Shown: positions 1 through 64,000 of the stretch, one piece after another | How the letters are laid out: every line of letters starts with the position of its first letter | How positions within the stretch are numbered: position 1 is the stretch's first letter | NCBI GenBank assembly: GCA_019359725.1 | Contig: JAHHGR010000003.1 | Coordinates: 62,001-126,000, forward strand | Direction of reading: 5' to 3' | Length of the DNA stretch: 64,000 nt | Source: Aphanocapsa lilacina HA4352-LM1 | GTDB taxonomy: Bacteria; Cyanobacteriota; Cyanobacteriia; Gloeobacterales; Gloeobacteraceae | Program-made: the position numbers and the translations under genes | The notes under the pieces: generated by a model | What the model was told of the DNA's origin: nothing | What the model saw: only the letters and a program-made list of their open reading frames with translations | Database searches by the model: none

Positions 1-1279
1 GGTAGAGGCCGCGGTGGTTGAACGCCTCCACCACCCGCCCGACCGCAAGGGTATAGGCGGCGGGCCGCAGCGGCAACTGCAACTGGGCGGCCTGCTGCAG
101 GACGCGCGCGTAGGCGCCCACCATCAGTTTCTCCAGTTCGAGGTTGACCTTCTCCTCATCCCAAAACAGATACGACAAGCCCTGTACCCATTCGAGATAG
201 CTCACCACGACACCCCCGGCGTTGGCGAGGATATCCGGTAGGACCGTCACCCCGCGCTCCTCCAAAAGGCGGTCGGCCTCCATGGTCGTCGGGGCGTTGG
301 CCGCCTCGACCACCAGGCGGGCGCGCACCCGAGCGGCGTTCGCCTCGGTGATCTGATTTTCGAGGGCGGCAGGGACCAGCACGTCGCACGGCAGGGTCAA
401 CAATTCCGCGTTGGCGATTGGCTTGGCTGCGGCGAACGGATACTGTACCAGCCGACTGCCGTCGCGCACAAAGTCGGCTGCCTGAGCGATGTCGAGGCCC
501 TCGGGGTGGTAGAGGCCCCCGGAGCCGTCGGAAATAGCAATTACCCTTGCACCTTGCTCCTGGAAGATAAGCGCCGCCGCCTTGCCCACTTTGCCGAAAC
601 CTTGAATGGCAATCGTGGCGCCGCGCAGGGCCACACCGGCGGTATCGAGCGCCTCGCGCGTGGCGATCACCACCCCCCTGCCGGTGGCCGCATCGCGGCC
701 CTTGGACCCGCCGACGCTGAGGGGCTTGCCGGTCACGACCCCCGGTGAAGCGTGCCCGACGCTCATCGAGTAGGTGTCCATCATCCAGGCCATCTCCCGC
801 GGGCCAGTGCCGACATCCGGGGCCGGGATGTCGATTTGCGGGCCGATGTCGCGCACCAGTTCGGTGGTAAAGCGGCGGGTGAGCCGCTCCAGTTCACCCG
901 CCGAAAGGGTCGTCGGGTTGATGGCGATGCCGCCTTTGGCCCCGCCGTAGGGAATCCCCATCAGCGCGCACTTCCAGGTCATCAGCATCGCGAGGGCCGA
1001 GACCTCCCGGAGCGTCACATCCGGGTGATAGCGCATGCCGCCTTTGTAGGGACCTAATACGTTGCAGTGCTGGACGCGGTGGCCCGCAAAGACCCGGATG
1101 CGGCCGTTGTCCATGCGCACCGGCACCGACACGGTGAGCACCCGGTGCGGCGTACCCAGCACCTCGGCCACCCCCGCATCGAGGTGCAAAATCTGGGCGG
1201 CGCGATCGAGATTCGAGCAGGCTATGTCGTTCGGACAAATATAAGCCGGACTGGGCGCGGCGTTGAGGCTGACTACCAT
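1..1279 (-). CDS. gdhA: Glutamate dehydrogenase (Glu/Leu/Phe/Val family), 3' end cut by window edge
   Basis: Interconverts glutamate and 2-oxoglutarate plus ammonia with NAD(P)H in the cytoplasm. The minus frame is open from an ATG at 1279 to the window edge, about 426 codons, which is essentially the full family length; the last visible residues (RVVEAFNHRGLY) resemble the usual C-terminus, so only a codon or two plus the stop are missing. Substrate-binding residues lie in the GGAKGGI stretch, whose second Lys is the catalytic one in this family, and a dinucleotide-binding GFGKVG follows in the C-terminal half. A GGGGAG ribosome-binding site sits 5-6 nt before the ATG. A GTA-N8-TAC sequence about 100 nt upstream may be an NtcA site. 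It could act on another amino acid, but glutamate is the best guess. Confidence 0.9.
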   Translation of the reverse strand, partial: MVVSLNAAPSPAYICPNDIACSNLDRAAQILHLDAGVAEVLGTPHRVLTVSVPVRMDNGRIRVFAGHRVQHCNVLGPYKGGMRYHPDVTLREVSALAMLMTWKCALMGIPYGGAKGGIAINPTTLSAGELERLTRRFTTELVRDIGPQIDIPAPDVGTGPREMAWMMDTYSMSVGHASPGVVTGKPLSVGGSKGRDAATGRGVVIATREALDTAGVALRGATIAIQGFGKVGKAAALIFQEQGARVIAISDGSGGLYHPEGLDIAQAADFVRDGSRLVQYPFAAAKPIANAELLTLPCDVLVPAALENQITEANAARVRARLVVEAANAPTTMEADRLLEERGVTVLPDILANAGGVVVSYLEWVQGLSYLFWDEEKVNLELEKLMVGAYARVLQQAAQLQLPLRPAAYTLAVGRVVEAFNHRGLY

Positions 1280-1374
1280 GCTTCTCCCCTTGGCGAATCG
1301 GTGCAAATAGCTGTATCCAATGTTACAAAAACATCGATCCCCGGCCCAAGCGAGCGACAGAGAACGCAACATTG

Positions 1375-1388
1375 GTAGCTATTGCTAC
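1375..1388 (-). promoter_or_regulatory. Candidate NtcA site upstream of gdhA
   Basis: The sequence GTAGCTATTGCTAC matches the GTA-N8-TAC consensus of the cyanobacterial nitrogen regulator NtcA and has dyad symmetry (GTAGC/GCTAC). It lies about 96 nt upstream of the gdhA start. I see no clear -10 box at the usual 22-nt distance. A six-base consensus is expected by chance several times in 64 kb, so this is suggestive only. Confidence 0.35.
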
Positions 1389-1418
1389 AGTTAGCCACCC
1401 TGGGGGAGCAGGCCGGTC

Positions 1419-1754
1419 CTAGTCCGTCAGGCTCTCGGCTTTGATGGGCACCAGGTTGCCTTGGGCGGTGAGGCCCAGCAAAATCGGTTCGTTGAGGCGG
1501 ATCGAATTGCCGCTCAGGGCGCAGCGCTGCTCCTGGCGGGCGGTGGCCGCCAGAGTCGAGCGAATCTCGCCGCGGCCGACCAGGACTTTGTACTCACCGG
1601 ATTTTTCGCGCACGTAGTTCCAGAGGATCTCCCGCACCAGCGCCTGATAGCCTTGATCGCCTGAGAATTGTTTGAGCTTTTCTTTGAGTTCACGCTCCAG
1701 GCGGATGCTGGTTACTTCCATTTCGGTGGTTGAGGTGCGTGGGAGTGTATGCAT
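1419..1754 (-). CDS. Ribbon-helix-helix (CopG/MetJ-like) protein
   Basis: A 111-residue protein whose residues 12-50 (EMEVTSIRLERELKEKLKQF, then a second helix) read like a ribbon-helix-helix DNA-binding domain: a short strand with alternating residues followed by two helices. The C-terminal half is not recognised. The chosen ATG at 1754 has AAGGAG about 8 nt upstream; a later ATG (MEVTSIRL) is possible. The gene has its own 68-nt upstream gap containing a tandem 11-bp repeat with TATACT boxes, as expected for an autoregulated RHH protein. The DNA-binding role is inferred from the fold; target and ligand are unknown. Confidence 0.7.
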   Translation of the reverse strand: MHTLPRTSTTEMEVTSIRLERELKEKLKQFSGDQGYQALVREILWNYVREKSGEYKVLVGRGEIRSTLAATARQEQRCALSGNSIRLNEPILLGLTAQGNLVPIKAESLTD

Positions 1755-1782
1755 CGGTGTGCTCCTTGGCTCGGCCGAGTCC

Positions 1783-1804
1783 TGTAGTATAGCTGTAGTA
1801 TAGC
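1783..1804 (-). promoter_or_regulatory. Tandem 11-bp repeat in the promoter of the RHH gene
   Basis: TGTAGTATAGC occurs twice head to tail with no spacer. On the minus strand each copy carries a TATACT, a good -10 hexamer, so the repeat sits where the promoter of the downstream RHH gene (start 1754) should be. RHH repressors commonly bind tandem sites over their own promoter. Autoregulation is an inference. Confidence 0.5.
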
Positions 1805-1822
1805 GCCTTAGGCGAGCGTCGC

Positions 1823-3286
1823 TCAGGTTTTCAGCCGTTCGGGCACCAGGCGCCCACCGCCGTCGAGTTCCCCGTCGCGGATTTCTTCTTGGTATTGGGC
1901 GTCGGCGTTGACGGCCCAGAGGTTGTACTTCCCGTCCGCGGCGATATTGCGCGCGGCGAGCAAGCCGGTCATCATCGCGTGGTCCTGGTTGTTGTAGCGG
2001 TGCATGCCGTTGCGGCCGATCAGCTGCAGATTGGGCGCTTCGCGCTCCAAAAAGTCGCGGATGCACTCGACATTCTCGCGGTATTGATCGGCGTAGACCG
2101 GGTAAGCTTTGGCCTGGCGCACGACGGTGCCGTCCACCACCCTCGCCGGGTCCACCAGACCGAGTTGGGCCAGCTCCGCGCGGCCCAGGGCGACCAGTTC
2201 GCTGTCCGGGGCGTTCCAGAGGCCGTCCCCTTCAAAGCAGAAGTACTCGAGTCCCAGGCAGGTGTAGCGCGCATCGGGCACCATCTCGGGGCTCCAGTTC
2301 TTAAAATTCTGGATGCGGCCCATCTTGACGGTCGGGTCGTGGATGTAAATCCAGTTATCCGCAAAGACCTCAGCCTGGTCGATAATCAGCGCCACGGTCA
2401 GAAAATCGCGGTAGCCCAGGGCGCGGGCGGCGGCTTGAACCGCGGGCGGCGCGGGCGGGTCGAGGGCGTTTATCAGTTCGCGCAGCGGCATGGTGGAAAG
2501 AAAATCGCTGCCCGCATAGCAGCGGCCGTCCGCCGTCCAGAGGCGCGATAGCCCTGTACTTCCCCGCTCGATGCGCTCGACTGCAGCCTCGAGGACCAGT
2601 CGATGGCCGCGCCCGGTCACAAGCCGGGCGACCGTTTCCCACATCTCCCCCGGACCGCAGCCGGGATAGCGAAAGCGGTCGATGAGGGTCTTGATCACCG
2701 CACCGCGCCCTTTGGGTTTGGGCAAGAGCATCGAGCGGATCAGCGAAGCCATCGAAAGCCCCTTGATGCGCTGGGCCGCCCAGTCAGCAGAAATCTCCGA
2801 GCAGGGCATCCCCCAGACTTTTTCGGTATAGGTCTTAAAAAAAATCTCGTACAGGGTCCGCCCGAAGGAGCGCACCGTCCAATCTTCAAAGGAGCGCACC
2901 TCCCGCGGCGGCAATACCCGTGCTTTGAGATAGCTTGCCACGCACAGAGCGGCGGTCGCCGGACCGAGGTTAACCAGCGCGTTGAGCGGCCGAATCGGGT
3001 AGTCAAAAAAGCGGTTGCGGTAGAAAATGCGCGAAAGGCGGCCGCGATCGAGCAAACGCGCTCCGAGCACCTCGCTCCAGAGATCTTCGATTTCTTGGGA
3101 TTTGGAGAAAAAGCGATGGCCGCCGATGTCGAAGCGAAAGCCTTTGTAGCTCGCGGTGCGGCTGATCCCACCGACGTGGGCACTGCGCTCGAGGATGGTC
3201 GCTCCCACCCCGAGGCGGCTCAGTTCGTAGGCGGCGGTCAGTCCGGCGGGACCCGCGCCAATGACGATGACGTGCTCTTCTGCCAT
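1823..3286 (-). CDS. FAD-dependent oxidoreductase related to UDP-galactopyranose mutase/amine oxidase
   Basis: A 487-residue flavoprotein. The N-terminus has the Rossmann FAD fingerprint [17 protein letters not shown] (about residues 10-26), an acidic residue ending the second strand (ILERS), and GGISRT and GGHRFFSK motifs found in UDP-galactopyranose mutase-like and protoporphyrinogen-oxidase-like enzymes. The C-terminal region ([25 protein letters not shown]) is the second FAD-contact segment of this group. The ATG overlaps the stop of ilvH in TGATG, so the two are translationally coupled. Substrate is unknown; a sugar-nucleotide or isoprenoid-type substrate is possible. A functional link to branched-chain amino acid synthesis is not evident. 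Confidence 0.75.
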
Positions 3287-3813
3287 CAGACCCGCGTCGC
3301 CGCAGGCGGCTGGGTGCGCAAAAATTCGGTGTTCACCCCCGACTCGCGCGTCAAAGAAATCTTGCCGGTGCGGGCAATTTCTTTGATGCCGAAGCGGGTG
3401 AGCATCTGGATAATGGCGACCATCTTGCCCGGATCGCCGGTCACTTCGACAGTGACCGATTCCTCCGCTACATCGACGATGCGCGCCCGAAAGACCGTGG
3501 CCAGTTCGATAATTTCGCTGCGGGTGATGGTGGTGGCGCTGACTTTGATGAGCATCAGTTCGCGCTCGACGCAGGGAATGGTCGTGATGTTCTGCACACG
3601 CAGCACGTTGATGAGCTTGTGCAGCTGCTTGCTAATCTGCTCGACCGCCTGCTCGTCCCCTGCCACCACCATCGTGATGCGCGTGGTGCCCGACTGCTCC
3701 GCGGAGCCGACCGCCAGACTCTCGATGTTGAAGCCGCGCCGGGCGAACATGCCGGCGATGCGCGTCAGGGCGCCGGCCTCATCTTCCACCAGTACCGACA
3801 GGGTATGTTTCAC
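3286..3813 (-). CDS. ilvH: Acetolactate synthase regulatory (small) subunit
   Basis: Regulatory subunit that activates the catalytic IlvB subunit and confers valine feedback inhibition on the first shared step of valine, leucine and isoleucine synthesis. The 175-residue length is normal. An N-terminal ACT domain reads [21 protein letters not shown], with [13 protein letters not shown] following; the second half ([30 protein letters not shown]) is the typical C-terminal domain. The stop overlaps the start of the downstream FAD oxidoreductase. The catalytic subunit gene is not in this window. Confidence 0.93.
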
Positions 3814-3834
3814 ACTGCGCTCTCAAACCGCCCA

Positions 3835-4026
3835 TCAGTATATCCCAACGGATCCGCTACTCTTACCGGCCAAAGACGTCTTGAGGTGCTCAAGTGAGCT
3901 TGCCTGCTTTTCGAGCAGGCGGAGGCCGTCGCGGACGACCTCACTGGCACTGACATAACGGCCCTGCTGGAGCTGGCTTTCGATGAAATTCCCGCAGTGA
4001 TTACAGACCACATGACTTAACGACAT
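3835..4026 (-). CDS. ParD-like antitoxin, short and without a toxin partner
   Basis: A 63-residue protein whose residues 10-50 (HCGNFIESQLQQGRYVSASE, then VVRDGLRLLEK) closely match the ribbon-helix-helix core of ParD antitoxins, where a phrase like GRYxSASEVVRxGLRLLE is diagnostic. ParD proteins usually run about 80 residues, with a disordered C-terminus that wraps the ParE toxin; here that tail is cut to KSSGSVGIY. No ParE-like gene flanks it: ilvH follows 21 nt downstream and speA is divergent. It may be a decayed or orphan antitoxin, or a free-standing autoregulator. Confidence 0.65.
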   Translation of the reverse strand: MSLSHVVCNHCGNFIESQLQQGRYVSASEVVRDGLRLLEKQASSLEHLKTSLAGKSSGSVGIY

Positions 4027-4140
4027 TCGGAATCGACGGCGAACGGGCCGGCCCCCGGGCAGCTGCGACCACGCACTTAATCCACCGATAAACAATAATG
4101 GATATGCTTTGGGTTTGTTTGCGGGCCGAGAGGGACCAGA

Positions 4141-6075
<1,935 letters not shown>

Positions 6076-6078
6076 GAT

Positions 6079-6094
6079 GGCGGGATCGCCCGCC
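6079..6094 (+). terminator. GC hairpin just after speA
   Basis: GGCGGG-ATCG-CCCGCC forms a 6-bp perfect stem four nucleotides after the speA stop. No T-run follows, so it is a weak terminator candidate or an mRNA 3'-end protector. Confidence 0.35.
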
Positions 6095-6264
6095 CGAAAC
6101 GGCTGGTCGAGGCGCTCGTCCGGCTTGCCGGGGTGATTGGGGCTGAGCGCCAACTGCACCGGGACTGGATGCCGTTATATTTTGCACAACCGCACTCTTG
6201 AGCTGCGAAGTGGTTGGAGCGGGTCAGTCAGATTGAGCGAGCATACTCCTGGCCCCAGCCCAAT

Positions 6265-6294
6265 TTGGATAGCCGGTGGTCCGCGCGCTACACT
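6265..6294 (+). promoter_or_regulatory. Candidate sigma-70-type promoter for lipA
   Basis: TTGGAT and TACACT are separated by 18 nt, each four matches or better to the -35 and -10 consensus. Transcription would start near 6301, leaving a leader of about 18 nt before the lipA ATG at 6319. There is no strong ribosome-binding site in that leader. Confidence 0.4.
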
Positions 6295-6318
6295 CGCAGA
6301 TGTCGTCCGCGAACTTTT

Positions 6319-7200
6319 ATGGTCGCCAAACCGGACTGGCTCAGGGTCAAAGCGCCACAGCGCGAGCGGGTGGGAGCAGTCAAAGATATCCTGCGCGATC
6401 TGGCGCTCAACACCGTCTGTGAGGAAGCCTCCTGCCCGAATATCGGCGAATGTTTCAAAGCCGGGACGGCGACGTTTCTCATCATGGGACCGGCCTGCAC
6501 GCGGGCTTGCCCCTACTGCGACATCGATTTTGAGAAATATCCCAAGGCCCTCGATCCCACCGAACCCGAGCGGCTCGCGCAGGCCGTGCGGCGGCTGGGC
6601 CTGCGCCATGTGGTGATTACCTCGGTCAACCGCGACGATCTGGCCGACGGGGGCGCTCTGCAGTTTGCCTGCTGCATCGAAGCGGTGCGCCGGGTCATGC
6701 CCCAAACGACCATCGAAGTATTGATCCCCGATTTTTGCGGCTCCGAAGCGGCCCTTGATATCGTGATCGCCGCCCATCCGCAAGTGATCAACCACAACAC
6801 CGAGACTGTCCCCCGGCTCTACCGGCGGGTCAGACCCCAGGGCGACTACGAACGCTCTTTGCGATTGCTCGAGCGCGTGCGCGCCAAGGCGCCCCATATC
6901 TATACCAAGTCGGGCCTGATGGCGGGCCTCGGCGAGGGCGAAGCGGAAGTGCTCGCGGTCATGGCAGATCTGCGGGCCGTCTGCTGCGACATTCTTACCA
7001 TCGGCCAGTACCTGCAGCCCACCCCCAAACACCTCAAAGTCGAAGCCTTCGTCGAACCGGCCGTCTTCGAGCGCTGGCGGCTGGCAGGCGAAGCGATGGG
7101 CTTTTTGCAGGTGGTCTCCTCACCCCTGACGCGCAGTTCCTACCACGCTGAGCAGGTGCAGAAGCTGATGCGCTCCCACCCGCGGACTCCCAAAAATTAG
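6319..7200 (+). CDS. lipA: Lipoyl synthase
   Basis: Radical SAM enzyme that inserts two sulfurs into protein-bound octanoyl groups to make lipoate for 2-oxoacid dehydrogenases and glycine cleavage. The 293-residue protein has the auxiliary cluster motif [12 protein letters not shown] (Cys 34, 39, 45), the radical SAM motif CTRACPYC (Cys 60, 64, 67), and the C-terminal RSSYHAEQ whose serine ligates the auxiliary cluster. The ATG at 6319 gives the family length; an upstream in-frame start at 6214 would add an unconserved extension. Its TAG stop is embedded in a CIRCE-like half-site. Confidence 0.95.
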
Positions 7201-7246
7201 CACTCATCGGAGCAAAGGGTTAGCACTCTCGGGCCTTCAGTGCTAA
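7197..7246 (+). promoter_or_regulatory. CIRCE operator of groESL with an additional upstream half-site
   Basis: TTAGCACTC at 7220-7228, a 9-nt spacer, then CAGTGCTAA at 7238-7246 matches the HrcA operator CIRCE (TTAGCACTC-N9-GAGTGCTAA) with one mismatch. A second exact TTAGCACTC lies at 7197-7205, starting inside the lipA stop codon, 23 nt before the first arm. The operator overlaps a plausible -35/-10 pair (TTAGCA at 7220 and TAAACT at 7244). HrcA repression with heat induction is the known role of CIRCE; the extra half-site has no established role. Confidence 0.85.
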
Positions 7247-7312
7247 ACTCAATTCTTGGAAGGGAACAGTTCCTTACCGAACAGACTTTAGTGAGCTGTA
7301 AGCGAGGTTTGC

Positions 7313-9272
<1,960 letters not shown>

Positions 9273-9292
9273 TCAGGCAGTGCACCCCAATG

Positions 9293-9313
9293 CCTGAAAC
9301 CTGACAATTCAGG
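9293..9313. repeat. Heptanucleotide repeat island after groEL
   Basis: CCTGAAA, CCTGACA and ATTCAGG follow each other with a 7-nt period. The CCTGACA unit recurs at the ends of trmJ, metH and devC in this window, so this looks like the short tandem heptanucleotide repeats known from cyanobacteria. Confidence 0.5.
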
Positions 9314-9343
9314 ATCCCCGGCCGATTGGCCGGGGATTCTTTG
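9314..9343 (+). terminator. Rho-independent terminator of groESL
   Basis: ATCCCCGGCC, a GATT loop and GGCCGGGGAT form a perfect 10-bp GC-rich stem, followed by TCTTTGT. It lies 41 nt after the groEL stop and before the next gene. Confidence 0.8.
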
Positions 9344-9396
9344 TAGGACCGCGTGCTAAAACGGGAGTGACTTGCCGCCGTCTTGAGGAGACTTCA

Positions 9397-9693
9397 ATGC
9401 TGAAGCGTGCCGCTCTGTTGCTGCTGGCTGTTCCTGTGCAAGCGATGAACGTGGCGATGGCCGGACATTTTTTGAACCTGTTCAATCTCACAGACTCTGC
9501 GGCGATCGATGTGGTACCCATGGAACAGGCCGCCGAAGAGTACGAGTGCCCCTACGCCCAGTCGGAACCCTACACGTCGGTGCACATCGGCTCCGACGGC
9601 AGCGTCTCGGTCTACTACGGCAGCGGCGGGTACGATACCTACGGCGAAGACGAAGAAGAGATGGCCGACGAGGAGCTTGAGGCTCGGGAGTAG
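9397..9693 (+). CDS. Small exported acidic protein, unknown function
   Basis: 98 residues beginning with a signal peptide (MLKRAALLLLAVPVQAMNVA, cleavage likely near residue 16 or 22). The mature part is rich in Tyr, Gly, Ser and acidic residues, with YYGSGGYDTYGEDEEEMADE near the C-terminus, so it is strongly negative and probably unstructured or metal-binding. GAGGAG sits 7 nt before the ATG at 9397; an upstream in-frame start at 9367 would bury the signal peptide. The aldolase gene starts 9 nt later and may be co-transcribed. I do not recognise a family. Confidence 0.7.
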   Translation: MLKRAALLLLAVPVQAMNVAMAGHFLNLFNLTDSAAIDVVPMEQAAEEYECPYAQSEPYTSVHIGSDGSVSVYYGSGGYDTYGEDEEEMADEELEARE

Positions 9694-9702
9694 CTTTTTA
9701 TC

Positions 9703-10779
9703 ATGCTTTCCATCGCCGATATCGAGGAACTGCTCGGCAAAGAAGCCGAGCAGCTGCTGACGCACGAGTGCAAAGGCATCGTCAAAGACCAGCTCCATCT
9801 GCCCGGTGCCGACTGGGTGGACCGGATCATGACCCACTCCGACCGGCCGATCCCGGTGTTGCGCAGCCTGCAGGCGCTGCTCGATCACGGCCGCTTGGGC
9901 GGAACCGGGTACCTTTCGATCTTGCCCGTCGACCAGGGCATCGAGCACTCGGCGGGGGCATCTTTTGCCCCCAACCCGATGTACTTCGACCCTGAGAACA
10001 TCGTGCGCCTGGCCGTCGAAGGCGGCTGCAACGCCGTGGCTTCTACCCTTGGCGTGTTGGGGATGGTGGCGCGCAAGTACGCCCACAAAATTCCATTTAT
10101 CCTCAAGCTCAACCACAACGAACTACTCACCTACCCCAACAAGTCCGAGCAGATTCTTTTTGCAAGCGTCAGACAGGCCCGCGATATGGGAGCGGTGGCC
10201 GTGGGAGCGACGATCTATTTTGGCTCACAAGATAGCGGTCGCGAGATTGTCGAAATTTCCCAGGCGTTCCAGTTGGCCCACGAGCTGGGTATGGCCACGA
10301 TCCTCTGGTGCTATTTGCGCAACAACGCGTTTAAGATCGACGGCATCGATTACCACACCAGCGCCGATCTGACCGGCCAGGCCAATCACCTCGGGGTGAC
10401 CATCGAGGCCGACATCGTCAAGCAAAAATTGCCCACCGTCAACGGCGGCTACGAAAAGCTCAACGTCCAGTCGAGCTACGGCCGCTTCGACAGGCGCATC
10501 TACACCGAACTGACCACCGCTCGCCCCATCGACCTCACCCGCTACCAGGTGGCCAACGGCTATATGGGCCGCATCGGTCTGATCAACTCGGGGGGCGAAT
10601 CCGGCAAGGGTGACGACCGCGCCGAGGCGGTGCACACCGCCGTCATCAACAAGCGCGCCGGCGGCATGGGCCTCATCAGCGGCCGCAAGACTTTTCAGCA
10701 GAAGACCCTCGCCGACGGTGTGGCCATCTTCCACGCCATCCAGGATGTCTATCTCAACCAGGACGTGACGATCGCCTAG
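9703..10779 (+). CDS. fda: Class I fructose-bisphosphate aldolase (FbaB/DhnA type)
   Basis: Cleaves fructose 1,6-bisphosphate to dihydroxyacetone phosphate and glyceraldehyde 3-phosphate through a Schiff base, in glycolysis and, in reverse, the Calvin cycle. The 358-residue protein has [15 protein letters not shown] (start of the barrel), [10 protein letters not shown] on a central strand, GATIYFGS and the phosphate-binding [18 protein letters not shown]. This is the metal-independent archaeal-type class I enzyme, not the class II enzyme many cyanobacteria also have. A CCCAT/ATGGG hairpin lies at about 10791-10805 after the stop. Confidence 0.9.
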
Positions 10780-10825
10780 AGTCCTCCACCCCATCTAAAA
10801 TGGGCGACAGACGGAAGGGCGGATC

Positions 10826-11383
10826 ATGACGACGATTGACGAATTTTTTGGCGCTTGCCTGGGAAAGTGGTCCATCGAGCGCACTTATCACTACCTGGGC
10901 GATGCCGAGGGCCGGGTGGAGCGCTCCCACACCAACTACGACATCCGCCCCCTCACCGCCGAACGCCAGTGCAAAGTGCTCGCCGACAACGAACGGCCCG
11001 CCGATACCCCGGAACCGCTCTACGGCTTTTATCTAGCCTTCGACACGCTTTCAGAGCGAGGCGAAAAGGTAGCGATGGATCTCAACATCCTTTTTGTGCC
11101 GGCCCGGCTCGAGGCGGGCGGATACCTCGAAGGCGACTATTTGCGCGACCGGGCTTACGAAGAGGCCCGGCCGATGGTGTCCCACTTTCGCTACGACCCC
11201 GAGCGCGCCGAACTGCGGATGACGACGCGCTACACCCGCGTCGTCTCGGTCGATTCGATCACCCTCGTCCAGCCGGACCTGCGCATCCGCCAGATCCAGA
11301 ACTTCCGCCGCCCGCAGTTCGACAGCCTGCCGCTGCGGGAACTGGAACTGGTCGGTTTCGGTGTCGAGAAGAAAGTCAGCTAA
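10826..11383 (+). CDS. CpcS/CpeS-type phycobiliprotein lyase
   Basis: Attaches phycocyanobilin or phycoerythrobilin to cysteine 82-type positions of phycobiliproteins. The 185-residue length and pattern fit the CpcS/CpeS lipocalin-like family: an N-terminal EFFGACLGKWSIERTYHYL, a central LLVP-like ILFVPARLEAGGYLEGDYLRDRAYEE, and the strand pair FRYDPERAELRMTTRYTRVVS. The ATG follows GGAAGGGCGGATC, a fair ribosome-binding site. No phycobiliprotein structural gene is nearby. The exact bilin and target are not deducible; identification is by pattern and moderately sure. Confidence 0.7.
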   Translation: MTTIDEFFGACLGKWSIERTYHYLGDAEGRVERSHTNYDIRPLTAERQCKVLADNERPADTPEPLYGFYLAFDTLSERGEKVAMDLNILFVPARLEAGGYLEGDYLRDRAYEEARPMVSHFRYDPERAELRMTTRYTRVVSVDSITLVQPDLRIRQIQNFRRPQFDSLPLRELELVGFGVEKKVS

Positions 11384-11475
11384 CAGCTCGAAACACGGCA
11401 CTGGCACCTGCTGTGGCCTGTCTCTCAAGGCTGGACGCTCAAACAAGCCACCGCCGTTTCCGGATAGGCCGGCTG

Positions 11476-12096
11476 TTAGAGCGAACCTGTGCGCGGTTGG
11501 ATGAGGCGACCGTCGGGCAGCGTGCTCAGGTAATCAACCATCGAGCCTTCGCTATCGAGGCGGCCACCGTGCCAGAAAAGCTCCATCACCGACACCGAGC
11601 GCACGTCGGCCGGCAGTGACGGCAGGCGATTGTCGAGGTTGCGCACCGTCTCGACGGCCAGTTGGGCGGTATCGAGGGGCGCCGAAGTGTACTCAGGCAC
11701 GATGCGGGCGTTGTATACGTGGCCGTCGGCGCCGATTTCGTAGGCGACTACGGTGTGCTCCCCGGCACTTACCTGATCAAAATACAGATCGTGGTAGCGG
11801 CGGATCTGCCAGGAGAGGCGCATGTTGAAAGCCCCGAGCGCTTCGGCATTCACCGTCGGCTCCTCGGGTTTGAACAAATTGCCCACCTGGGCGGGCAGGG
11901 CCAGGGCGCTCTGGCCCCAGCGCACCAGCTTACCCGGGTTAAACGTCTCGCGCAATTCGGTGGAGACGGCTTTGGCCACGGCGCGGGTCGCTTGGCAGGG
12001 CGTCTGGGTCGCCAGCCAGAGCCCGGCGACCGGAGTAAGGGTCAAAGCAAGACCTAGGACCAAAAACGGTTTGAAGACGGCTGGCAGATGGTTCAT
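11476..12096 (-). CDS. Exported protein with TonB-C-like domain
   Basis: 206 residues with an N-terminal hydrophobic segment (residues 10-31, FLVLGLALTLTPVAGLWLAT) that is a signal peptide or anchor. Residues 110-170 (HTVVAYEIGADGHVYNARIV through LDTAQLAVETVRNL) match the strand-turn-strand and helix pattern of the TonB C-terminal fold. In isolated anchored proteins this fold marks energy-transducer-like or periplasmic proteins. Converges with the lyase gene. Function is unproven; no ExbB/ExbD genes are nearby. Confidence 0.6.
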   Translation of the reverse strand: MNHLPAVFKPFLVLGLALTLTPVAGLWLATQTPCQATRAVAKAVSTELRETFNPGKLVRWGQSALALPAQVGNLFKPEEPTVNAEALGAFNMRLSWQIRRYHDLYFDQVSAGEHTVVAYEIGADGHVYNARIVPEYTSAPLDTAQLAVETVRNLDNRLPSLPADVRSVSVMELFWHGGRLDSEGSMVDYLSTLPDGRLIQPRTGSL

Positions 12097-12224
12097 TGCG
12101 AGATCCCCGGCGGTAAATCTGTGGAGAGGTGAGAGTGACTCGGCTTTTGCGCCTGTGCTGCCAGAATACTACACGCTTCCAAAGCCGTGCCCCCCCGTGC
12201 AGACGGAATCCCCGGGTACGCAAA

Positions 12225-12250
12225 CGGGGCACCCCAGGTGGGATGCCCCG
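12225..12250 (-). terminator. Terminator of the Ser/Thr/Pro-rich exported protein gene
   Basis: CGGGGCA and TGCCCCG flank a 12-nt centre that itself can pair partly (CCC with GGG). Read on the minus strand it is followed by TTTGCG, a short T-run. It lies 23 nt after the stop of the gene at 12273-12701. Confidence 0.65.
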
Positions 12251-12272
12251 CTCAAGCCGCTTGTGTTAATCG

Positions 12273-12701
12273 CTACGGCTTCGGATTGGCTTCACCTGCC
12301 GGGCGGGTGGTGTTCTTGGGCTGCAAGTTCGGGTCGGTGTTGCTGACACCGGAGGGCGGATCGGCGATTACAGCGTCGTTGGACCGACTCTGGCTCTCAG
12401 GTAGGTCAGTGGTGCGCGTGACATCGACGCGATCGGAGCTTTTGCCCATGCCCGAGGAGGTCTTGTTCGGCTTTTTCGTCGAGCTGTCGGGCTTCATCGG
12501 GTCCATCGCACTGGCGGGGCGCTCGGCGGCGGGCGTCCCGGCGCTCGGGGTGGTGTCGGTGCGCGGCTCGGTGCTGCGCGGGCCGCTTGTGTCGTTCGTC
12601 GGGTTGGAACGCGGGTTGCTGGGGGTGGTCGTCTGGGCCATGCCGGGCGCAGCCGACAGCAGAAGCCCCAGAGCGAGCAGTCCGGCGATGTGCGTCTTCA
12701 T
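12273..12701 (-). CDS. Exported Ser/Thr/Pro-rich low-complexity protein
   Basis: 142 residues: a clear signal peptide (MKTHIAGLLALGLLLSAAPG followed by MAQ, cleavage after AQ or nearby) and a mature part made mostly of Thr, Ser, Pro, Asn, Asp and Lys with no predicted hydrophobic core. It should be disordered and extracytoplasmic. A GGAG lies 8 nt upstream of the ATG. No family recognised; such proteins are common in Gloeobacter-like envelopes but no role is known to me. Confidence 0.65.
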   Translation of the reverse strand: MKTHIAGLLALGLLLSAAPGMAQTTTPSNPRSNPTNDTSGPRSTEPRTDTTPSAGTPAAERPASAMDPMKPDSSTKKPNKTSSGMGKSSDRVDVTRTTDLPESQSRSNDAVIADPPSGVSNTDPNLQPKNTTRPAGEANPKP

Positions 12702-13044
12702 AAGTAAGCTCCGTGAAGAGGGAAACTACGTACTCCTTATCGTTACCACTGCGGCGAAATGAATACACTCCTCCGCAAGAAGGAAGTTTGCTGCCAGCCA
12801 CCTCCCAACTGCTCTGTCTGGGGGCAGATCCTCTCATAGAGCGGGGAGGCGGTCAATGCAAGCGGCTGGCACGCCCTGGTGGCGGGATGTACGATACGCG
12901 CAATCTCGTAGACGAGTATCCCGATTGTCGGCGCCGGTTTTGCGTGGCGATGGTAAGGTTTAGCCAGCGATGGAGCCACTGCTGGCCATCGTGCATAAAT
13001 GGGTTCAAATCTAGCTAAGGATGTATTGAAGATCGCTGTTCGTC
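12702..13044. other. Divergent intergenic region before the caspase-STAND gene
   Basis: 343 nt without a credible gene. It must hold the promoters of the exported-protein gene (minus) and of the 13045 gene (plus). No clear -35/-10 pair, operator or hairpin stands out, and the 13045 ATG has no strong ribosome-binding site, so the downstream start could be slightly different. Confidence 0.5.
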
Positions 13045-16000
13045 ATGCCGCAGGGAATTCGAGTCAGCCGCACCATCCGCGCCCTCACCACCGGTGAGGG
13101 CAAGCTCTGGCTTGTGCTTGTCGGGGTCAACCAGTACCAGGACCGGGCTTTGCCGCCGTTGCGCTACTGTGCCTCCGACTGCCAGGGCATCGGCGAAGCG
13201 CTGCTCGAAGCGACCCGCACCTTTCCGAACAAGCAGCTGTTGTGGCACCACGACTTTGCTGTCGATCTGCCGGTGCGCAAGGCGATCGACGCGAGCCTGG
13301 AGCAGTTGGTTGCCGAGGCGAGCCCCCAGGACACGGTGCTCTTTTATTTTTGTGGCCACGGCGCCATCGACGCCCAGAGCCGCCAGGCGGGGCTGTGCCT
13401 GGCCGATACCCGCCTTGAAGAGCTCGGCGGCACCGGCCTGACGATGGGGCGGTTGCTCGAAAGCCTCGGGCGCTGCCGGGCCGCCCAGCAGTTGGTCTGG
13501 CTCGATGCCTGCCACAGCGGCGGTTTGAGTTTGCGCAACCGGGAGACTGCCGCAGGGGGAACGTTACTGGGCATAGAGGAGCTGCTGCGCGAGCGCGCCG
13601 CTCAAAGCCGCGGCTTCTACGCGCTTTTAGCCTGCGAGCAATCCCAGCAGTCGTGGGAATTTCCGGGCCTGGGCCATGGGGTGTTCACGTACTTTTTGAT
13701 TCGCGGTCTGCGCGGCGAGGCGGCCAACGCCCGCGGCTTCATCGAAATGGATGGGCTGTACCGCTACGTCTACCACCAGACGCTGCGCTATATCGACAAC
13801 ATCAACCAGCAGTTGCGGCTTGAAAATCTCCAGAAACTGCGCCGCGGCGGCGAGTTGCACCCGGAGTACGCCCTGCAGGTACCCAAGCGCATCGTCGAGG
13901 GTGTAGGCGAGCTGATTTTGGGAGTATGCCCCACCGAGGCGCAGCCGCTCAGCCGCAGGCGGGCGCTGGTCATCGATGGCCTTGCAGGCGAACAGGAAGC
14001 TCCCCTCGTCCTCAGCAAACTGCTCACTCGGCAAGGCGGCTTTGAGGTGAAGTATTGGAACCGTCGCGGCCCAGCCGATCCCGCCTCCGTGCGCGAACTG
14101 TTGTGCTCGGCTTTGAGTTTTTGCTCGACGGCGGCGAATCCGGTCTCCGGCGTCGAAACGCTGTTGATTTATCTGCGCGGGCGCCTGCAGAGCAGTGCTG
14201 AGGGCGAAAGCCGGCTGGTGTTGGGCGACGGGGTGCGCTTGAATTTGCTGTGGTTGCGCCAGCAGCTGCAAAGCCGCAACGGCGGGCAACTGCTGCTGGT
14301 GCTGGATTGTCCGGGCAAAGTCGAGCTGCTTGAGCAGTGGGTCGAACTTTTGCGCGTTTCTCCCCAGCGCACCCAATGCCTGGTAGCCGGGGCGGCATCT
14401 GACCCGCAGACTTTCAGCCGGGCCCTTTTAGATGCCCTGGAGGGCAGCGAGCCCCAGGGCGGCCTGTCGGCGGCCAAATGGGCCTCCCAACTGCAGCAAG
14501 CCCTCGCGGGCACGGGCACGGAGCTGTTGGTGGAGTTGTCCGGACCGCCCGGGGTCATCGAAGTGTTCCCGGCAAATCTGGCCTCTGCCGGTGCGGGGGC
14601 TCCGATGGACCTGGGGGTATGCCCCTACATGGGTCTGCGCGCCTTCGGCGAGGAGGACGCCCCGTACTTTTACGGCCGCGAGCACCTGACTCAAGAGTTG
14701 CTCAAGCAGCTGGCGGGCGACTCGTTTCTGGCGGTGGTGGGCGCGAGCGGTTCGGGCAAATCCTCGGTCGTCCACGCGGGGCTTATCGCCCAACTGCGCA
14801 CGGGCAGGCAGTTGCCCGGCTCCCAAAGCTGGTGGGTCCAGAGCATGCGCCCCGGCGCGCACCCGCTCGAAGCGCTCAGTTGGCGCCTGGCGGACGCTGC
14901 GGACCAAAACGAGCGGCACAGGCAGCAGCAGCAGATCGAAGGCTTGTTGCACCTGAGAGCGGACGGGCTGGTGCAGTGGCTGCGCAAGCGGTCGGAGCCG
15001 ACGGTGGTGCTGGTCGTCGACCAGTTTGAAGAACTTTTCACCCTCGCTTCGCCCACCGATCGCCAGGTGTTTCTGGATGTATTGTTGGGGGCGCTCGCCT
15101 GTGCGTCCGACCGCTTCAAACTGGTGATCGCCGTGCGGGCGGATTTTATCGCCCCGTGCCTGGAGGTGGCCACCCTTGCCCCGCTGGTCCAGGCGGCAAG
15201 CGTTCTGGTGCCCCCTTACCTGGGCGAGGACGATTACCGCAACCTCATCGTCAAACCCGCCCAAAAAGTCGGCCTCGCCGTCGAACCGGAACTGGTCGAG
15301 GTGTTGCTGAAAGAACTCAACCAGTCTCCGGGTGAGTTGCCGCTTTTGGAATTTGTCCTGGAGCAACTCTGGGAGAAGCGCCAAAACGGCCACCTTACCC
15401 TCAACGCTTACCAGCAAGCCATCGGCGGCCTCAAAGGGGCGCTGGAGATCAGGGCTCAGGCCACCTACACAGCCCTCAGTCCCCAAGGCCAGGCTTGCGC
15501 GCGCTGGATCTTTTTGTCGCTGACCCAACTGGGGGAAGGCACCGAGGACACCCGCAGGCGCGTTCCCCGCTCTGAACTTGTTGTCGCCAGATACCCCGAG
15601 CAGCTTGTCTTTCACACTTTGCAGGCGCTGACGGCAGCCAAGCTGGTGGTTGTGGGCTTCAGCGAGAACATCCCCACCGGACGAAGCCGCGGTGGTGTCC
15701 AGGCTGCTGAGCCCGAACCGCTCGCCGCACTCAAGCAGCAGGTCAGCGTCGAGGTGGCCCACGAAGTCCTCATCCGCTACTGGTCGACATTGCGCTGGTG
15801 GCTCGAAGAAAATCGGGCACGCCTGAGGCTTCAGCGGCAGATTGAACAGGCAGCAAGACTGTGGAAGCAAAGGGACCAACAGCCGGATTTTTTGCTGCGC
15901 GGTGTGCGCCTGGCCGAGGCAGAAGAAATTTACAACCACCCCAGCGATGAGTTGCCACTGGAAGTGCAGACTTTCATCGAAGCCTGCCTAGAAGAGAAGC

Positions 16001-18207
16001 ACAAGCAACAACAGCGCGATAAAAACCAACTGCGCAGGGCTCAGATAGTCGCGTCAGTAATGGTGGTACTGGCGGTTAGCGCTCTAGGCTTCGGAGGTTT
16101 GGCCTACTGGCAGACACAGATCAGTCGACGAAGCGAAATCGGTGCCTTGAATGCCTCGGTTGATGGGTACCTTGCTTCGAATAGAGAACTTGAAGCCTTA
16201 ATTGCAAGCCTTAAAGCTCAGAATATACTTCAACGTACACTTGGTATTGATGATGAACTGAAAATCAGAACCAGTAGCCTCCTTCATCAGGTGATACACA
16301 TGATAAAAGAGTCGAACCGCCTCGTAGGCCACGGCAACTACATTCGCTGTGTAGTATTCAGTCCAAACGGAGAGATAATTGCCTCCGCAAGCGCAGATGG
16401 CACCGTTCGAGTTTGGCGCAAAGACGGCACGTTGATCCATACTTTAACAGAGCACACAAATGATGTCAGGAGTGTAGTCTTCAGCCCAGACGGCAATATT
16501 CTTGCCTCAGGCGACAACTCTGGAAATCTTATACTTCGGCAACCAGACGGTAGTGAGGCAATCACAATCAAAGCACATGACAAGGCAATAATGGGTATTG
16601 ATTTTACCCCTGACGGCAAAAAAGTTGCCACCGCAAGCGCGGACAAAACGGTTCGGCTGTGGGATCCTAAGAGCGGCAAACTTCTGAACACCTTCAACGG
16701 TCAAAGTCAGTGGTTGAGTGCAGTTGCAATAAACCCAAATGGAAACATTGTGGCGGCGGCCAGCGCAGATACAACGGTGCGGATGTGGAGGGGCAATGGA
16801 GAATCGCAGATCAGCATCTCACATCCCGGGAAAGTTTATGATGTGAACTTCAGCCCTGATGGCCAAATGCTTGCAACATCCGGAGACGATAAGGTTGCAC
16901 GTTTATGGCGTTTAGACGGCAGCCTTTTTCGGGAGTTGCCTGGTCATACCGGTTGGGTAATGAAAACCGCATTCAGTCCAGATGGAAACGTTTTGGCTAC
17001 AGCAAGCGCAGATAAAACAGTGAGGCTATGGAGAGTGTTCGACGGCATGCTTCTGATCACCATTCACGGCCATAATGCATCGGTAAACAGTCTCAGCTAT
17101 AGTCCCGACGGTCGGTCTTTGGTTTCTGGCAGCGATGATACAACAATCCGTCTGTGGCAGCTCGATAAAATTAGAGGAGCGTTTCAAACACATGGCAGCG
17201 AGTTGTTAGGTACTGCAATCACTCCCGACGGTCAAACAATTGCTACAGCAGGTACAGACGGCAATGTAAGTTTGTGGAACCGCGATGGAAAACTTCTAAG
17301 GATTTTGCGTGGACACAAAGGCAGAGTGTTCAGTATTGCCATAAGTTCTGATGGAAATAAAGTCGCCACTGCAGGCAGTGACGGAACCGTTCGACTCTGG
17401 AGTATTTCAGGTAGTTCTTTGCAGGTTTACACGGGCCATACAGGACAGGTATTTAGTGTCACATTTAGCCCTGACAGTCAATCGTTAACCACGGCCGGTA
17501 TTGACGGCAGTATACGCTTCTGGAGTCTGGACGGGACAGGGCGTGTGATCGGCCATCATCAAGGCATAGGCGACGACGTGCGTTTCAGCCCGGATGGAAA
17601 GGTGGTTGCTTCTGTAGGAGGCGATGGAAAATTGCGATTTTGGGCTTTGTCTTCCGATAAAAAAACGTATTTTGAAGGTAGCAGTGGCGCCGTTAGGCGC
17701 ATTGCCTTTAGCCCGGATAGCAGCCTCGTTGCTACCGGCGCCGCCGACGGCACCCTAAAACTTTGGGGTTTTGACAGTGCAAATCTTGGTGCTACACTTT
17801 TAAAATCCGTTCACGCTCATGAAGCCGAGATTCGCAGCTTAACTTTCAGTCCTGATGGCCAATACATTGCCAGTGCGAGTGCAGACGGCACCACCCGCAT
17901 ATGGAATAAGAGCGGTTCCAGTTACAAGCTTCTTCTTGGTTCATCCGATGGAATCAATAGCGTCCGTTTCAGCTTCGATGGATCAGCGATAGTAACAGCT
18001 GGTGAAAATGGAATGATTGAAATCTGGGAAAACTGGAACATCAGCAACGAAGATCTAAATCGTACTGCTCTCCACTGGATTTGTCCCTTTGTTAATGCAA
18101 ATGAAGAGCTTAACACAAGCCTGAAAGAGGCTTGCAAGAGCGATTCTTATACCTCGTCTATTAGAGAAAGCAACATTTCAGGAGGCAGTAGAAATGCAGA
18201 AAGCTAG
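13045..18207 (+). CDS. Caspase-like / nSTAND ATPase / 14-blade WD40 protein
   Basis: 1720 residues. Residues 20-250 are a peptidase C14 caspase-like domain with the His/Cys dyad in YFCGHG (His105) and LDACHSGG (Cys156). Residues 300-510 look like a second, degenerate caspase-like domain. Residues 526-920 are an nSTAND-type P-loop ATPase: YMGLRAFGEEDAPYFYGRE entry, Walker A GASGSGKSS (Lys572), Walker B VVLVVDQFEEL (Asp659) and an ELPLLEFVLEQLW sensor region. A coiled, charged linker and one membrane segment (about 1001-1022) follow. Residues 1093-1672 contain 14 WD40 repeats, enough for two seven-bladed propellers. Known relatives are signalling or cell-death proteins in which ligand sensing by the repeats unleashes the protease. 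DNA is GC-rich to about 16.1 kb and clearly AT-richer afterwards. The 68-codon ORF overlaps its last 14 nt. Confidence 0.93.
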   Translation: MPQGIRVSRTIRALTTGEGKLWLVLVGVNQYQDRALPPLRYCASDCQGIGEALLEATRTFPNKQLLWHHDFAVDLPVRKAIDASLEQLVAEASPQDTVLFYFCGHGAIDAQSRQAGLCLADTRLEELGGTGLTMGRLLESLGRCRAAQQLVWLDACHSGGLSLRNRETAAGGTLLGIEELLRERAAQSRGFYALLACEQSQQSWEFPGLGHGVFTYFLIRGLRGEAANARGFIEMDGLYRYVYHQTLRYIDNINQQLRLENLQKLRRGGELHPEYALQVPKRIVEGVGELILGVCPTEAQPLSRRRALVIDGLAGEQEAPLVLSKLLTRQGGFEVKYWNRRGPADPASVRELLCSALSFCSTAANPVSGVETLLIYLRGRLQSSAEGESRLVLGDGVRLNLLWLRQQLQSRNGGQLLLVLDCPGKVELLEQWVELLRVSPQRTQCLVAGAASDPQTFSRALLDALEGSEPQGGLSAAKWASQLQQALAGTGTELLVELSGPPGVIEVFPANLASAGAGAPMDLGVCPYMGLRAFGEEDAPYFYGREHLTQELLKQLAGDSFLAVVGASGSGKSSVVHAGLIAQLRTGRQLPGSQSWWVQSMRPGAHPLEALSWRLADAADQNERHRQQQQIEGLLHLRADGLVQWLRKRSEPTVVLVVDQFEELFTLASPTDRQVFLDVLLGALACASDRFKLVIAVRADFIAPCLEVATLAPLVQAASVLVPPYLGEDDYRNLIVKPAQKVGLAVEPELVEVLLKELNQSPGELPLLEFVLEQLWEKRQNGHLTLNAYQQAIGGLKGALEIRAQATYTALSPQGQACARWIFLSLTQLGEGTEDTRRRVPRSELVVARYPEQLVFHTLQALTAAKLVVVGFSENIPTGRSRGGVQAAEPEPLAALKQQVSVEVAHEVLIRYWSTLRWWLEENRARLRLQRQIEQAARLWKQRDQQPDFLLRGVRLAEAEEIYNHPSDELPLEVQTFIEACLEEKHKQQQRDKNQLRRAQIVASVMVVLAVSALGFGGLAYWQTQISRRSEIGALNASVDGYLASNRELEALIASLKAQNILQRTLGIDDELKIRTSSLLHQVIHMIKESNRLVGHGNYIRCVVFSPNGEIIASASADGTVRVWRKDGTLIHTLTEHTNDVRSVVFSPDGNILASGDNSGNLILRQPDGSEAITIKAHDKAIMGIDFTPDGKKVATASADKTVRLWDPKSGKLLNTFNGQSQWLSAVAINPNGNIVAAASADTTVRMWRGNGESQISISHPGKVYDVNFSPDGQMLATSGDDKVARLWRLDGSLFRELPGHTGWVMKTAFSPDGNVLATASADKTVRLWRVFDGMLLITIHGHNASVNSLSYSPDGRSLVSGSDDTTIRLWQLDKIRGAFQTHGSELLGTAITPDGQTIATAGTDGNVSLWNRDGKLLRILRGHKGRVFSIAISSDGNKVATAGSDGTVRLWSISGSSLQVYTGHTGQVFSVTFSPDSQSLTTAGIDGSIRFWSLDGTGRVIGHHQGIGDDVRFSPDGKVVASVGGDGKLRFWALSSDKKTYFEGSSGAVRRIAFSPDSSLVATGAADGTLKLWGFDSANLGATLLKSVHAHEAEIRSLTFSPDGQYIASASADGTTRIWNKSGSSYKLLLGSSDGINSVRFSFDGSAIVTAGENGMIEIWENWNISNEDLNRTALHWICPFVNANEELNTSLKEACKSDSYTSSIRESNISGGSRNAES

Positions 18208-18400
18208 GTTGAATATGTCTGGAGTGAACGCTTCTGCCAAGAGTGGCGAAGACATTCACGTAGCGAGAAAAAGCGCCAACGCCACAACCCGTTTAGAAGC
18301 CTTGGCGGTTTGCCTTGAAAAGTCGGAGCTGGAGTCATTGAAGCGATCAACTATTTCGGTGAAAAGTCCAGGATTTTGCAGAGCTTATGAGCCATACTAG
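18194..18400 (+). CDS. Candidate RiPP precursor peptide, 68 residues
   Basis: Begins inside the end of the caspase-STAND gene behind a perfect AGGAGG at 18180-18185 with an 8-nt spacer, the best ribosome-binding site in the region. The peptide has a polar N-terminus, a helix-prone leader-like part (TTRLEALAVCLEKSELESLK) and a C-terminal stretch RSTISVKSPGFCRAYEPY with Cys, Phe and two Tyr. A radical SAM/SPASM maturase starts 78 nt later. This layout (short ORF, then maturase) is typical of ribosomally made, post-translationally modified peptides. It matches no class I know (no Cys-rich SCIFF pattern, no FxS C-terminus), and it could also be a small accessory protein. Confidence 0.55.
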   Translation: MQKARLNMSGVNASAKSGEDIHVARKSANATTRLEALAVCLEKSELESLKRSTISVKSPGFCRAYEPY

Positions 18401-18478
18401 TTGTTGATGCATCGCAAAAACTGCAATAGTGCACTGGTTTTTAAAGCTGCTGTTGCGTTCTGAATTAAGGAGAAAATA

Positions 18479-19786
18479 ATGCAGCAGTCTCGTTACAACA
18501 TCTGGGTCGAATCTGGAGAGATTTATTATGTTTTCAATACCCTCAGCGGTCGCTTAGTACGGCTAACTGTAGAGGAACGTCAAGCAGTCGATAATTTTGT
18601 TGTTCATGGTTCGTGCGAATCGAATTTTTCGGTTTTACAAAAGCTCGTTGAAAATCGCATGCTCATAGCAAGTGAGCAAAATGAATTAGCCGTACTTGAG
18701 CAAAGGTTTTTGTCGGGCCGCAATGCACGTAATACCTTCGCTTTGACCATCGTGACAAGCCTTGGTTGCAACTATGATTGTCTATACTGCTACGAACTGA
18801 AGCAGCCTTCTTTAATAGGTGCTGAAGTCGTGAATTCCCTCTTGGAGTTGATAGACAAGAAGCTGCCGGAAATTGAGTCATTCAAGGTCAGCTGGCTAGG
18901 TGGGGAGCCGCTTCTTGGCAAATCAAAGTTATTAGCTTTGTCCGATCGATTTATCGAACGGTGTGATCGCTTCAGAGTTACTTATGCCGCCGACCTAACA
19001 ACTAATGGTTCTTTGTTGGATGAACAAACGTGTGCCGAATTGCGTGCTCGACGTGTGTTGTCCGCTCAAGTGAGTCTAGATGGTCCTGCCCTTATTCATG
19101 ATCGTAGGCGCCCTTTAAAAAATGGCGACCCTACCTTTTGGAAGATCCTCCAAAACCTGCACCACGCAGTCAATTATCTCAATATAAGTATTCGCGTGAA
19201 CGTGGACTCAGACAATGTTAGCGGTGCTGAACAACTGCTGCAGATACTACAGGCTGAAGGCCTGGAAAACAAGCTGAGTGTCCACCTCGCACAAGTTGTA
19301 GCAGTTAACGATGGTGCAGCAACTCCCTCGTCAACTTACCGCTCACGCTGTCTTAACAGTATTGAATTTGCGAAAGTGCAGCTTGAATTCGTTAAACTCG
19401 CGTCGCGTTATGGCTTTGGCGATCCTTTGCTACCAAAACCGATCGGCACTGGTTGTACTGCCGTGCGAGCTCATGAATTGGTAGTAGGCAGCAAAGGCGA
19501 ACTCTACAAATGCTGGAATTCGATTGGCAATCCGTTGGAAGTTGTCGGACATATTAGCAACTATCAAGACTGCAATGGTAGACTCCAGAAGTGGCTGAAA
19601 TATGATCCATTTTCTGACGAGGAGTGCAGGAATTGTGTCGCATTGCCTGTTTGCATGGGAGGCTGCGCCCGCCACGCCATGGATCCGGTGCAACACGACA
19701 ATCGCTGCGACACCTTCCGCCACAACTACCGCGAGCGGATCCTGGCCTATATCGAAGCGCAGGAGAAAAAAGCGGTGTCGCTTTGA
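18479..19786 (+). CDS. Radical SAM/SPASM peptide maturase
   Basis: 435 residues. The radical SAM motif is CNYDCLYC (Cys97, Cys101, Cys104), followed by WLGGEPLL (GGE motif binding SAM) and DLTTNGSLLD. The C-terminal SPASM domain for auxiliary iron-sulfur clusters shows C-x2-C-x5-C-x3-C in ECRNCVALPVCMGGC and a final RCDTF. The N-terminal 60 residues (YNIWVESGEIYYVFNTLSG) are the strand-rich, substrate-recognition-like extension of peptide-modifying members. AAGGAG sits 6 nt before the ATG. Known relatives install thioether or carbon-carbon crosslinks in peptides; the substrate here is inferred to be the 68-residue ORF. Base composition is AT-rich except for the last 150 nt. Confidence 0.9.
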   Translation: MQQSRYNIWVESGEIYYVFNTLSGRLVRLTVEERQAVDNFVVHGSCESNFSVLQKLVENRMLIASEQNELAVLEQRFLSGRNARNTFALTIVTSLGCNYDCLYCYELKQPSLIGAEVVNSLLELIDKKLPEIESFKVSWLGGEPLLGKSKLLALSDRFIERCDRFRVTYAADLTTNGSLLDEQTCAELRARRVLSAQVSLDGPALIHDRRRPLKNGDPTFWKILQNLHHAVNYLNISIRVNVDSDNVSGAEQLLQILQAEGLENKLSVHLAQVVAVNDGAATPSSTYRSRCLNSIEFAKVQLEFVKLASRYGFGDPLLPKPIGTGCTAVRAHELVVGSKGELYKCWNSIGNPLEVVGHISNYQDCNGRLQKWLKYDPFSDEECRNCVALPVCMGGCARHAMDPVQHDNRCDTFRHNYRERILAYIEAQEKKAVSL

Positions 19787-19842
19787 GAATAACTCTGCAT
19801 TCTCACGCTACGATGCAACCATGTCTTGTGGGGCGTCAAATA

Positions 19843-20340
19843 ATGGTATATCCGCAGCGCATAGAACCGAAACCGGACCAGGAGTCTGCCTGGGACTATC
19901 CCCGGCCGCCCCGCCTGGAGCCTGTTGCCAAGCGGTTGCGTGTTATCCTTTGCGGCGAGACGATCGCCGATACTACCCATGGCTACCGGGTCTTGGAGAC
20001 CAGCCATCCGCCGGTCTACTACCTGCTTCCCGAAAATATTCCCATGGAATTTCTCATCCGCACTCCTCGCTCGTCATTTTGTGAATTTAAAGGGGTGGCC
20101 ACCTACTGGACGGTCAAGGCGGGCTTCAAAACCGCCGAGGATGCGGCCTGGAGCTATGAGAATCCGACGCCCGAATTTATGCCTATGAAGGGCTATCTGG
20201 CGTTTTATGCCAACCGCATGGACGGGTGCTATGTGGGCGAGGAGAAGGTGACACCCCAGCCGGGCGGCTTCTACGGCGGCTGGATCACCAGCGACATCGT
20301 CGGTCCCTTTAAGGGCGGCGTCGGTACCTGGGGCTGGTAG
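19843..20340 (+). CDS. DUF427 family protein
   Basis: 165 residues in a single-domain beta-tent protein family of unknown function that reads ESAWDYPRPPRLEPVAKRLR, ETSHPPVYYLLPENI, DAAWSYENPTPEFMPMKGYL and ends GGWITSDIVGPFKGGVGTWGW (two parts here), all family landmarks. The ATG at 19843 has GGGG about 9 nt upstream; an in-frame ATG at 19813 would add ten residues without a ribosome-binding site. It is 4 nt upstream of the FG-GAP gene, so co-transcribed. Function unknown. Confidence 0.85.
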   Translation: MVYPQRIEPKPDQESAWDYPRPPRLEPVAKRLRVILCGETIADTTHGYRVLETSHPPVYYLLPENIPMEFLIRTPRSSFCEFKGVATYWTVKAGFKTAEDAAWSYENPTPEFMPMKGYLAFYANRMDGCYVGEEKVTPQPGGFYGGWITSDIVGPFKGGVGTWGW

Positions 20341-20344
20341 AGCG

Positions 20345-21703
20345 ATGTTTATCGATCACAGCGACCGGATCGCCGACAATCCCGCCCGGTTCCATTACGG
20401 GGTGGCGGTGTGCGATGTGGACGGCGATGGGGCTTTTGAAGCGTTCGTGGCCGGTTTCGGCTCGGCCAACCGGGTGCTCAAGTGGGACGGCTCCCAGCTT
20501 GTCGATGTCGCGGATGCGGTCTTGGCCGACCCGGAGCGGCGGGCCATCGGCGTGGCGGCGGGGGATATCGACGGGGACGGGCGCGAAGAAATTTATGTGC
20601 TTAACACTGATACTTTTACCGGCCGCAAGCGCTTTGGTGATCGCTTGTTCGCCTGCCAGAACGGTTTGTGGCGGGATCTATTTGGCGAAGCGGCGAACGC
20701 GGAGGCGCTCAATTTGACGGCGGGTCGCTCGGTAGCCGCCCTCGACCGCAAGGGCGACGGCGGCTACGGTTTTTTGGTGGCTAACTACGGTGGTCCGATG
20801 CGACTGTACGAACTGGATCAAAATGGACGGCTGGTCGATGCGGCTGGGGAAGCGGGAGTGGCTCTTGTCACCGGCGGCAGAGGGCTCGTTGCTGGGCCGC
20901 TGGTGGGCGAGGGACCGGATGTCTTTGCCGCCAACGAGCGGGGGCCGAACTTTTTGTTTCGCCACATCGGCGGCGGCCAGTTCATTGAAGAAGCACAGGC
21001 ATGGGGGGTAGCCGACCCGCGCGAGAACGGCCGGGGCGTGGCGCTCTTCGATGCGGGCGCTGACTTTGGACTGGTTTGGGGCAACTGGGACGGTCCTCAC
21101 CGGATGATGGTGCGCGAAGCAAACGGACCTTACCAGGACGTCACCCCCAGGGCGATGGCCTGTCCGTCGCTGGTGCGCACGGTGATTGCGGCGGACTTCG
21201 ACAACGACGGGTACGAAGAACTTTTCTTCAACAATATCGGCCAGGAAAATCGCCTCTTCGGCTGGCGCGAGGGACAGTGGATTTCCCTGGACCCGGCAGC
21301 GGCCGCCGAACCGTCGGGGCTCGGCACCGGTGCGGCGGTGGCCGACTTCGACGGCGACGGATTGTTGGAATTGCTGGTGAGCCACGGCGAATCGGGAGCC
21401 CAACCGCTGACACTGTTCAAAAGCCCGGCCAACGCCAACCTCTGGCTTCGGGTACTGCCGCTCACCCGCCAGGGTGCCCCGGCCCGGGGGGCGGTGGTGA
21501 CGCTCGCAGCCGGTGGGCGCCGCTGCCGCCGCCTCATCGACGGCGGCAGCGGCTACCTCTGCCAGATGGAACCGGTCGCCCACTTCGGTCTGGGAACTGT
21601 CGGGCGCGTCGAATACGTCGAGGTGCGCTGGCCCGACGGCACCACCGCCGTCGTCACCTGCCCCGAACCGTGCCAGGTGCTGCGCGTGGCCTATCCGCAA
21701 TGA
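20345..21703 (+). CDS. FG-GAP/VCBS repeat protein with ASPIC/UnbV domain
   Basis: 452 residues forming a beta-propeller from calcium-binding DxDxDG loops: DVDGDGAFEAF, DIDGDGREEIY, DFDNDGYEELF and DFDGDGLLELL are evenly spaced. The C-terminal 80 residues (RGAVVTLAAGGRRCRRLIDG, GLGTVGRVEYVEVRWPDG) are the ASPIC/UnbV domain, also found in human CRTAC1. Unlike most relatives there is no signal peptide at this start, so it may be cytoplasmic or start incorrectly. It overlaps the next gene by ATGA, indicating translational coupling to an ABC ATPase, an unusual partner. Confidence 0.8.
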   Translation: MFIDHSDRIADNPARFHYGVAVCDVDGDGAFEAFVAGFGSANRVLKWDGSQLVDVADAVLADPERRAIGVAAGDIDGDGREEIYVLNTDTFTGRKRFGDRLFACQNGLWRDLFGEAANAEALNLTAGRSVAALDRKGDGGYGFLVANYGGPMRLYELDQNGRLVDAAGEAGVALVTGGRGLVAGPLVGEGPDVFAANERGPNFLFRHIGGGQFIEEAQAWGVADPRENGRGVALFDAGADFGLVWGNWDGPHRMMVREANGPYQDVTPRAMACPSLVRTVIAADFDNDGYEELFFNNIGQENRLFGWREGQWISLDPAAAAEPSGLGTGAAVADFDGDGLLELLVSHGESGAQPLTLFKSPANANLWLRVLPLTRQGAPARGAVVTLAAGGRRCRRLIDGGSGYLCQMEPVAHFGLGTVGRVEYVEVRWPDGTTAVVTCPEPCQVLRVAYPQ

Positions 21704-22437
21704 TCGACATCCAGGCGGTCTCCAAGCGCTACGGTCAGGCAGTCGCCCTTGCCCCGACCAGCATCGCCTGCGAGGCCGGCAGCACCACCGCCCTGATTGG
21801 CCCGAGCGGCTGCGGCAAATCGACGCTGCTGCGCGTCGTCGCCGGGTTGGTGATTCCCGACAGCGGCACCGTGAGCCTGGCGGGCGAGACCCTCACCGCC
21901 CAGAACAGCGAAAGGTTGCGCCAAAATCTGGGCTACGTCATCCAGGACGGGGGACTGTTTCCGCACTTGAACGCCCGCGACAATGTGACGCTGCTTGCGC
22001 GCTATCTCAAACAATCCCCCGTGGCCATCGAGCGGCGGGTGACCGAGTTGGCCGAACTGGTGCAGATTCCGGCTACGGCACTCGCACGCTTCCCGCGCGA
22101 ACTTTCCGGCGGCCAGCGCCAGCGCGTCGGGTTGATGCGCGCCCTGATGAACGACCCGCCCATCGTGCTGCTCGACGAACCCCTGGGGGCTCTCGACCCG
22201 ATTACCCGCAGCGAACTGCAGACCCAACTCAAAGCGATCTTCGCCGGGCTCGGCAAAACCGTGATTCTGGTCACCCACGATATGGGCGAGGCCGCCTATC
22301 TTGCGGGCAGCATCGCCCTGATGCGCGAAGGCCGGATTGTCCAGCGGGGCAGTTTGCAGGCACTACTCGATGAGCCGGCCGAACCTTACGTGCGCGAATT
22401 CATCCGCGCCCAGCGCTCACCTTTGCCTTCGCTGTAG
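21700..22437 (+). CDS. ABC transporter ATP-binding protein, osmoprotectant (OpuCA/ProV)-like
   Basis: 245 residues with Walker A GPSGCGKST, Q-loop VIQDGGLFPHL, signature LSGGQRQRVGL, Walker B IVLLDEPLGALD and switch His in VTHDMGEA. The VIQDGGLFPHL phrase and HDMGEAAYLA are typical of glycine betaine/choline (OpuCA-type) ATPases, but no CBS domains follow. It overlaps the FG-GAP gene by 4 nt (ATGA). No permease or binding-protein gene follows: the next thing downstream is an antisense fragment of an amino-acid permease starting exactly at its stop codon. Confidence 0.88.
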   Translation: MIDIQAVSKRYGQAVALAPTSIACEAGSTTALIGPSGCGKSTLLRVVAGLVIPDSGTVSLAGETLTAQNSERLRQNLGYVIQDGGLFPHLNARDNVTLLARYLKQSPVAIERRVTELAELVQIPATALARFPRELSGGQRQRVGLMRALMNDPPIVLLDEPLGALDPITRSELQTQLKAIFAGLGKTVILVTHDMGEAAYLAGSIALMREGRIVQRGSLQALLDEPAEPYVREFIRAQRSPLPSL

Positions 22438-22622
22438 AAGCCGCTCAGGCCCAAGGCCAGCTTCGAAAAGGCGAGGGCGGCGAGAACCACGAGCATGAGG
22501 GGGTCGCCTTTGGCAGTGAGCAGCGCCTGCCAAGAACCCAATAGTTGCGGGTGGGTGGCGACCTCTACCAGACAATGGCCGATGAGCACCGCGTTGAGCA
22601 GAATATAGGGGATGCCGACAGC
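22437..22622 (-). pseudogene. Fragment of an APC-family amino acid permease
   Basis: The minus frame encodes VGIPYILLNAVLIGHCLVEV and then a stretch ending DPLMLVVLAALAFSKLALGL-SGF. FxKLALGLSGFETGVAVMP is a conserved transmembrane phrase of APC-type permeases; here homology stops at SGF, which abuts the stop codon of the ABC ATPase on the other strand. About 62 internal residues survive of a protein normally over 500 long, with no start or stop of its own. It is a deletion remnant. Family identity is from memory of the motif. Confidence 0.55.
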
Positions 22623-22649
22623 CACCGATCGATCGGACCGCTGCCCCCC

Positions 22650-22682
22650 CCCAGACCGCGCCCTTCGGCGGTGGGGTCTGGG
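22650..22682. repeat. Inverted repeat beside the permease remnant
   Basis: CCCAGACC at 22650-22657 and GGTCTGGG at 22675-22682 form an 8-bp stem, with a further GCC/GGC pair inside. It is 46 nt beyond the stop of the antiporter gene and could terminate it, though no T-run follows; it may also mark the deletion junction. Confidence 0.35.
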
Positions 22683-22727
22683 CAAAAGGTCCATGGGCGT
22701 CTCCGCAGCAAGTCCAGGTGGCAGAAT

Positions 22728-24293
22728 CTATATTTTCCTTGTTTTCTCGTCCGTCGTTTGTTCGAACAACCGCGGCAGCAGCGGGGTGAGGCGCCGGGAC
22801 ACCAGGCCAGTGCGCAAGTACTCCGCGTACAGGTTCTGCTCCAACGCGAAAAGTTCCGTGCGCAGCTTCTGCGCCGCGAGGGTCTGCAGATGCGGATGCT
22901 CCACTTGCAGCCGTGCTATCTGCTTTTCCAACTCGGCGATACCCGATTGAATCGGACCGGTGTGGCTTTCGGGCAACTGCCCCTCAAGGCCATGGCGGTC
23001 GGCCTGCGCCCCCAGGTGGACGTTTACGCGCCGCAGCACGTCGCGCCGGGCAATAGCCTCTAGATACTGCTCCACACCGGGGTCGCAGTGGAGCAACCCC
23101 GAGGCGGCAAGCAGCGGGCGGGCCGTCAACCCCTGGACCAGGAGCGTAAAAAGTACCACGCCGAAGACAACGGCGACGATGCTGCTTCGATCGGCGACGG
23201 TGGCCGGTACGCTCAAAGCGAGAGCCACGGCGATCGATCCCCGCAATCCGCCCCACCACAGAACGGTCTGCTCGGCTAGCGGGATCGGCTGCTGGGTGAA
23301 ACGGCCGAGCAGACCGCTCAGTCCGTAGACAGCGACAGCGCGGGTAATGACCAGCGCGGCCGCCGCAACGGCGATAGGTAAAGCGTTTTGCCAAAGATCG
23401 CCCACGCGCAATTGGTTGCCGATCAGCAAAAAGAGAATCGAGTTGACCAGAAAGGCCCAGAAGTCCCAGAACTCGGCCACCCGCTGCCGGGTGACCGGCT
23501 GCATGGCGATACGGGCACCGAAGTTGCCCAGCACGATGCTGGCTGAGACCACCGCCATCACCCCGGAACCACCCAGATCCTCGGCGGCAAGGTAGGCGCC
23601 GTAGGCCACGATCAATGTCAAGGACTGTTCCACCAGCGGCAGATGAAACCGCTGCACCAGAAACGAGACGCCGAAGCCCGCCAGGCAGCCGGTGCCGATG
23701 CCGACGCCGATAGCCACAGCAAAGCGTCCGAGCGTGTTTTGCAGGGTCGGGGACACATCACCGGCCACCAGGCCCAGAAGCACGCCAAAGACGACCACCG
23801 CCACGCCGTCGTTGAAAAGGCTCTCCCCCTCCAGCAGTGTGGTCAGACGCCGTCCGGCCCCCAGTTCCCGAAACAACGCAATCACCGACACCGGGTCGGT
23901 GGCCGCGAGGCTCGCAGCGACGAGAGCAGCAAACAGCAACGGTACGCCGGCGAACTGGAAGAGCGCCCAGGCTGTGCCGGCAACCGCGATCAGCACGCCG
24001 AGAACCGCGAACAGGCCTACCGACAGCCAATCCCGCCGCAAAGACGGCCAGTCCAGATGCCAACCCGCCTGAAACAGCAGCGGCGGCAGCAGTACGAGCA
24101 GAATCAGCTCCGGGGAGAGCGTCACCAGGCGGATTTCCGCCACTGCCAACCCCAGGCCGACTGCGACCAGCAGCAGCGTGTAGGGCACCCGGCGCAAGGG
24201 CTGGACCAGTTGCCCCAGCGTAGCGACCGCCAGGGCAATCAGCAGCACCAGCAGGAACCGGTGGAGATTATCTACGAACGCTTCTGCCAGCAT
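22728..24293 (-). CDS. CPA1-type Na+(K+)/H+ antiporter (NhaP-like)
   Basis: 521 residues with about 12 hydrophobic segments in the first 410. The membrane core has SLAATDPVSVIALF and GESLFNDGVAVVVFGVL, whose Asp-Pro and Asn-Asp pairs are the ion-binding residues of the CPA1 family, and LWWGGLRGSIAVALAL in a late helix. The last 110 residues are a cytoplasmic, charged, helical tail (IAELEKQIARLQ). It exchanges monovalent cations for protons across the plasma membrane. The upstream same-strand gene encodes a TrkA-C-like domain, a usual regulator of potassium transporters, so potassium is a reasonable alternative substrate. Confidence 0.88.
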   Translation of the reverse strand: MLAEAFVDNLHRFLLVLLIALAVATLGQLVQPLRRVPYTLLLVAVGLGLAVAEIRLVTLSPELILLVLLPPLLFQAGWHLDWPSLRRDWLSVGLFAVLGVLIAVAGTAWALFQFAGVPLLFAALVAASLAATDPVSVIALFRELGAGRRLTTLLEGESLFNDGVAVVVFGVLLGLVAGDVSPTLQNTLGRFAVAIGVGIGTGCLAGFGVSFLVQRFHLPLVEQSLTLIVAYGAYLAAEDLGGSGVMAVVSASIVLGNFGARIAMQPVTRQRVAEFWDFWAFLVNSILFLLIGNQLRVGDLWQNALPIAVAAAALVITRAVAVYGLSGLLGRFTQQPIPLAEQTVLWWGGLRGSIAVALALSVPATVADRSSIVAVVFGVVLFTLLVQGLTARPLLAASGLLHCDPGVEQYLEAIARRDVLRRVNVHLGAQADRHGLEGQLPESHTGPIQSGIAELEKQIARLQVEHPHLQTLAAQKLRTELFALEQNLYAEYLRTGLVSRRLTPLLPRLFEQTTDEKTRKI

Positions 24294-24391
24294 CTCACCA
24301 CTGTCTCCCGGTTTGTGCCTTCAAGCTATCGGCCTGCGGTTGCTCCCCACCTGCTGGTGGCAGGGTCTGGACGCCTGCGTCATTTTTCGAG

Positions 24392-24844
24392 TCAAGCGAA
24401 TGTCTTCTGGAGAATCGCCTTGAGCAACGGTGCGTAGCGCGGCATCAGAGCAAAAGCCAGCACCTCGTCGTCACTCTCGATGACCGGGCAGTCCTGGATG
24501 AGCAACACTTCGCCCCTGCGGGCAACGGCGACGATCTCGCAACTGGGTGGCAGCACCAGTCGCCGGAGTTCGAACTTGCCCACGGTCTTGACGGGCACGC
24601 GCAGCAGGGCGGGTATCCGGTGTGAGACGCTCGACAAGACGGCCTTACCGACCGTGGCGGTGGGGCCGTCTGCAGGAGCGCCTTGCAAGGTGACGTGTAC
24701 CCGAGATCTGTAGTGCCTGCCAAGCCATTCGGTGTCAGCATCGGCACTACGCTGCAGCCACCAGCAGGCGAGGCGCAACCACCGGCAGGCAAGATAGAAA
24801 AGCGCAACAGTCAACAGTGCGGTCATCCCGTTGCGTACCACCAT
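24392..24844 (-). CDS. Membrane-anchored protein with RCK_C/TrkA-C-like domain
   Basis: 150 residues: one N-terminal membrane segment (about residues 8-30, rich in Leu, Ala and Trp), a linker, then LRRLVLPPSCEIVAVARRGE followed by VLLIQDCPVIESDDEVLAFA. That pattern (strand, R-G, hydrophobic-P/D, D-E-hydrophobic-FA) is the RCK_C fold, which binds nucleotides or cyclic dinucleotides and gates potassium transport. It ends 98 nt upstream of the antiporter gene on the same strand and probably regulates it. Identification is by pattern only. Confidence 0.55.
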   Translation of the reverse strand: MVVRNGMTALLTVALFYLACRWLRLACWWLQRSADADTEWLGRHYRSRVHVTLQGAPADGPTATVGKAVLSSVSHRIPALLRVPVKTVGKFELRRLVLPPSCEIVAVARRGEVLLIQDCPVIESDDEVLAFALMPRYAPLLKAILQKTFA

Positions 24845-24893
24845 TTATCGAAGCGGCAAATTTTATTGAAGCGCCCCCTGCATCAAGAAACCC

Positions 24894-25094
24894 TCAAGAT
24901 GCGTGCGTATTGACCGCCACAGCCCCCGATTCCTCCCAGTCGATAAAAATTTTGGCGTAAGCGACCGCCTCTTCCTCACTGCGGAAGCAAAATGGCGTGA
25001 CGCGCCGGTTGCCTTGGGGATCGATGCAATCGCCGGCCATACCGTTCCACTCGCGACGAACTACAATTTGCCATCCCCGATACATCGTAACCAT
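24894..25094 (-). CDS. Small conserved-looking protein, unknown
   Basis: 66 residues: MVTMYRGWQIVVRREWNGMA, a central CIDPQGNRR and RSEEEAVAYAKIFIDWEE. The alternation of aromatic and charged residues and the regular helix at the end look like a folded single-domain protein, and codon use resembles its neighbours. The ribosome-binding site is weak (AGAGAG about 10 nt upstream). It precedes the TrkA-C-like gene by 49 nt. No function assigned. Confidence 0.5.
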   Translation of the reverse strand: MVTMYRGWQIVVRREWNGMAGDCIDPQGNRRVTPFCFRSEEEAVAYAKIFIDWEESGAVAVNTHAS

Positions 25095-25225
25095 CGGTTT
25101 GAACTCTCTACGAAAGCTTGCATTACTATTGGAATCTGCGCCAGCTCAAGAAAGTATCAAATCTGCTTTGTCCTCTGCAAGGGCTAGATGGGGCAAAACG
25201 ATTTGCGCCAGTCGCCAGTCGCCCC

Positions 25226-25456
25226 CTATCGGCCGGACCCTGGATGTTTGTTTTCCATAGACCGACGCGCTTGGTGCTGTTGATATTTTGCAAACTGTCC
25301 AATCAGCGCTGGAAAACCCCAAATGTATAAATAGAGGGCAATGCCGATGGACAGCGGCCAGCTCCAGACGTCTGCAGGCGCATAGGTGCCGAGCATGTGA
25401 GGCGCCAAATTGGTGGTGTTCGGGCAGCAGCCCGACGGATTTCGCCAACCATACAA
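25226..25456 (-). CDS. Possible small membrane protein between kdpE and the cation genes
   Basis: A 76-codon minus frame from a TTG (or 56 codons from an ATG at 25396) with one hydrophobic segment, WSWPLSIGIALYLYIWGFPA, then a basic tail. No ribosome-binding site is visible. KdpF, a tiny membrane peptide, accompanies some Kdp systems, but this sequence does not obviously match it. The rest of 25095-25528 holds nothing I can name. Confidence 0.25.
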   Translation of the reverse strand: MYGWRNPSGCCPNTTNLAPHMLGTYAPADVWSWPLSIGIALYLYIWGFPALIGQFAKYQQHQARRSMENKHPGSGR

Positions 25457-25528
25457 GCGAATTTACGGTAAAGAAAACCTCAAAATCGGCGGGCCGTACA
25501 AAAGCGGGCCGCAGCCTGCCGACGCCGC

Positions 25529-26233
25529 TCAATCGGACTTCAAACGGTAGCCGACACCGGATTCGGTAAGCAGATACTCAGGTCTGGCGGGATCGACCTC
25601 CAGCTTGTGGCGCAGCTGGCCCATATAGACCCGCAAATAATGATTTTCATTGGTATAGGATAGTCCCCAAACGGCTTTGAGAAGCTGACGATGGGTTAGT
25701 ACTTTTCCGGCATTGCGCGCCAGGGTCGTCAGCAACTTGTACTCGTTGGGTGTCAAGTGCACTTCTTGGCCGTCGACACACACCCGACGGCTCACAAAAT
25801 CGATGTGCAGCCGACCAGCCTCAAAGCTCGGCTCGGCAGGTTCCACTGCCGCGCGTTCAGCGTGGCGCAGGGCGACGCGCACGCGCGCAAGCAGTTCTTT
25901 GACACCGAAGGGTTTGGTCAGATAGTCGTCGGCACCGGCGTCGAGGGCATCGACTTTGTCCTGCTCCTGCCCACGCGCCGAGACCACGATAATCGGCACC
26001 ACCGACCATTCGCGCAGCCGGCGGGTCACCTCGATGCCGTCGAGATCCGGCAGCCCCAGATCCAACAAGATAAGCTGCGGGTGACGCTCGGCAACTAGAG
26101 CAAGGCCATGGCGGGCGGTGAGCGCTTCGAGGGTCTGGTAGCCGTTGTCGAGGAGGGTGGTTCGCAAGAACATCCGAATGTGCGGTTCGTCCTCGACGAT
26201 TAAAACGGTCGAGTGGGCCTCGGTCTGTTTCAA
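25529..26233 (-). CDS. kdpE: Response regulator KdpE
   Basis: OmpR-family DNA-binding response regulator, 234 residues. Receiver domain 1-125 with acidic pocket VEDEPH, phosphoacceptor Asp in LILLDLGLPDLDG, conserved Ser in VVSARGQEQDK and Lys in LTKPFG. The winged-helix domain (about 135-234) has LTPNEYKLLTTLARNAGKVL and LRVYMGQLRHKLE, as in KdpE. Its ATG overlaps the kdpD stop by ATGA. In other bacteria it activates kdpFABC under potassium limitation; those genes are absent from the window. Confidence 0.93.
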   Translation of the reverse strand: MKQTEAHSTVLIVEDEPHIRMFLRTTLLDNGYQTLEALTARHGLALVAERHPQLILLDLGLPDLDGIEVTRRLREWSVVPIIVVSARGQEQDKVDALDAGADDYLTKPFGVKELLARVRVALRHAERAAVEPAEPSFEAGRLHIDFVSRRVCVDGQEVHLTPNEYKLLTTLARNAGKVLTHRQLLKAVWGLSYTNENHYLRVYMGQLRHKLEVDPARPEYLLTESGVGYRLKSD

Positions 26234-28911
26234 CGTTCTTCCTCCTGTTCTACCTGTGGAGCCGAGCCGCCCAGGGGCAATCCGAAGCGAAACAACGCAC
26301 CGCCGCCGGGCCGGTCGATCGCTTTAATCCAGCCGCTGTGCGCCTCTACGATGCCGCGGACGATGGCTAGACCAAGCCCCGTGCCCCTGCCGTCGGGATG
26401 CTGCCCCCGATAGAACTTCTCGAAGAGGCGGGCGCTGTCGCCCGGCGGCAAGCCAGGACCGCGATCGGCGAGCTCGACGATGATCATCTGGCCATCGGCG
26501 GCGTGGGCGGACAGTTCCACGGGCGTACCGGCGGGGGTGTGGCGGGCGGCGTTCTCGAGTAGGTTGATGAGCACCTGCTCGATGAGCACTGCGTCGAGGG
26601 GAACGAGCGGCAGATCCGGCGGCAGGGCGATGGTGAGCGGATGGTCGGCCAGGGCGGCATCCACGCGGCGCACCGCCGCCCCGACCACCTCCTCCAGCGG
26701 CTGCCACTCCTTGCGCACCCGCAGGGTGCCCGATTCAAGGCGCGTCATCTCAAGCAGGTTGCCCACCAACCGGTTGAGGTGTTCCGCTTCGCCGAAGACC
26801 ACCTGGAGGGCTGCGCGCTGGTGGTCGCAGGCGGGGTCGGTCTGAGCAAGCAGCGTGCTGGTCATTCCGGCGATCACAGCGAGCGGTGTGCGCAGATCGT
26901 GGGAGACGGAGCTGAGCAATGCCGAGCGCATCGCTTCGGTCTCGGCCTGCAGACGGGCGCGGTCGGCCTGCTCGGCCAGTTGCACCCGCTCGATGGCGGC
27001 GGCCGTCTGGCTTGCGAAAGTCTCAATCAGGTGAAACTGCTCCGGGTCGGCAAGCCGCACGATGCCCTCACCGGCGCGCACCGCCAGCACGCCGACGGTG
27101 CCGCGCGAAGCGACCAGCGGCAGGTAGGTCGCACCGGCGCCGGGCAAGGAATCGGTGTGGGCCCCCGCCGCTCGGCCGCGCTCGTAGGCCCAGCGGGCGG
27201 TAGTCTGTTCGTTGGGAGGGGCAAAAAAGCCCGTCTGCGCTAGGGGCGAGGCGAGGGTGCCGTCGGCGCCGGGCAGCAGGACGGCCACATCGCAGCTGAC
27301 GACGGTGCCGATGTGCTGCCCGGCGGCTCCGGCGAGCGTTTCGAGGTCGCGCGCGGCGGCCAATTCCCGGCTCAAGCCGTAGAGCGCGGCGGTGCGCCGT
27401 TCGCGGGAACGGGCGGTCTGCGCCTGGAGCCGGACGCGGTCGGTAAGACCGCTGATGAGCAAGGCCACCGTGAGCATCACCCCAAAGGTGACCACGTACT
27501 GCGTGTCGGCGACGGCGAAGGTGAAGTGGGGCGGCACGAAGAAAAAATCGAAAGCAGCCACGCTCAGCACCGAGGCAAGTGTCGCCGGACCGCGCCCGTG
27601 GCGGGTGGCGACGACGACCACACCGAGCAGGTAGACCATGGCAATGTTGACCGGGGCCAAGCGGCCGAATACCGCCCAGCCACAGAGCGTGCAGACAAAA
27701 ACCACCGCCAGGCAAAAGCCGTAGGCGGACCAATCCACACCCGGACTGAGCGACGGCTTCGGCTGAGGGCGCTGCTCTTCGGCGTCGCCGCTGATCACGT
27801 ACACGTCGATCGGGCCGCTGCGGCGCACCAATTCGTCGACCACTGATCCGAACAGCACCTCCTTCCAGCGGGGCCGGGCCGGTTTGCCCACCACGATCTT
27901 CGAGACGTTGCGCTCCCGGGCGAAAGCGAGGATCTCCTCGACGGGATCCTGACCGCTCAAGGTCACCGCCTGCGCCCCAAGTTGCTCGGCGAGTCTCAGC
28001 GTGGCGTTCACCCGGCCCCGGGCGGCCTCGCCCGCGGCGAGGGTGGCGGGCGTTTCGACGTAGACCACCAGCCACTCGGCCCGCAAACCGGCCGCCATGC
28101 GCCTTGCTGCCCGCACCAGCCTGCGGGCTAGGGGGCTGGGGCTGACACATACGAGGATCCGCTCCGCCGCGGGCCAGGTGTCGGCGATGGCGTTGCGCCG
28201 CCGCCAATCTTGCATCTGCGCGTCGACGCGCTCGGCAGTGCGTCTGAGCGCTAGTTCCCGCAAGGCGATGAGATTGCCTTTACGAAAAAAGTGCGCAAGC
28301 GCCCGCTCGGCCTGCTCACGGCTGTAGATTTTGCCCTCTTTGAGCCGCTCGATAAGGTCGTCGGGGGGCAAGTCGATAAGCTCGACTTCGTCGGCCTGCT
28401 CGATGAGCCGGTCGGGCACCGTCTCGCGCACTGCGACGCCCGTGATCTGGGCGACGACATCGTTAAGGCTTTCCAGGTGCTGGACGTTGACGGTGGTGAA
28501 GACATCGATGCCCTCGGCCAACAAATCCTCGATGTCCTGCCAGCGCTTGGGATGGCGCAGTCCGGGTGCGTTGGTGTGGGCCAACTCATCCACCAGAACC
28601 AGCTGCGGTCGGCGCACGAGGGTGGCGTCCAGGTCGAATTCGGTCAACCGGGCTTTTCGGTACTCGACAATGCGGGGCGGCAACCGCTCCAGACCGGCAA
28701 GCAGGTCAGCGGTCTCGGCGCGGCCGTGGGTCTCGACGTGGCCCACTACCACATCGAGACCGCCCGCCTGCAACTCGCGGGCGGAGCGCAACATGGCGCA
28801 GGTCTTGCCCACCCCCGCCGCCGCCCCGAAAAACACCTTGAGCTTGCCGCGTGCCTGCTCCCGCTGCAGCTGCGCAAGCAGCACATCAAACTCCAGCCGC
28901 CGATCAGGCAT
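26230..28911 (-). CDS. kdpD: Sensor histidine kinase KdpD
   Basis: 893 residues, full length. The N-terminal KdpD domain has Walker A GAAAGVGKT and DELAHTNAPG, followed by a universal-stress-protein domain (about 250-370, ILVCVSPSPLARRLVRAARR). Four transmembrane helices occupy about 395-500, then a GAF-like region, the phosphoacceptor His in SVSHDLRTPLAVIAG and the ATPase N-box LLENAARHT with G1/G2 boxes DRGPGLPPGD and GTGLGLAIVRG. Senses potassium or turgor and phosphorylates KdpE. AAGAG lies 7 nt before the ATG. Confidence 0.95.
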   Translation of the reverse strand: MPDRRLEFDVLLAQLQREQARGKLKVFFGAAAGVGKTCAMLRSARELQAGGLDVVVGHVETHGRAETADLLAGLERLPPRIVEYRKARLTEFDLDATLVRRPQLVLVDELAHTNAPGLRHPKRWQDIEDLLAEGIDVFTTVNVQHLESLNDVVAQITGVAVRETVPDRLIEQADEVELIDLPPDDLIERLKEGKIYSREQAERALAHFFRKGNLIALRELALRRTAERVDAQMQDWRRRNAIADTWPAAERILVCVSPSPLARRLVRAARRMAAGLRAEWLVVYVETPATLAAGEAARGRVNATLRLAEQLGAQAVTLSGQDPVEEILAFARERNVSKIVVGKPARPRWKEVLFGSVVDELVRRSGPIDVYVISGDAEEQRPQPKPSLSPGVDWSAYGFCLAVVFVCTLCGWAVFGRLAPVNIAMVYLLGVVVVATRHGRGPATLASVLSVAAFDFFFVPPHFTFAVADTQYVVTFGVMLTVALLISGLTDRVRLQAQTARSRERRTAALYGLSRELAAARDLETLAGAAGQHIGTVVSCDVAVLLPGADGTLASPLAQTGFFAPPNEQTTARWAYERGRAAGAHTDSLPGAGATYLPLVASRGTVGVLAVRAGEGIVRLADPEQFHLIETFASQTAAAIERVQLAEQADRARLQAETEAMRSALLSSVSHDLRTPLAVIAGMTSTLLAQTDPACDHQRAALQVVFGEAEHLNRLVGNLLEMTRLESGTLRVRKEWQPLEEVVGAAVRRVDAALADHPLTIALPPDLPLVPLDAVLIEQVLINLLENAARHTPAGTPVELSAHAADGQMIIVELADRGPGLPPGDSARLFEKFYRGQHPDGRGTGLGLAIVRGIVEAHSGWIKAIDRPGGGALFRFGLPLGGSAPQVEQEEER

Positions 28912-29267
28912 CTATATACTCTTGCACCGTAGGCCACTGTTTGGTGGTCCGCCCCGATGCTAGCCCTTTTTGTAGATCGTCGAGGTGCCAGGTGATGTCA
29001 AGGGCCGTCTGGACGGCACTGAAGCTCGAGGAGCAGCGAGGGGCTCGGGGGTCAGCATCTTGCGGCAGTCTTCACTCGACTCGTAAGCCAATGCACTATC
29101 GGTCGAACCAAGGCACCGAACTTTCACCGTAACGAGGTTCGGTAGCTGAGCGGATGTTTTATGGGATCGCGAGCCTGCGGCGATGGGGAAATGGGGCGGA
29201 CAAAGCTAAAATCGGCGCAAAGAGCCTGGGCTCACAGCGGCGAACTGCCGCTAGGATGTGTTCCACA
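28912..29267. other. Intergenic region upstream of kdpD
   Basis: 356 nt holding the divergent promoters of kdpD and the small 29268 gene. An AGTATA on the minus strand (28914-28919) is too close to the kdpD start to be its -10 box. No credible gene, hairpin or repeat is visible. Confidence 0.45.
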
Positions 29268-29501
29268 ATGTCTGACACCGGGCCGCACCGTATGAAGATT
29301 CTACTGACCATCGGCGATCGCGTTCGCTGCATCGACCCCAATCCGACGCCTCCGGGACGCCCAGCGCGCGGTTTCGGCCGCGCCCTGGTGGGCAAGACCG
29401 CGACCGTCGTCGGCTTCGGCGCCTTCGGCGGCATCACCGTTCAGGTGGACGGCTGGGAGCACACCGTCGTGGTCTCCCGGCGGGAAATCGGCAAGCTTTA
29501 A
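29268..29501 (+). CDS. Small SH3/KOW-like protein, unknown
   Basis: 77 residues: after a short lead, [20 protein letters not shown], then [20 protein letters not shown] and [17 protein letters not shown]. The pattern of short strands with Gly turns ([20 protein letters not shown]) suggests an SH3-like barrel as in KOW domains. Starts at 29256, 29268 or 29292 are all possible; AGGA at 29253 favours 29268. It converges with dxr, their stop codons overlapping in TTTAA. Function unknown. Confidence 0.5.
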
Positions 29502-30676
29502 ATCAGTACCCGGGCTGGCGAGCGCTCCACCAGCCAGCGCACGTGCTCGCGCGCCCAGCGATCGGCTCCGCACACATCGCCCAGGTCGGGTTGACCGACG
29601 CTTTTGTGGGCTTCAAGGGTAGCTTCGAGCAGGCGCGGCATCTCTAGAAACCGGACCTTTTGCTGGAGAAACTGGGCGACGGCTTCTTCGTTGGCGGCGT
29701 TGAGCACCGTCGGGTAGGTACCGCCGGCCCGTCCGGCCCGGTAGGCCAGCTGCATATTGGGATAGCGATCGTGGTCGGGCTCCTTGAAGGTGAGGGTGCC
29801 AACCCGGGCGAGATCTAGGGGCTTCCAGGGGGTGGGTGTGCGCTCGGGCCAACTGAGCGCATAGAGAATCGGCAGGCGCATATCCGGCCAGCCCAGTTGG
29901 GCGATGACCGAGGTGTCGGCCAATTCGACTAGCGAGTGAATGATGCTCTGGGGATGGATCACAATCTCGATGTGGTCGTAGTCGAGCCCAAACAGCCAGT
30001 GCGCCTCGATCACCTCGAGCCCCTTGTTCATCAAGGTGGCCGAATCGACGGTGATCTTGGCTCCCATCACCCAATTGGGGTGCTTGAGGGCGTCCGCTGT
30101 GGTCGCCTCGGCCAGCTTCTCCACCGGCCAGTCGCGAAAGGCACCGCCTGAGGCGGTGAGCAAGATGCGCTTGAGAGCGCCCTCGGGCACCCCCTGCAGA
30201 CACTGGAAAATTGCCGAGTGCTCCGAATCGACCGGCAGCAGCTTCACCCCCCGCGCACGGATGCGCGGCATCACCACCGGTCCACCGGCCACCAGCGTCT
30301 CTTTGTTGGCAAGGGCCAGATCCCGACCCGCGTCGATGGCCGCCAGGGTAGGCATCAACCCGGCGCACCCGACGATACCGGTGACCACCACTTCAGCAGG
30401 CGCCTGGGCAGCGACCGCACAGCAGCCTTTTTCGCCGACGAGAATTTCGAGAGCCCCATCGACACTCTCCAGCAAAGCGACCAGCTCCGCGCGCTTCGCC
30501 TCGCTGCCCACCGCCACCACCTGCGGCCGGAAGCGGCGAATCTGCTCGGCCAACAACGGCATGTTGCTGTGGGCGGTCATGCCGGTTACAGCGAAGCGCT
30601 CCGGGTACTCGGCGACAATATCGAGCGTTTGAGTACCGATCGAGCCGGTGGAGCCGAGCAGGGCAATGTGCTTCAC
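29498..30676 (-). CDS. dxr: 1-Deoxy-D-xylulose 5-phosphate reductoisomerase
   Basis: Converts deoxyxylulose phosphate to methylerythritol phosphate with NADPH, the committed step of the MEP isoprenoid pathway. The 392-residue protein has the NADPH fingerprint [15 protein letters not shown], the metal/substrate motif [13 protein letters not shown], the loop [16 protein letters not shown] and [21 protein letters not shown] (two parts here), all diagnostic. The start is GTG with no clear ribosome-binding site. Transcribed alone. Fosmidomycin-target residues around the SEHSA metal site appear intact. Confidence 0.96.
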
Positions 30677-30769
30677 AAAGATTTACCAGCAACTAACCGG
30701 TATTGTCCCGTGTGCACGCACGACTGGCAAGCGCCCCCTGGCATCTGGCATCGGAAGCCCATAACCGTC

Positions 30770-31972
30770 TTAGCGCTTGCGATTTTTGCGCCACAGGCCG
30801 TACATCCGCTCAGCGTCGGCGGCAGCCTGGGCGCGCTCCCGGGCCAGATACATTTCGAGCGCCTGGGAAGGTCCGTACTCCAACTCTGTCCGGCGCACCG
30901 CCCGCGCTTCGTCGCGGGCCAGGTAGGCGCTGCGCCGTGTGCGGGTAGTGGTGCGCGGTGCATCCCGTCGGGCGTTGGTGACCGGGGAGGGCTCCGACTT
31001 GAGGACCACTTTTTTGCGCGCCCGGTCCGGGGAGGCTGCAACCCTCCGGCTGGAGCCGGTGTTGCGTTTGCGCAGCACCGGGGACGGGCGGGCGGACTTG
31101 GCGGCAGCCCCGCGGCGAGTTGCGTCCACTTTTGCGGGGCTTGCGGAGTGGGACTTTTGCACCGGCGGTGGGGTAGGAGGCACAGGCTCGCTCTTTTGGA
31201 CGGGGGGGGCGGCCGGCATCGGCGGCACCGCGGGCGGCGGCGCGTTCACCCGAGCCAGCCGTTCGGGCAGTGCACCGGCGCTCCTGGCCTGGGGCTCGGC
31301 CGGCCGGTCCTGCCAGTAGCGCGCCGCCCCGGCCCCCCCCAGCCCCAGCAGACCCACGACCCCCACCGCCAGCCCGAGGCGGGGTAAGGTCCATGGCCGG
31401 CGCCCGGCCGACGCAGGCGAGACGGCCTCGGTCTGCAAGGAAGGCGCCGGTACCAGAGCCTCCGGCGGCGCGGGGATGTACAGGTGGACTAGATGTCCCT
31501 CCTCCAGCAGCTGGTGACCGGCGGTGCGCGCGTGCGCCGGAATCATCACCCCGGGACGCTCGGACCGGTAGCTCCACAGGTCTGGTGCGGGCACAGCTTC
31601 GATGCGCTCGGGCAACCGGCGGCGATCGACGATCGCGGCCGGACCCCGCTGCAGACAGGTGAAGATGTTCTCCAGCTTCGCCGCATCGAGGGTGTCTTCG
31701 AGGTAGTAGCACAAAAAATATGGTACATGGCCGCGGCCAAATTCATCGCCGCCGTCGTCGTACAGCCACCCGAACAGCTGGTGAGCGGAGCTGGCCTGGT
31801 GCAGGTAGACCGAGCGATAACCCTGCTGGGGCAGCTCGTAAGGATTCCAGTGGCGCTCGACCACCTGCTCCAAAAACACCATGCGCACCGCCGGCGGCAC
31901 CCCGGCACTGGCGAATAACTGAAAGCCCTGTCCGGCGACGCTGGTGTAGACGAGTTGGCCAAGGGTGAGCAT
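30770..31972 (-). CDS. Cyanobacterial conserved protein with C-terminal basic proline-rich tail
   Basis: 400 residues. Residues 1-170 form a compact domain (LTLGQLVYTSVAGQGFQLFA, YRSVYLHQASSAHQLFGWLY, RGHVPYFLCYYLEDTLD) that I have seen at the start of cyanobacterial proteins of unknown function. One membrane segment follows (about 205-225, GLAVGVVGLLGLGGAGAARY), then a Pro/Ala-rich stretch with PVQKSEPVPPTPPPVQKS and a very basic, Arg/Lys-rich tail ending in a charged helix. A membrane-tethered protein with an extended nucleic-acid- or envelope-binding tail is a reasonable guess. Start ATG with AAAGGAG 14 nt upstream. Confidence 0.6.
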   Translation of the reverse strand: MLTLGQLVYTSVAGQGFQLFASAGVPPAVRMVFLEQVVERHWNPYELPQQGYRSVYLHQASSAHQLFGWLYDDGGDEFGRGHVPYFLCYYLEDTLDAAKLENIFTCLQRGPAAIVDRRRLPERIEAVPAPDLWSYRSERPGVMIPAHARTAGHQLLEEGHLVHLYIPAPPEALVPAPSLQTEAVSPASAGRRPWTLPRLGLAVGVVGLLGLGGAGAARYWQDRPAEPQARSAGALPERLARVNAPPPAVPPMPAAPPVQKSEPVPPTPPPVQKSHSASPAKVDATRRGAAAKSARPSPVLRKRNTGSSRRVAASPDRARKKVVLKSEPSPVTNARRDAPRTTTRTRRSAYLARDEARAVRRTELEYGPSQALEMYLARERAQAAADAERMYGLWRKNRKR

Positions 31973-32217
31973 AGCGGCTCGCGCGCTCCTTTGCGTGCGG
32001 ATGGTGGCTTACAATCGCGTCGGCTGCAAATTGCCGACACTTGCGATCACTGACGGCCTTTTTCCCTAGGAATTCCCAGAAATAGACAGCGCTTTACATC
32101 AGAATGAGCGACACCCGCCGTGGAGGTCGAACTTCCATCGAGTGGTGCAAGGATGGTGCAAGTGTATCCTATAAAAATGGGGAATCCACTCGCCTCCACG
32201 CGCAATCGAATGGTGAG

Positions 32218-32973
32218 TTACGGAGCCGGTGGACCGTTTGCCAAGGATTTGAGGTAACCAGTGGGTGGATAGAGGGAATATCGCGCCCGCAGTCGACCAT
32301 CGGCGGTGGGTACAACACCGAGCGTGCTCAACTGGGCGAGAGCCGTTCGGCGGGTGGGTTCGTCACCGGCATTGGCATAGATTTCTTGCCAAATAGTCCG
32401 CCGGGTCCAGTTGATGGCCGGTGCCGATTCGAGGTGCTTCGCCAGCGCCCACCACTGGTTGGCGGGGAGCTGCCCGGCCGCACCCAAGCGGACGGCGGCC
32501 AGACCCGCCGCGCGGCGCAAGCAGTTGGCGGCAAGGGGGTGATTACCGGAGTACAGAAAGTGAACAAAACCGCGAGACTGCCAAAGGGCAATGCTGTCGG
32601 GGTTGTGCCGCAGGCCCCGGGCCAGAAGCCTCTCCGCCAGGTCGGGTCTGCCCATGCCGTAGGCTACCGATAGATTGGCAAGCAGATAGGCGGGCTCAAA
32701 ATGGGGATTCAAGCGGTTGATGGACTCGATAAAAGTGTAACTATCGGTGTAGCCCAGGCGCCGGCGCATCCGGTGGTCGCCTAGGTACTGTACGAAGCGC
32801 AGCCACAGCCAATCGGCGGCGAGATTGCGGTGACCGAAAGCCGGCAGCGGAGGGGAGTCCGCCCGGAACGCCCGGGGGACGGCGCGGTTTGCTGCGAGCC
32901 TGTCCGCCTGCAAAGCGAGCATGAGCGCGCAGCAAACCGCGCCGGCGCCCAGGGCGCGAAGCGTGTTCGCCAT
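32218..32973 (-). CDS. Exported TPR-like protein next to the pilin
   Basis: 251 residues with an N-terminal hydrophobic segment (residues 6-22) and helical repeats: FIESINRLNPHFEPAYLLAN, YGMGRPDLAERLLARGLRHN and DSIALWQSRGFVHFLYSGNH read as tetratricopeptide pairs. It starts 8 nt after the stop of the pilin gene, so the two form an operon and the protein may assist pilus assembly or retention. The ATG at 32973 removes an unconserved extension of the frame to 33159. Confidence 0.6.
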   Translation of the reverse strand: MANTLRALGAGAVCCALMLALQADRLAANRAVPRAFRADSPPLPAFGHRNLAADWLWLRFVQYLGDHRMRRRLGYTDSYTFIESINRLNPHFEPAYLLANLSVAYGMGRPDLAERLLARGLRHNPDSIALWQSRGFVHFLYSGNHPLAANCLRRAAGLAAVRLGAAGQLPANQWWALAKHLESAPAINWTRRTIWQEIYANAGDEPTRRTALAQLSTLGVVPTADGRLRARYSLYPPTGYLKSLANGPPAP

Positions 32974-32981
32974 GGCCCGGC

Positions 32982-33524
32982 TTAGCGGGTCGGGTTGGCG
33001 TCGATGACGATTTTGGCGGCGGACTTGAGGTAGGAAGCCGCCAGCCCGCGCACCTGGGTGCCGGCGGCGGAGGCCGCTCCGCCGTCGACGTTGATGGCAA
33101 AGTCGGTATTGCTGTTGGCTACTGCCGTCTGGCCGCCCGCCTGGTGGGCGACGGCCCACTTGGTGCCGTCGGCGGGGGCGGCGCTCACAAAGCGGGTGGC
33201 GTCGTGGCCCACCTGGATCGCAGCCTGCAGGTCGCTGAGGTCCACACCCGTCTGGACCAGGGTGCCCCCCAGGGTATCGGCGTTGGCGGTGGGTACACCG
33301 CCGGCACCCATCGTGCCGGCGGTGTAGTAGGCGCCGGTTTCGTTGAGATAAGCTTCCTGGGCGGTTTTGCCGGCGTCGATGGCGACGGTCGCCTCGGTGG
33401 TCTTCGCTTTGCCGGTCTGGCCTAGAAAGTTGGGCAGAGCGACGGCGGCGAGGATGCCGACGATGATCACGACCACCAACAGTTCAATCAGGGTAAAGCC
33501 CCGGGGGGCGCGCTGGGATGCCAT
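32982..33524 (-). CDS. Type IV pilin-like protein
   Basis: 180 residues. A short basic leader ends MASQRAPRGFTLIELLVVVI: prepilin peptidase would cut after Gly and methylate Phe, and Glu at +5 is present. A 20-residue hydrophobic helix follows, then a Gly/Ala/Thr-rich globular domain. GGAG is 8 nt before the ATG. Forms pilus fibres for adhesion or twitching, or a pseudopilus. The downstream TPR gene is in the same operon. No pilus assembly genes are in the window. Confidence 0.88.
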   Translation of the reverse strand: MASQRAPRGFTLIELLVVVIIVGILAAVALPNFLGQTGKAKTTEATVAIDAGKTAQEAYLNETGAYYTAGTMGAGGVPTANADTLGGTLVQTGVDLSDLQAAIQVGHDATRFVSAAPADGTKWAVAHQAGGQTAVANSNTDFAINVDGGAASAAGTQVRGLAASYLKSAAKIVIDANPTR

Positions 33525-33714
33525 GGAAAGTACTCCGGTTGCGACAAGTTCAGGGTGCCCCGCAGCAACGCATTTCTAACGCCTGCCAAAGTGACCCGCA
33601 AACCGTCTTTGGGCCTGCGCGTCAGCTCCAGCACCGGTTTCGGGCACTGCCCCGCCCACCAGTTTCCAGCGGTCGTGCCTGAGCAGCAGGTTCGCCACGC
33701 ACGCCGTTAGGCTG

Positions 33715-35844
33715 TTAGTGGTTTCCGGAAGTCAGGTTCAAAAATCGGGTGAACTGATTTTCGAAGAGCAATCTAACTGTGCCGGTAGGGCCGTTGCGGT
33801 GTTTAACGATGTTGACTTCTGCAATGTTGCGATCCGGCGAGTCGGGATTGTAGTAGTCGTCGCGGTAGAGCATTAAGACAATATCGGCATCTTGTTCTAT
33901 GGACCCCGATTCTCTTAAGTCTGACAACATGGGCCGCTTATTCGTGCGCGCTTCGACGCTGCGCGACAGCTGCGAGAGGGCCATTACCGGCACGCGCAAC
34001 TCGCGGGCAAGGCCCTTGAGGCCGCGGGTGATTTTAGATAGCTCCTGAACGCGGTTGTCGGATCCTGCCCCTTCCATCAGCTGCAAGTAATCGATCATCA
34101 CCAGTCCCAATCGCCCACCCTGCTCGGCCTGCAATCGGCGGGCCTTGGAGCGGATTTCAGTGACGGTTGCGTTTGGCGAATCGTCGATGTAAAGAGGAAT
34201 ACTGGCCAGTTCACCGATGGCTTGACCGATGCGTTGCCATTCGTTCTCGCTGATGCGGGCCGCCCGCAGCCGATGGCTTTCGACGCCCGCTTCCGAGCAC
34301 AGCAGGCGCTGGACGAGTTGTTCTTTGGACATTTCCAGACTGAAGACCACCGCCGGCAATCCGGCTTTCTGAGCGATACGCTGGGCGATCGATAGGGAGA
34401 AGGCGGTGTTGTGCAGACAGATGTCGGCCGCGACAAAATTATGGGTGACAGGCACCGTCAGGTCGTAGACCTGCTCGTTGCCCACATATTCGATGGACGC
34501 AATTTCATCCCAGTAGAGGTCGCGAAGGGGCTCGAGATCCTGGCTCCAGAAACTGGTGGATTTGATCGGTGCTTCGATGGCAGGTTTGATATTTAAATAA
34601 AACATCCCGGACACCTCGTGCAGAGCGGAGAGCACCCCGAGGCGCAACAGCAGATGCTGCAGTTGGTGGCAAAAAGACTTGGCGGGTGAAGTAAATTCGA
34701 CGGTCCGGTCGCTCACCCGGGCGGAATCGGCGGTGATGCAAAGCTGCTTCAAAAAAGCGACCAGTTGCGCCCTCGGCAGCCGAAAAACCGGGTCGGGGAT
34801 ACGGTTATCCCGGGTGGCCCGGCTGCACAACAGCGCAATTTCTTGGGGCGGCAGGCTCTCGCTGCCGAAAATCGGGATGCGGCAGGGTACGGCGATGCGC
34901 GCCCCGGCGGCGATTTCGGCGAGGGGCTTCCAACCGGTTGGCGTCAGGTAGGGATGGGCCAGGGTCGTCTTCACCTCACGGCCGAGGCCGGTGCGCACGC
35001 GGTAGACCGGCTTGATGCCGTCATCTACGAAGTGACTCGGTTCGACACAGGCCAGTTTGCCGTCGCCCAATAGCGTCAGCACTTCTACCAATTTTCCGGC
35101 CTCACCGCGGCGGTAAATGTCTTCGATGGTGACGAGCGCGCCGGTGGTCGGATCAGCGATAGGGGTATCGGCCGCGCAGCACTTGCCCATACCGGGGCGG
35201 CCCGCAACAATAATCAGATCCGACGGCTGCAGGCCCTGGGTGTAGTTGTCGAGGTCATAGAAATGGGTGGGGATGCCGAAGACGTTGCTGCCGTCCTGGT
35301 AGCGGGTCTCCAGTTGCTCGAAGATGTTCATGAGCACTTCGGAGGCGGGCACCAGCGAGCGCTGCACCCGCTCCTGGGTGACGGCAAAGAGCGTCTGCTC
35401 GGCTTGATCGAGCAATTTGGGAATCTCGGTGGCAGTGTCGAAACCGAGGGCGGCAATTTCCTGGCCGGCACGAATCAGCATGCGCAGGGCGTACTTGTCC
35501 GAGACCAGGCGGCCGTAGCCGTCGATGTTGATCGTGTTGATGGCGGCGTCGGTGAGGCGGCGCAGGTAGGCGCGGCCCCCGATTTTTTCGGTAAGTTTGT
35601 TGTCTTCAAGCCAGGCACCCAGGGTGAGCAGGTCGGTGGGCCTGCCCTGGGCGTGGAGAGCCAGGGCCGCCCGGTAGATAATCTGGTGCGACTCGACGTA
35701 GAACGCCTCGGGGCGCAGGTGTTCGACGACGCGGGTGAGCGCCTCCGGGTCCATCATCAGGCCCCCCAGAATCGTCTCCTCCGCATCGATATTTTGGGGC
35801 GGCAGGCGCTCTTCGATGCGCAGATCGAGTTCAGATGAGGTCAT
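33715..35844 (-). CDS. dnaB: Replicative DNA helicase DnaB, interrupted by an intein
   Basis: 709 codons encode a 451-residue hexameric helicase that unwinds DNA at the fork, plus a 258-residue intein. The N-terminal domain reads LPPQNIDAEETILGGLMMDP. Walker A is split: GRPGMGK is followed by the intein, after which TAFSLSIAQ resumes. The helicase core then has SLEMSKEQLVQRLL, Walker B GLVMIDYLQLM and SLSRSVEARTNKRPMLSDLR-like motifs, with GSIEQDADIV near the end. Without splicing the P-loop Lys would not be joined to its Thr, so activity depends on intein removal. Alone on the minus strand downstream of a 180-nt gap. Confidence 0.96.
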   Translation of the reverse strand: MTSSELDLRIEERLPPQNIDAEETILGGLMMDPEALTRVVEHLRPEAFYVESHQIIYRAALALHAQGRPTDLLTLGAWLEDNKLTEKIGGRAYLRRLTDAAINTINIDGYGRLVSDKYALRMLIRAGQEIAALGFDTATEIPKLLDQAEQTLFAVTQERVQRSLVPASEVLMNIFEQLETRYQDGSNVFGIPTHFYDLDNYTQGLQPSDLIIVAGRPGMGKCCAADTPIADPTTGALVTIEDIYRRGEAGKLVEVLTLLGDGKLACVEPSHFVDDGIKPVYRVRTGLGREVKTTLAHPYLTPTGWKPLAEIAAGARIAVPCRIPIFGSESLPPQEIALLCSRATRDNRIPDPVFRLPRAQLVAFLKQLCITADSARVSDRTVEFTSPAKSFCHQLQHLLLRLGVLSALHEVSGMFYLNIKPAIEAPIKSTSFWSQDLEPLRDLYWDEIASIEYVGNEQVYDLTVPVTHNFVAADICLHNTAFSLSIAQRIAQKAGLPAVVFSLEMSKEQLVQRLLCSEAGVESHRLRAARISENEWQRIGQAIGELASIPLYIDDSPNATVTEIRSKARRLQAEQGGRLGLVMIDYLQLMEGAGSDNRVQELSKITRGLKGLARELRVPVMALSQLSRSVEARTNKRPMLSDLRESGSIEQDADIVLMLYRDDYYNPDSPDRNIAEVNIVKHRNGPTGTVRLLFENQFTRFLNLTSGNH
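34408..35181 (-). mobile_element. Intein in the DnaB P-loop
   Basis: 258 residues (residues 222-479 of the precursor). Block A starts CCAADTPI (Cys1), block B is TTLAHPYLTPTGWKPLAEI (Thr and His of the catalytic TxxH), and block F/G ends VTHNFVAADICLHN with the penultimate His and terminal Asn, followed by Thr as the +1 residue. The middle keeps only part of a LAGLIDADG homing endonuclease (FRLPRAQLVAFLKQLCITAD, HLLLRLGVLSALHE), so splicing looks intact but the endonuclease is degenerate: the element is fixed and no longer mobile on its own. Confidence 0.92.
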
Positions 35845-36034
35845 GGGGCCGGGCCTTCGTTTCCGGTCGCCATCTTACTCTACATCTAGCGCCCGCAAGC
35901 AAAGTATGACCGCCGTAAGCCCCGCTCCTCGCACCGGGCGTCCGGCGCTACCGCAGGCAGCGGCCACAGGCGCCGCCGCGGCTGCAGCCCGGGATGCCCA
36001 GCCCGTAAGATAAGCGAAGCGCGAAGGAGTGAAG

Positions 36035-36898
36035 ATGCCGCGACCTGGACTGATTATTCACGGTGGACTTGGAGCGAGCGAGGCGGATGAAGCGAGTCGG
36101 CAGGTACGCCGCGAGGCCCTGCTGGAGATTCTCAAAGCCGCCAATGGGGTGCTCAAAAAAGGCGGTGCCCGTGAGGCGGTGGTGCGCGCCTGCGCATTGC
36201 TTGAAGATTGTCCGCTCTTTAATGCCGGGACCGGCGCCACCATCCAGCGCGACGGCCAGATCCGCCTCAGTTGTGCGCTGATGGACGGCAGGGAGCAACG
36301 CTTCAGCGGTCTGGTCAACGCCCGCTACCTCAAGAACCCAATCCGCCTGGCTGAGCAGCTGCAAAGCCGCACCGACCGGTTACTCGATCCGCACGGTGCC
36401 GAACTGCTCGCCCGTTCTCTGGGTGAAGCGGTGTACGAACCGGCCCTGCCGGAGGTGATTCGGCGGTGGGCGGACCAACGCTTCGAGGCGCAGTACGCCG
36501 GTACCCATGGCACGGTGGGGGCGGCGGCAGTAGACGGCGAAGGCGGACTGGCCGCCGCCACCTCTACCGGCGGACGCTTTATGGCCGGGGTGGGGCGGGT
36601 GAGCGATTCGTGCACCCCGGCGGGCAACTACGCCACCGACCGCTGTGCGGTGAGTTGCACCGGCCACGGCGAGGACATCCTGGACGAAGCGCTCGCAGCG
36701 CGCATCGCCATCCGGGTAGGCGATGGGATGAGCCTTCCGCAGGCGTTCGAGCGATCTTTTGCCGAAGCTGAGGCGCGCGGGCGCGACTTTGCCGCCATCG
36801 CTGTCGATAGCGACGGCCGCACCTGCTGGTCGGTTACCATGGGCATCCTGGTGGCGGCGTACTTCGATGGGAACGGAGCATTTTGCTCGACGTTTTGA
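36035..36898 (+). CDS. Isoaspartyl peptidase/L-asparaginase (Ntn hydrolase)
   Basis: 287 residues. Cleaves isoaspartyl dipeptides and asparagine after autoproteolysis into two chains. The nucleophile Thr is expected in GTHGTVGAAAVD, which opens the beta chain; before it, FNAGTGATIQRDGQ and ELDA-like LSCALMDG fit the alpha chain, and STGGRFMAGVGRVSDSCTPAG binds substrate. AAGGAG is 5 nt before the ATG at 36035; the GTG at 36029 overlaps that site and is unlikely. Function in protein repair or nitrogen salvage is the known role of the family. Confidence 0.88.
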   Translation: MPRPGLIIHGGLGASEADEASRQVRREALLEILKAANGVLKKGGAREAVVRACALLEDCPLFNAGTGATIQRDGQIRLSCALMDGREQRFSGLVNARYLKNPIRLAEQLQSRTDRLLDPHGAELLARSLGEAVYEPALPEVIRRWADQRFEAQYAGTHGTVGAAAVDGEGGLAAATSTGGRFMAGVGRVSDSCTPAGNYATDRCAVSCTGHGEDILDEALAARIAIRVGDGMSLPQAFERSFAEAEARGRDFAAIAVDSDGRTCWSVTMGILVAAYFDGNGAFCSTF

Positions 36899-37099
36899 AC
36901 CACGTTTGTTGAGCTGCTATCCACGACTTCTACAGACTGGAAACTGTAGCGGTTCGACGGCGGCGGCTCGACGGCGATTAGTTCGAACAGGGTTTGCTGG
37001 AAAGGCCTGAAACAGGCGCAAAAAGAGATGGTCCGTGCACACGCTGTTCCCCGGCAGTCAGCTACAAATCCCTCCAACAGGGTAGGAGCAATTGGCCTT

Positions 37100-38689
37100 T
37101 TATCCCCGCCAGCGCCGGTCAATAGCCACGTACTTGAGCGGGTGGAGATCCTGCAAGTTCGGTTCCCAGCCTACCAGCCAGGGCTTTTGCAGGTACTCCA
37201 GGCCTGTATGAAACAGCGGTGCGATCGGAGCCTCGCTGAGCAGTCGCTCCTCAGCCTGGGCCAGGAGCCGGTAGCGGCGGGTCGGGTCTCCCTCGCGGCG
37301 GGCGCGGGCCAGCAGCAGTTGATAGAACGGGTCGAGCCAGTTGGGATAGTTCTTGGGCGTCGGTCCGTCGTAAAGATCGAGAAACGTCGTCGGATCCAAG
37401 TAATCGCCGCCCCAGCGCGATACGGCGACGTCGTAGTCGTGGCGACGGATGCGTGCTAGAAAAGTCTGCAATTCCTCGGTACTCACCGCCGGAGCCACCC
37501 CCAGACGCCGCTTCCAGACGCTCTGCAGCACGGCGGCCACCGTCCGGTCCGGTTCGCGGTTGGCGCTGTGGATCATAAAGCGTTCGGGAGGGTTGATGTT
37601 GCCTGCCGGGCGCGGGGGCGCGGGACCGCGATAACCCGGAATCCCCGGTGGCACGAAAGTGAGCGCAGGCACAGCGTCGCCTTTGAGATAGCGCAGCGCC
37701 AGATCCTCGCGCTCAATGGCCTTGCTCAAGGTGGTGCGCACCCCCGGGCGGTCGAACGGCTTGCGGCTGCAGTTGAAGCTCAAGTAATAGGTGATGAAGC
37801 GGCCGTCAGTGTGGTAGTCGCGGTACTGGCGCAGGGCCGGCAATAGCGGCCGGGGCAACACCCCTCCCACCGTCACGTCCAGTTCGCCCGCCTGGTAGAG
37901 ATTGATGTTCTGCGAGCCATCCACGATGGGCAAAAACGACGCTTCGGCAAGGCGCACCCGCGATCGATCCCAATACGTCTGTGATCGCACCACCCGAATT
38001 TCGTCGTAGGGGCGGTGGGCCGCCAGTACAAAAGCACCGTTGGTGACCATGTTTCCCGGTCGCGACCACCGCTCGCCGTGGCGGGTGATCGCCTGGGCGG
38101 GCACCGGCCGGTAGACAAAAAAGGCTGACAACAGCGGAAAGAAGGCCGTCGGCCCTTCCATTTCGATGCGCAGCGTCAATGGGTCCGGCGCGCTCACCCC
38201 AAGCGCATCCAAGGGCAATTTGTCCTCGTTGATCGCCCGGGCGTTCTTGAGGTAGTAGAGCACGTTGGCGTAGGGACAGCCAGTGTTCGGATCGAGCGCC
38301 CGCTGCCAGCTGTAGATAAAGTCCGCCGCCGTGCAGGGGCGGCCGTCGCTCCAGCGCGCCCCCGGGCGCAAATGAAATATCCAAATCAGCGCGTTATCCT
38401 CGGAGCGCCAGCGCAGCGCCAGGGCCGGCAGCGGGCGGAGGGTGCGCGGATGGTATTCGGTGAGCCCTTCAAATAGGGCCATGCACAGATTCACTTCGCC
38501 CAGCGCCCCTTCGACTTTGTGCGGATCGAGCGAGCGCGGCTCGGCGGCGTTGCCGATGCGCACCCGATCGTCAGCAGGCGGTGCGGTTTTGCCGAAGTAC
38601 GGCGAAGGTGCGCGGCTGCAGCCTGCCAACAGCGGCGCAATGAGCAGGCCCGAGCGCAACAGGTCGCGGCGGTTCCACGGGGTTAACAT
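37100..38689 (-). CDS. Peptide/nickel-type ABC transporter substrate-binding lipoprotein (OppA-like)
   Basis: 529 residues with a lipoprotein signal: RSGLLIAPLLAGCS, where Cys of the lipobox LLAGC would be acylated. The mature protein matches the SBP_bac_5 family: AEPRSLDPHKVEGALGEVNL, HLRPGARWSDGRPCTAADFIY, NVLYYLKNARAINED, RPLLPALRQYRDYHT, and the terminal SEAPIAPLFHTGLEYLQKPW. It should bind oligopeptides or similar ligands on the outer face of the plasma membrane. No permease or ATPase genes are adjacent, so it either serves a distant transporter or is a stand-alone sensor-type protein. Confidence 0.88.
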   Translation of the reverse strand: MLTPWNRRDLLRSGLLIAPLLAGCSRAPSPYFGKTAPPADDRVRIGNAAEPRSLDPHKVEGALGEVNLCMALFEGLTEYHPRTLRPLPALALRWRSEDNALIWIFHLRPGARWSDGRPCTAADFIYSWQRALDPNTGCPYANVLYYLKNARAINEDKLPLDALGVSAPDPLTLRIEMEGPTAFFPLLSAFFVYRPVPAQAITRHGERWSRPGNMVTNGAFVLAAHRPYDEIRVVRSQTYWDRSRVRLAEASFLPIVDGSQNINLYQAGELDVTVGGVLPRPLLPALRQYRDYHTDGRFITYYLSFNCSRKPFDRPGVRTTLSKAIEREDLALRYLKGDAVPALTFVPPGIPGYRGPAPPRPAGNINPPERFMIHSANREPDRTVAAVLQSVWKRRLGVAPAVSTEELQTFLARIRRHDYDVAVSRWGGDYLDPTTFLDLYDGPTPKNYPNWLDPFYQLLLARARREGDPTRRYRLLAQAEERLLSEAPIAPLFHTGLEYLQKPWLVGWEPNLQDLHPLKYVAIDRRWRG

Positions 38690-38703
38690 CCGGACTATGG
38701 TAC

Positions 38704-38731
38704 AGGGATCAGGGATCAGGTGTCAGGGGAA
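38704..38731. repeat. Heptanucleotide repeat forming the 3' end of trmJ
   Basis: AGGGATC is repeated twice, then AGGTGTC and AGGGGAA, all with a 7-nt period. On the minus strand the repeat supplies the last codons (TPDP) and stop of the methylase gene. The unit is the reverse complement relative of CCTGACA seen after groEL, metH and devC. Confidence 0.6.
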
Positions 38732-39449
38732 GTTGGCGATCGGGGTTTAGGGCGCTAGCCCAGTCGATCTGTCTGAGCACGCCACGCAGCAGGGCGACTT
38801 CCTGGGCGGTGAGGTTTGCGCGATTAAATAGGCGGCGAAACTTTTCGAGTTTGCGCTGCGCAGTGTGCGGCTGCAAATACCCAATCCCCAAAAGCGTCCT
38901 CTCCAGATGAGCATAAAAACCTTTCAGCGCCTCCGCTTCAGGCATCGGCTCGCTCTGGAGGACAGGCGGGGGAGGCTCGCTGTCTAAAAAAAGCGCATAG
39001 GCACAGATTCCCACGGCTTGCGCCAGATTGAGCGAGGAGTAAGCCGCACCGGTGGGAATCTGCACGGTGCGCTGACAGTAAGCAAGTTCTTCGTTGCTGA
39101 GACCGCGATCTTCAGGACCGAACACGTAAGCTGCCATGCCTTCGCCCGCGCCCAACCAGCGCGCGCCCTCGGCAGGGGAAAGAGGCAGGTCACTCACTGT
39201 GCGGGTACGGGCCGTGGTGCCGACCACCCGCGTGCAATTTGCCACAGCCTGCGAGAGCGTTGGCACGATGCGGGCACCTTCCAGCACATCCGCCGCGTGC
39301 ACAGCCATATGGCGCGCCTCTTCGTCCTCAGGCGAGCACTCGGGAGCCACCAGCCACAACCCGGAGAGATCAAAATTTTTCATCACCCGGGCGATAGCCC
39401 CCAGGTTCCGTGCTCCCTGCGTTGCCACCAGGACGATGCGGACGTTCAA
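38709..39449 (-). CDS. trmJ: SPOUT RNA methyltransferase (TrmH/TrmJ family)
   Basis: 246 residues. The N-terminal strand NVRIVLVATQGARNLGAIAR begins the knotted SPOUT domain, with VVGTTARTRTVSDLPLS, YVFGPEDRGLSNEELAYC (motif 2, Gly-rich loop) and QIPTGAAYSSLNLAQAVGI (motif 3, SAM-binding knot) following. Members methylate ribose at tRNA position 32 or rRNA. The C-terminal extension (about 160-246) is helical, as in TrmJ. The start is a TTG with AGGA 10 nt upstream; no ATG is available in frame. The end lies in a heptanucleotide repeat. Confidence 0.82.
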   Translation of the reverse strand: MNVRIVLVATQGARNLGAIARVMKNFDLSGLWLVAPECSPEDEEARHMAVHAADVLEGARIVPTLSQAVANCTRVVGTTARTRTVSDLPLSPAEGARWLGAGEGMAAYVFGPEDRGLSNEELAYCQRTVQIPTGAAYSSLNLAQAVGICAYALFLDSEPPPPVLQSEPMPEAEALKGFYAHLERTLLGIGYLQPHTAQRKLEKFRRLFNRANLTAQEVALLRGVLRQIDWASALNPDRQLPLTPDP

Positions 39450-39617
39450 GTGTGCTGGATCCTGCTCCTTGCAGGCATCCTACACCAATCGGTACCAATC
39501 TGCGGCGCGCTGCTACGTTCGCTCCCAGTCCTGCGTTTCTCGATGTAGTATATTTTTAAACATGGACATTTGCTCCCTTGCACATCACTTTGAGGTGGAA
39601 TTTGGATATTACTTTAG

Positions 39618-39708
39618 CCCTGATCTGTCAGACATGGATGAAACGTTAATGTCTCGTGGGCTGAAACGCCCTGCCTTCGTTGAAAAGTCTCAATATGACA
39701 GATCAGGG
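39618..39708. repeat. 13-bp perfect inverted repeats at the truncation point of araC remnant
   Basis: CCCTGATCTGTCA at 39618-39630 and TGACAGATCAGGG at 39696-39708 are exact inverted copies 65 nt apart, a 91-bp unit like a MITE or the ends of a deleted IS. The broken AraC frame opens inside the right copy, just after its TGA. No clear target duplication flanks it. Confidence 0.6.
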
Positions 39709-39713
39709 ATAGG

Positions 39714-40173
39714 ATGCTGGTTCAGGCCCTGCGGCTGCATCTGGCGGAAGGGTTGAGAGGCGGCGTCGGGTGGCTCTTCGCCCTGGCAGATGAACAGATG
39801 GGCGCGGCGATCAACTCTATGCACGACGATCCGGCCTATCGCTGGACATTACAGGAGCTGGCGGAGCGTGCTGGCGTGTCGCGATCGACCTTTGCCCTGA
39901 AATTCAAAGAGACGGTTGGGGCGTCACCCATGGCATACCTGACGCGCTGGCGAATGCTGCTCGCTGGGGACAGGCTGGCGAATTCCAGCGATCCCGTTTC
40001 CGTCATCGCCCTGGCGCTCGGCTACGAATCCGAAAGCGCCTTCAGCCACAGCCTTCAAGAGGGTCATGGGCTGTTCGCCACGGCTATATAGCCGTGGCCG
40101 GAATCCGGCTTCTCCTTCCCATAGTGAGGGGGCAGCCGCCCGCGCCAATCGGCTCGAACCTATCGCAGGTTGA
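39714..40173 (+). pseudogene. AraC-family regulator remnant, truncated and frameshifted
   Basis: The C-terminal half of an AraC regulator survives: VGWLFALADEQMGAAINSMH, then a first helix-turn-helix LQELAERAGVSRSTFALKFK, ASPMAYLTRWRM and the second GYESESAFSH. The effector-binding cupin domain is missing; the frame begins immediately inside a 13-bp inverted repeat. One extra C at 40052-40053 shifts the frame: read as is, it ends at 40091 after SLQEGHGLFATAI, but shifting gives SFKRVMGCSPRLYSRGRN, the expected C-terminus, through to a stop at 40173. Both lesions argue for an inactive gene. Confidence 0.8.
40077..40098. repeat. 22-bp perfect palindrome at the end of the araC remnant
   Basis: The sequence from 40077 to 40098 is its own reverse complement, centred on CTATATAG with GCCACGG/CCGTGGC arms. 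It lies in the shifted C-terminal codons of the araC remnant. Confidence 0.7.
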
Positions 40174-40195
40174 TAGGCGCGGTTGGCGGCTCCCC
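40129..40195. repeat. Long imperfect stem-loop downstream of the araC remnant
   Basis: GGGG plus AGCCGCC (40129-40140, one bulged C) pairs with GGCGGCT plus CCCC (40185-40195). Inside, CCTATC at 40159-40164 pairs with GATAGG at 40172-40177, and CGCGCC can pair with GGCGCG. It may be an IS end, a structured RNA or a bidirectional terminator between the remnant and the reductase gene. Confidence 0.5.
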
Positions 40196-40274
40196 AGGCA
40201 TCCGATCCCCTTCAACGAACAGAAGAAGTTGCTCAAGAGTAGTTTATGGCAGCTGCTACTTCCCGGATAGATTC

Positions 40275-40991
40275 TCAGTAAGAGCAGAATCGCTCGGTGC
40301 GCAGGTGGGCCGGGTCAAAGCCCTGCTCCAGAAGTGCCCGTTTGATTTCGTCCACCCGGTCTTCGACGGCGCAAATATCGACCTGGAGCGCCTCGGGGCG
40401 TTTGATAAAGGCGGCTACGGCCGCCTCGGCGCTGCCCGGCTCGAATTCTTCGCCGGCCCCGGTGCGTACCGTCGGAATATAGCGAAACTTGAGATTGTGG
40501 GCAGCCAGGTCCTTCCAGAGCGCATGGTAGGCAATCTCGCCCGGGTCGTTGCCGCCATAAAAAAGCCAGACGTTGGGAGGGTCTTCCTGCGCAAACAGCC
40601 ACTCGATATGGGACTTGATGGGTGCGATCCCCGAGCCCTCGGCGACGTAGACCACATCGCGCTCGGGCACCGATTCGAGGGTCATCATGCCGTAGGGACC
40701 GCGCAACTCGATAGTATCGCCGGGTTTGAGCTGGCACATAAAATTGGAGGCCCAGCCCACCCGGGAGATGCACAGTTCAATCTCCGGCACCAGCGCGGGA
40801 GTGGAGGCAATCGAATAAATCTTGGTGAAGATGCGGCCCTCGCGCTCGAAGCGCGGCCAGACCGCCTGGCCGGGCAAGAACTGAAAGGACGCCTTTCCTT
40901 CGAGCGCCAGGTAAATCGACCAGATGGTCGGGGTCATCTGCAGGGTGCAGAGCACGTTGGCCCGGTAGTCGGCGGGTGCAATGGTGATCAT
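40275..40991 (-). CDS. Ferredoxin-NADP reductase-like flavoprotein
   Basis: 238 residues from the ATG at 40991 (an upstream ATG at 41030 would give 251). An FAD-binding barrel reads PGQAVWPRFEREGRIFTKIYSIASTPAL in two parts, where the RxYS-like KIYSIAS contacts FAD, and GDTIELRGPYGMMTL follows. The NAD(P) domain has VYVAEGSGIAPIKSHIEWLF, VWLFYGGND and the terminal AHLRTERFCSY, whose last aromatic stacks on FAD in the family. It moves electrons between NAD(P)H and a partner such as a ferredoxin or oxygenase; the partner is unknown. No ribosome-binding site decides the start. Confidence 0.78.
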   Translation of the reverse strand: MITIAPADYRANVLCTLQMTPTIWSIYLALEGKASFQFLPGQAVWPRFEREGRIFTKIYSIASTPALVPEIELCISRVGWASNFMCQLKPGDTIELRGPYGMMTLESVPERDVVYVAEGSGIAPIKSHIEWLFAQEDPPNVWLFYGGNDPGEIAYHALWKDLAAHNLKFRYIPTVRTGAGEEFEPGSAEAAVAAFIKRPEALQVDICAVEDRVDEIKRALLEQGFDPAHLRTERFCSY

Positions 40992-41063
40992 CGGGCAGAA
41001 GCGGGTGGCGGTTGGACGTTGACGGCCCATTGGCGTCTGTGTAAGTATGAAAAATGCACGTCT

Positions 41064-41136
41064 GGGGCTATAGCTCAGCTGGTAGAGCGCCGCAATGGCA
41101 TTGCGGAGGTCAGCGGTTCGAGCCCGCTTAGCTCCA
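41064..41136 (+). tRNA. tRNA-Ala (anticodon GGC)
   Basis: Acceptor GGGGCTA pairs with TAGCTCC (one G-T), followed by discriminator A. D arm GCTC-AGCTGGTA-GAGC, anticodon arm CCGCA-ATGGCAT-TGCGG with anticodon GGC at loop positions 34-36, variable AGGTC, and T arm AGCGG-TTCGAGC-CCGCT. All stems are intact and the CCA is not encoded. It lies divergently between the reductase and glycosyltransferase genes. Confidence 0.95.
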
Positions 41137-41157
41137 TTGTCCACCCCCAATTGGCTT

Positions 41158-42144
41158 TCAGGCGACCGGCGTTTTGGCCAAGAGCTTGATGGCCGCCGCG
41201 GCAACCGTTTCGACCGGGATGCGCTCGACTTTGTCGCGCTCGGTCGAAACGAGTGCGACGTACTTGGGCTCCTCCGGCAGCAGCTTGGTGGGCAGGGTGG
41301 GGCCAAATAGAGCCACCAGGGGCGTGCCGGTGGCCACCGCCAGATGCATCGGCGCCGAGTCGACGCACAACAGCAGGCGCGAGCGCTCGATGAGGGCGGT
41401 GAGCTTCCCGACGTCCGGGGGCTGGATAAAGCGGGCCTGATCCGCCAGTTCCCCCTTGATGGCCGTCACCAGTTCGCTGTCGTCCGGCCCCTGGACGACA
41501 TAGAACGGCAGGTCCGCTTCTTTGGCAAGCAGTTTCTGCACCACCTGCGCCCATTGGGCGGCGGGGTAGAGCTTGCGGATACCCTTTAGTTCGGCGAGCT
41601 TGCTGGCCCCCGGGTGCAACAACAGGGGCTTGCGCCCGCCCAGCGAGGCGAGGGCCTGGGTGGCCCAGCGCTCGTCCTCGGAGTTGACTGCAGCCTGGGG
41701 CGGGGTGAAGGCGCGCTGGATGCCAAAACCCTGCAGCAGGTCGTGGTACATGTGCGCCGCGTACTGATCGCGGTTTAGCGGCACCGAGTCGGTCAAAAAC
41801 CGTTCGGTGATCCAGGCGCTGTAGCCCACCCGCTTCGGGATGCCGGTCATCCACAACAGCAGAGCGACAAGGCTGGAACTGCCCACCGAGAGCACCGCGT
41901 CGTAGCGCCGATCGCGCAGGATGCCGATCAGATTCATCCAGTCCGCCAGACTCGGGTCGGCCTTAAAGTCGAAGGTCAGCGTTTCGTTGACACTCGGGCA
42001 CACCCGGTAGGCGCCCTGCGAACGGGGTTCGACGACAACCTCGATGCGCGACTGGGCGAAGCGCTCGCGCAGTCCCCGCAGGGTCGGAAAAAAGAGCACC
42101 TGGTCCCCGATGCCGCCGGGATTGAGAGCAAGGATGCGGGTCAT
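41158..42144 (-). CDS. Glycosyltransferase family 9 (heptosyltransferase-like)
   Basis: 328 residues in two Rossmann domains. The N-terminal ILALNPGGIGDQVLFFPTLR is the acceptor-side signature, and the C-terminal domain has PLLLHPGASKLAELK, LLCVDSAPMHLAVATGTPLV and ALFGPTLP, the sugar-nucleotide site of heptosyltransferases (GT9). It probably adds a heptose or related sugar to lipopolysaccharide or another glycan in the cytoplasm. The gene is alone on this strand, between tRNA-Ala and a small membrane gene. Confidence 0.85.
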   Translation of the reverse strand: MTRILALNPGGIGDQVLFFPTLRGLRERFAQSRIEVVVEPRSQGAYRVCPSVNETLTFDFKADPSLADWMNLIGILRDRRYDAVLSVGSSSLVALLLWMTGIPKRVGYSAWITERFLTDSVPLNRDQYAAHMYHDLLQGFGIQRAFTPPQAAVNSEDERWATQALASLGGRKPLLLHPGASKLAELKGIRKLYPAAQWAQVVQKLLAKEADLPFYVVQGPDDSELVTAIKGELADQARFIQPPDVGKLTALIERSRLLLCVDSAPMHLAVATGTPLVALFGPTLPTKLLPEEPKYVALVSTERDKVERIPVETVAAAAIKLLAKTPVA

Positions 42145-42193
42145 GGGTGTTGCGAAACCTCGTTAACCAAGACCCATTCTAAGGCGGCAATCC

Positions 42194-42436
42194 TCAAGTC
42201 TCGCTGTAGCGCGCAATTCCGAAGACGTAGATGCCGTGGGCCGCCAGGGCGAGCGCCCACAATCCCAAAAGCCACCCCTGCCAGGGCCACTCGGCGTTGT
42301 AGAAGCGCGCGAAAAACGCCACCCCCGAGTTGACGGCGGCAAAGACGCCCACGTGCAGGGCAAAGTTGATCTTGTCGCGCAGGGCGCGGTAGACGGGCGA
42401 GCGGGGATCCGGGGGCGAGGAGAGCTTGGGAGGCAT
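42194..42436 (-). CDS. Small 2TM-domain membrane protein
   Basis: 80 residues with two hydrophobic segments: NFALHVGVFAAVNSGVAFFA (about 25-44) and GWLLGLWALALAAHGIYVFG (about 54-73), separated by RFYNAEWPWQ. This matches the 2TM domain (DUF in several bacterial kinases and orphan proteins). It starts 3 nt downstream of the DnaJ-like gene's stop codon, so translation is coupled and the pair likely functions together. Role unknown. Confidence 0.7.
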   Translation of the reverse strand: MPPKLSSPPDPRSPVYRALRDKINFALHVGVFAAVNSGVAFFARFYNAEWPWQGWLLGLWALALAAHGIYVFGIARYSET

Positions 42437-42439
42437 GGT

Positions 42440-43381
42440 TTACGGGCTGTCGAAGCGGGCGCGGGGACGAAAGGACTCGGCGCGGGAGAGCTTCTCGTAC
42501 AGGTCGCGCTCCTCCGAGGACAGTGCCGTCGGCACCTCGATGCGGATTTTGACCAACTGATCGCCCCGGCTGCCCCCCCGGCGCGGCAGACCGCGGCCCG
42601 CGAGGCGCAAGGTGCGGCCGGTGGAGGTGCCGGCTGGGATCGTCACCCGCACGCGGCCGGTGAGGGTCGGCACTTCGACTTTGGTGCCGAGGGCCGCCTC
42701 GGCGGGGGTCAGGGGCACTTCACAGAGCAAATCGTCGCCATCGACCGTAAAAAACGGGTGGGCCTTGAGCTTGATGACCAGAAACAAATCGCCCCGGCCG
42801 CTGCCCTCGCCCGCCACCCGCACCTTGGTGCCTTCGTGGACCCCGGCGGGGATGTTGACCTCGACCACTTTGCCCGTGGCGGTGCGCACACGCTTTTTGG
42901 TGCCGTTCAACGCTTCTTCGAGCGTCAGTTCGAGGGGCATCTCGACATCTTCACTGCGGCCTGGGCGCTGGGTGGTGCGCACGTTCGCACGAGCCGTGCG
43001 CTCGCCGCCGCTTCCGCGCAGATTGCCCATCAGCGAATCGATAAATTCGTCGAAGCTGCCGAAGCGGCTGAAGTCAAAGTCGAATCCCTCGAAGCCCCCC
43101 CCGCCTGCCCCAGCCGGGGCGGTACCCCCCGCCGGGGTGCCGCCGGAGCGGCCCGCCTGTTGCCAGTAGCGGCCGTATTGATCGTAGCGGCTGCGCTTGC
43201 TCGGGTCGGAGAGCACCTCGTAGGCTTCGGAGATCGTCTTGAATTTTTCTTCCGCCTGCTTGTCGCCCGGATTGAGGTCGGGATGGAACTGCCGAGCCAG
43301 TTTGCGGTAGGTGCTTTTGATCTGCTGCTCATCGGCAGATTTAGGAACGCCCAGTATCTCGTAGTAGTCCCGATATTCCAT
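42440..43381 (-). CDS. DnaJ-like co-chaperone (CbpA type)
   Basis: 313 residues. J-domain 1-67 with HPD in [12 protein letters not shown] stimulates DnaK ATP hydrolysis. A Gly-rich segment ([20 protein letters not shown]) follows, then a C-terminal peptide-binding domain (about 150-290) with repeated [17 protein letters not shown] and [17 protein letters not shown] phrases. The CxxCxGxG zinc-finger of DnaJ is absent, so it is CbpA-type (type II). Upstream of the 2TM gene by 3 nt. Confidence 0.93.
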
Positions 43382-43450
43382 AGCGTTTCGATGTAATCGA
43401 GCGGATCTATTCCATCATAGGCGGTGGCTGCCCACGCCCGAAGCGCCGCC

Positions 43451-43606
43451 CTAGCGCGCTCGGCCGCGGCGACAGCGTTCGGAGCAGTACTTCACCTCGT
43501 CCCAACAGTCGGCCCACTTGCGCCGCCATTCAAAAGGCAAACCGCAGACCGCACAGATTTTGCTGGGCAGGTTGGACTTGGTATAGCGCCCCCGCCGCTC
43601 AGCCAT
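43451..43606 (-). CDS. DUF2256 zinc-ribbon protein
   Basis: 51 residues. Four cysteines in CAVCGLPFEWRRKWADCWDE and YCSERCRR form a small zinc ribbon, and the SNLPSKICAVCGLPFEWRRK phrase is that of DUF2256. The start overlaps the end of the aminotransferase gene by 8 nt. Short cyanobacterial-type protein of unknown function. Confidence 0.8.
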   Translation of the reverse strand: MAERRGRYTKSNLPSKICAVCGLPFEWRRKWADCWDEVKYCSERCRRGRAR

Positions 43607-44777
43607 GGCCGCTCCAGCGGTCGAGCCGTTCGACGGCGGCGGCCAGGGTCTGGTCGCTCTTGGCATAGCAAAAGCGCAAATTGCAGTTGGGATGACCCGG
43701 CGGCAAAAAACAATCCCCGGGCACCGCCGCGATCCCCGCTTCGACGGCGAGGCGTCCGGCCGCCTCCAGGGCGTTTTTGACCCCGAGCACGCCGGCATCG
43801 GTCCAGACATAATAAGCCCCAGCCGGTCGTACCGGCTCAAACCCGCTGCGGTACAGCGCCATCACCAACCGGTCGCGCTTGGCCTGGTAGAGGCGGCGCA
43901 AATCGGCGTAGTAGTCGGCAGGCGCTTCGAGGGCCGCGACGGCAGCATGCTGCATCGGGGCCGGAGCGCAGATGGTCAAAAAGTCGTGCAGCCTGCGGAT
44001 GGCGGCGGTCAAGGGCTCGGAGGCGATCACATAACCTAGCCTCCAGCCGGTCACACAAAAAGTCTTCGACAGCCCGCTGACTGTCACCGTGCGCTCGGCC
44101 ATCCCCGCGAGCGCGGCCAGCGAGATGTGCTCCGCCCCGTCGTAGAGGATGTACTCGTAAATCTCGTCGGTGATCGCGTAGGCGTCGTAGCGCTCGCAGT
44201 AGCGGGCCACCAGTTCCAGTTCCTGGCGCGACCAGACTTTGCCGGTCGGATTGGCGGGGTTGTTGACAATCACCACCCGGGGCGCAGTACCGGCAAAGGC
44301 CCGTTCGAGCACCGCCTCATCGACACGCCAATCCGGGGCACTGAGCGGCACATAGCGGGGCTTTGCCTCGACTGTGGCCAGATTCGGCCGGTAGTTCTCG
44401 TAAAAAGGCGAGAAGACCACAACTTCGTCGCCCGGGTCGAGCAATGCCATCAGCGCCAGATTAATCCCCTCGGTCGCTCCGCAACAGACCGTCACCTGTG
44501 TGGCCGGATCGACCGCCAGAGCGTTGTCTCTGGCACACTTGGCGGCGATCGCTTCGCGCAGTTGCGCGAGGCCCCACGGGTCACAGTACTGGTTGCAGTC
44601 GGCGGCGATCGCCCGCTGGGCCGCCTCCTTCAAAAAGGCGGGGGCCGCAAAATCCGGCAATCCCTGGGCCAAATTCAGTGCCCCGAGTTCGTCGCAGTAG
44701 CGCGAGGCGTCACGAATCAGCGAGGGAACAACCGCGAGGGCGCGCTCCGACAGACGATGCTTGACAGGTGGAACCAC
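43599..44777 (-). CDS. Class I/II PLP aminotransferase
   Basis: 392 residues, fold type I. The PLP lysine is expected in SGLSKTFCVTGWRLGY, with ITDEIYEYILYDG (Asp and Tyr contacts), VIVNNPANPTGKVWS and NLAQGLPDFAAP upstream. The pattern is that of kynurenine/glutamine or aspartate aminotransferases; the exact substrate pair cannot be read from the sequence. The start is GTG at 44777. Overlaps the DUF2256 start by 8 nt, so the two are likely co-translated. Confidence 0.85.
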   Translation of the reverse strand: MVPPVKHRLSERALAVVPSLIRDASRYCDELGALNLAQGLPDFAAPAFLKEAAQRAIAADCNQYCDPWGLAQLREAIAAKCARDNALAVDPATQVTVCCGATEGINLALMALLDPGDEVVVFSPFYENYRPNLATVEAKPRYVPLSAPDWRVDEAVLERAFAGTAPRVVIVNNPANPTGKVWSRQELELVARYCERYDAYAITDEIYEYILYDGAEHISLAALAGMAERTVTVSGLSKTFCVTGWRLGYVIASEPLTAAIRRLHDFLTICAPAPMQHAAVAALEAPADYYADLRRLYQAKRDRLVMALYRSGFEPVRPAGAYYVWTDAGVLGVKNALEAAGRLAVEAGIAAVPGDCFLPPGHPNCNLRFCYAKSDQTLAAAVERLDRWSGHG

Positions 44778-44807
44778 GAATAATGCCCAATCTCGACTGT
44801 AGGCATT

Positions 44808-45029
44808 CTAGTCGTTGGCCCATTCCTCGCGGCCCAGCAACTCGGCCAGGGGGTCGCAAAGCCGTACATCGAGCAATTCCAGCTCCTCGCACATTGCCTT
44901 CCATTCGGCGGGCGCATAAAAAGCGCCGAGCGCCGAGACCGGCTGGGAACGCAGCACCTTGCCGGCCTCGAGCCGGTGGCGCACTTCGCTGCGGATGTAG
45001 TCAATAGAGAATCGGACAGCCTGTGCCAT
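44808..45029 (-). CDS. DUF4327 family protein
   Basis: 73 residues: MAQAVRFSIDYIRSEVRHRL, a central EWKAMCEELELLDVRLCDPL and the end LLGREEWAND. This is the layout of DUF4327, a short cyanobacterial family whose members end in GREEW-x-ND. GAGG lies just upstream of the ATG. It precedes the aminotransferase gene by 30 nt. No function is known. Confidence 0.8.
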   Translation of the reverse strand: MAQAVRFSIDYIRSEVRHRLEAGKVLRSQPVSALGAFYAPAEWKAMCEELELLDVRLCDPLAELLGREEWAND

Positions 45030-45318
45030 ATACCTCGAACCCGTCGAACCTGTTAAAACGGTCTTCTATGCTGTAGTGAATTATACATTCTATTCAGTGG
45101 CAGCGGACCACCCCCCTGCGGTTCCCCGTCGGCCCACGGCGCTTGTAAGCCTTGTCATGCCACTATTGCAGCGTCGGGAGAACATTTTTCCGGCCTGACG
45201 CGGGGGGTGATCTATCGTGGGGAATGCCATCGCCTGGAGGAGGGGGCACCGATGAACGCAGGCAAAAAAATGTAGGTTTTGCATGCCCGGGCTGCACCGC
45301 CAACTTCAAACAGGTCCT
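45030..45318. other. Intergenic region with a strong ribosome-binding site before a 7-codon ORF
   Basis: 289 nt. GGAGGAGGGGG precedes ATG at 45252, which opens only MNAGKKM before TAG. This could be the start of a lost gene or a leader peptide. The rest holds a minus-strand promoter area for the DUF4327 gene and nothing else I can name. Confidence 0.35.
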
Positions 45319-46284
45319 TTAGGCAGCCGGTCCGCAGTCCGGCTGCAGACCGAGCGAGCGCAATTGCACCTTCAGCCGCTCCATCTGCTCGCGCAACTGC
45401 TCGGCCTCTTGCTCGGCCTGCTCGGCTCGATGCCGCTGCTGCTCCTCGGGAGTCGCGATCCATTGGCCCCGCTCGTCAAACCAGCGCAACCAGGGCCGTT
45501 CGAGCTTGAGCCAGAAGCCCCGCCACAGACCAATCCCAATCCCCAACTCCTCGAACCAGAAGCGGGGCTCAGCGAGCGTCACCTCCTGATAACGGATGCC
45601 GAGCAGTTGAAATAGCCGCATTCGACCGACATCCCCGTCAAAGACGATGTAGTAGGGCACCCGCAGGATGCGCTCGTAGACCTGCCACTTGGTCGGCGGT
45701 TCGTCCGCCCCGCGGCTCGACCGGCCAAGATCCTCCGCTTCTGTACTTGGTGAAAGAAACTCAATGACAACCGTTGGGGCGATCCCTTCTTGCCATAACA
45801 CGTAGCTGCGCCGCAGTTCCCGCTCTTCGTAAAGGCTAGGCACACCGATCACCGCAAACCAGTCCGGACGTTTGTACCAGAGCAGGTGGCGCAGGTCGTA
45901 GTAGAAATTCAGGTCGCTGGCGGTAAAAATCTCTTCCTGTGGGCAAGCTGTCGGCTGAAAGGTTGCTGAGAGCAGTTGCGGTTGGAGAATATGAAATTCG
46001 TCGGGCAAGCCTGGCTCCTCTAACGCTTCGCTCGGCAGGTCGTACATGGTGGGTAAGTGGTCTTTTGGCGAGGGTGGCGGTGCCGATTGAGTCATTAGGC
46101 TGGCTCCCCTTGTTTGTCTTTGCAATGATTCGAACATGATGGATGCGAAGGTCGATTCTGAGGTAAAGTAGCGCTCATCAAACACTTCTGGGCACCATTG
46201 ACGGAGATCGTGCTCGAACTGTTCGCCTGTGACCTCGGCGAAGTACTTCTCAATAATGGCTTTGGCCTCGCTGGGATCGATCAT
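45319..46284 (-). CDS. Uma2-family (DUF820) nuclease-like protein
   Basis: 321 residues in one open frame. From about residue 64 it is a Uma2 protein: RPDWFAVIGVPSLYEERELR and PTVVIEFLSPSTEAEDLGRS carry the PD-(D/E)xK-like core, KWQVYERILRVPYYIVFDG follows, and the C-terminus is a Gln/Glu-rich coiled coil. An internal ATG at 46095 (MTQSAPPPSP) has GGGGAG 8 nt upstream and is the better Uma2 start. The 63 residues before it (MIDPSEAKAIIEKYFAEVTG onward) look like a separate small cyanobacterial domain, so this is either a true fusion or two overlapping genes. Uma2 proteins are widespread in cyanobacteria with no settled role. Confidence 0.7.
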   Translation of the reverse strand: MIDPSEAKAIIEKYFAEVTGEQFEHDLRQWCPEVFDERYFTSESTFASIMFESLQRQTRGASLMTQSAPPPSPKDHLPTMYDLPSEALEEPGLPDEFHILQPQLLSATFQPTACPQEEIFTASDLNFYYDLRHLLWYKRPDWFAVIGVPSLYEERELRRSYVLWQEGIAPTVVIEFLSPSTEAEDLGRSSRGADEPPTKWQVYERILRVPYYIVFDGDVGRMRLFQLLGIRYQEVTLAEPRFWFEELGIGIGLWRGFWLKLERPWLRWFDERGQWIATPEEQQRHRAEQAEQEAEQLREQMERLKVQLRSLGLQPDCGPAA

Positions 46285-46319
46285 CGCCGGGATCTTCGGT
46301 GTCTTTCTATTTTGACCGG

Positions 46320-47450
46320 TCAGTTGCGCCCGTGCGCGGAGTCAATGCTGTCCAGCAGACTCACCTGCTCGAAGCGCTGGGGCGGCGCATAGCCCAGGTG
46401 GCGGTAGGCGGCGGGGGAGGCCATCCGGCCGCGGGCGGTGCGCAGCAGGTAGCCGATTTGCATCAGATAGGGCTCGTAGACCTCTTCGATGGTCTGGGTG
46501 TCTTCGCCGGTGGCGGCGGCAAGGGACTCGACGCCCACCGGGCCGCCGTTGTAATGCTCGATTAAGGTCGCAAGCAGGCGGCGGTCGGTCCAGTCGAGGC
46601 CGCGCGGGTCCACTTCGAATAATTCCAGCGCCGCACAGGCAACCGGCTCGGTGATCCGCCCGTCCCCTTCAACCTGGGCGTAGTCGCGCACGCGCTTGAG
46701 CAGCCGGTTGGCGATGCGCGGGGTGCCCCGGGCGCGGCGGGCGATCTCGGCGGCCCCGGGTTCATCTATTGGAATATTCAACAGGACAGCATTGCGGATG
46801 ACGATGCCTGCGAGTTCTTCGACATCGTAAAAGCGCAAGCGCTGGATAAGACCGAAGCGATCGCGCAGGGGCGAACTGAGGGCGCCCACGCGGGTGGTGG
46901 CCCCGATGAGCGTGAAGCGCGGCAGCGGCACGCTGGTGATGCGGGCGTTTTGTCCCTTGCCGATGGTGATGTCGAGGCGGTAATCCTCCATGGCCGGGTA
47001 GAGAATCTCCTCGGTAATCCGGGGCAGGCGGTGAATTTCGTCGATGAACAAAATGTCGCCGCGCTGGAGTTTGACGAGCAGACCCGCGATGTCGCGGGGT
47101 CGCTCGAGGGCGGGGGCAGTGGTGAGGTGAATCTGCACGTTCATCTCGCGGGCCAGAATCAGCGAAATGCTAGTCTTGCCCAGCCCCGGCGGTCCGTAAA
47201 ACAGCAGGTGATCGAGCGATTCGCCGCGACTTTTGGCGGCGGCCACGGCGATGCCCAGGACGGCTTTGAGATCTTTTTGACCGGCATAGTCGCCAAGACT
47301 CTTGGGCCTGAGGCTCTCCTCGTGCTGGTCCTCGTGGGCGCGCTCGGACTGCACCGCCGCGCGGGAGCGCTGGGCGGGTTCGGCGGGGGCGGTGCGCGAT
47401 TTGGCCGGTTCGCCCTCGGCTCCGGAAGGACGGGAGGAGATGATCGCCAT
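46320..47450 (-). CDS. ruvB: Holliday junction branch migration helicase RuvB
   Basis: 376 residues; AAA+ motor that drives branch migration with RuvA. Walker A GPPGLGKT, Walker [11 protein letters not shown], sensor 1 [10 protein letters not shown] with arginine finger SSPLRDRFG, and the winged-helix end [22 protein letters not shown] long Ala/Gly/Glu-rich N-terminal lead (about 50 residues) precedes the conserved [15 protein letters not shown] at 47450 with AGG about 8 nt upstream; the frame's TTG at 47456 is not needed. Divergent from ndhB. Confidence 0.95.
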
Positions 47451-47601
47451 GGTCAACCTGCCGCGAGTGGTGGACGCTTGTCCCGGTCGCCATCACTTTA
47501 ACACATCCCGGCGCCCACGGCGCACAGGGCTCCTGTGGGTTGCCGCCAACGTAAAGTACGATGACAGGTGACAGCTTCCGCAACAGGCGCAAACTCTGCC
47601 C

Positions 47602-49143
47602 ATGAACATCGATCTGGCCGCACTCAACGCCGGGGCACTCTGGCCCGAATACATCGTCACCATCACCCTGGTTGTGGTGTTGCTGGTGGATTTGATCTCG
47701 GGCCGCAAGGCTTCCTGGTCGCTTCCTTATCTGACGCTTTTGGGGTTGGGGATTGCCACCGCCACGCTGCTGCCGATGTGGATTCTCGAAAATCCGGTGA
47801 GCTTTCTGGGCAGCTTCACCGCCGATCCGCTGAGCGTCGTCTTTCGCGCCTTTATTTTGATCTCAGCCGCCCTCACGGTGCTGATGTCGGTGCGCTACAT
47901 CAACCAGTCGAGTCTGGCGACGGCCGAATTTTATGTGCTGCTGCTCGGGGCGACCCTCGGGGCAATGCTGCTGTCGGGTTCCTCGGAGATGGCAATGATC
48001 TTCGTGGCTCTGGAGTTGCTCAGTATCACCAGTTATTTGCTCTCGGGCTACGCCAAGCTCGACAAGCGCTCCAACGAAGCTTCGCTCAAGTATTTGCTCA
48101 TCGGTGCGGCCAGTTCCGGTATTTTCCTGTACGGCATGTCGCTGCTGTATGGGTTTTCCGGCGGCCAGACGCAGCTGACCGAGATTGCTCCGCGCATCGT
48201 GGATCTGGGTTTTCCGGCCTTGCTGTCGCTGGTCCTGGTGGTGGCGGGCATCTGCTTTAAGCTCTCGGCTGTGCCCTTCCACCAGTGGACCCCCGATGTG
48301 TACGAAGGATCGCCCACGCCGGTGGTTGCCTTTTTATCGGTCGGTTCGAAGGCCGCCGGTTTCGCCCTGGCCATCCGCTTTATGACCTCGGCCTACCCGG
48401 GCTTTTCTGAGCAGTGGCAGACGCTCTTCGTGCTGCTGGCCATCCTCAGCATGGTGCTCGGCAACGTGGTGGCCATCGCCCAGACCAGCATGAAGCGCAT
48501 GCTCGCCTACTCGTCGATCGCCCAGGCCGGTTACGTGATGATCGGCCTTGCCATCGGCACCCAGGAAGGCTACAGCAGCATGATCCTCTACATCGGCACC
48601 TACTTGTTTATGAACCTGGGGGCGTTCATGGCGGTGGTGCTCTTCAGCCTGCGCACCGGCACCGACGAGATCACCGCCTACAGCGGCCTCTACCAGAAAG
48701 ATCCGTTTCTCACGCTGGTGCTCAGTTTGTGTTTGCTTTCTCTGGCGGGCATTCCGCCGCTCGCGGGCTTTTTCGGCAAGTTGTACTTGTTTTGGGCGGC
48801 GGTGCAGTCACAGGCCTACACGCTCGTTTTCTTTGGTCTGGTCACCTCGGTGGCTTCGATTTATTACTACGTGCGCGTCGTCAAGCTGATGCTGGTCAAG
48901 GAACCGTCTCCCCAGGTGCTCGGTTATTCCGAGGCGGGCGATCAAGACGGTATCCAGACCCTCAAAGCCGGCATGTTGATTACGACGGTCGCCACCGTCG
49001 TGCTGGGCATCTTGTTCCCGCCGCTGATCAGCCTCGCCGACACCTCGCTGCGGGCCACCCCGTCGCTGCAGCAGGTGCGGACCGCCACGCCCGTCTCGCG
49101 GGTGAGCACCGGTGCCGAAGCGCCTGCTGATCACGGGCGCTAG
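47602..49143 (+). CDS. ndhB: NAD(P)H-quinone oxidoreductase subunit 2 (NdhB)
   Basis: 513 residues with about 14 membrane helices. A proton-pumping antiporter-like subunit of photosynthetic NDH-1: [40 protein letters not shown], the helix-break Lys/Pro region [18 protein letters not shown] and the discontinuous helix [19 protein letters not shown]. It works in cyclic electron flow and respiration at the plasma membrane (Gloeobacter-type cells have no thylakoids). The C-terminal 30 residues vary. Its end overlaps the RmlD-like gene by 32 nt. Confidence 0.96.
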
Positions 49144-49999
49144 CGGCCTGCTCGGTTTTCAAGTCGCCTCCCGGGCGCTGCAAAGCGCCTGGGAAGTGGT
49201 GGGTACGATAAGCCGCCATCGCTGTCCGCTACCTATCGAGCAACCGCAGTTGGACCTGGCCTCGGAGGATCTTTCGGGGCTTGCAGCTTTCGTGGGACGG
49301 TACCGCCCCGACGCCCTCGTCCATTGCGCGGCGATGAGCGAGGCGGCCCAGTGCGAAGCCAATCCCACCGCGGCCTTGCGCGTCAATGTCGCAGCGACCG
49401 AAGCGCTCGCGCTCGCGGCCGACCGGATAGGCTGCCGCTTCATGTTCATCTCTACCGACCTGGTCTTCGACGGCCGGGGCGCTCCCTACTGCGAAGAAAG
49501 CCTCCCCAGTCCACTCGGCTGCTACGGCCGCACCAAGATGGCGGCTGAAGAGCGAGTGCTGAAACTGGGGGGCGGGGGGGCGTTGGTCCTTCGCACTTCG
49601 CTGCTGCTGGGACCAAGCCCGTCGGGGGCGCGCAGCGTCGAGGAGCGCCTGGGAGCCCAACTGGCCGCCGGCAAACGGGCGCACTTGTTTACAGACGAAT
49701 TTCGCTCGCCGGTGTACGCTCCGGACCTGGCTGCGGCCCTGCTCGAACTGGTGGAGGCGGGACAATCCGGGCTGCTGCACCTGGGTGGGCCTGAGCGCCT
49801 GTCGCGCCACGCCCTGGGGATGCTGCTGGCGGATCACTTCGGCTGGGATACGCGCTTGATCCTGGCTGCTTCGGGAAGAGACTACCCTTCGACCCCGCCG
49901 CGGCCGAGCGATGTCAGCCTCGATTCGCGGCGGGCCTACGCGCTGCTTTCTACCCCGCCGCGGCCCCTCGGCCAGGTGTTTGCTCCCCAAAACCAATAG
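49112..49999 (+). CDS. RmlD-like NAD(P)-dependent sugar-nucleotide reductase
   Basis: 295 residues of the extended short-chain dehydrogenase type: nucleotide-binding [38 protein letters not shown] and catalytic YGRTKMAAE (Tyr and Lys). [13 protein letters not shown] and [14 protein letters not shown] fit dTDP-4-dehydrorhamnose reductase-like enzymes, which finish rhamnose donors for glycans. Start is GTG, 32 nt inside ndhB, unusual but with a conserved N-terminus directly after. Substrate not certain; other NDP-sugar epimerases are possible. Confidence 0.75.
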
Positions 50000-50003
50000 G
50001 CGA

Positions 50004-51080
50004 TCACCTCGCAGCCGGTAATGTCACCGTGAAGATACTGCCTGTGCCGGGAGCACTGGTGAGACTGAGGGTGCCGCCGTGGGCTTCAACAATCTGGCGG
50101 CTCAAATGCAGACCCATGCCACTGCCTTCTTTGCTGTGGCGGCCCTGGGCAAAACGGCGAAACAGATACGCCTGCTCCTCGGCGGCGATCCCCGGTCCGG
50201 TGTCGCAAAAATCGAGATGGACGCAGCCCCCGTCCCCCAGGCGGCTGCGCACGGTGACGCCACCCTGGTCGGTGAATTTGAGGGCGTTGCCGAGCAAATT
50301 GGTAAGCACCCGCCGCAGTTCCAGACGATCGGCCAGCACCTTGGGGGCCGTCTCCAGTTGGGCAGACAATTCCAGATGCTTCTCAGCCGCAAGCGGCGCC
50401 AGTTCGTCGCACACCTGCTGCATCAACTCGATGACATCGACCGGCTGAAAATGCAGCTTTTTGGCCCCGGCCTCGTAGCGGTAGACATCGAGCAAAGTGC
50501 GCACCAGTGCCAGCAGGTTACTGTTGGAGCGGGCCATGATTTCTATTGCCTCGGCCATCGAGGGCTGCATCGGTCCGAGCGCTCCCTGACCCAGCAGGTT
50601 GAACATGCGGTCGGCGGCCACTAGGGGGGTGCGCAGGTCGTGGGCAAGGCGGGCCACGAAATCTTCGCGCTGGCGGGCGATGCTGTCGCGTTCGCTGATC
50701 GAACGCTTGAGACGCAGCAGTGAACGCACCCGGGCGAGCAATTCGTCCGGCTCGATCGGCTTGCGGATAAACTCGTCCGCCCCTGCATCGAGGCCCAGGG
50801 CTGCACTCGGACGGTCGGAGGCAGTCACCAGCAAAATCGGCAAAAAGGGCAGGTGCCCGTCGGCCTTCAGGCGGCGGGTGACTTCATAGCCGTCCATTCC
50901 GGGCATCATCACATCGAGCAGCACCAAATCCGGAGAATTTTTGTAGACCCGGTCGAGGCACTCGGCACCGGAACTTGCCGTTTCGATTTCATAGCCTTCA
51001 CTGGCCAGCAGAAACTGGACCAGGGCGATATTGTCAGGCAGATCGTCGACAACTAAGATGCGTTCGGCAGATTGGAGCAT
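50004..51080 (-). CDS. Receiver-histidine kinase protein
   Basis: 358 residues with the order reversed from most hybrids: an N-terminal receiver (about 1-125; VVDDLPDN, Asp in LVLLDVMMPGMDG, Lys in IRKPIEP) is followed by a kinase with His in ARLAHDLRTPLVAADRMF, N-box LLGNALKFTDQ and G boxes CDTGPGIAAEE and GSGMGLHLSRQ. No membrane segment, so it is cytoplasmic. The input is probably phosphate received on the N-terminal domain, which then controls the kinase. The promoter lies upstream of 51080; the target regulator is not adjacent. Confidence 0.9.
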   Translation of the reverse strand: MLQSAERILVVDDLPDNIALVQFLLASEGYEIETASSGAECLDRVYKNSPDLVLLDVMMPGMDGYEVTRRLKADGHLPFLPILLVTASDRPSAALGLDAGADEFIRKPIEPDELLARVRSLLRLKRSISERDSIARQREDFVARLAHDLRTPLVAADRMFNLLGQGALGPMQPSMAEAIEIMARSNSNLLALVRTLLDVYRYEAGAKKLHFQPVDVIELMQQVCDELAPLAAEKHLELSAQLETAPKVLADRLELRRVLTNLLGNALKFTDQGGVTVRSRLGDGGCVHLDFCDTGPGIAAEEQAYLFRRFAQGRHSKEGSGMGLHLSRQIVEAHGGTLSLTSAPGTGSIFTVTLPAAR

Positions 51081-51534
51081 GGGACGGCAGAAGGCGGCGC
51101 CAGACAGGGTGCACCGTCAATAATACACATACGTGCGCCACCCCCTTGCAGAGGCGGGCATCCCCATTACAGTACAGGGAGCGCCCCCATCGCCATCTAA
51201 CCTGGGGAGCACTTTTTGCAGCCTATCCGGAAAGTATGAGGATTTGGCATGGTAAATCTGTTGTGCCTCTCCACTTGATCCCCTGTCTACCTCCGACATC
51301 CCAGCCACCCACTTGCCCACCATCTGGTCTGTCTTCGATGCACTATAGACAGACATGGAATGGCCCGGTTATAGGGCATCCGGTAGACACCCGCCCAATT
51401 TTGGCCCTCTCTAAGGAACACAACGGTGCGTAGCTGCCGCACGTCCGGTCAAAGTTTCGCCGGGTATACTGTTCCCTCCGTGGTCGAGGCGACAGGGTTT
51501 CACTTACCTTCAGTGATGTCGCGACAAGATCGCC
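51081..51534. other. Divergent intergenic region between the receiver-kinase and comM
   Basis: 454 nt without a convincing gene. It contains an 8-bp inverted repeat GTCTGTCT at 51327-51334 with AGACAGAC at 51347-51354, and a TATACT at about 51465 that may be the -10 of comM. Nothing else is recognised. Confidence 0.4.
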
Positions 51535-53073
51535 ATGCTCGCCTGTGTTCGAAGTGCCGCCCTTGCGGGCATCGATGCGCTGGGGGTGACTGTCGAAGTC
51601 GATGTCGGCTTCGGCCTGCCCCAGACGACCCTGGTGGGTCTGCCCGACGCGGCGGTGCAGGAGTCGCGCGAGCGGATCAAAGCGGCGCTGCAAAACGCCG
51701 GTTTCGTCTTTCCGATGCGGCGGATCATCGTCAACCTTGCCCCCGGCGATCTCAAAAAAGCGGGGCCGAGCTTCGATCTGCCCATCGCCCTGGGCGTGCT
51801 TGCCGCCTCCGAACAACTGCAAGCCAAAGCGCTGGGGGATTTTTTGTTTGTGGGCGAGTTGTCCCTCGACGGCAGCCTGCGGCCGGTCACCGGGGCGATG
51901 TGCCTGGCTCTGGGTGCCCGGCAGATGGGGCTTTGCGGGATCGTCGTGCCGGAGGCGAACGGTCCTGAGGCGGCGCTGGTGGACGGGATCGCCGTTTACG
52001 CGCTACGCGGCTTGCAGGAGGTGGCGCAGTTTTTGGCCGAGCCAGGCAGGTTCGAGCCGCTCGCGGGCGACTTGCTTTCACTTCTCGAACGTCCGCCTGC
52101 TGCGGACGAGCCCGATTTGCAGGACGTCCGCGGGCAGCCGCTTGCGCGACGGGCACTGGAGGTGGCGGCAAGCGGCGGGCACAATTTGTTATTGCTCGGC
52201 CCTCCCGGCTCCGGCAAGACGATGCTCGCGCGCCGTCTACCGGGAATCTTGCCGGCCCTCGGCTTCGAGGAGGCGCTCGAATCGACCCGCATCCACTCGG
52301 TAGCGGGTTTGCTCAGCCGCCGCGATTGCCTGGTGACTGGACGCCCCTTCCGAGCGCCACATCACTCGATCTCCGCCGCCGCTCTAGTCGGAGGTGGCGG
52401 GATACCAAAACCGGGCGAAGTGAGCCTCGCTCATAACGGGGTACTTTTCCTGGATGAAGCCACCGAATTTGCCAGACCCGTTCTCGAATCGCTGCGTCAG
52501 CCCCTCGAAGACGGCCAGGTGCTCATCTCCCGCACCCGCCAGTCGCTCACCTTCCCGGCCCGCTTTGCCGTCGTGCTCGCCGCCAACCCCTGCCCCTGCG
52601 GCTACTTTGGCGATACGCTGCGCCCCTGCCGCTGCACCGTGCGCGAGCGGGTGCGCTACTGGGCAAAGCTATCAGGACCACTGCTCGATCGCATCGACTT
52701 GCAAATCCTCGTAGGCCGCCCCAAACCCGAAGAAATTGCCCACCTTGTCCCCGGCGAACCCTCCGCAGCGGTGCGCAAGCGGGTCATCGCCGCGCGCGAA
52801 CGCCAGAAAACACGCTTCGCGGACCATCCGCGGGTGCGCTGTAACGCCCACATGCAGACAATTCACCTGCGGCTGTTCTGTACTCTCGACGAAAGTGCAC
52901 GGCGCTTACTCGAAGGGGCGATTCGGGGATTGCACCTGTCGGCCCGATCCGCCGAGCGCGTGCTCAAAGTCGCCCGCACCCTCGCAGACCTGGCGGGCTC
53001 AGACCAGATCGCTCCCGCGCACATCGCCGAGGCATTGCAGTTTCGGTCGCTGGAGCGGATGCAGACAGGTTGA
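51535..53073 (+). CDS. comM: ComM/YifB-type AAA+ Mg-chelatase-like ATPase
   Basis: 512 residues. N-terminal lon-substrate-binding-like half (LPDAAVQESRERIKAALQNA, NLAPGDLKKAGPSFDLPIAL) then the AAA+ half: Walker A GPPGSGKT, GEVSLAHNGVLFLDEATEF (Walker B), and the VLAANPCPCGYFGD insertion with CRC-type cysteines typical of the family. ComM is a helicase that moves branches during natural transformation. The ribosome-binding site is poor. No other competence gene is in the window. Confidence 0.93.
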   Translation: MLACVRSAALAGIDALGVTVEVDVGFGLPQTTLVGLPDAAVQESRERIKAALQNAGFVFPMRRIIVNLAPGDLKKAGPSFDLPIALGVLAASEQLQAKALGDFLFVGELSLDGSLRPVTGAMCLALGARQMGLCGIVVPEANGPEAALVDGIAVYALRGLQEVAQFLAEPGRFEPLAGDLLSLLERPPAADEPDLQDVRGQPLARRALEVAASGGHNLLLLGPPGSGKTMLARRLPGILPALGFEEALESTRIHSVAGLLSRRDCLVTGRPFRAPHHSISAAALVGGGGIPKPGEVSLAHNGVLFLDEATEFARPVLESLRQPLEDGQVLISRTRQSLTFPARFAVVLAANPCPCGYFGDTLRPCRCTVRERVRYWAKLSGPLLDRIDLQILVGRPKPEEIAHLVPGEPSAAVRKRVIAARERQKTRFADHPRVRCNAHMQTIHLRLFCTLDESARRLLEGAIRGLHLSARSAERVLKVARTLADLAGSDQIAPAHIAEALQFRSLERMQTG

Positions 53074-53106
53074 CAGCTGCTTACGCCTGGGGCTTGGCGT
53101 AGTCAA
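53070..53106 (+). terminator. Hairpin after comM
   Basis: TTGAC and TACGCC pair with GGCGTA and GTCAA around a TGGGGCTT loop, with seven unpaired nucleotides on the left side. It starts at the comM stop codon. There is no T-run, so a terminator role is tentative. Confidence 0.3.
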
Positions 53107-53232
53107 CGTCTGCTCGAACTCCACGCACTAAATTGCACTTGCAGGCGAGCGGCGGCGGTTGGCTTAGGATGGTTTTTAGTTGCACAACCAACAGCCGGCC
53201 AGCCGAAAACCCCAACGGACAATTGTTTCAAC

Positions 53233-53260
53233 CCTGACACCTGGCAACTGAAACCTGCAC
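53233..53260. repeat. Heptanucleotide repeat at the metH stop codon
   Basis: CCTGACA, CCTGGCA, ACTGAAA and CCTGCAC follow with a 7-nt period and abut the metH stop at 53260. The same CCTGACACCTG start also abuts the devC stop near 60895. Confidence 0.6.
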
Positions 53261-56200
53261 TAGACCGCGAAGTAGCGAGCTTCGGGGTGGTGGCAGACGA
53301 TGGCGGTGGTCGACTGCTCCGGCAACAGCTGGTGGCTCTCCTCCATAGCCAGGTCGATGCGGCGGGCGCCCACTAATTCGAGCAGGATCGCCTGGTCTTC
53401 GAGGTTGGGGCAGGCCGGGTAGCCGTAGCTGAAGCGCGCCCCCTGATAGCCCCCGGCAACGAGCCTGCGCATCTCGGCTGAGTCCTTGCCGTCGATGCCC
53501 AGTTCGCGCCGGATGCGGGCGTGGGTCCAGTCGGCTAAGGCCTCGGCGGTCTGCACCGATAGACCGTAGTAGTAGAGGTACTCGCTGTAGCGGTCGGCTT
53601 TAAAGAGCTTCCGGCCGTGCTCGCTCGCGACATGGCCCACGGTCACCGCCTGCAGGGCAAGGGCGTCGATCTGTCCGCTTGCTGCATCGGCGAAGTAATC
53701 GGCAATGCACAGGTGGTCCTGCCCCTTCTGGCGCGGGAAGGCAAGACTGGCGTACACCGACAGATCCGCCGGGTCGCCGGTTTGTTGGAACCTCTCGAAC
53801 GATTCGAGACTGTAGATGCGCAGGCTGTTGCCATGCGCCTGGCAAGGGAAGTAGCCGTAGGCCACCTGCGGGTGCAACAGTTGCTGTTCGATCACCTCGC
53901 ACTTGAGCCGTTCGAGCACCGGCCCCATCTCGGTGTCGCGCTTCGCTTCGTACTCGGCGCGGCTTTGATCCGGGCTTTTGCGGTAGTTCCACTGCCCGGC
54001 GAACAGGGCGTTGAGATCCAGATACCGGAACACTTCGCTTAGAGCCGGTCCATCCGACCCTCCCAGGATGCGGGTGCCCCAAAAGGGCGGGCGCGGGCGC
54101 GGCACATCAATGGCCACCCGAGAGCGAACAATGGGGTCGTCCCCTGGAGGCTGGACGAGCGCTTCGCTGGAGCGCAAACGGGTCGGGGCGGCAGGTGCGG
54201 CGGTCGCGGCGCCCTCGGAGCTTGCCATCAGGCGCTTCAGTTCTTCGCCCGCGGGTACGAAGCTGTCTACGAAGCCCTCGCCGTCCTGCCAGGCGCTCTT
54301 GGCCTTGGCCTCCACCAGCGCGTCCAGAAAGTGCAGATCCGCAAAGGCGTCCTTGCCGTAGATCACTTTGCCTCTGTAGACCTGCTGGCAGTCGGATTCG
54401 ACAAACCGGCGCGTCAGGGCCGCTCCGCCCAAAATCACCGGAGCGGTGATGCCGCGCTCGTTGAAGATTTCGAGGTTTTCTTTCATGAAGGCGGTCGATT
54501 TGACCAGCAGGCCGCTCATGGCGATGCAGTCGGCCTGGTGCTCCCCAAAGGCGGCGATGATGTTCTCGACCGGCTGGCGGATACCGAGGTTGATCACCCG
54601 GTAGCCGTTGTTGGCAAGAATAATATCGACCAGGTTTTTGCCGATGTCGTGCACGTCACCCTTGACGGTGGCGATCACCACCGTGCCCTTGGCGGAATGA
54701 TCGCTTTTTTCCATGAACGGTTCGAGATAACCCACCGCCGCCTTCATCGTCTCGGCCGACTGCAACACGAAGGGCAACTGCATCTGACCGCTGCCGAACA
54801 GTTCGCCCACCACCCGCATGCCGTCCAGCAGGTGCTGGTTGATGATGTCGAGGGGTGTGTAGATCCGGAGCGCTTCGGTGAGATCTTTGTCGAGCCCGAC
54901 GCGGTTGCCGTCGATGATCCGCCGCCGCAGACGCTCCTCGATCGGGGCGGAGGCATCGACCACCGCCGCTTTGCGCGCCTTGCCGCCGCCTTCTTGCTTG
55001 GCGTAGAAGGCGAGCAGATTTTGCAGCGGATCGCCGTTGTCGTGCTCGTCAAAGATCAACTTGCGGTGCAATTCGCGCTCCTCTGCGTCGATGCGGTTGA
55101 GGGGCAGAATCTTGGAGGCGTGCACGATGGCCATATCCAGGCCGTTTTGGACCGCGTAGTAGAGATAGACCGAATTGAGCGCCTGGCGGGCACCCGGGTT
55201 GAGGCCAAAGGAAATGTTCGACAGGCCCAGGATCGTGCGCACGCCGGGCAGGTTTTCTTTAATTAGGCGAATGCCTTCGAGGGTCTCGATGCCGAGGCGG
55301 CGCGAGTCGGCATCGCCGGATCCAAGGGTGAAGGTGAGCGGGTCGAAGATCAGATCTTCGCTTTTCATCCCGTACTTGTGCACGGTCAGATCGTGGATGC
55401 GCCGGGCCACCTCCAGCTTGCGCTCCGCCGTGCGGGCCATGCCCTCCCCTTCGTCGATGGTGAGCGCTACTACCGCCGAGCCGAATTCACGGCACAAAGG
55501 CAGCAGCTTCTGTAAACGCGCCTCGCCGTCTTCGAGGTTGATCGAATTGACCATGGCCCGTCCGCCCAGTTGCTTGAGGGCGGTGTGGATGACCGGTACC
55601 TCGGTCGAATCGATCATCAGGGGCAGCGTCGAGCGGGTCTTGAGGCGGGAGATCACCTCGCCCATGTCGCGCACGCCGTTGCGCCCCACGTAATCGACGC
55701 ACACATCGAGCACATGCGCCCCCTCGCGCTCCTGCTCGCGGGCCATCCCGGCGATGCCGTCCCAGTCTTCGGCCAGCAGCAATTCGCGAAATTTTTTGGA
55801 GCCGTTGGCGTTCAGGCGCTCACCCACCAGCAACGGCGCCGGATCCATGCGCATCGGCACCGCGCTGTAGAGCGAACTGACCTGGGGCACCACTTCCACG
55901 GAGCGATTGCGGGGTTTGACGCCCGAAACCGCCGTCGCCAATGCCCGGATGTGGTCTGGGGTGGTGCCGCAGCAGCCGCCCACGATATTGATCCCCAGTT
56001 CGTCCACGTAGTGGCGCACGGAGCGCACCAGTTCTCCGGGGGTGAGGTGATAGTGGGCGTGGCCGCCGATATTCTCCGGCAAGCCGGCGTTGGGGATGAC
56101 CGAGATATAAAAAGGCGAGTTGTGCGACAGATAGCGAATGTTCTCGCTCATCAAGTCGGGGCCGGTAGCGCAGTTGAGGCCCAGTACGTCGATGGTGTAA

Positions 56201-56859
56201 GGCTGCAGGGCGCTCACCACCGTGGCGATGTCCGAACCCACCAGCATCTTGTCCGCCACGTTGCGGTCGTCGCGCTCCAGGGTCACCGAGGTGAGCACCG
56301 GCAGGCGCACCCCCCGCTCGTCGAAGACTATCTCCGCCGCCGCGAGCACGGCCTTGATCTGCAGCAGATCCTGGCAGGTCTCGATCATCAGCACGTCCGC
56401 CCCGCCGTCGATGAGTCCGCGCACATTGTCCAGATAGGCTTCTTTGAGCGCGTCGTAATCGGTCTGGCCGAGGGTGGCAATCTTGGTGCCGGGACCGATC
56501 GAGCCTGCGACGAAGCGCGGCTTATCCGGGGTGCAGTAGCGATCGGCCACCCGCCGGGCCAGGGCCGCCGCCGCCTTCGACAGCTCATAAGCCATCGCTT
56601 CGATGCCGTATTCGGCCAGGACGATTGTGCTGCAGCCGAACGTATCGGTCTCGATCACATCGGCCCCGGCCTCCAGAAAGCTCGCGTGCACCTGCTCGAT
56701 GGCCTCCGGTTTGGAGAGCACCAGATATTCGTTGCACCCTTCGAGGTGGGCGCCGCCGAAGTCCTCCGGCCCCAGGCCCATCTTTTGGATCGAGGTGCCC
56801 ATAGCCCCGTCGAAGACAACGATCTTGTGGCGCAGCAGTTCCAAAAACGGATGGGTCAT
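53260..56859 (-). CDS. metH: Cobalamin-dependent methionine synthase
   Basis: 1199 residues, four modules. Homocysteine domain with zinc ligands in [10 protein letters not shown] and [13 protein letters not shown]; pterin domain (about 345-620, [23 protein letters not shown]); cobalamin domain with DVHDIGKN, whose His binds the cobalt, and [14 protein letters not shown]; and a C-terminal AdoMet reactivation domain ending [12 protein letters not shown]. Length matches the family. Remakes methionine from homocysteine with methyltetrahydrofolate. No B12 riboswitch is visible upstream. The stop codon abuts a heptanucleotide repeat. Confidence 0.97.
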
Positions 56860-56931
56860 GATGGGGTCCGTCCAAAGTTGACGTTTCGCGGCCGTCAGAT
56901 CATTTTACCGGTCCACCCGCGATGCCACAGC

Positions 56932-57166
56932 GGTTCTGCGGCAAAAAGCCCCTGCGCTCAAACGGGCAGAGTCGGGCTTCACCGGAATCGATGGACTCAA
57001 TCGACGGCGTTGCACAACGGAGCGATGATTTGAAGCAGAGCTCGTTGACTGGCTTGCGTATGTGGAGCTGTCTTGCAAGGATCTGCTACCCGCCATCATT
57101 GCTCCGTTGTGCAACGCCGTTTTTGCGACGGAACCCTCAAGCACAACCGGTTTTTGCAACGGAGCC
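56932..57166. repeat. IS-like relic with inverted repeats upstream of metH
   Basis: The region between metH and the antitoxin holds a 26-bp inverted repeat with one mismatch: 57004-57029 (containing GTTGCACAACGGAGC) and 57095-57120, 65 nt apart. Outside these are end-like motifs of the form GGTTCTGCGGCAAAAA: one at 56932 on the plus strand, and two on the minus strand at 57116-57135 and 57147-57166. The GGTTCTG-N2-GCAAA form resembles IS6-family ends. No transposase frame remains, so it is a MITE or decayed IS. The rest of 56860-57246 holds nothing else. Confidence 0.55.
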
Positions 57167-57246
57167 CGACGGTTGACGCCACCCTGTTTTGTGTGTACGT
57201 TGAGCATGCAACAGTGCGTAGTTCACCCAACCGGCAGGAGACGGCC

Positions 57247-57534
57247 ATGGCAACCGCAGATCGCCCCACCCCGTCCAAGGACATCGTGATCAATTTACGG
57301 GCCAAGCAGAGCCAACGCGAATTGATCGATCAGGCGGCGGCAGCGCTCGGCAAGAGCCGCTCCGATTTCATGATCGAAAGTTCCTTGCGTGCCGCTGAAA
57401 CGGTCTTGTTGGAGCGGCTCTTTTTCCATCTCGACGAAGCCGCCTATGCTCAGTTCATCGCGGCCCTGGAAGGTCCGCCCCAGGTCAACGAACGCCTGCT
57501 CACCACCCTGAGCGCGAAGGCTCCCTGGGAGTAG
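57247..57534 (+). CDS. TacA-like (DUF1778) antitoxin
   Basis: 95 residues. The N-terminal 60 (IVINLRAKQSQRELIDQAAA, then LGKSRSDFMIESSLRAAETV) form the ribbon-helix-helix DNA-binding core of DUF1778 antitoxins. The C-terminal part (LLERLFFHLDEAAYAQFIAA, L-EGPPQ) is the extended toxin-binding helix, which neutralises GNAT toxins. GGCAGGAG lies 6 nt before the ATG at 57247. It is followed 27 nt later by the acetyltransferase; together they match the TacA/TacT pair layout. Confidence 0.85.
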   Translation: MATADRPTPSKDIVINLRAKQSQRELIDQAAAALGKSRSDFMIESSLRAAETVLLERLFFHLDEAAYAQFIAALEGPPQVNERLLTTLSAKAPWE

Positions 57535-57561
57535 CACCAAGGTACGCACAGAGTCACCCCA

Positions 57562-58077
57562 GTGAACCAAAGCAAGCCGAGTGCGCCGCAACTGCTCGCG
57601 GCGCATCACCGACTCGAAGAATTCGACTGCGCTGAGCCGCAATTGAACACCTGGCTCAAGCAGCACGCGATGAAAAACCACGAGGCGGGTGCCTCCCGGA
57701 CCTTTGTCGTCTGTCGCGAAAACCGGATCCTCGCCTACTACTGCCTGGCCATGGGTGCGGTGAGCCTGAGCATTGCGCCAGGAAAAGTCCGTCGCAACAT
57801 GCCCGACCCCATTCCCGTGGCCGTGATCGGCAGACTCGCTGTGGATCGAAAACTCGAAGGTCAGGGGTACGGCAAGGGTCTCGTCAAAGACGCCGTGCTG
57901 CGTGTCATCCAGGTCAGTGAGGTGATTGGGGTACGTGCCATTCTCGTGCATGCGATCTCGGAGCGTGCTGGAGATTTCTATCTGCGACGCGGTTTTCTCG
58001 CATCGCCAGTCGAGCCCCTGACCCTGATGCTCCCGATGAAAGATGCGGTGAAGACCTACGCCGCTGCTGGCTCTTAA
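57562..58077 (+). CDS. GNAT-family toxin (TacT-like)
   Basis: 171 residues. GNAT fold with the acetyl-CoA loop IPVAVIGRLAVDRKLEGQGYGKGLVKDA (here in two parts: IGRLAVDRKLEGQGYGK and GLVKDA) carrying R-x2-GxG/A, plus HHRLEEFDCAEPQLNTWLKQ, a conserved start of these toxins. TacT-type toxins acetylate the amino group of charged tRNAs and stop translation. Start GTG, 27 nt after the antitoxin. The pair is a type II toxin-antitoxin module; the adjacent IS relic fits mobile origin. Confidence 0.85.
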   Translation: MNQSKPSAPQLLAAHHRLEEFDCAEPQLNTWLKQHAMKNHEAGASRTFVVCRENRILAYYCLAMGAVSLSIAPGKVRRNMPDPIPVAVIGRLAVDRKLEGQGYGKGLVKDAVLRVIQVSEVIGVRAILVHAISERAGDFYLRRGFLASPVEPLTLMLPMKDAVKTYAAAGS

Positions 58078-58269
58078 AACTGCGCTGCGCCCGCCGTACC
58101 GTTTTGACGGCCCGGCCCGGTGACGCGCACTCCCTTTCCCGAAAAACAGGGACCGAGAGTTGGTGCCGCATGGTACCCGCTCGCCTCGACTTTACCGGAG
58201 GTTTGGGCCCTCAGCTCTTAAAATGAGAATCTAGATTCACATGACAACTTTCGGGGGCGCGAGGAGCTC

Positions 58270-59937
58270 ATGGCTAAACCGGCAATGCTGACGATCGACG
58301 ACGATCCTGAGGTTTTGCAGGCGGTGGGGCGCGACCTGCAAAGCAAATATGGCGGCCGGTTTCGGGTATTGCGGGCCGATTCGGGCGCCTCGGCTCTGGC
58401 CACGCTCAAACAGCTGCAACTGCGCAACCAGCCGGTGGCGCTGTTTCTGGTCGACCAGCGCATGCCCCAGATGAGCGGTGTCGAATTTCTCGAACAGGCG
58501 CTGCCGCTATTTCCGGAAGCGAAGCGGGTGTTGCTCACCGCCTACGCCGACACCGACGCCGCCATCCGCGCCATCAACAGCGTGCGCACCGACTACTATC
58601 TGCTCAAACCCTGGGATCCGCCCGAGGAAAGGCTCTACCCGGTGCTCGACGACTTGCTCGATGACTGGCTTGCCAACCACAAGCCGCCCTTCGAAGGCAT
58701 CCGGGTCGTGGGCAACCGCTGGTCGCCCCAGTCCCACCGGGTCAAAGATTTTCTGGCCCGCCAGCAGGTGCCCTACCAGTGGCTCGATCTCGAAATCCAA
58801 CCGGAGGCACAGCAGTTGCTCGCCGCCGCCGGGGACGATCAGGTGCACCTGCCGCTGGTGGTCTTTGCGGACGGCTCGCGCCTGGCGCAGCCAACCAACG
58901 CCGAGATTGCTCAGAAATTAGGGCTGCGCACCCGGGCGGAGCGGCCTTTTTATGACCTGATGATCGTGGGGGGTGGTCCGGCGGGGCTCGCGGCGGCGGT
59001 CTACGGCGCTTCGGAGGGCCTCAGCACCGTGATGGTCGAGCGCCAGGCGCCGGGGGGGCAGGCGGGGTCCAGCTCGCGCATCGAGAATTATTTGGGCTTT
59101 CCGGTGGGCCTGAGCGGCGCGGATCTGGCCCGGCGGGCGGTGGCGCAGGCGCGCCGCTTCGGCGTCGAGATTCTCACTCCCCAGGAGGCGACCAGCATCC
59201 GCATCGAACCGCCCTACCGGGTGGTCACCCTGGCGGACGGCAGCGAAGTGAGCTGCCACGCCCTTTTGATCGCCACCGGGGTGTCCTACCGCAAACTGGA
59301 GGTGCCGGGGGCAGAGGCGCTCACCGGGGCCGGGGTTTACTACGGAGCCGCCCAGACCGAGGCGCTCGCCTGCAGCAATGAAGATGTCTTTGTCGTGGGC
59401 GGGGCCAACTCCGCCGGCCAGGCCGCTGTCTACTTCGCGCGCTACGCGAGGCAGGTGACGATGCTGGTGCGTGGCGAATCGCTCACCGCGAGCATGTCGC
59501 AGTACCTCATCGAGCAAATCGCCCAGACCGAAAATATTGCCGTGCGCACCCGCACCAGCGTCACGGCCGTCAAGGGCGAAGCGAACCTGGAGGCGATTAC
59601 CATCCACGACGACGCCACCGGCGAAACCCAGACGCTGAGTTCCAATTCGCTATTTATCTTTATTGGAGCGGCCCCCAACACCGACTGGCTCGCCGGTGTC
59701 GTCGAGCGCGACGAGCGCGGATTTATCCTGGCTGGCCCTGAGCTGGTGCGCGAGCGGCGCCGCCCGCGCGGCTGGACGCTCGATCGCGACCCGTTTTTGC
59801 TTGAGACCAGCGTGCCGGGCATCTTCGTGGCGGGCGACGTGCGCTGCAAATCGGTCAAGCGGGTGGCTTCCGGGGTGGGCGAAGGCTCGATCGCCGTGCA
59901 GTTTATTCATCAGTACCTGAGCAAGGTGGGCACCTGA
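58270..59937 (+). CDS. Response regulator fused to thioredoxin-reductase-like flavoprotein
   Basis: 555 residues. Receiver domain 1-125 (TIDDDPEVLQAVG, Asp in LFLVDQRMPQMSG, Lys in LLKPWDP), a thioredoxin/glutaredoxin-like stretch (about 130-220, SPQSHRVKDFLARQQVPYQW), then a TrxR module: FAD site IVGGGPAGLAAAVYG, GGQAGSSSRIENYLGFP and NADPH site FVVGGANSAGQAAV. The redox-active CxxC of classical reductases, expected near residue 360, is replaced by YYGAAQTEALAC, so it cannot reduce thioredoxin in the usual way. The C-terminal GDVRCKSVKRVASGVGEGS is normal. AGGAG is 3 nt before the ATG. Confidence 0.9.
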   Translation: MAKPAMLTIDDDPEVLQAVGRDLQSKYGGRFRVLRADSGASALATLKQLQLRNQPVALFLVDQRMPQMSGVEFLEQALPLFPEAKRVLLTAYADTDAAIRAINSVRTDYYLLKPWDPPEERLYPVLDDLLDDWLANHKPPFEGIRVVGNRWSPQSHRVKDFLARQQVPYQWLDLEIQPEAQQLLAAAGDDQVHLPLVVFADGSRLAQPTNAEIAQKLGLRTRAERPFYDLMIVGGGPAGLAAAVYGASEGLSTVMVERQAPGGQAGSSSRIENYLGFPVGLSGADLARRAVAQARRFGVEILTPQEATSIRIEPPYRVVTLADGSEVSCHALLIATGVSYRKLEVPGAEALTGAGVYYGAAQTEALACSNEDVFVVGGANSAGQAAVYFARYARQVTMLVRGESLTASMSQYLIEQIAQTENIAVRTRTSVTAVKGEANLEAITIHDDATGETQTLSSNSLFIFIGAAPNTDWLAGVVERDERGFILAGPELVRERRRPRGWTLDRDPFLLETSVPGIFVAGDVRCKSVKRVASGVGEGSIAVQFIHQYLSKVGT

Positions 59938-60145
59938 GGCGGGCGCAGAAGCGCTCCAGCCACCGAATACCAAAACCAACCAGTTCCAGCGCTTCGAACA
60001 GGAACGACTCCGCCGCTGCAAGGCGACTCTGACGCCCGCAGCCCGAGGCCAGGTAATCGCTGGCAACGGGTTGTAGCCACCAGTTGATGATACCGGCGGT
60101 TGCGGACAAACCGAACACCGCGATCCGTCCAGAGGATACTTGCAC

Positions 60146-60802
60146 TCAGCGCTGGAGATCGATTGGTCCGCTGGCAAGCTGTGCCATGCGCTCCCGGATG
60201 GCGAGCCTGGCTCTTTGCAGAGCTTTTGGATCATCAAACAGCTGAAAGGCCCAGTTGGCACCCATGCCGAGGGCGTGGATCTCAAAGGCCAGTTGCGCCG
60301 GTTCAAGGTCGGCAGGCAGTTCGCCCAGCTCCTGCGCTTCGCGGATCCGCCGCTCCAAATTCCCAAGCCAGTAGCCCATAAACAGCGCCAGCTTCTCGCG
60401 CACAGGGCCGGGGCGGCTGTCGAACTCAGTTGAGATCGCCATAAAAAAGCAGCCCCCCGCAAACACCCTGCGCTCGATATAGCCCAGCCAGGCGTCGCAC
60501 AGTTGCTCCAGGGCGGCCAGCCCCCGGCTTTCGGGCGAGAGGCGCTCCAGCACTTCGGCTGAGAAAATCGCCCGCGCCTGCTCGATAATCGCCAGTTGCA
60601 GTTTGGTGAGCGAGCCGAAGTGGGCAAACAGTCCGCTCTTGCTGCGGCCCAGTTCGGCGGCAAGGTGGCCAATCGAAAGATTTTCCAGTCCCTCCACCGA
60701 AGCGAGTTGCGCCGCAGTGTGCAAAATCTCTTCGCGCGTCTTTTCCCCACGGGCCGTGGCTCGTTTGTGGGAGAAAGCGGCGTTCCCTTTGTCGGCTGCC
60801 AC
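60146..60802 (-). CDS. TetR-family transcriptional regulator
   Basis: 218 residues. The N-terminal helix-turn-helix reads EEILHTAAQLASVEGLENLS, then IGHLAAELGRSKSGLFAHFG, the recognition helix of TetR proteins. The C-terminal half is an all-helical ligand-binding domain with FAGGCFFMAIS and ALGMGANWAF. It follows devC on the same strand by 93 nt and may control the devB operon through the palindrome at 63214. A minus-strand frame at 59903-60145 just downstream (FGLSATAGIINWWLQPVA) may or may not be a gene. Confidence 0.88.
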   Translation of the reverse strand: MAADKGNAAFSHKRATARGEKTREEILHTAAQLASVEGLENLSIGHLAAELGRSKSGLFAHFGSLTKLQLAIIEQARAIFSAEVLERLSPESRGLAALEQLCDAWLGYIERRVFAGGCFFMAISTEFDSRPGPVREKLALFMGYWLGNLERRIREAQELGELPADLEPAQLAFEIHALGMGANWAFQLFDDPKALQRARLAIRERMAQLASGPIDLQR

Positions 60803-60881
60803 GGGCGTTGCTCCTAAAGCGCTTGTTGGTTGCCTCGAAACCGCCGTTCGGCTGAAAACTTTGCCGGGCAGCCGTTTTTAT

Positions 60882-60895
60882 CCTGACACCTGCTC
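60882..60895. repeat. Heptanucleotide repeat at the devC stop codon
   Basis: CCTGACA and CCTGCTC abut the TAG of devC on its 3' side. The arrangement is the same as at the metH stop (CCTGACACCTG). Confidence 0.5.
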
Positions 60896-62055
60896 TAGAA
60901 AATATCGGCCGGATCGGCATCGCGCAACTTGCGCACGGCGATGGCTCCGGATAAAAAGCACATTGCGAAGGTGAGCCCCAAAACCAGCAGGCTTCTGTCC
61001 ACCACCATAAACAACGGCAGCAATGTAGCGCTGCGGGTCAGTTCGTAAAGTCCCCAGGCAATGGCGAGTCCCGGCACAAAGCCCAGGGCCGCCAGGATCA
61101 AAGCCGACTGAAAGACCACCCCTAGAAAGTAGCCGTCGCCGTAGCCGATCGCCTTGAGGGTGGCGTACTCGGCCAGGTGCTCGGCGACGTCGGTGTAGAG
61201 CACCTGATAGACAATGATCGAGCCCACCACAAAACCCATGATCGCCCCCAGAGTAAAAGTGAAGCCAATGGGCGTGCTGGTGTTCCAGTAGTTCACTTCA
61301 AAGTCTTTGTACTCCTGCTTGGTGAGCACCCGCACGTTCCCCGGCAGGCGCGCGCGCAGATCCGCGAGTACCCGGGCGGTGTCGGCACCCGGCACCAGTC
61401 GGATAAGACCGATATCGATGAGCCCTTTGGTGCGGCGCTTGCCGAAGATGCGCAGGAAGTTCTGGTCGCTGGTGATGAGGTGGCCGTCCGAGCCGAAGGT
61501 GACCCCCAGGGTGACCAGGCCGCGCACGGTGACCCGCCGCTCGTCCACCTCGGTCACCACTGCGCCCCGCCGCTCGATAAGCCTGGGGACCGGTCCATAT
61601 TCCGAGCGCGACCCCCGGTCGAACAAAACCGTGTCCGGTTGTTTGAGCAACGTGCGCTGCTCGGCCACGCCGGGAAGGGCAAAGACGGGCTCGCTCGGAT
61701 TAAAGCCGTAAACTCGGATATTGCGGGTGATGCGTGTTTCGGGATTGCGCCAGAGGGCGGATTCGACGTAGACGGGGCTGACGGAGGCCACCCCCTGAGT
61801 CCCCAGAGCCTGGTATAGCGTGCGCTCCGAAAATTGCTCCATGGCAATCAGCGCCACCGAGCGCGGGCTAATCAGGATGATTTCGCCCTGCAGGCCGCTA
61901 TGCATGCCGACCGCCGAGTCGAACAGGGCGGAGCGAAAGCCCATCTGCATAAACATCAGCACCACGGCGAAGGTGATCCCCGAGACGCCCACCAGCAGGC
62001 GGGTGCGTTCGCGCCGCAGTTGCAGCCAGGCCAGAGGCATCCGGATCCTAACCAT
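60895..62055 (-). CDS. devC: DevC-like ABC exporter permease
   Basis: 386 residues with an N-terminal membrane segment (RLLVGVSGITFAVVLMFMQM), a large periplasmic-side domain and three C-terminal segments (about 270-375), the FtsX/MacB-like layout. GFRSALFDSAVGMHSGLQGE and FNPSEPVFALPGV are typical of cyanobacterial DevC, which with DevB and the DevA ATPase exports glycolipids or other envelope material. Start overlaps the end of devB by 8 nt. No DevA ATPase follows: the next gene is the TetR regulator, so the ATPase must be elsewhere or be supplied by another system. Confidence 0.88.
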   Translation of the reverse strand: MVRIRMPLAWLQLRRERTRLLVGVSGITFAVVLMFMQMGFRSALFDSAVGMHSGLQGEIILISPRSVALIAMEQFSERTLYQALGTQGVASVSPVYVESALWRNPETRITRNIRVYGFNPSEPVFALPGVAEQRTLLKQPDTVLFDRGSRSEYGPVPRLIERRGAVVTEVDERRVTVRGLVTLGVTFGSDGHLITSDQNFLRIFGKRRTKGLIDIGLIRLVPGADTARVLADLRARLPGNVRVLTKQEYKDFEVNYWNTSTPIGFTFTLGAIMGFVVGSIIVYQVLYTDVAEHLAEYATLKAIGYGDGYFLGVVFQSALILAALGFVPGLAIAWGLYELTRSATLLPLFMVVDRSLLVLGLTFAMCFLSGAIAVRKLRDADPADIF

Positions 62056-63166
62056 CGATGGCCACCTCGATTTTGAGGTTGGTCAGATCCGCCACCCGGC
62101 CGCTGTCGGCCGGGTCCAGACGAATGCGCACCTCCGCCACCCGCGCGTCGACATCGGCGGCCGGGTCGGTGTCGAGAACGTCTTTTTTGCCGATGAGCGG
62201 CGCGATCCGGTAGACCGTTCCTTGCAATCGGCCGAAAAAGGCGCCATTGAGACTGCGGACGCTAGCCTTTTGGCCGATCCGCAGGCGGGACAGGTCGTCC
62301 TCGTAAACCTCGGCCACCGCCTCCATCCGCTCGGTGCGCCCCATCTCGGCGATAGGCTCGCCGCTTACCATTTCGCCGGGGCGGGTACGGATTTTGAGAA
62401 TGCGGCCGTCCTGCAGGGCCCGCACGTAGGCGGTATCCAGTTCGGCGCGCGCGCGCGCCTCAGCTGCCCGCGCCGCCGCAATTTCGGCAGCAGCGGCGCG
62501 CAGATCCGTCGGGCGCACCTCGGCGATGGCGACCAGGGCCGAGCGGGCCTGCTGCAGTTGCCCGTTCAGGGTCTCGACCACCAGGCGTTTGTCGTCAAGC
62601 TGCGAAGCGGAAATCGCCCCGGTGTCGTGAAGGGCCTCGAAGCGCTGCAACTCCCTTTGGGCAATGCGCAGCTCCGCCGCCAGCCGGGCAATCGCCGAGC
62701 GCTGCGCGCCTAGATCTCCCGCTTTCGCTCCGGCCTGTACCTGGGCTAGGCGGGCCTGGGCCACCTGCACCTGCCGGGAGGTCTGGGCAAGGGCCGCCGC
62801 GAGCCGATCGCGCCTGTCGAGCACAGCCACCACCTGGCCCCGGCGTACCTGCTGCCCCTCCTCGACCCGCACTTGCGCCACACGCGCCCCCTCCAAAAAG
62901 GTCGGCGCCGAGAGGGCAATCACCTGCCCCTCGGGTTCCAGCCGTCCCAGGGATGTCACGGCTTTCGGGGCAGCGGGCACCTGTGGCCGAACTGCCGGGG
63001 CGGGCGCGGGCTGGAGGAACTGCCGGATGCCGATAGCACCTCCGAGCACCAATAGGGTCAGAGCTATCCCGACAAGCCAGGCACCCGTACGCCACGGGGG
63101 CCGCCGCTTTGGAGCGAGCGGCGGTGGCACTGCGGAGGCATCGATGAGCGGTTTTTGGGTCTGCAT
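62048..63166 (-). CDS. devB: DevB-like membrane fusion (HlyD) protein
   Basis: 372 residues. One membrane anchor (about residues 26-50, AWLVGIALTLLVLGGAIGIR), then a biotinyl-lipoyl-like strand region (TSLGRLEPEGQVIALSAPTF, VAQVRVEEGQQVRRGQVVAV), a long Ala/Arg/Gln-rich coiled-coil hairpin (about 110-240) and a C-terminal barrel half (RTRPGEMVSGEPIAEMGRTE). Periplasmic adaptor linking the DevC permease to an outer-membrane channel. The ATG at 63166 fits the homologous length; the frame's upstream extension is unconserved. A perfect palindrome lies 48 nt upstream. Confidence 0.88.
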   Translation of the reverse strand: MQTQKPLIDASAVPPPLAPKRRPPWRTGAWLVGIALTLLVLGGAIGIRQFLQPAPAPAVRPQVPAAPKAVTSLGRLEPEGQVIALSAPTFLEGARVAQVRVEEGQQVRRGQVVAVLDRRDRLAAALAQTSRQVQVAQARLAQVQAGAKAGDLGAQRSAIARLAAELRIAQRELQRFEALHDTGAISASQLDDKRLVVETLNGQLQQARSALVAIAEVRPTDLRAAAAEIAAARAAEARARAELDTAYVRALQDGRILKIRTRPGEMVSGEPIAEMGRTERMEAVAEVYEDDLSRLRIGQKASVRSLNGAFFGRLQGTVYRIAPLIGKKDVLDTDPAADVDARVAEVRIRLDPADSGRVADLTNLKIEVAIDG

Positions 63167-63556
63167 GGGTGCGGCCTCGATCGCTAAATAGTACTTCTGT
63201 GGACCAGAATAGCACGAACGTTCGTATTTTTTATCCCGTGCGCTCGCCGCTTTTCCCCGCTGTCGGCAGCCAACTACTACAATGACGTCAACTCTGTGGA
63301 GCAAGTGGCTCTGCCGACCGCAGCATGGGCGAGTACTGCCGCGATATCTGGAAAACCTGTGGGGTTGATGTCGAGCTAAATGAATAGTCCGCGCTAGAAT
63401 TGATCGCACCGGACGACCCGGATTCAAGACAGAAAATAGCACTGTCTATACCGCGTCGAAATAAACTCATTTTTGAATCCAAATCGCCCGCCAGTGGTGC
63501 CGGGGATAGGAACGGATTGTGCGCGTAATCTCTGCCTCAGGTCAATGGAGGTAGCG
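63167..63556. other. Divergent promoter region between devB and the flavoprotein gene
   Basis: 390 nt with the palindrome ACGAACGTTCGT (63214-63225) and no credible gene. On the minus strand a TATTCT follows the palindrome and could be the devB -10. GGAGG at 63547-63551 is the ribosome-binding site of the plus-strand gene. Confidence 0.5.
63214..63225. promoter_or_regulatory. Perfect 12-bp palindrome upstream of devB, candidate TetR operator
   Basis: ACGAACGTTCGT is an exact dyad, of a size and form common in TetR-family operators. It lies 48 nt before the devB start, just upstream of a TATTCT on that strand. The TetR-type gene is in the same strand run (60146-60802). Binding is inferred only. 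Confidence 0.5.
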
Positions 63557-64000
63557 ATGGAAAATTTCGATTTTGTCGTACTCGGAGCGGGGCTAGGAGG
63601 ACTCTCGGCGGCCGCCTGCCTTACCCGCCAGGGATACCGCGTCGCCGTCCTCGAACAACACTATCTACCCGGCGGCTGCTGTCACACCTTCGACTACGGG
63701 GACTACCGCTTTTGTGCCGATGTGCACTATGTTTCCCAGTGCGCTCCGGGGCAGACCATCGGTCAGTTTCTGCGCCATATCGACCGGCAAATCGAATTTA
63801 ACTCCCTCGATCCCGAGTGCATCGACCGCGTGGTGACGCCGGAGGCCGACTTTGCCATTCCCCTCGGTTGGGAGCGGTTGCGCGAGCGGCTCATTGCGAC
63901 CTTTCCCGAGGAGACCGCCGCCATCCGTCGCTACTGCGATGCGATTAGCGGGTTGCACGAGGAGATGCGCGCACTGCTGCGCGAAGTCAACTGGTTCGAT
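63557..64000 (+). CDS. FAD-dependent carotenoid isomerase/phytoene desaturase-like protein, 3' end cut
   Basis: The first 148 codons of a flavoprotein run off the window. The N-terminus has the dinucleotide fingerprint VVLGAGLGGLSAAACLTRQG with an acidic residue ending the next strand (AVLEQHY), followed by LPGGCCHTFDYGDYRFCADV, where GGCCHT and HYVSQ resemble carotene isomerase (CrtH/CrtISO) and retinol saturase-like enzymes. GGAGG is 5 nt before the ATG at 63557. The exact substrate needs the missing part; phytoene/zeta-carotene handling or a related polyene reaction is likely. Confidence 0.75.
   Translation, partial: MENFDFVVLGAGLGGLSAAACLTRQGYRVAVLEQHYLPGGCCHTFDYGDYRFCADVHYVSQCAPGQTIGQFLRHIDRQIEFNSLDPECIDRVVTPEADFAIPLGWERLRERLIATFPEETAAIRRYCDAISGLHEEMRALLREVNWFD

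Follow-up and report, generated by a model that had tools for sequence, protein, structure and literature searches.

A gene for a caspase–nSTAND–WD40 receptor, a short ORF for a putative precursor peptide and a gene for a predicted radical SAM/SPASM peptide maturase follow each other within a 64,000-nucleotide stretch of DNA from Aphanocapsa lilacina HA4352-LM1 (hereafter the window), and between sister species the WD40 half of the receptor diverges together with the peptide and most of the maturase. We read this unit as a peptide–receptor locus that is polymorphic, has a ComQXP-like layout and uses the caspase as output, a reading whose chances of being right or wrong we regard as evenly balanced. 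The further claim that the external, radical SAM-made peptide is the cognate ligand of a single-pass caspase–STAND death receptor, with ligand, maturase and sensor half swapped as a matched set that marks strains as self or non-self and a mismatch (or match) that fires the caspase, is put forward tentatively and is somewhat doubtful.

The three-gene unit

An earlier note on this DNA had given the coordinates, order, overlap, ribosome site, gap and motifs of the three genes, and all of these were confirmed by the ORFs and by Pfam and NCBIfam (Table 1). The end of the receptor gene and the short ORF overlap by 14 nt, the stop of the short ORF is followed after 78 nt by the start of the maturase gene, and the four motifs FCGHG, DACHSGG, GASGSGKSS and CNYDCLYC are all found in the translations. 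This same-strand order is beyond chance and recurs in 4/4 genomes of the genus examined, the window's included, with one genome per species. The host is a cyanobacterium of an early-branching lineage.

Table 1. Features of the three-gene unit, with positions counted in the window.
Feature	Positions	Strand	Details
Receptor gene	13045–18207	+	1720 aa; ORF list
Caspase domain	13102–13914	+	~residues 20–290; His105 and Cys156 intact
Degenerate second caspase-like domain	13942–14574	+	~residues 300–510; dyad His replaced, Cys one position off
nSTAND1 NTPase	14623–15885	+	Walker A GASGSGKSS; Pfam
Predicted membrane helix	16045–16101	+	residues 1001–1019; K/R 6 before, 2 after
WD40 repeats	16285–18084	+	residues 1081–1680; 2 Cys per 600 residues
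C-terminal Cys pair	18082–18135	+	Cys1680, Cys1697
AGGAGG ribosome site of short ORF	18180–18185	+	
Short ORF (putative precursor peptide)	18194–18400	+	68 aa; ATG at 18194; C-terminal ...SPGFCRAYEPY
Radical SAM/SPASM peptide maturase gene	18479–19786	+	435 aa; Pfam/NCBIfam, PDB match
CX3CX2C cluster motif (CNYDCLYC)	18767–18790	+	sequence motif
SPASM domain	19454–19687	+	TIGR04085, residues 326–403, 50.4 bits vs cut-off 27
Diverged block (WD40 half, peptide, most of maturase)	16000–19600	+	identity to G388, GC

Domains and membrane topology of the receptor

The receptor consists of a caspase domain, a degenerate second caspase-like domain, an nSTAND1 ATPase, a membrane helix, 14 WD40 stretches (Pfam) and a C-terminal Cys pair. 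PF20703 (nSTAND1) matches residues 527–947 with 411.2 bits against a gathering score of 27.1 (Pfam), the PADLOC caspase model matches with an E value of 5.1e-19, and NF047832 (caspase, EACC1-associated) reaches 116 bits at residues 24–245, which is under its cut-off of 140. By its fold and its His–Cys dyad the protein qualifies as a caspase-fold protease (orthocaspase) with predicted activity: the AF2 model of residues 1–520 has MALT1 and metacaspases as PDB matches, a comparison of caspase-domain profiles matches metacaspases as well, and 15/15 aligned family members, the one of the window included, retain the dyad His and Cys as well as the Walker A Lys. The second domain aligns with the first over 82 columns (hhalign, P 2.1e-5, probability 76.9), and its strands and helices alternate in the AF2 model.

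A membrane helix was found in 33/33 receptor relatives, and in each of them K/R residues, counted in the 20-residue flanks, are commoner before the helix than after it. The Cys content of these relatives is 0.99–2.11% before the helix and 0.29–0.61% after it, and all 33 carry the C-terminal Cys pair. Where no helix is visible, WD40 parts of the same genome contain 1.86–2.86% Cys (15 loci, ~6 genes), whereas two WD40 parts with a helix contain 0.00% and 0.33%, the latter being a member of the receptor family. As the charge is positive-inside and a Cys-normal N-terminal half stands against a Cys-poor WD40 half, the WD40 sensor is probably located outside the cytoplasm and the caspase–STAND half inside. 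If this is right, the outside-facing WD40 part holds for the whole receptor family (33/33 examined).

Short ORF and maturase

The short ORF has no match in Pfam, NCBIfam or PADLOC at E 0.1, no obvious signal peptide was seen on it, and the cassette holds no exporter or protease gene. A Cys-containing short ORF lies upstream of the radical SAM gene in 6/6 close-subfamily loci with a complete upstream side (the window, L069, L070, L071, L028 and L029), a count that leaves more distant maturase loci aside. That these six short ORFs form one peptide family is moderately indicated: under leave-one-out profile testing, every one of these peptides outscores nearly all of ~1000 shuffles of its own sequence, but the pairwise comparison is weak and gives p <= 0.05 in 5/15 pairs. 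The peptides of the window and of the sister genome G388 are 23% identical across 64 aligned codons.

The class of the enzyme, a radical SAM/SPASM peptide maturase, is strongly indicated by its motifs and profile matches. Radical_SAM PF04055 scores 40.4 bits (Pfam), and with both CX3CX2C and a SPASM domain the protein falls into the radical SAM/SPASM superfamily. The top PDB match of its model and best solved structure is 5WHY, a thioether-forming SPASM maturase which we take to be CteB (E 1.2e-16). Unlike the known thioether SPASM families, it stays under every curated cut-off of its best NCBIfam models TIGR04463, Clo7bot and CefB (264.7 bits against 525 for TIGR04463), and none of the NCBIfam precursor models is matched by the short ORFs. 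FxsB gives 42.7 bits against a cut-off of 370. PADLOC returned only viperin models for the maturase (E 2.4e-9 and 7.1e-7) and thus no convincing anti-phage system for peptide and maturase, the peptide having no PADLOC match at all.

Linkage within and outside the genus

The earlier note would have regarded the cassette as accidental if the homologs of its genes were not linked elsewhere. The linkage of receptor, peptide and maturase is real but narrow: it holds in the four genomes of the genus, in one of them at another site, and does not extend beyond. In that one, G387, the unit sits in a different neighbourhood: of the 27 window ORFs of >=100 aa (reaching up to 34 kb), the other 25 are without a match in the 30 kb around it, and the three genes nevertheless stay together. 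Outside the genus, the maturase stands beside full-length receptor relatives in 0/19 regions of other cyanobacteria; two of these regions have another arrangement than the window, with a different radical SAM gene directly upstream (L142) or one of 28% identity 6.5 kb upstream (L131). A 20th region fetched, L150, with a 30% maturase of G284, shows no caspase or nSTAND profile match. In 11 further receptor loci (L072–L082), taken from the genus and from its order, the maturase profile has no match at E 1e-3. Conversely, a caspase domain was found in 0/22 outside maturase loci at E 1e-3, seven of which show <5 kb of upstream sequence, and weak nSTAND matches occur in L034 and L039. A caspase search of G401 and G402 gave no match, in a search that included no positive genome.

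With respect to the maturase itself, 400 genomes of the phylum of the Thermomicrobiales genome yielded that genome's own strong match and, at 242 and 208 bits, two weaker matches, and 396 genomes of the phylum of the Streptomyces genome yielded the own match only. No maturase relative was found in viral contigs. Among plasmids 32 records matched, and the 20 of them that are listed are 23–36% identical to the maturase. The grouping of the Gloeobacter maturases as a single clade is weak (69/83).

Joint divergence between sister species

The diverged block is only 52–72% identical in nucleotides to G388, with flanks of 94–99% at 9700–12700 and 84–97% beyond 19600, and has a GC content of ~48–49% vs ~63%; upstream, the intergenic bin at 12700 reaches just 0.61 identity. 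Synonymous change is slight in the flanks and over much of the caspase–STAND half, but is saturated at the membrane helix and onwards across WD40, the peptide and the greater part of the maturase. Between window and G388, pS is 0.24–0.39 in receptor codons 1–200, 0.03–0.07 in codons 201–700, 0.66–0.86 from codon 1001 onwards across WD40, 0.71 in the peptide and 0.68–0.92 in maturase codons 1–375, with 0.37 in the last 60 codons. Between window and G386 it is 0.26–0.54 in receptor codons 1–1000, 0.72–0.85 in WD40 and 0.74–1.0 in the maturase, and between G388 and G386 the values are 0.10–0.58, 0.72–0.85 and 0.63–0.98, so that all three pairs among the window's genome (G000), G388 and G386 show saturation in the WD40 half and the maturase. 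The 3' border is clear vs G388 only, since for G386 the 5' half is raised and the maturase end is not lowered (0.74). As controls, two paralogous receptors have pS of 0.03–0.22 along their full length including WD40, and 24 window ORFs were matched in the G388 region, 20 of them in place; the in-place ORFs have pS of 0.03–0.30, the exceptions being the receptor (0.41) and the maturase (0.76).

In the WD40 tree three of the four genomes keep the species order, and therefore it is from the synonymous saturation that we infer, with moderate confidence, an exchange of the block by recombination inside the receptor gene; local hypermutation may be an alternative source of the divergence. An import deduced from GC alone was rejected, because in one paralogue the WD40 half is low in GC but does not show such divergence, and so was shuffling of WD40 repeats as the sole cause of the fast change, because the non-repeat maturase is equally saturated. 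Assembly error is unlikely, since G388 and G386 differ likewise and each locus lies on one multi-megabase contig. Peptide, enzyme and sensor half covarying next to a conserved effector half, as in a pheromone locus, is what is found here as a pattern between species (four genus genomes, one per species), most clearly for window vs G388.

A peptide proposed to be read from outside, and the alternatives

In the reading that we prefer, the short peptide would be modified at its Cys-containing C-terminal end by the radical SAM/SPASM enzyme and would then presumably get to the cell surface or to neighbour cells. The WD40 propellers outside the cytoplasm would be the partner that reads it, and the single membrane helix would relay binding to the nSTAND switch, which may gather the caspase domains and either fire or restrain them, with whatever consequence for the cell. 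Sensor half, peptide and enzyme would be a matched set swapped by recombination, with the effector half retained. Against a locus of the pheromone type counts, besides the missing exporter and protease genes and the lack of an obvious signal peptide, that the two nearest outside maturases (L028, L029) keep the short ORF and stand without this receptor. These same two loci speak for the idea that peptide and maturase are a self-contained RiPP, e.g. a bacteriocin or an alarm peptide, which hitchhikes with a diversifying WD40 half, and linkage drag could explain the joint divergence across the block. However, the linkage to the receptor in 4/4 genus genomes at two different sites, and the 11 other receptor loci being without the maturase profile, argue against such a passenger, and we regard it as unlikely. 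The earlier note had suggested that the modified peptide may serve the caspase–STAND protein as a guard, inhibitor or trigger, which is taken here as a role inside the cell. The functional tie of peptide, maturase and sensor that it proposed gains from the joint divergence with the WD40 half, and the tight, overlapping packing, the genus-wide linkage and the intact caspase dyad would suit an intracellular peptide, too. A guard or inhibitor acting there fits less well, however, because it is the WD40 half, probably extracytoplasmic, that varies together with the peptide, and the caspase–STAND half is largely near-constant across sister species, which makes an intracellular role distinctly improbable.

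It is similarly hard to give much weight to an anti-phage receptor whose WD40 part diversifies vs ligands of phages or predators, whose caspase kills and for which the peptide is an accessory effector. STAND–caspase proteins are treated as conflict systems in PMC7159879 and the PADLOC caspase model matches the receptor, but the viral contigs are without a maturase relative and the covariation of peptide and maturase with the sensor would be left unexplained. Very improbable, finally, is a neutral history without functional pairing, in which recombination brought in a divergent homologous block or the block mutates fast. The pS mosaic inside the receptor gene, with raised codons 1–200 vs G388, and the likewise poorly conserved intergenic bin would be in line with it, whereas saturation in three pairs, with most neighbour ORFs and two paralogues unsaturated, is not.

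Known systems and implications of the proposed locus

The proposed peptide–receptor locus resembles known pheromone loci in layout, which is said without a claim of homology and with the signalling being putative. The Agr locus of Staphylococcus, which also encodes a peptide pheromone, is of comparable layout. In the ComQXPA system of Bacillus, peptide, modifying enzyme and receptor genes are adjacent, variable and often overlapping, and the sensor part of the receptor is more variable than the conserved cytoplasmic part (PMC4008528). Unlike in ComQXPA and Agr, the enzyme is a predicted radical SAM/SPASM protein instead of an isoprenyl transferase, a caspase–nSTAND–WD40 protein takes the place of the histidine kinase as receptor, and a regulator gene is absent. 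The actinobacterial FxSxx-COOH systems also unite a small variable peptide, a radical SAM/SPASM maturase and a STAND ATPase (AP-ATPase) in one locus (Kaur et al., 2020, PMC7159879). They differ in that the peptide of the window ends in FCRAYEPY and 0/6 peptides end in FxSxx, that the three genes are without a vWA, MoxR or metallopeptidase part, and that the STAND module, an nSTAND1, forms part of a fusion with caspase and WD40.

The receptor itself is a member of the described cyanobacterial orthocaspases with WD40; the available portions of two papers list four WD40(14) caspases for Gloeobacter violaceus and membrane helices in 67/473 orthocaspases, and these portions do not describe a peptide/radical SAM partner, a divergence of the sensor half or an outside-facing WD40 part for WD40 orthocaspases (PMC2853523, PMC8283722). 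The word "radical" has no occurrence in PMC8283722. Among the literature matches listed, no paper combines caspase–STAND–WD40, a short peptide and a radical SAM maturase. The genome places a candidate ligand and its maker next to the receptor, and the divergence shows which half of the receptor goes along with them. To our knowledge, few bacterial caspase–STAND–WD40 proteins have a known ligand. If the proposed reading is true, what these sensors detect would become directly testable, and the logic of peptide pheromones would be joined to a caspase, so that in a unicellular cyanobacterium the recognition of kin would be tied to regulated death.

Organization of the receptor, the short ORF and the maturase

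The three genes named in the earlier note, a receptor, a short ORF and a maturase, are borne out at their places in the window (Table), which comes from a 4.2 Mb draft genome. The N-terminal caspase domain of the receptor retains both His and Cys of the dyad. C-terminal to the caspase-like domains lie an nSTAND1 ATPase, then a membrane helix and finally 14 WD40 repeats. The degenerate second caspase-like domain between caspase and STAND is a trait of the receptor family and is backed by an AF2 model of residues 1–520 with a mean pLDDT of 81.5. The short ORF is preceded by AGGAGG, overlaps the end of the receptor gene by 14 nt and is separated from the maturase by 78 nt.

Coordinates of the genes and regions discussed in the text
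Feature	Sequence	Coordinates	Strand or orientation	Remark
Receptor (caspase–nSTAND–WD40)	window	13045–18207	+	
Degenerate second caspase-like domain	window	13942–14574		dyad His absent; hhalign P 2.1e-5
Short ORF (peptide)	window	18194–18400	+	
Maturase (radical SAM/SPASM)	window	18479–19786	+	
Intergenic stretch 5' of receptor	window	~12700–13000		61% identity to both G388 and G386
ORFs with no in-place match around the locus in G388	window	22728–28911		
Extra 110-aa ORF	L071 (G387 copy of the unit)	4529–4861	-	
Tetratricopeptide-like protein (label from sequence)	L029 (Streptomyces spiralis)	11400–12323		directly after maturase
Different radical SAM gene	L142 (other cyanobacterium)	10811–12675	-	best model DynA, sub-cut-off
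Interrupted paralogue	L081 (G388)	3381–10916	reversed	
Convergent gene	L074	8817–9425		
Convergent gene	L075	9262–9867		
Convergent gene	L073	8011–8643		
Convergent gene	L072	8944–9927		
Convergent gene	L076	8155–8778	reversed	
Convergent gene	L078	8162–9082	reversed	

In all 33 full-length relatives, a set that omits the interrupted paralogue L081, the segment of highest hydrophobicity lies between STAND and WD40, the 20-residue flanks of this helix contain 4–8 K/R before and 0–3 after it, and a Cys pair is found close to the C-terminus. Cys makes up 0.99–2.11% of the residues before the helix, against 0.29–0.61% of those that follow it. As judged from partial ORFs only, Cys accounts in the same genome for 1.86–2.86% of the WD40 parts where no helix is visible (15 loci, grouped as 6 genes), and for 0.00% (L006) and 0.33% (L018, a member of the receptor family) in the two with a helix. 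This pattern of Cys and charge fits the prediction of a WD40 half in an oxidizing compartment with one conserved disulphide. Some receptor relatives have further hydrophobic stretches. In L006, a 557-aa ORF, Cys-free WD40 repeats come after a membrane helix, suggesting that this WD40 domain faces outside as well. L081, a caspase–STAND–WD40 paralogue of the sister genome G388, is broken up by other ORFs, perhaps by an insertion. Moreover, several related caspase–STAND–WD40 genes abut a convergent gene of ~200–330 aa and lower GC; a scan of those of L072, L074, L076, and L078 gave no Pfam match at E 0.01.

The maturase and its putative substrate

The best NCBIfam models for the maturase are the RiPP maturases TIGR04463, Clo7bot, and CefB, every one below its cut-off. 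An AF2 model from 6 sequences (mean pLDDT 72.5) has as its top structure match 5WHY (E 1.2e-16), which we take to be CteB, followed by anSME, SuiB, ChlB, and SkfB entries. From this model we infer that the N-terminal strands and helices resemble a RiPP recognition element, and the predicted chemistry is likely thioether formation on Cys. The six short ORFs have diverged beyond the reach of simple alignment, with p <= 0.05 against shuffles in 5 of 15 pairs, and in leave-one-out profiles their own shuffles equaled or beat the real peptides in 0/976, 0/987, 0/957, 3/998, 1/981, and 6/992 cases. The peptides of the window and G388 are 23% identical over 64 aligned codons, have LExLAxxLEK in common and both end with FC(R/K)xY(E/K)P plus one residue.

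Linkage within and outside the genus

The linkage on which the earlier note depended holds within the genus, where receptor, short ORF and maturase follow in this order on a single strand in 4/4 genomes examined, but not outside, where the pair of short ORF and maturase followed the receptor gene in none of 19 regions from 19 genomes with a caspase–STAND match. The unit occupies a common site in the window's genome, G388 and G386. In G387 the site is different: when 27 window ORFs of >=100 aa (up to 34 kb) were compared with 30 kb around the G387 unit, receptor and maturase alone matched. In the G387 copy the short ORF and the maturase are separated by an extra ORF; its start is signal-like, its end contains Cys and Gly, and a search found no family match for it. 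G390, a fifth genome and a member of the same family, contains the maturase, but its neighbors are unreadable because the contig end cuts the gene. The order-level relatives G392 and G393 have a receptor that is nearer to a paralogue by tree, and a search for a maturase match there found none.

Among the loci examined outside the genus, no linkage of all three genes was found. A caspase–STAND match at 1e-60 is present in at least 58 of 386 sampled cyanobacterial genomes, a lower bound as the two best candidates per genome were scored, and six have a maturase match at 1e-30, of which the five besides the window's show 28–30% identity. Searched against 34 receptor and maturase loci, the maturase profile (E 1e-3) matches the three genus copies, the cyanobacterial regions L150 and L131 and barely L142 (2.7e-5), and none of the remaining 11 receptor loci (L072–L082). 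Identity to the window maturase above 32% was found in just 2 of 22 species-genome loci, a Thermomicrobiales MAG (54%) and Streptomyces spiralis (48%), in both of which the maturase is preceded by a short ORF whose end contains Cys and a caspase-domain match is absent. The maturases of G386 (56%) and G387 (59%) are about as distant as the Thermomicrobiales one, and the maturase tree groups the G386 and G387 copies weakly (87/67). No caspase match at E 1e-3 was found in any of the 22 outside maturase loci, seven of which show <5 kb upstream, and nSTAND matches are weak and confined to two (L034, L039). The Thermomicrobiales locus has, 2.7 kb upstream and with another gene intervening, a 939-aa regulator, presumably a LuxR/MalT-type STAND protein. 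L142 perhaps shows a pairing of like kind that arose independently: its caspase–STAND–WD40 gene is immediately preceded by a different radical SAM gene and by an ORF of 122 aa whose start is signal-like.

Joint divergence of WD40 half, peptide and maturase

Between the window and G388, the aldolase gene upstream has a synonymous-site divergence (pS) of 0.06, and the FG-GAP gene downstream one of 0.13. Within the receptor pS is 0.24–0.39 over codons 1–200, 0.03–0.07 over codons 201–700 and 0.25–0.5 over codons 701–1000, then 0.66–0.86 in the WD40 half; since it is raised at codons 1–200 too, the receptor gene is a mosaic. The peptide follows with 0.71; in the maturase, codons 1–375 have 0.68–0.92 and the final 60 codons 0.37. 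At the nucleotide level, identity to G388 is 0.94–0.99 at 9700–12700 (94–96% immediately before ~12700), 0.61 in the intergenic bin 12700, 0.83–0.99 in the caspase–STAND half, 0.52–0.72 at ~16000–19600 and 0.84–0.97 beyond. Compared with G386, the contrast is smaller, with pS of 0.26–0.54 over codons 1–1000, 0.72–0.85 in the WD40 half and 0.74–1.0 in the maturase without a drop at its end, the flanks being at 0.18 and 0.27. For G388 against G386 the values are 0.10–0.58 (5' half), 0.72–0.85 (WD40 half) and 0.63–0.98 (maturase).

As controls, the paralogue on contig C13 (window against G388 and G386) has pS of 0.03–0.22 over its full length, as has the C74-type paralogue (G388 against G386), whose WD40 half is equally low in GC. 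Furthermore, 48 window ORFs were compared (the longest non-overlapping ones, some not genes). Of these, 24 match the G388 region, four as out-of-place relatives with 32–36% identity; the remaining 20 have pS of 0.03–0.30, except for the receptor (0.41) and the maturase (0.76). Thirteen match the G386 region, and with three out-of-place ones and one of 43% identity set aside, the remaining 9 have 0.07–0.36, again except for receptor (0.55) and maturase (0.81). For a run of window ORFs further downstream (Table), the G388 stretches around the locus contain no match in place, although ORFs at 29–39 kb are matched there.

Selection on the protein alone cannot saturate synonymous sites. The simplest cause would be old diverged alleles imported by recombination inside the receptor gene; local hypermutation is less likely. 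The WD40 tree unites the window's genome, G388 and G386 (100/98.8) and places G387 elsewhere; the branches of the three greatly exceed those of the N-terminal tree in length.

A candidate ligand for the receptor

In ComQXPA, the ComX precursor is reported to have 52–73 residues, and the N-terminal part of ComP to be variable and its cytoplasmic part conserved (PMC4008528). Similarly, the unit joins a variable, probably outside-facing sensor, a variable peptide and its variable putative maker to an effector inside the cell that changes less. The STAND–peptide–SPASM systems described so far (PMC7159879, section 24) share these three components, but their families differ from those of the unit and they are without such a receptor. 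On the strength of this layout and this comparison, we read the peptide as a candidate cognate ligand of the WD40 half, a reading with about an even chance of being right. Against it speak that the cassette has no exporter, that peptide similarity is weak, that four genomes only are concerned and that the border is clear just against G388; linkage drag is also a possible source of the joint divergence. If the peptide is the ligand, its binding to the WD40 half would control the caspase through STAND, and binding may either fire or restrain the caspase.
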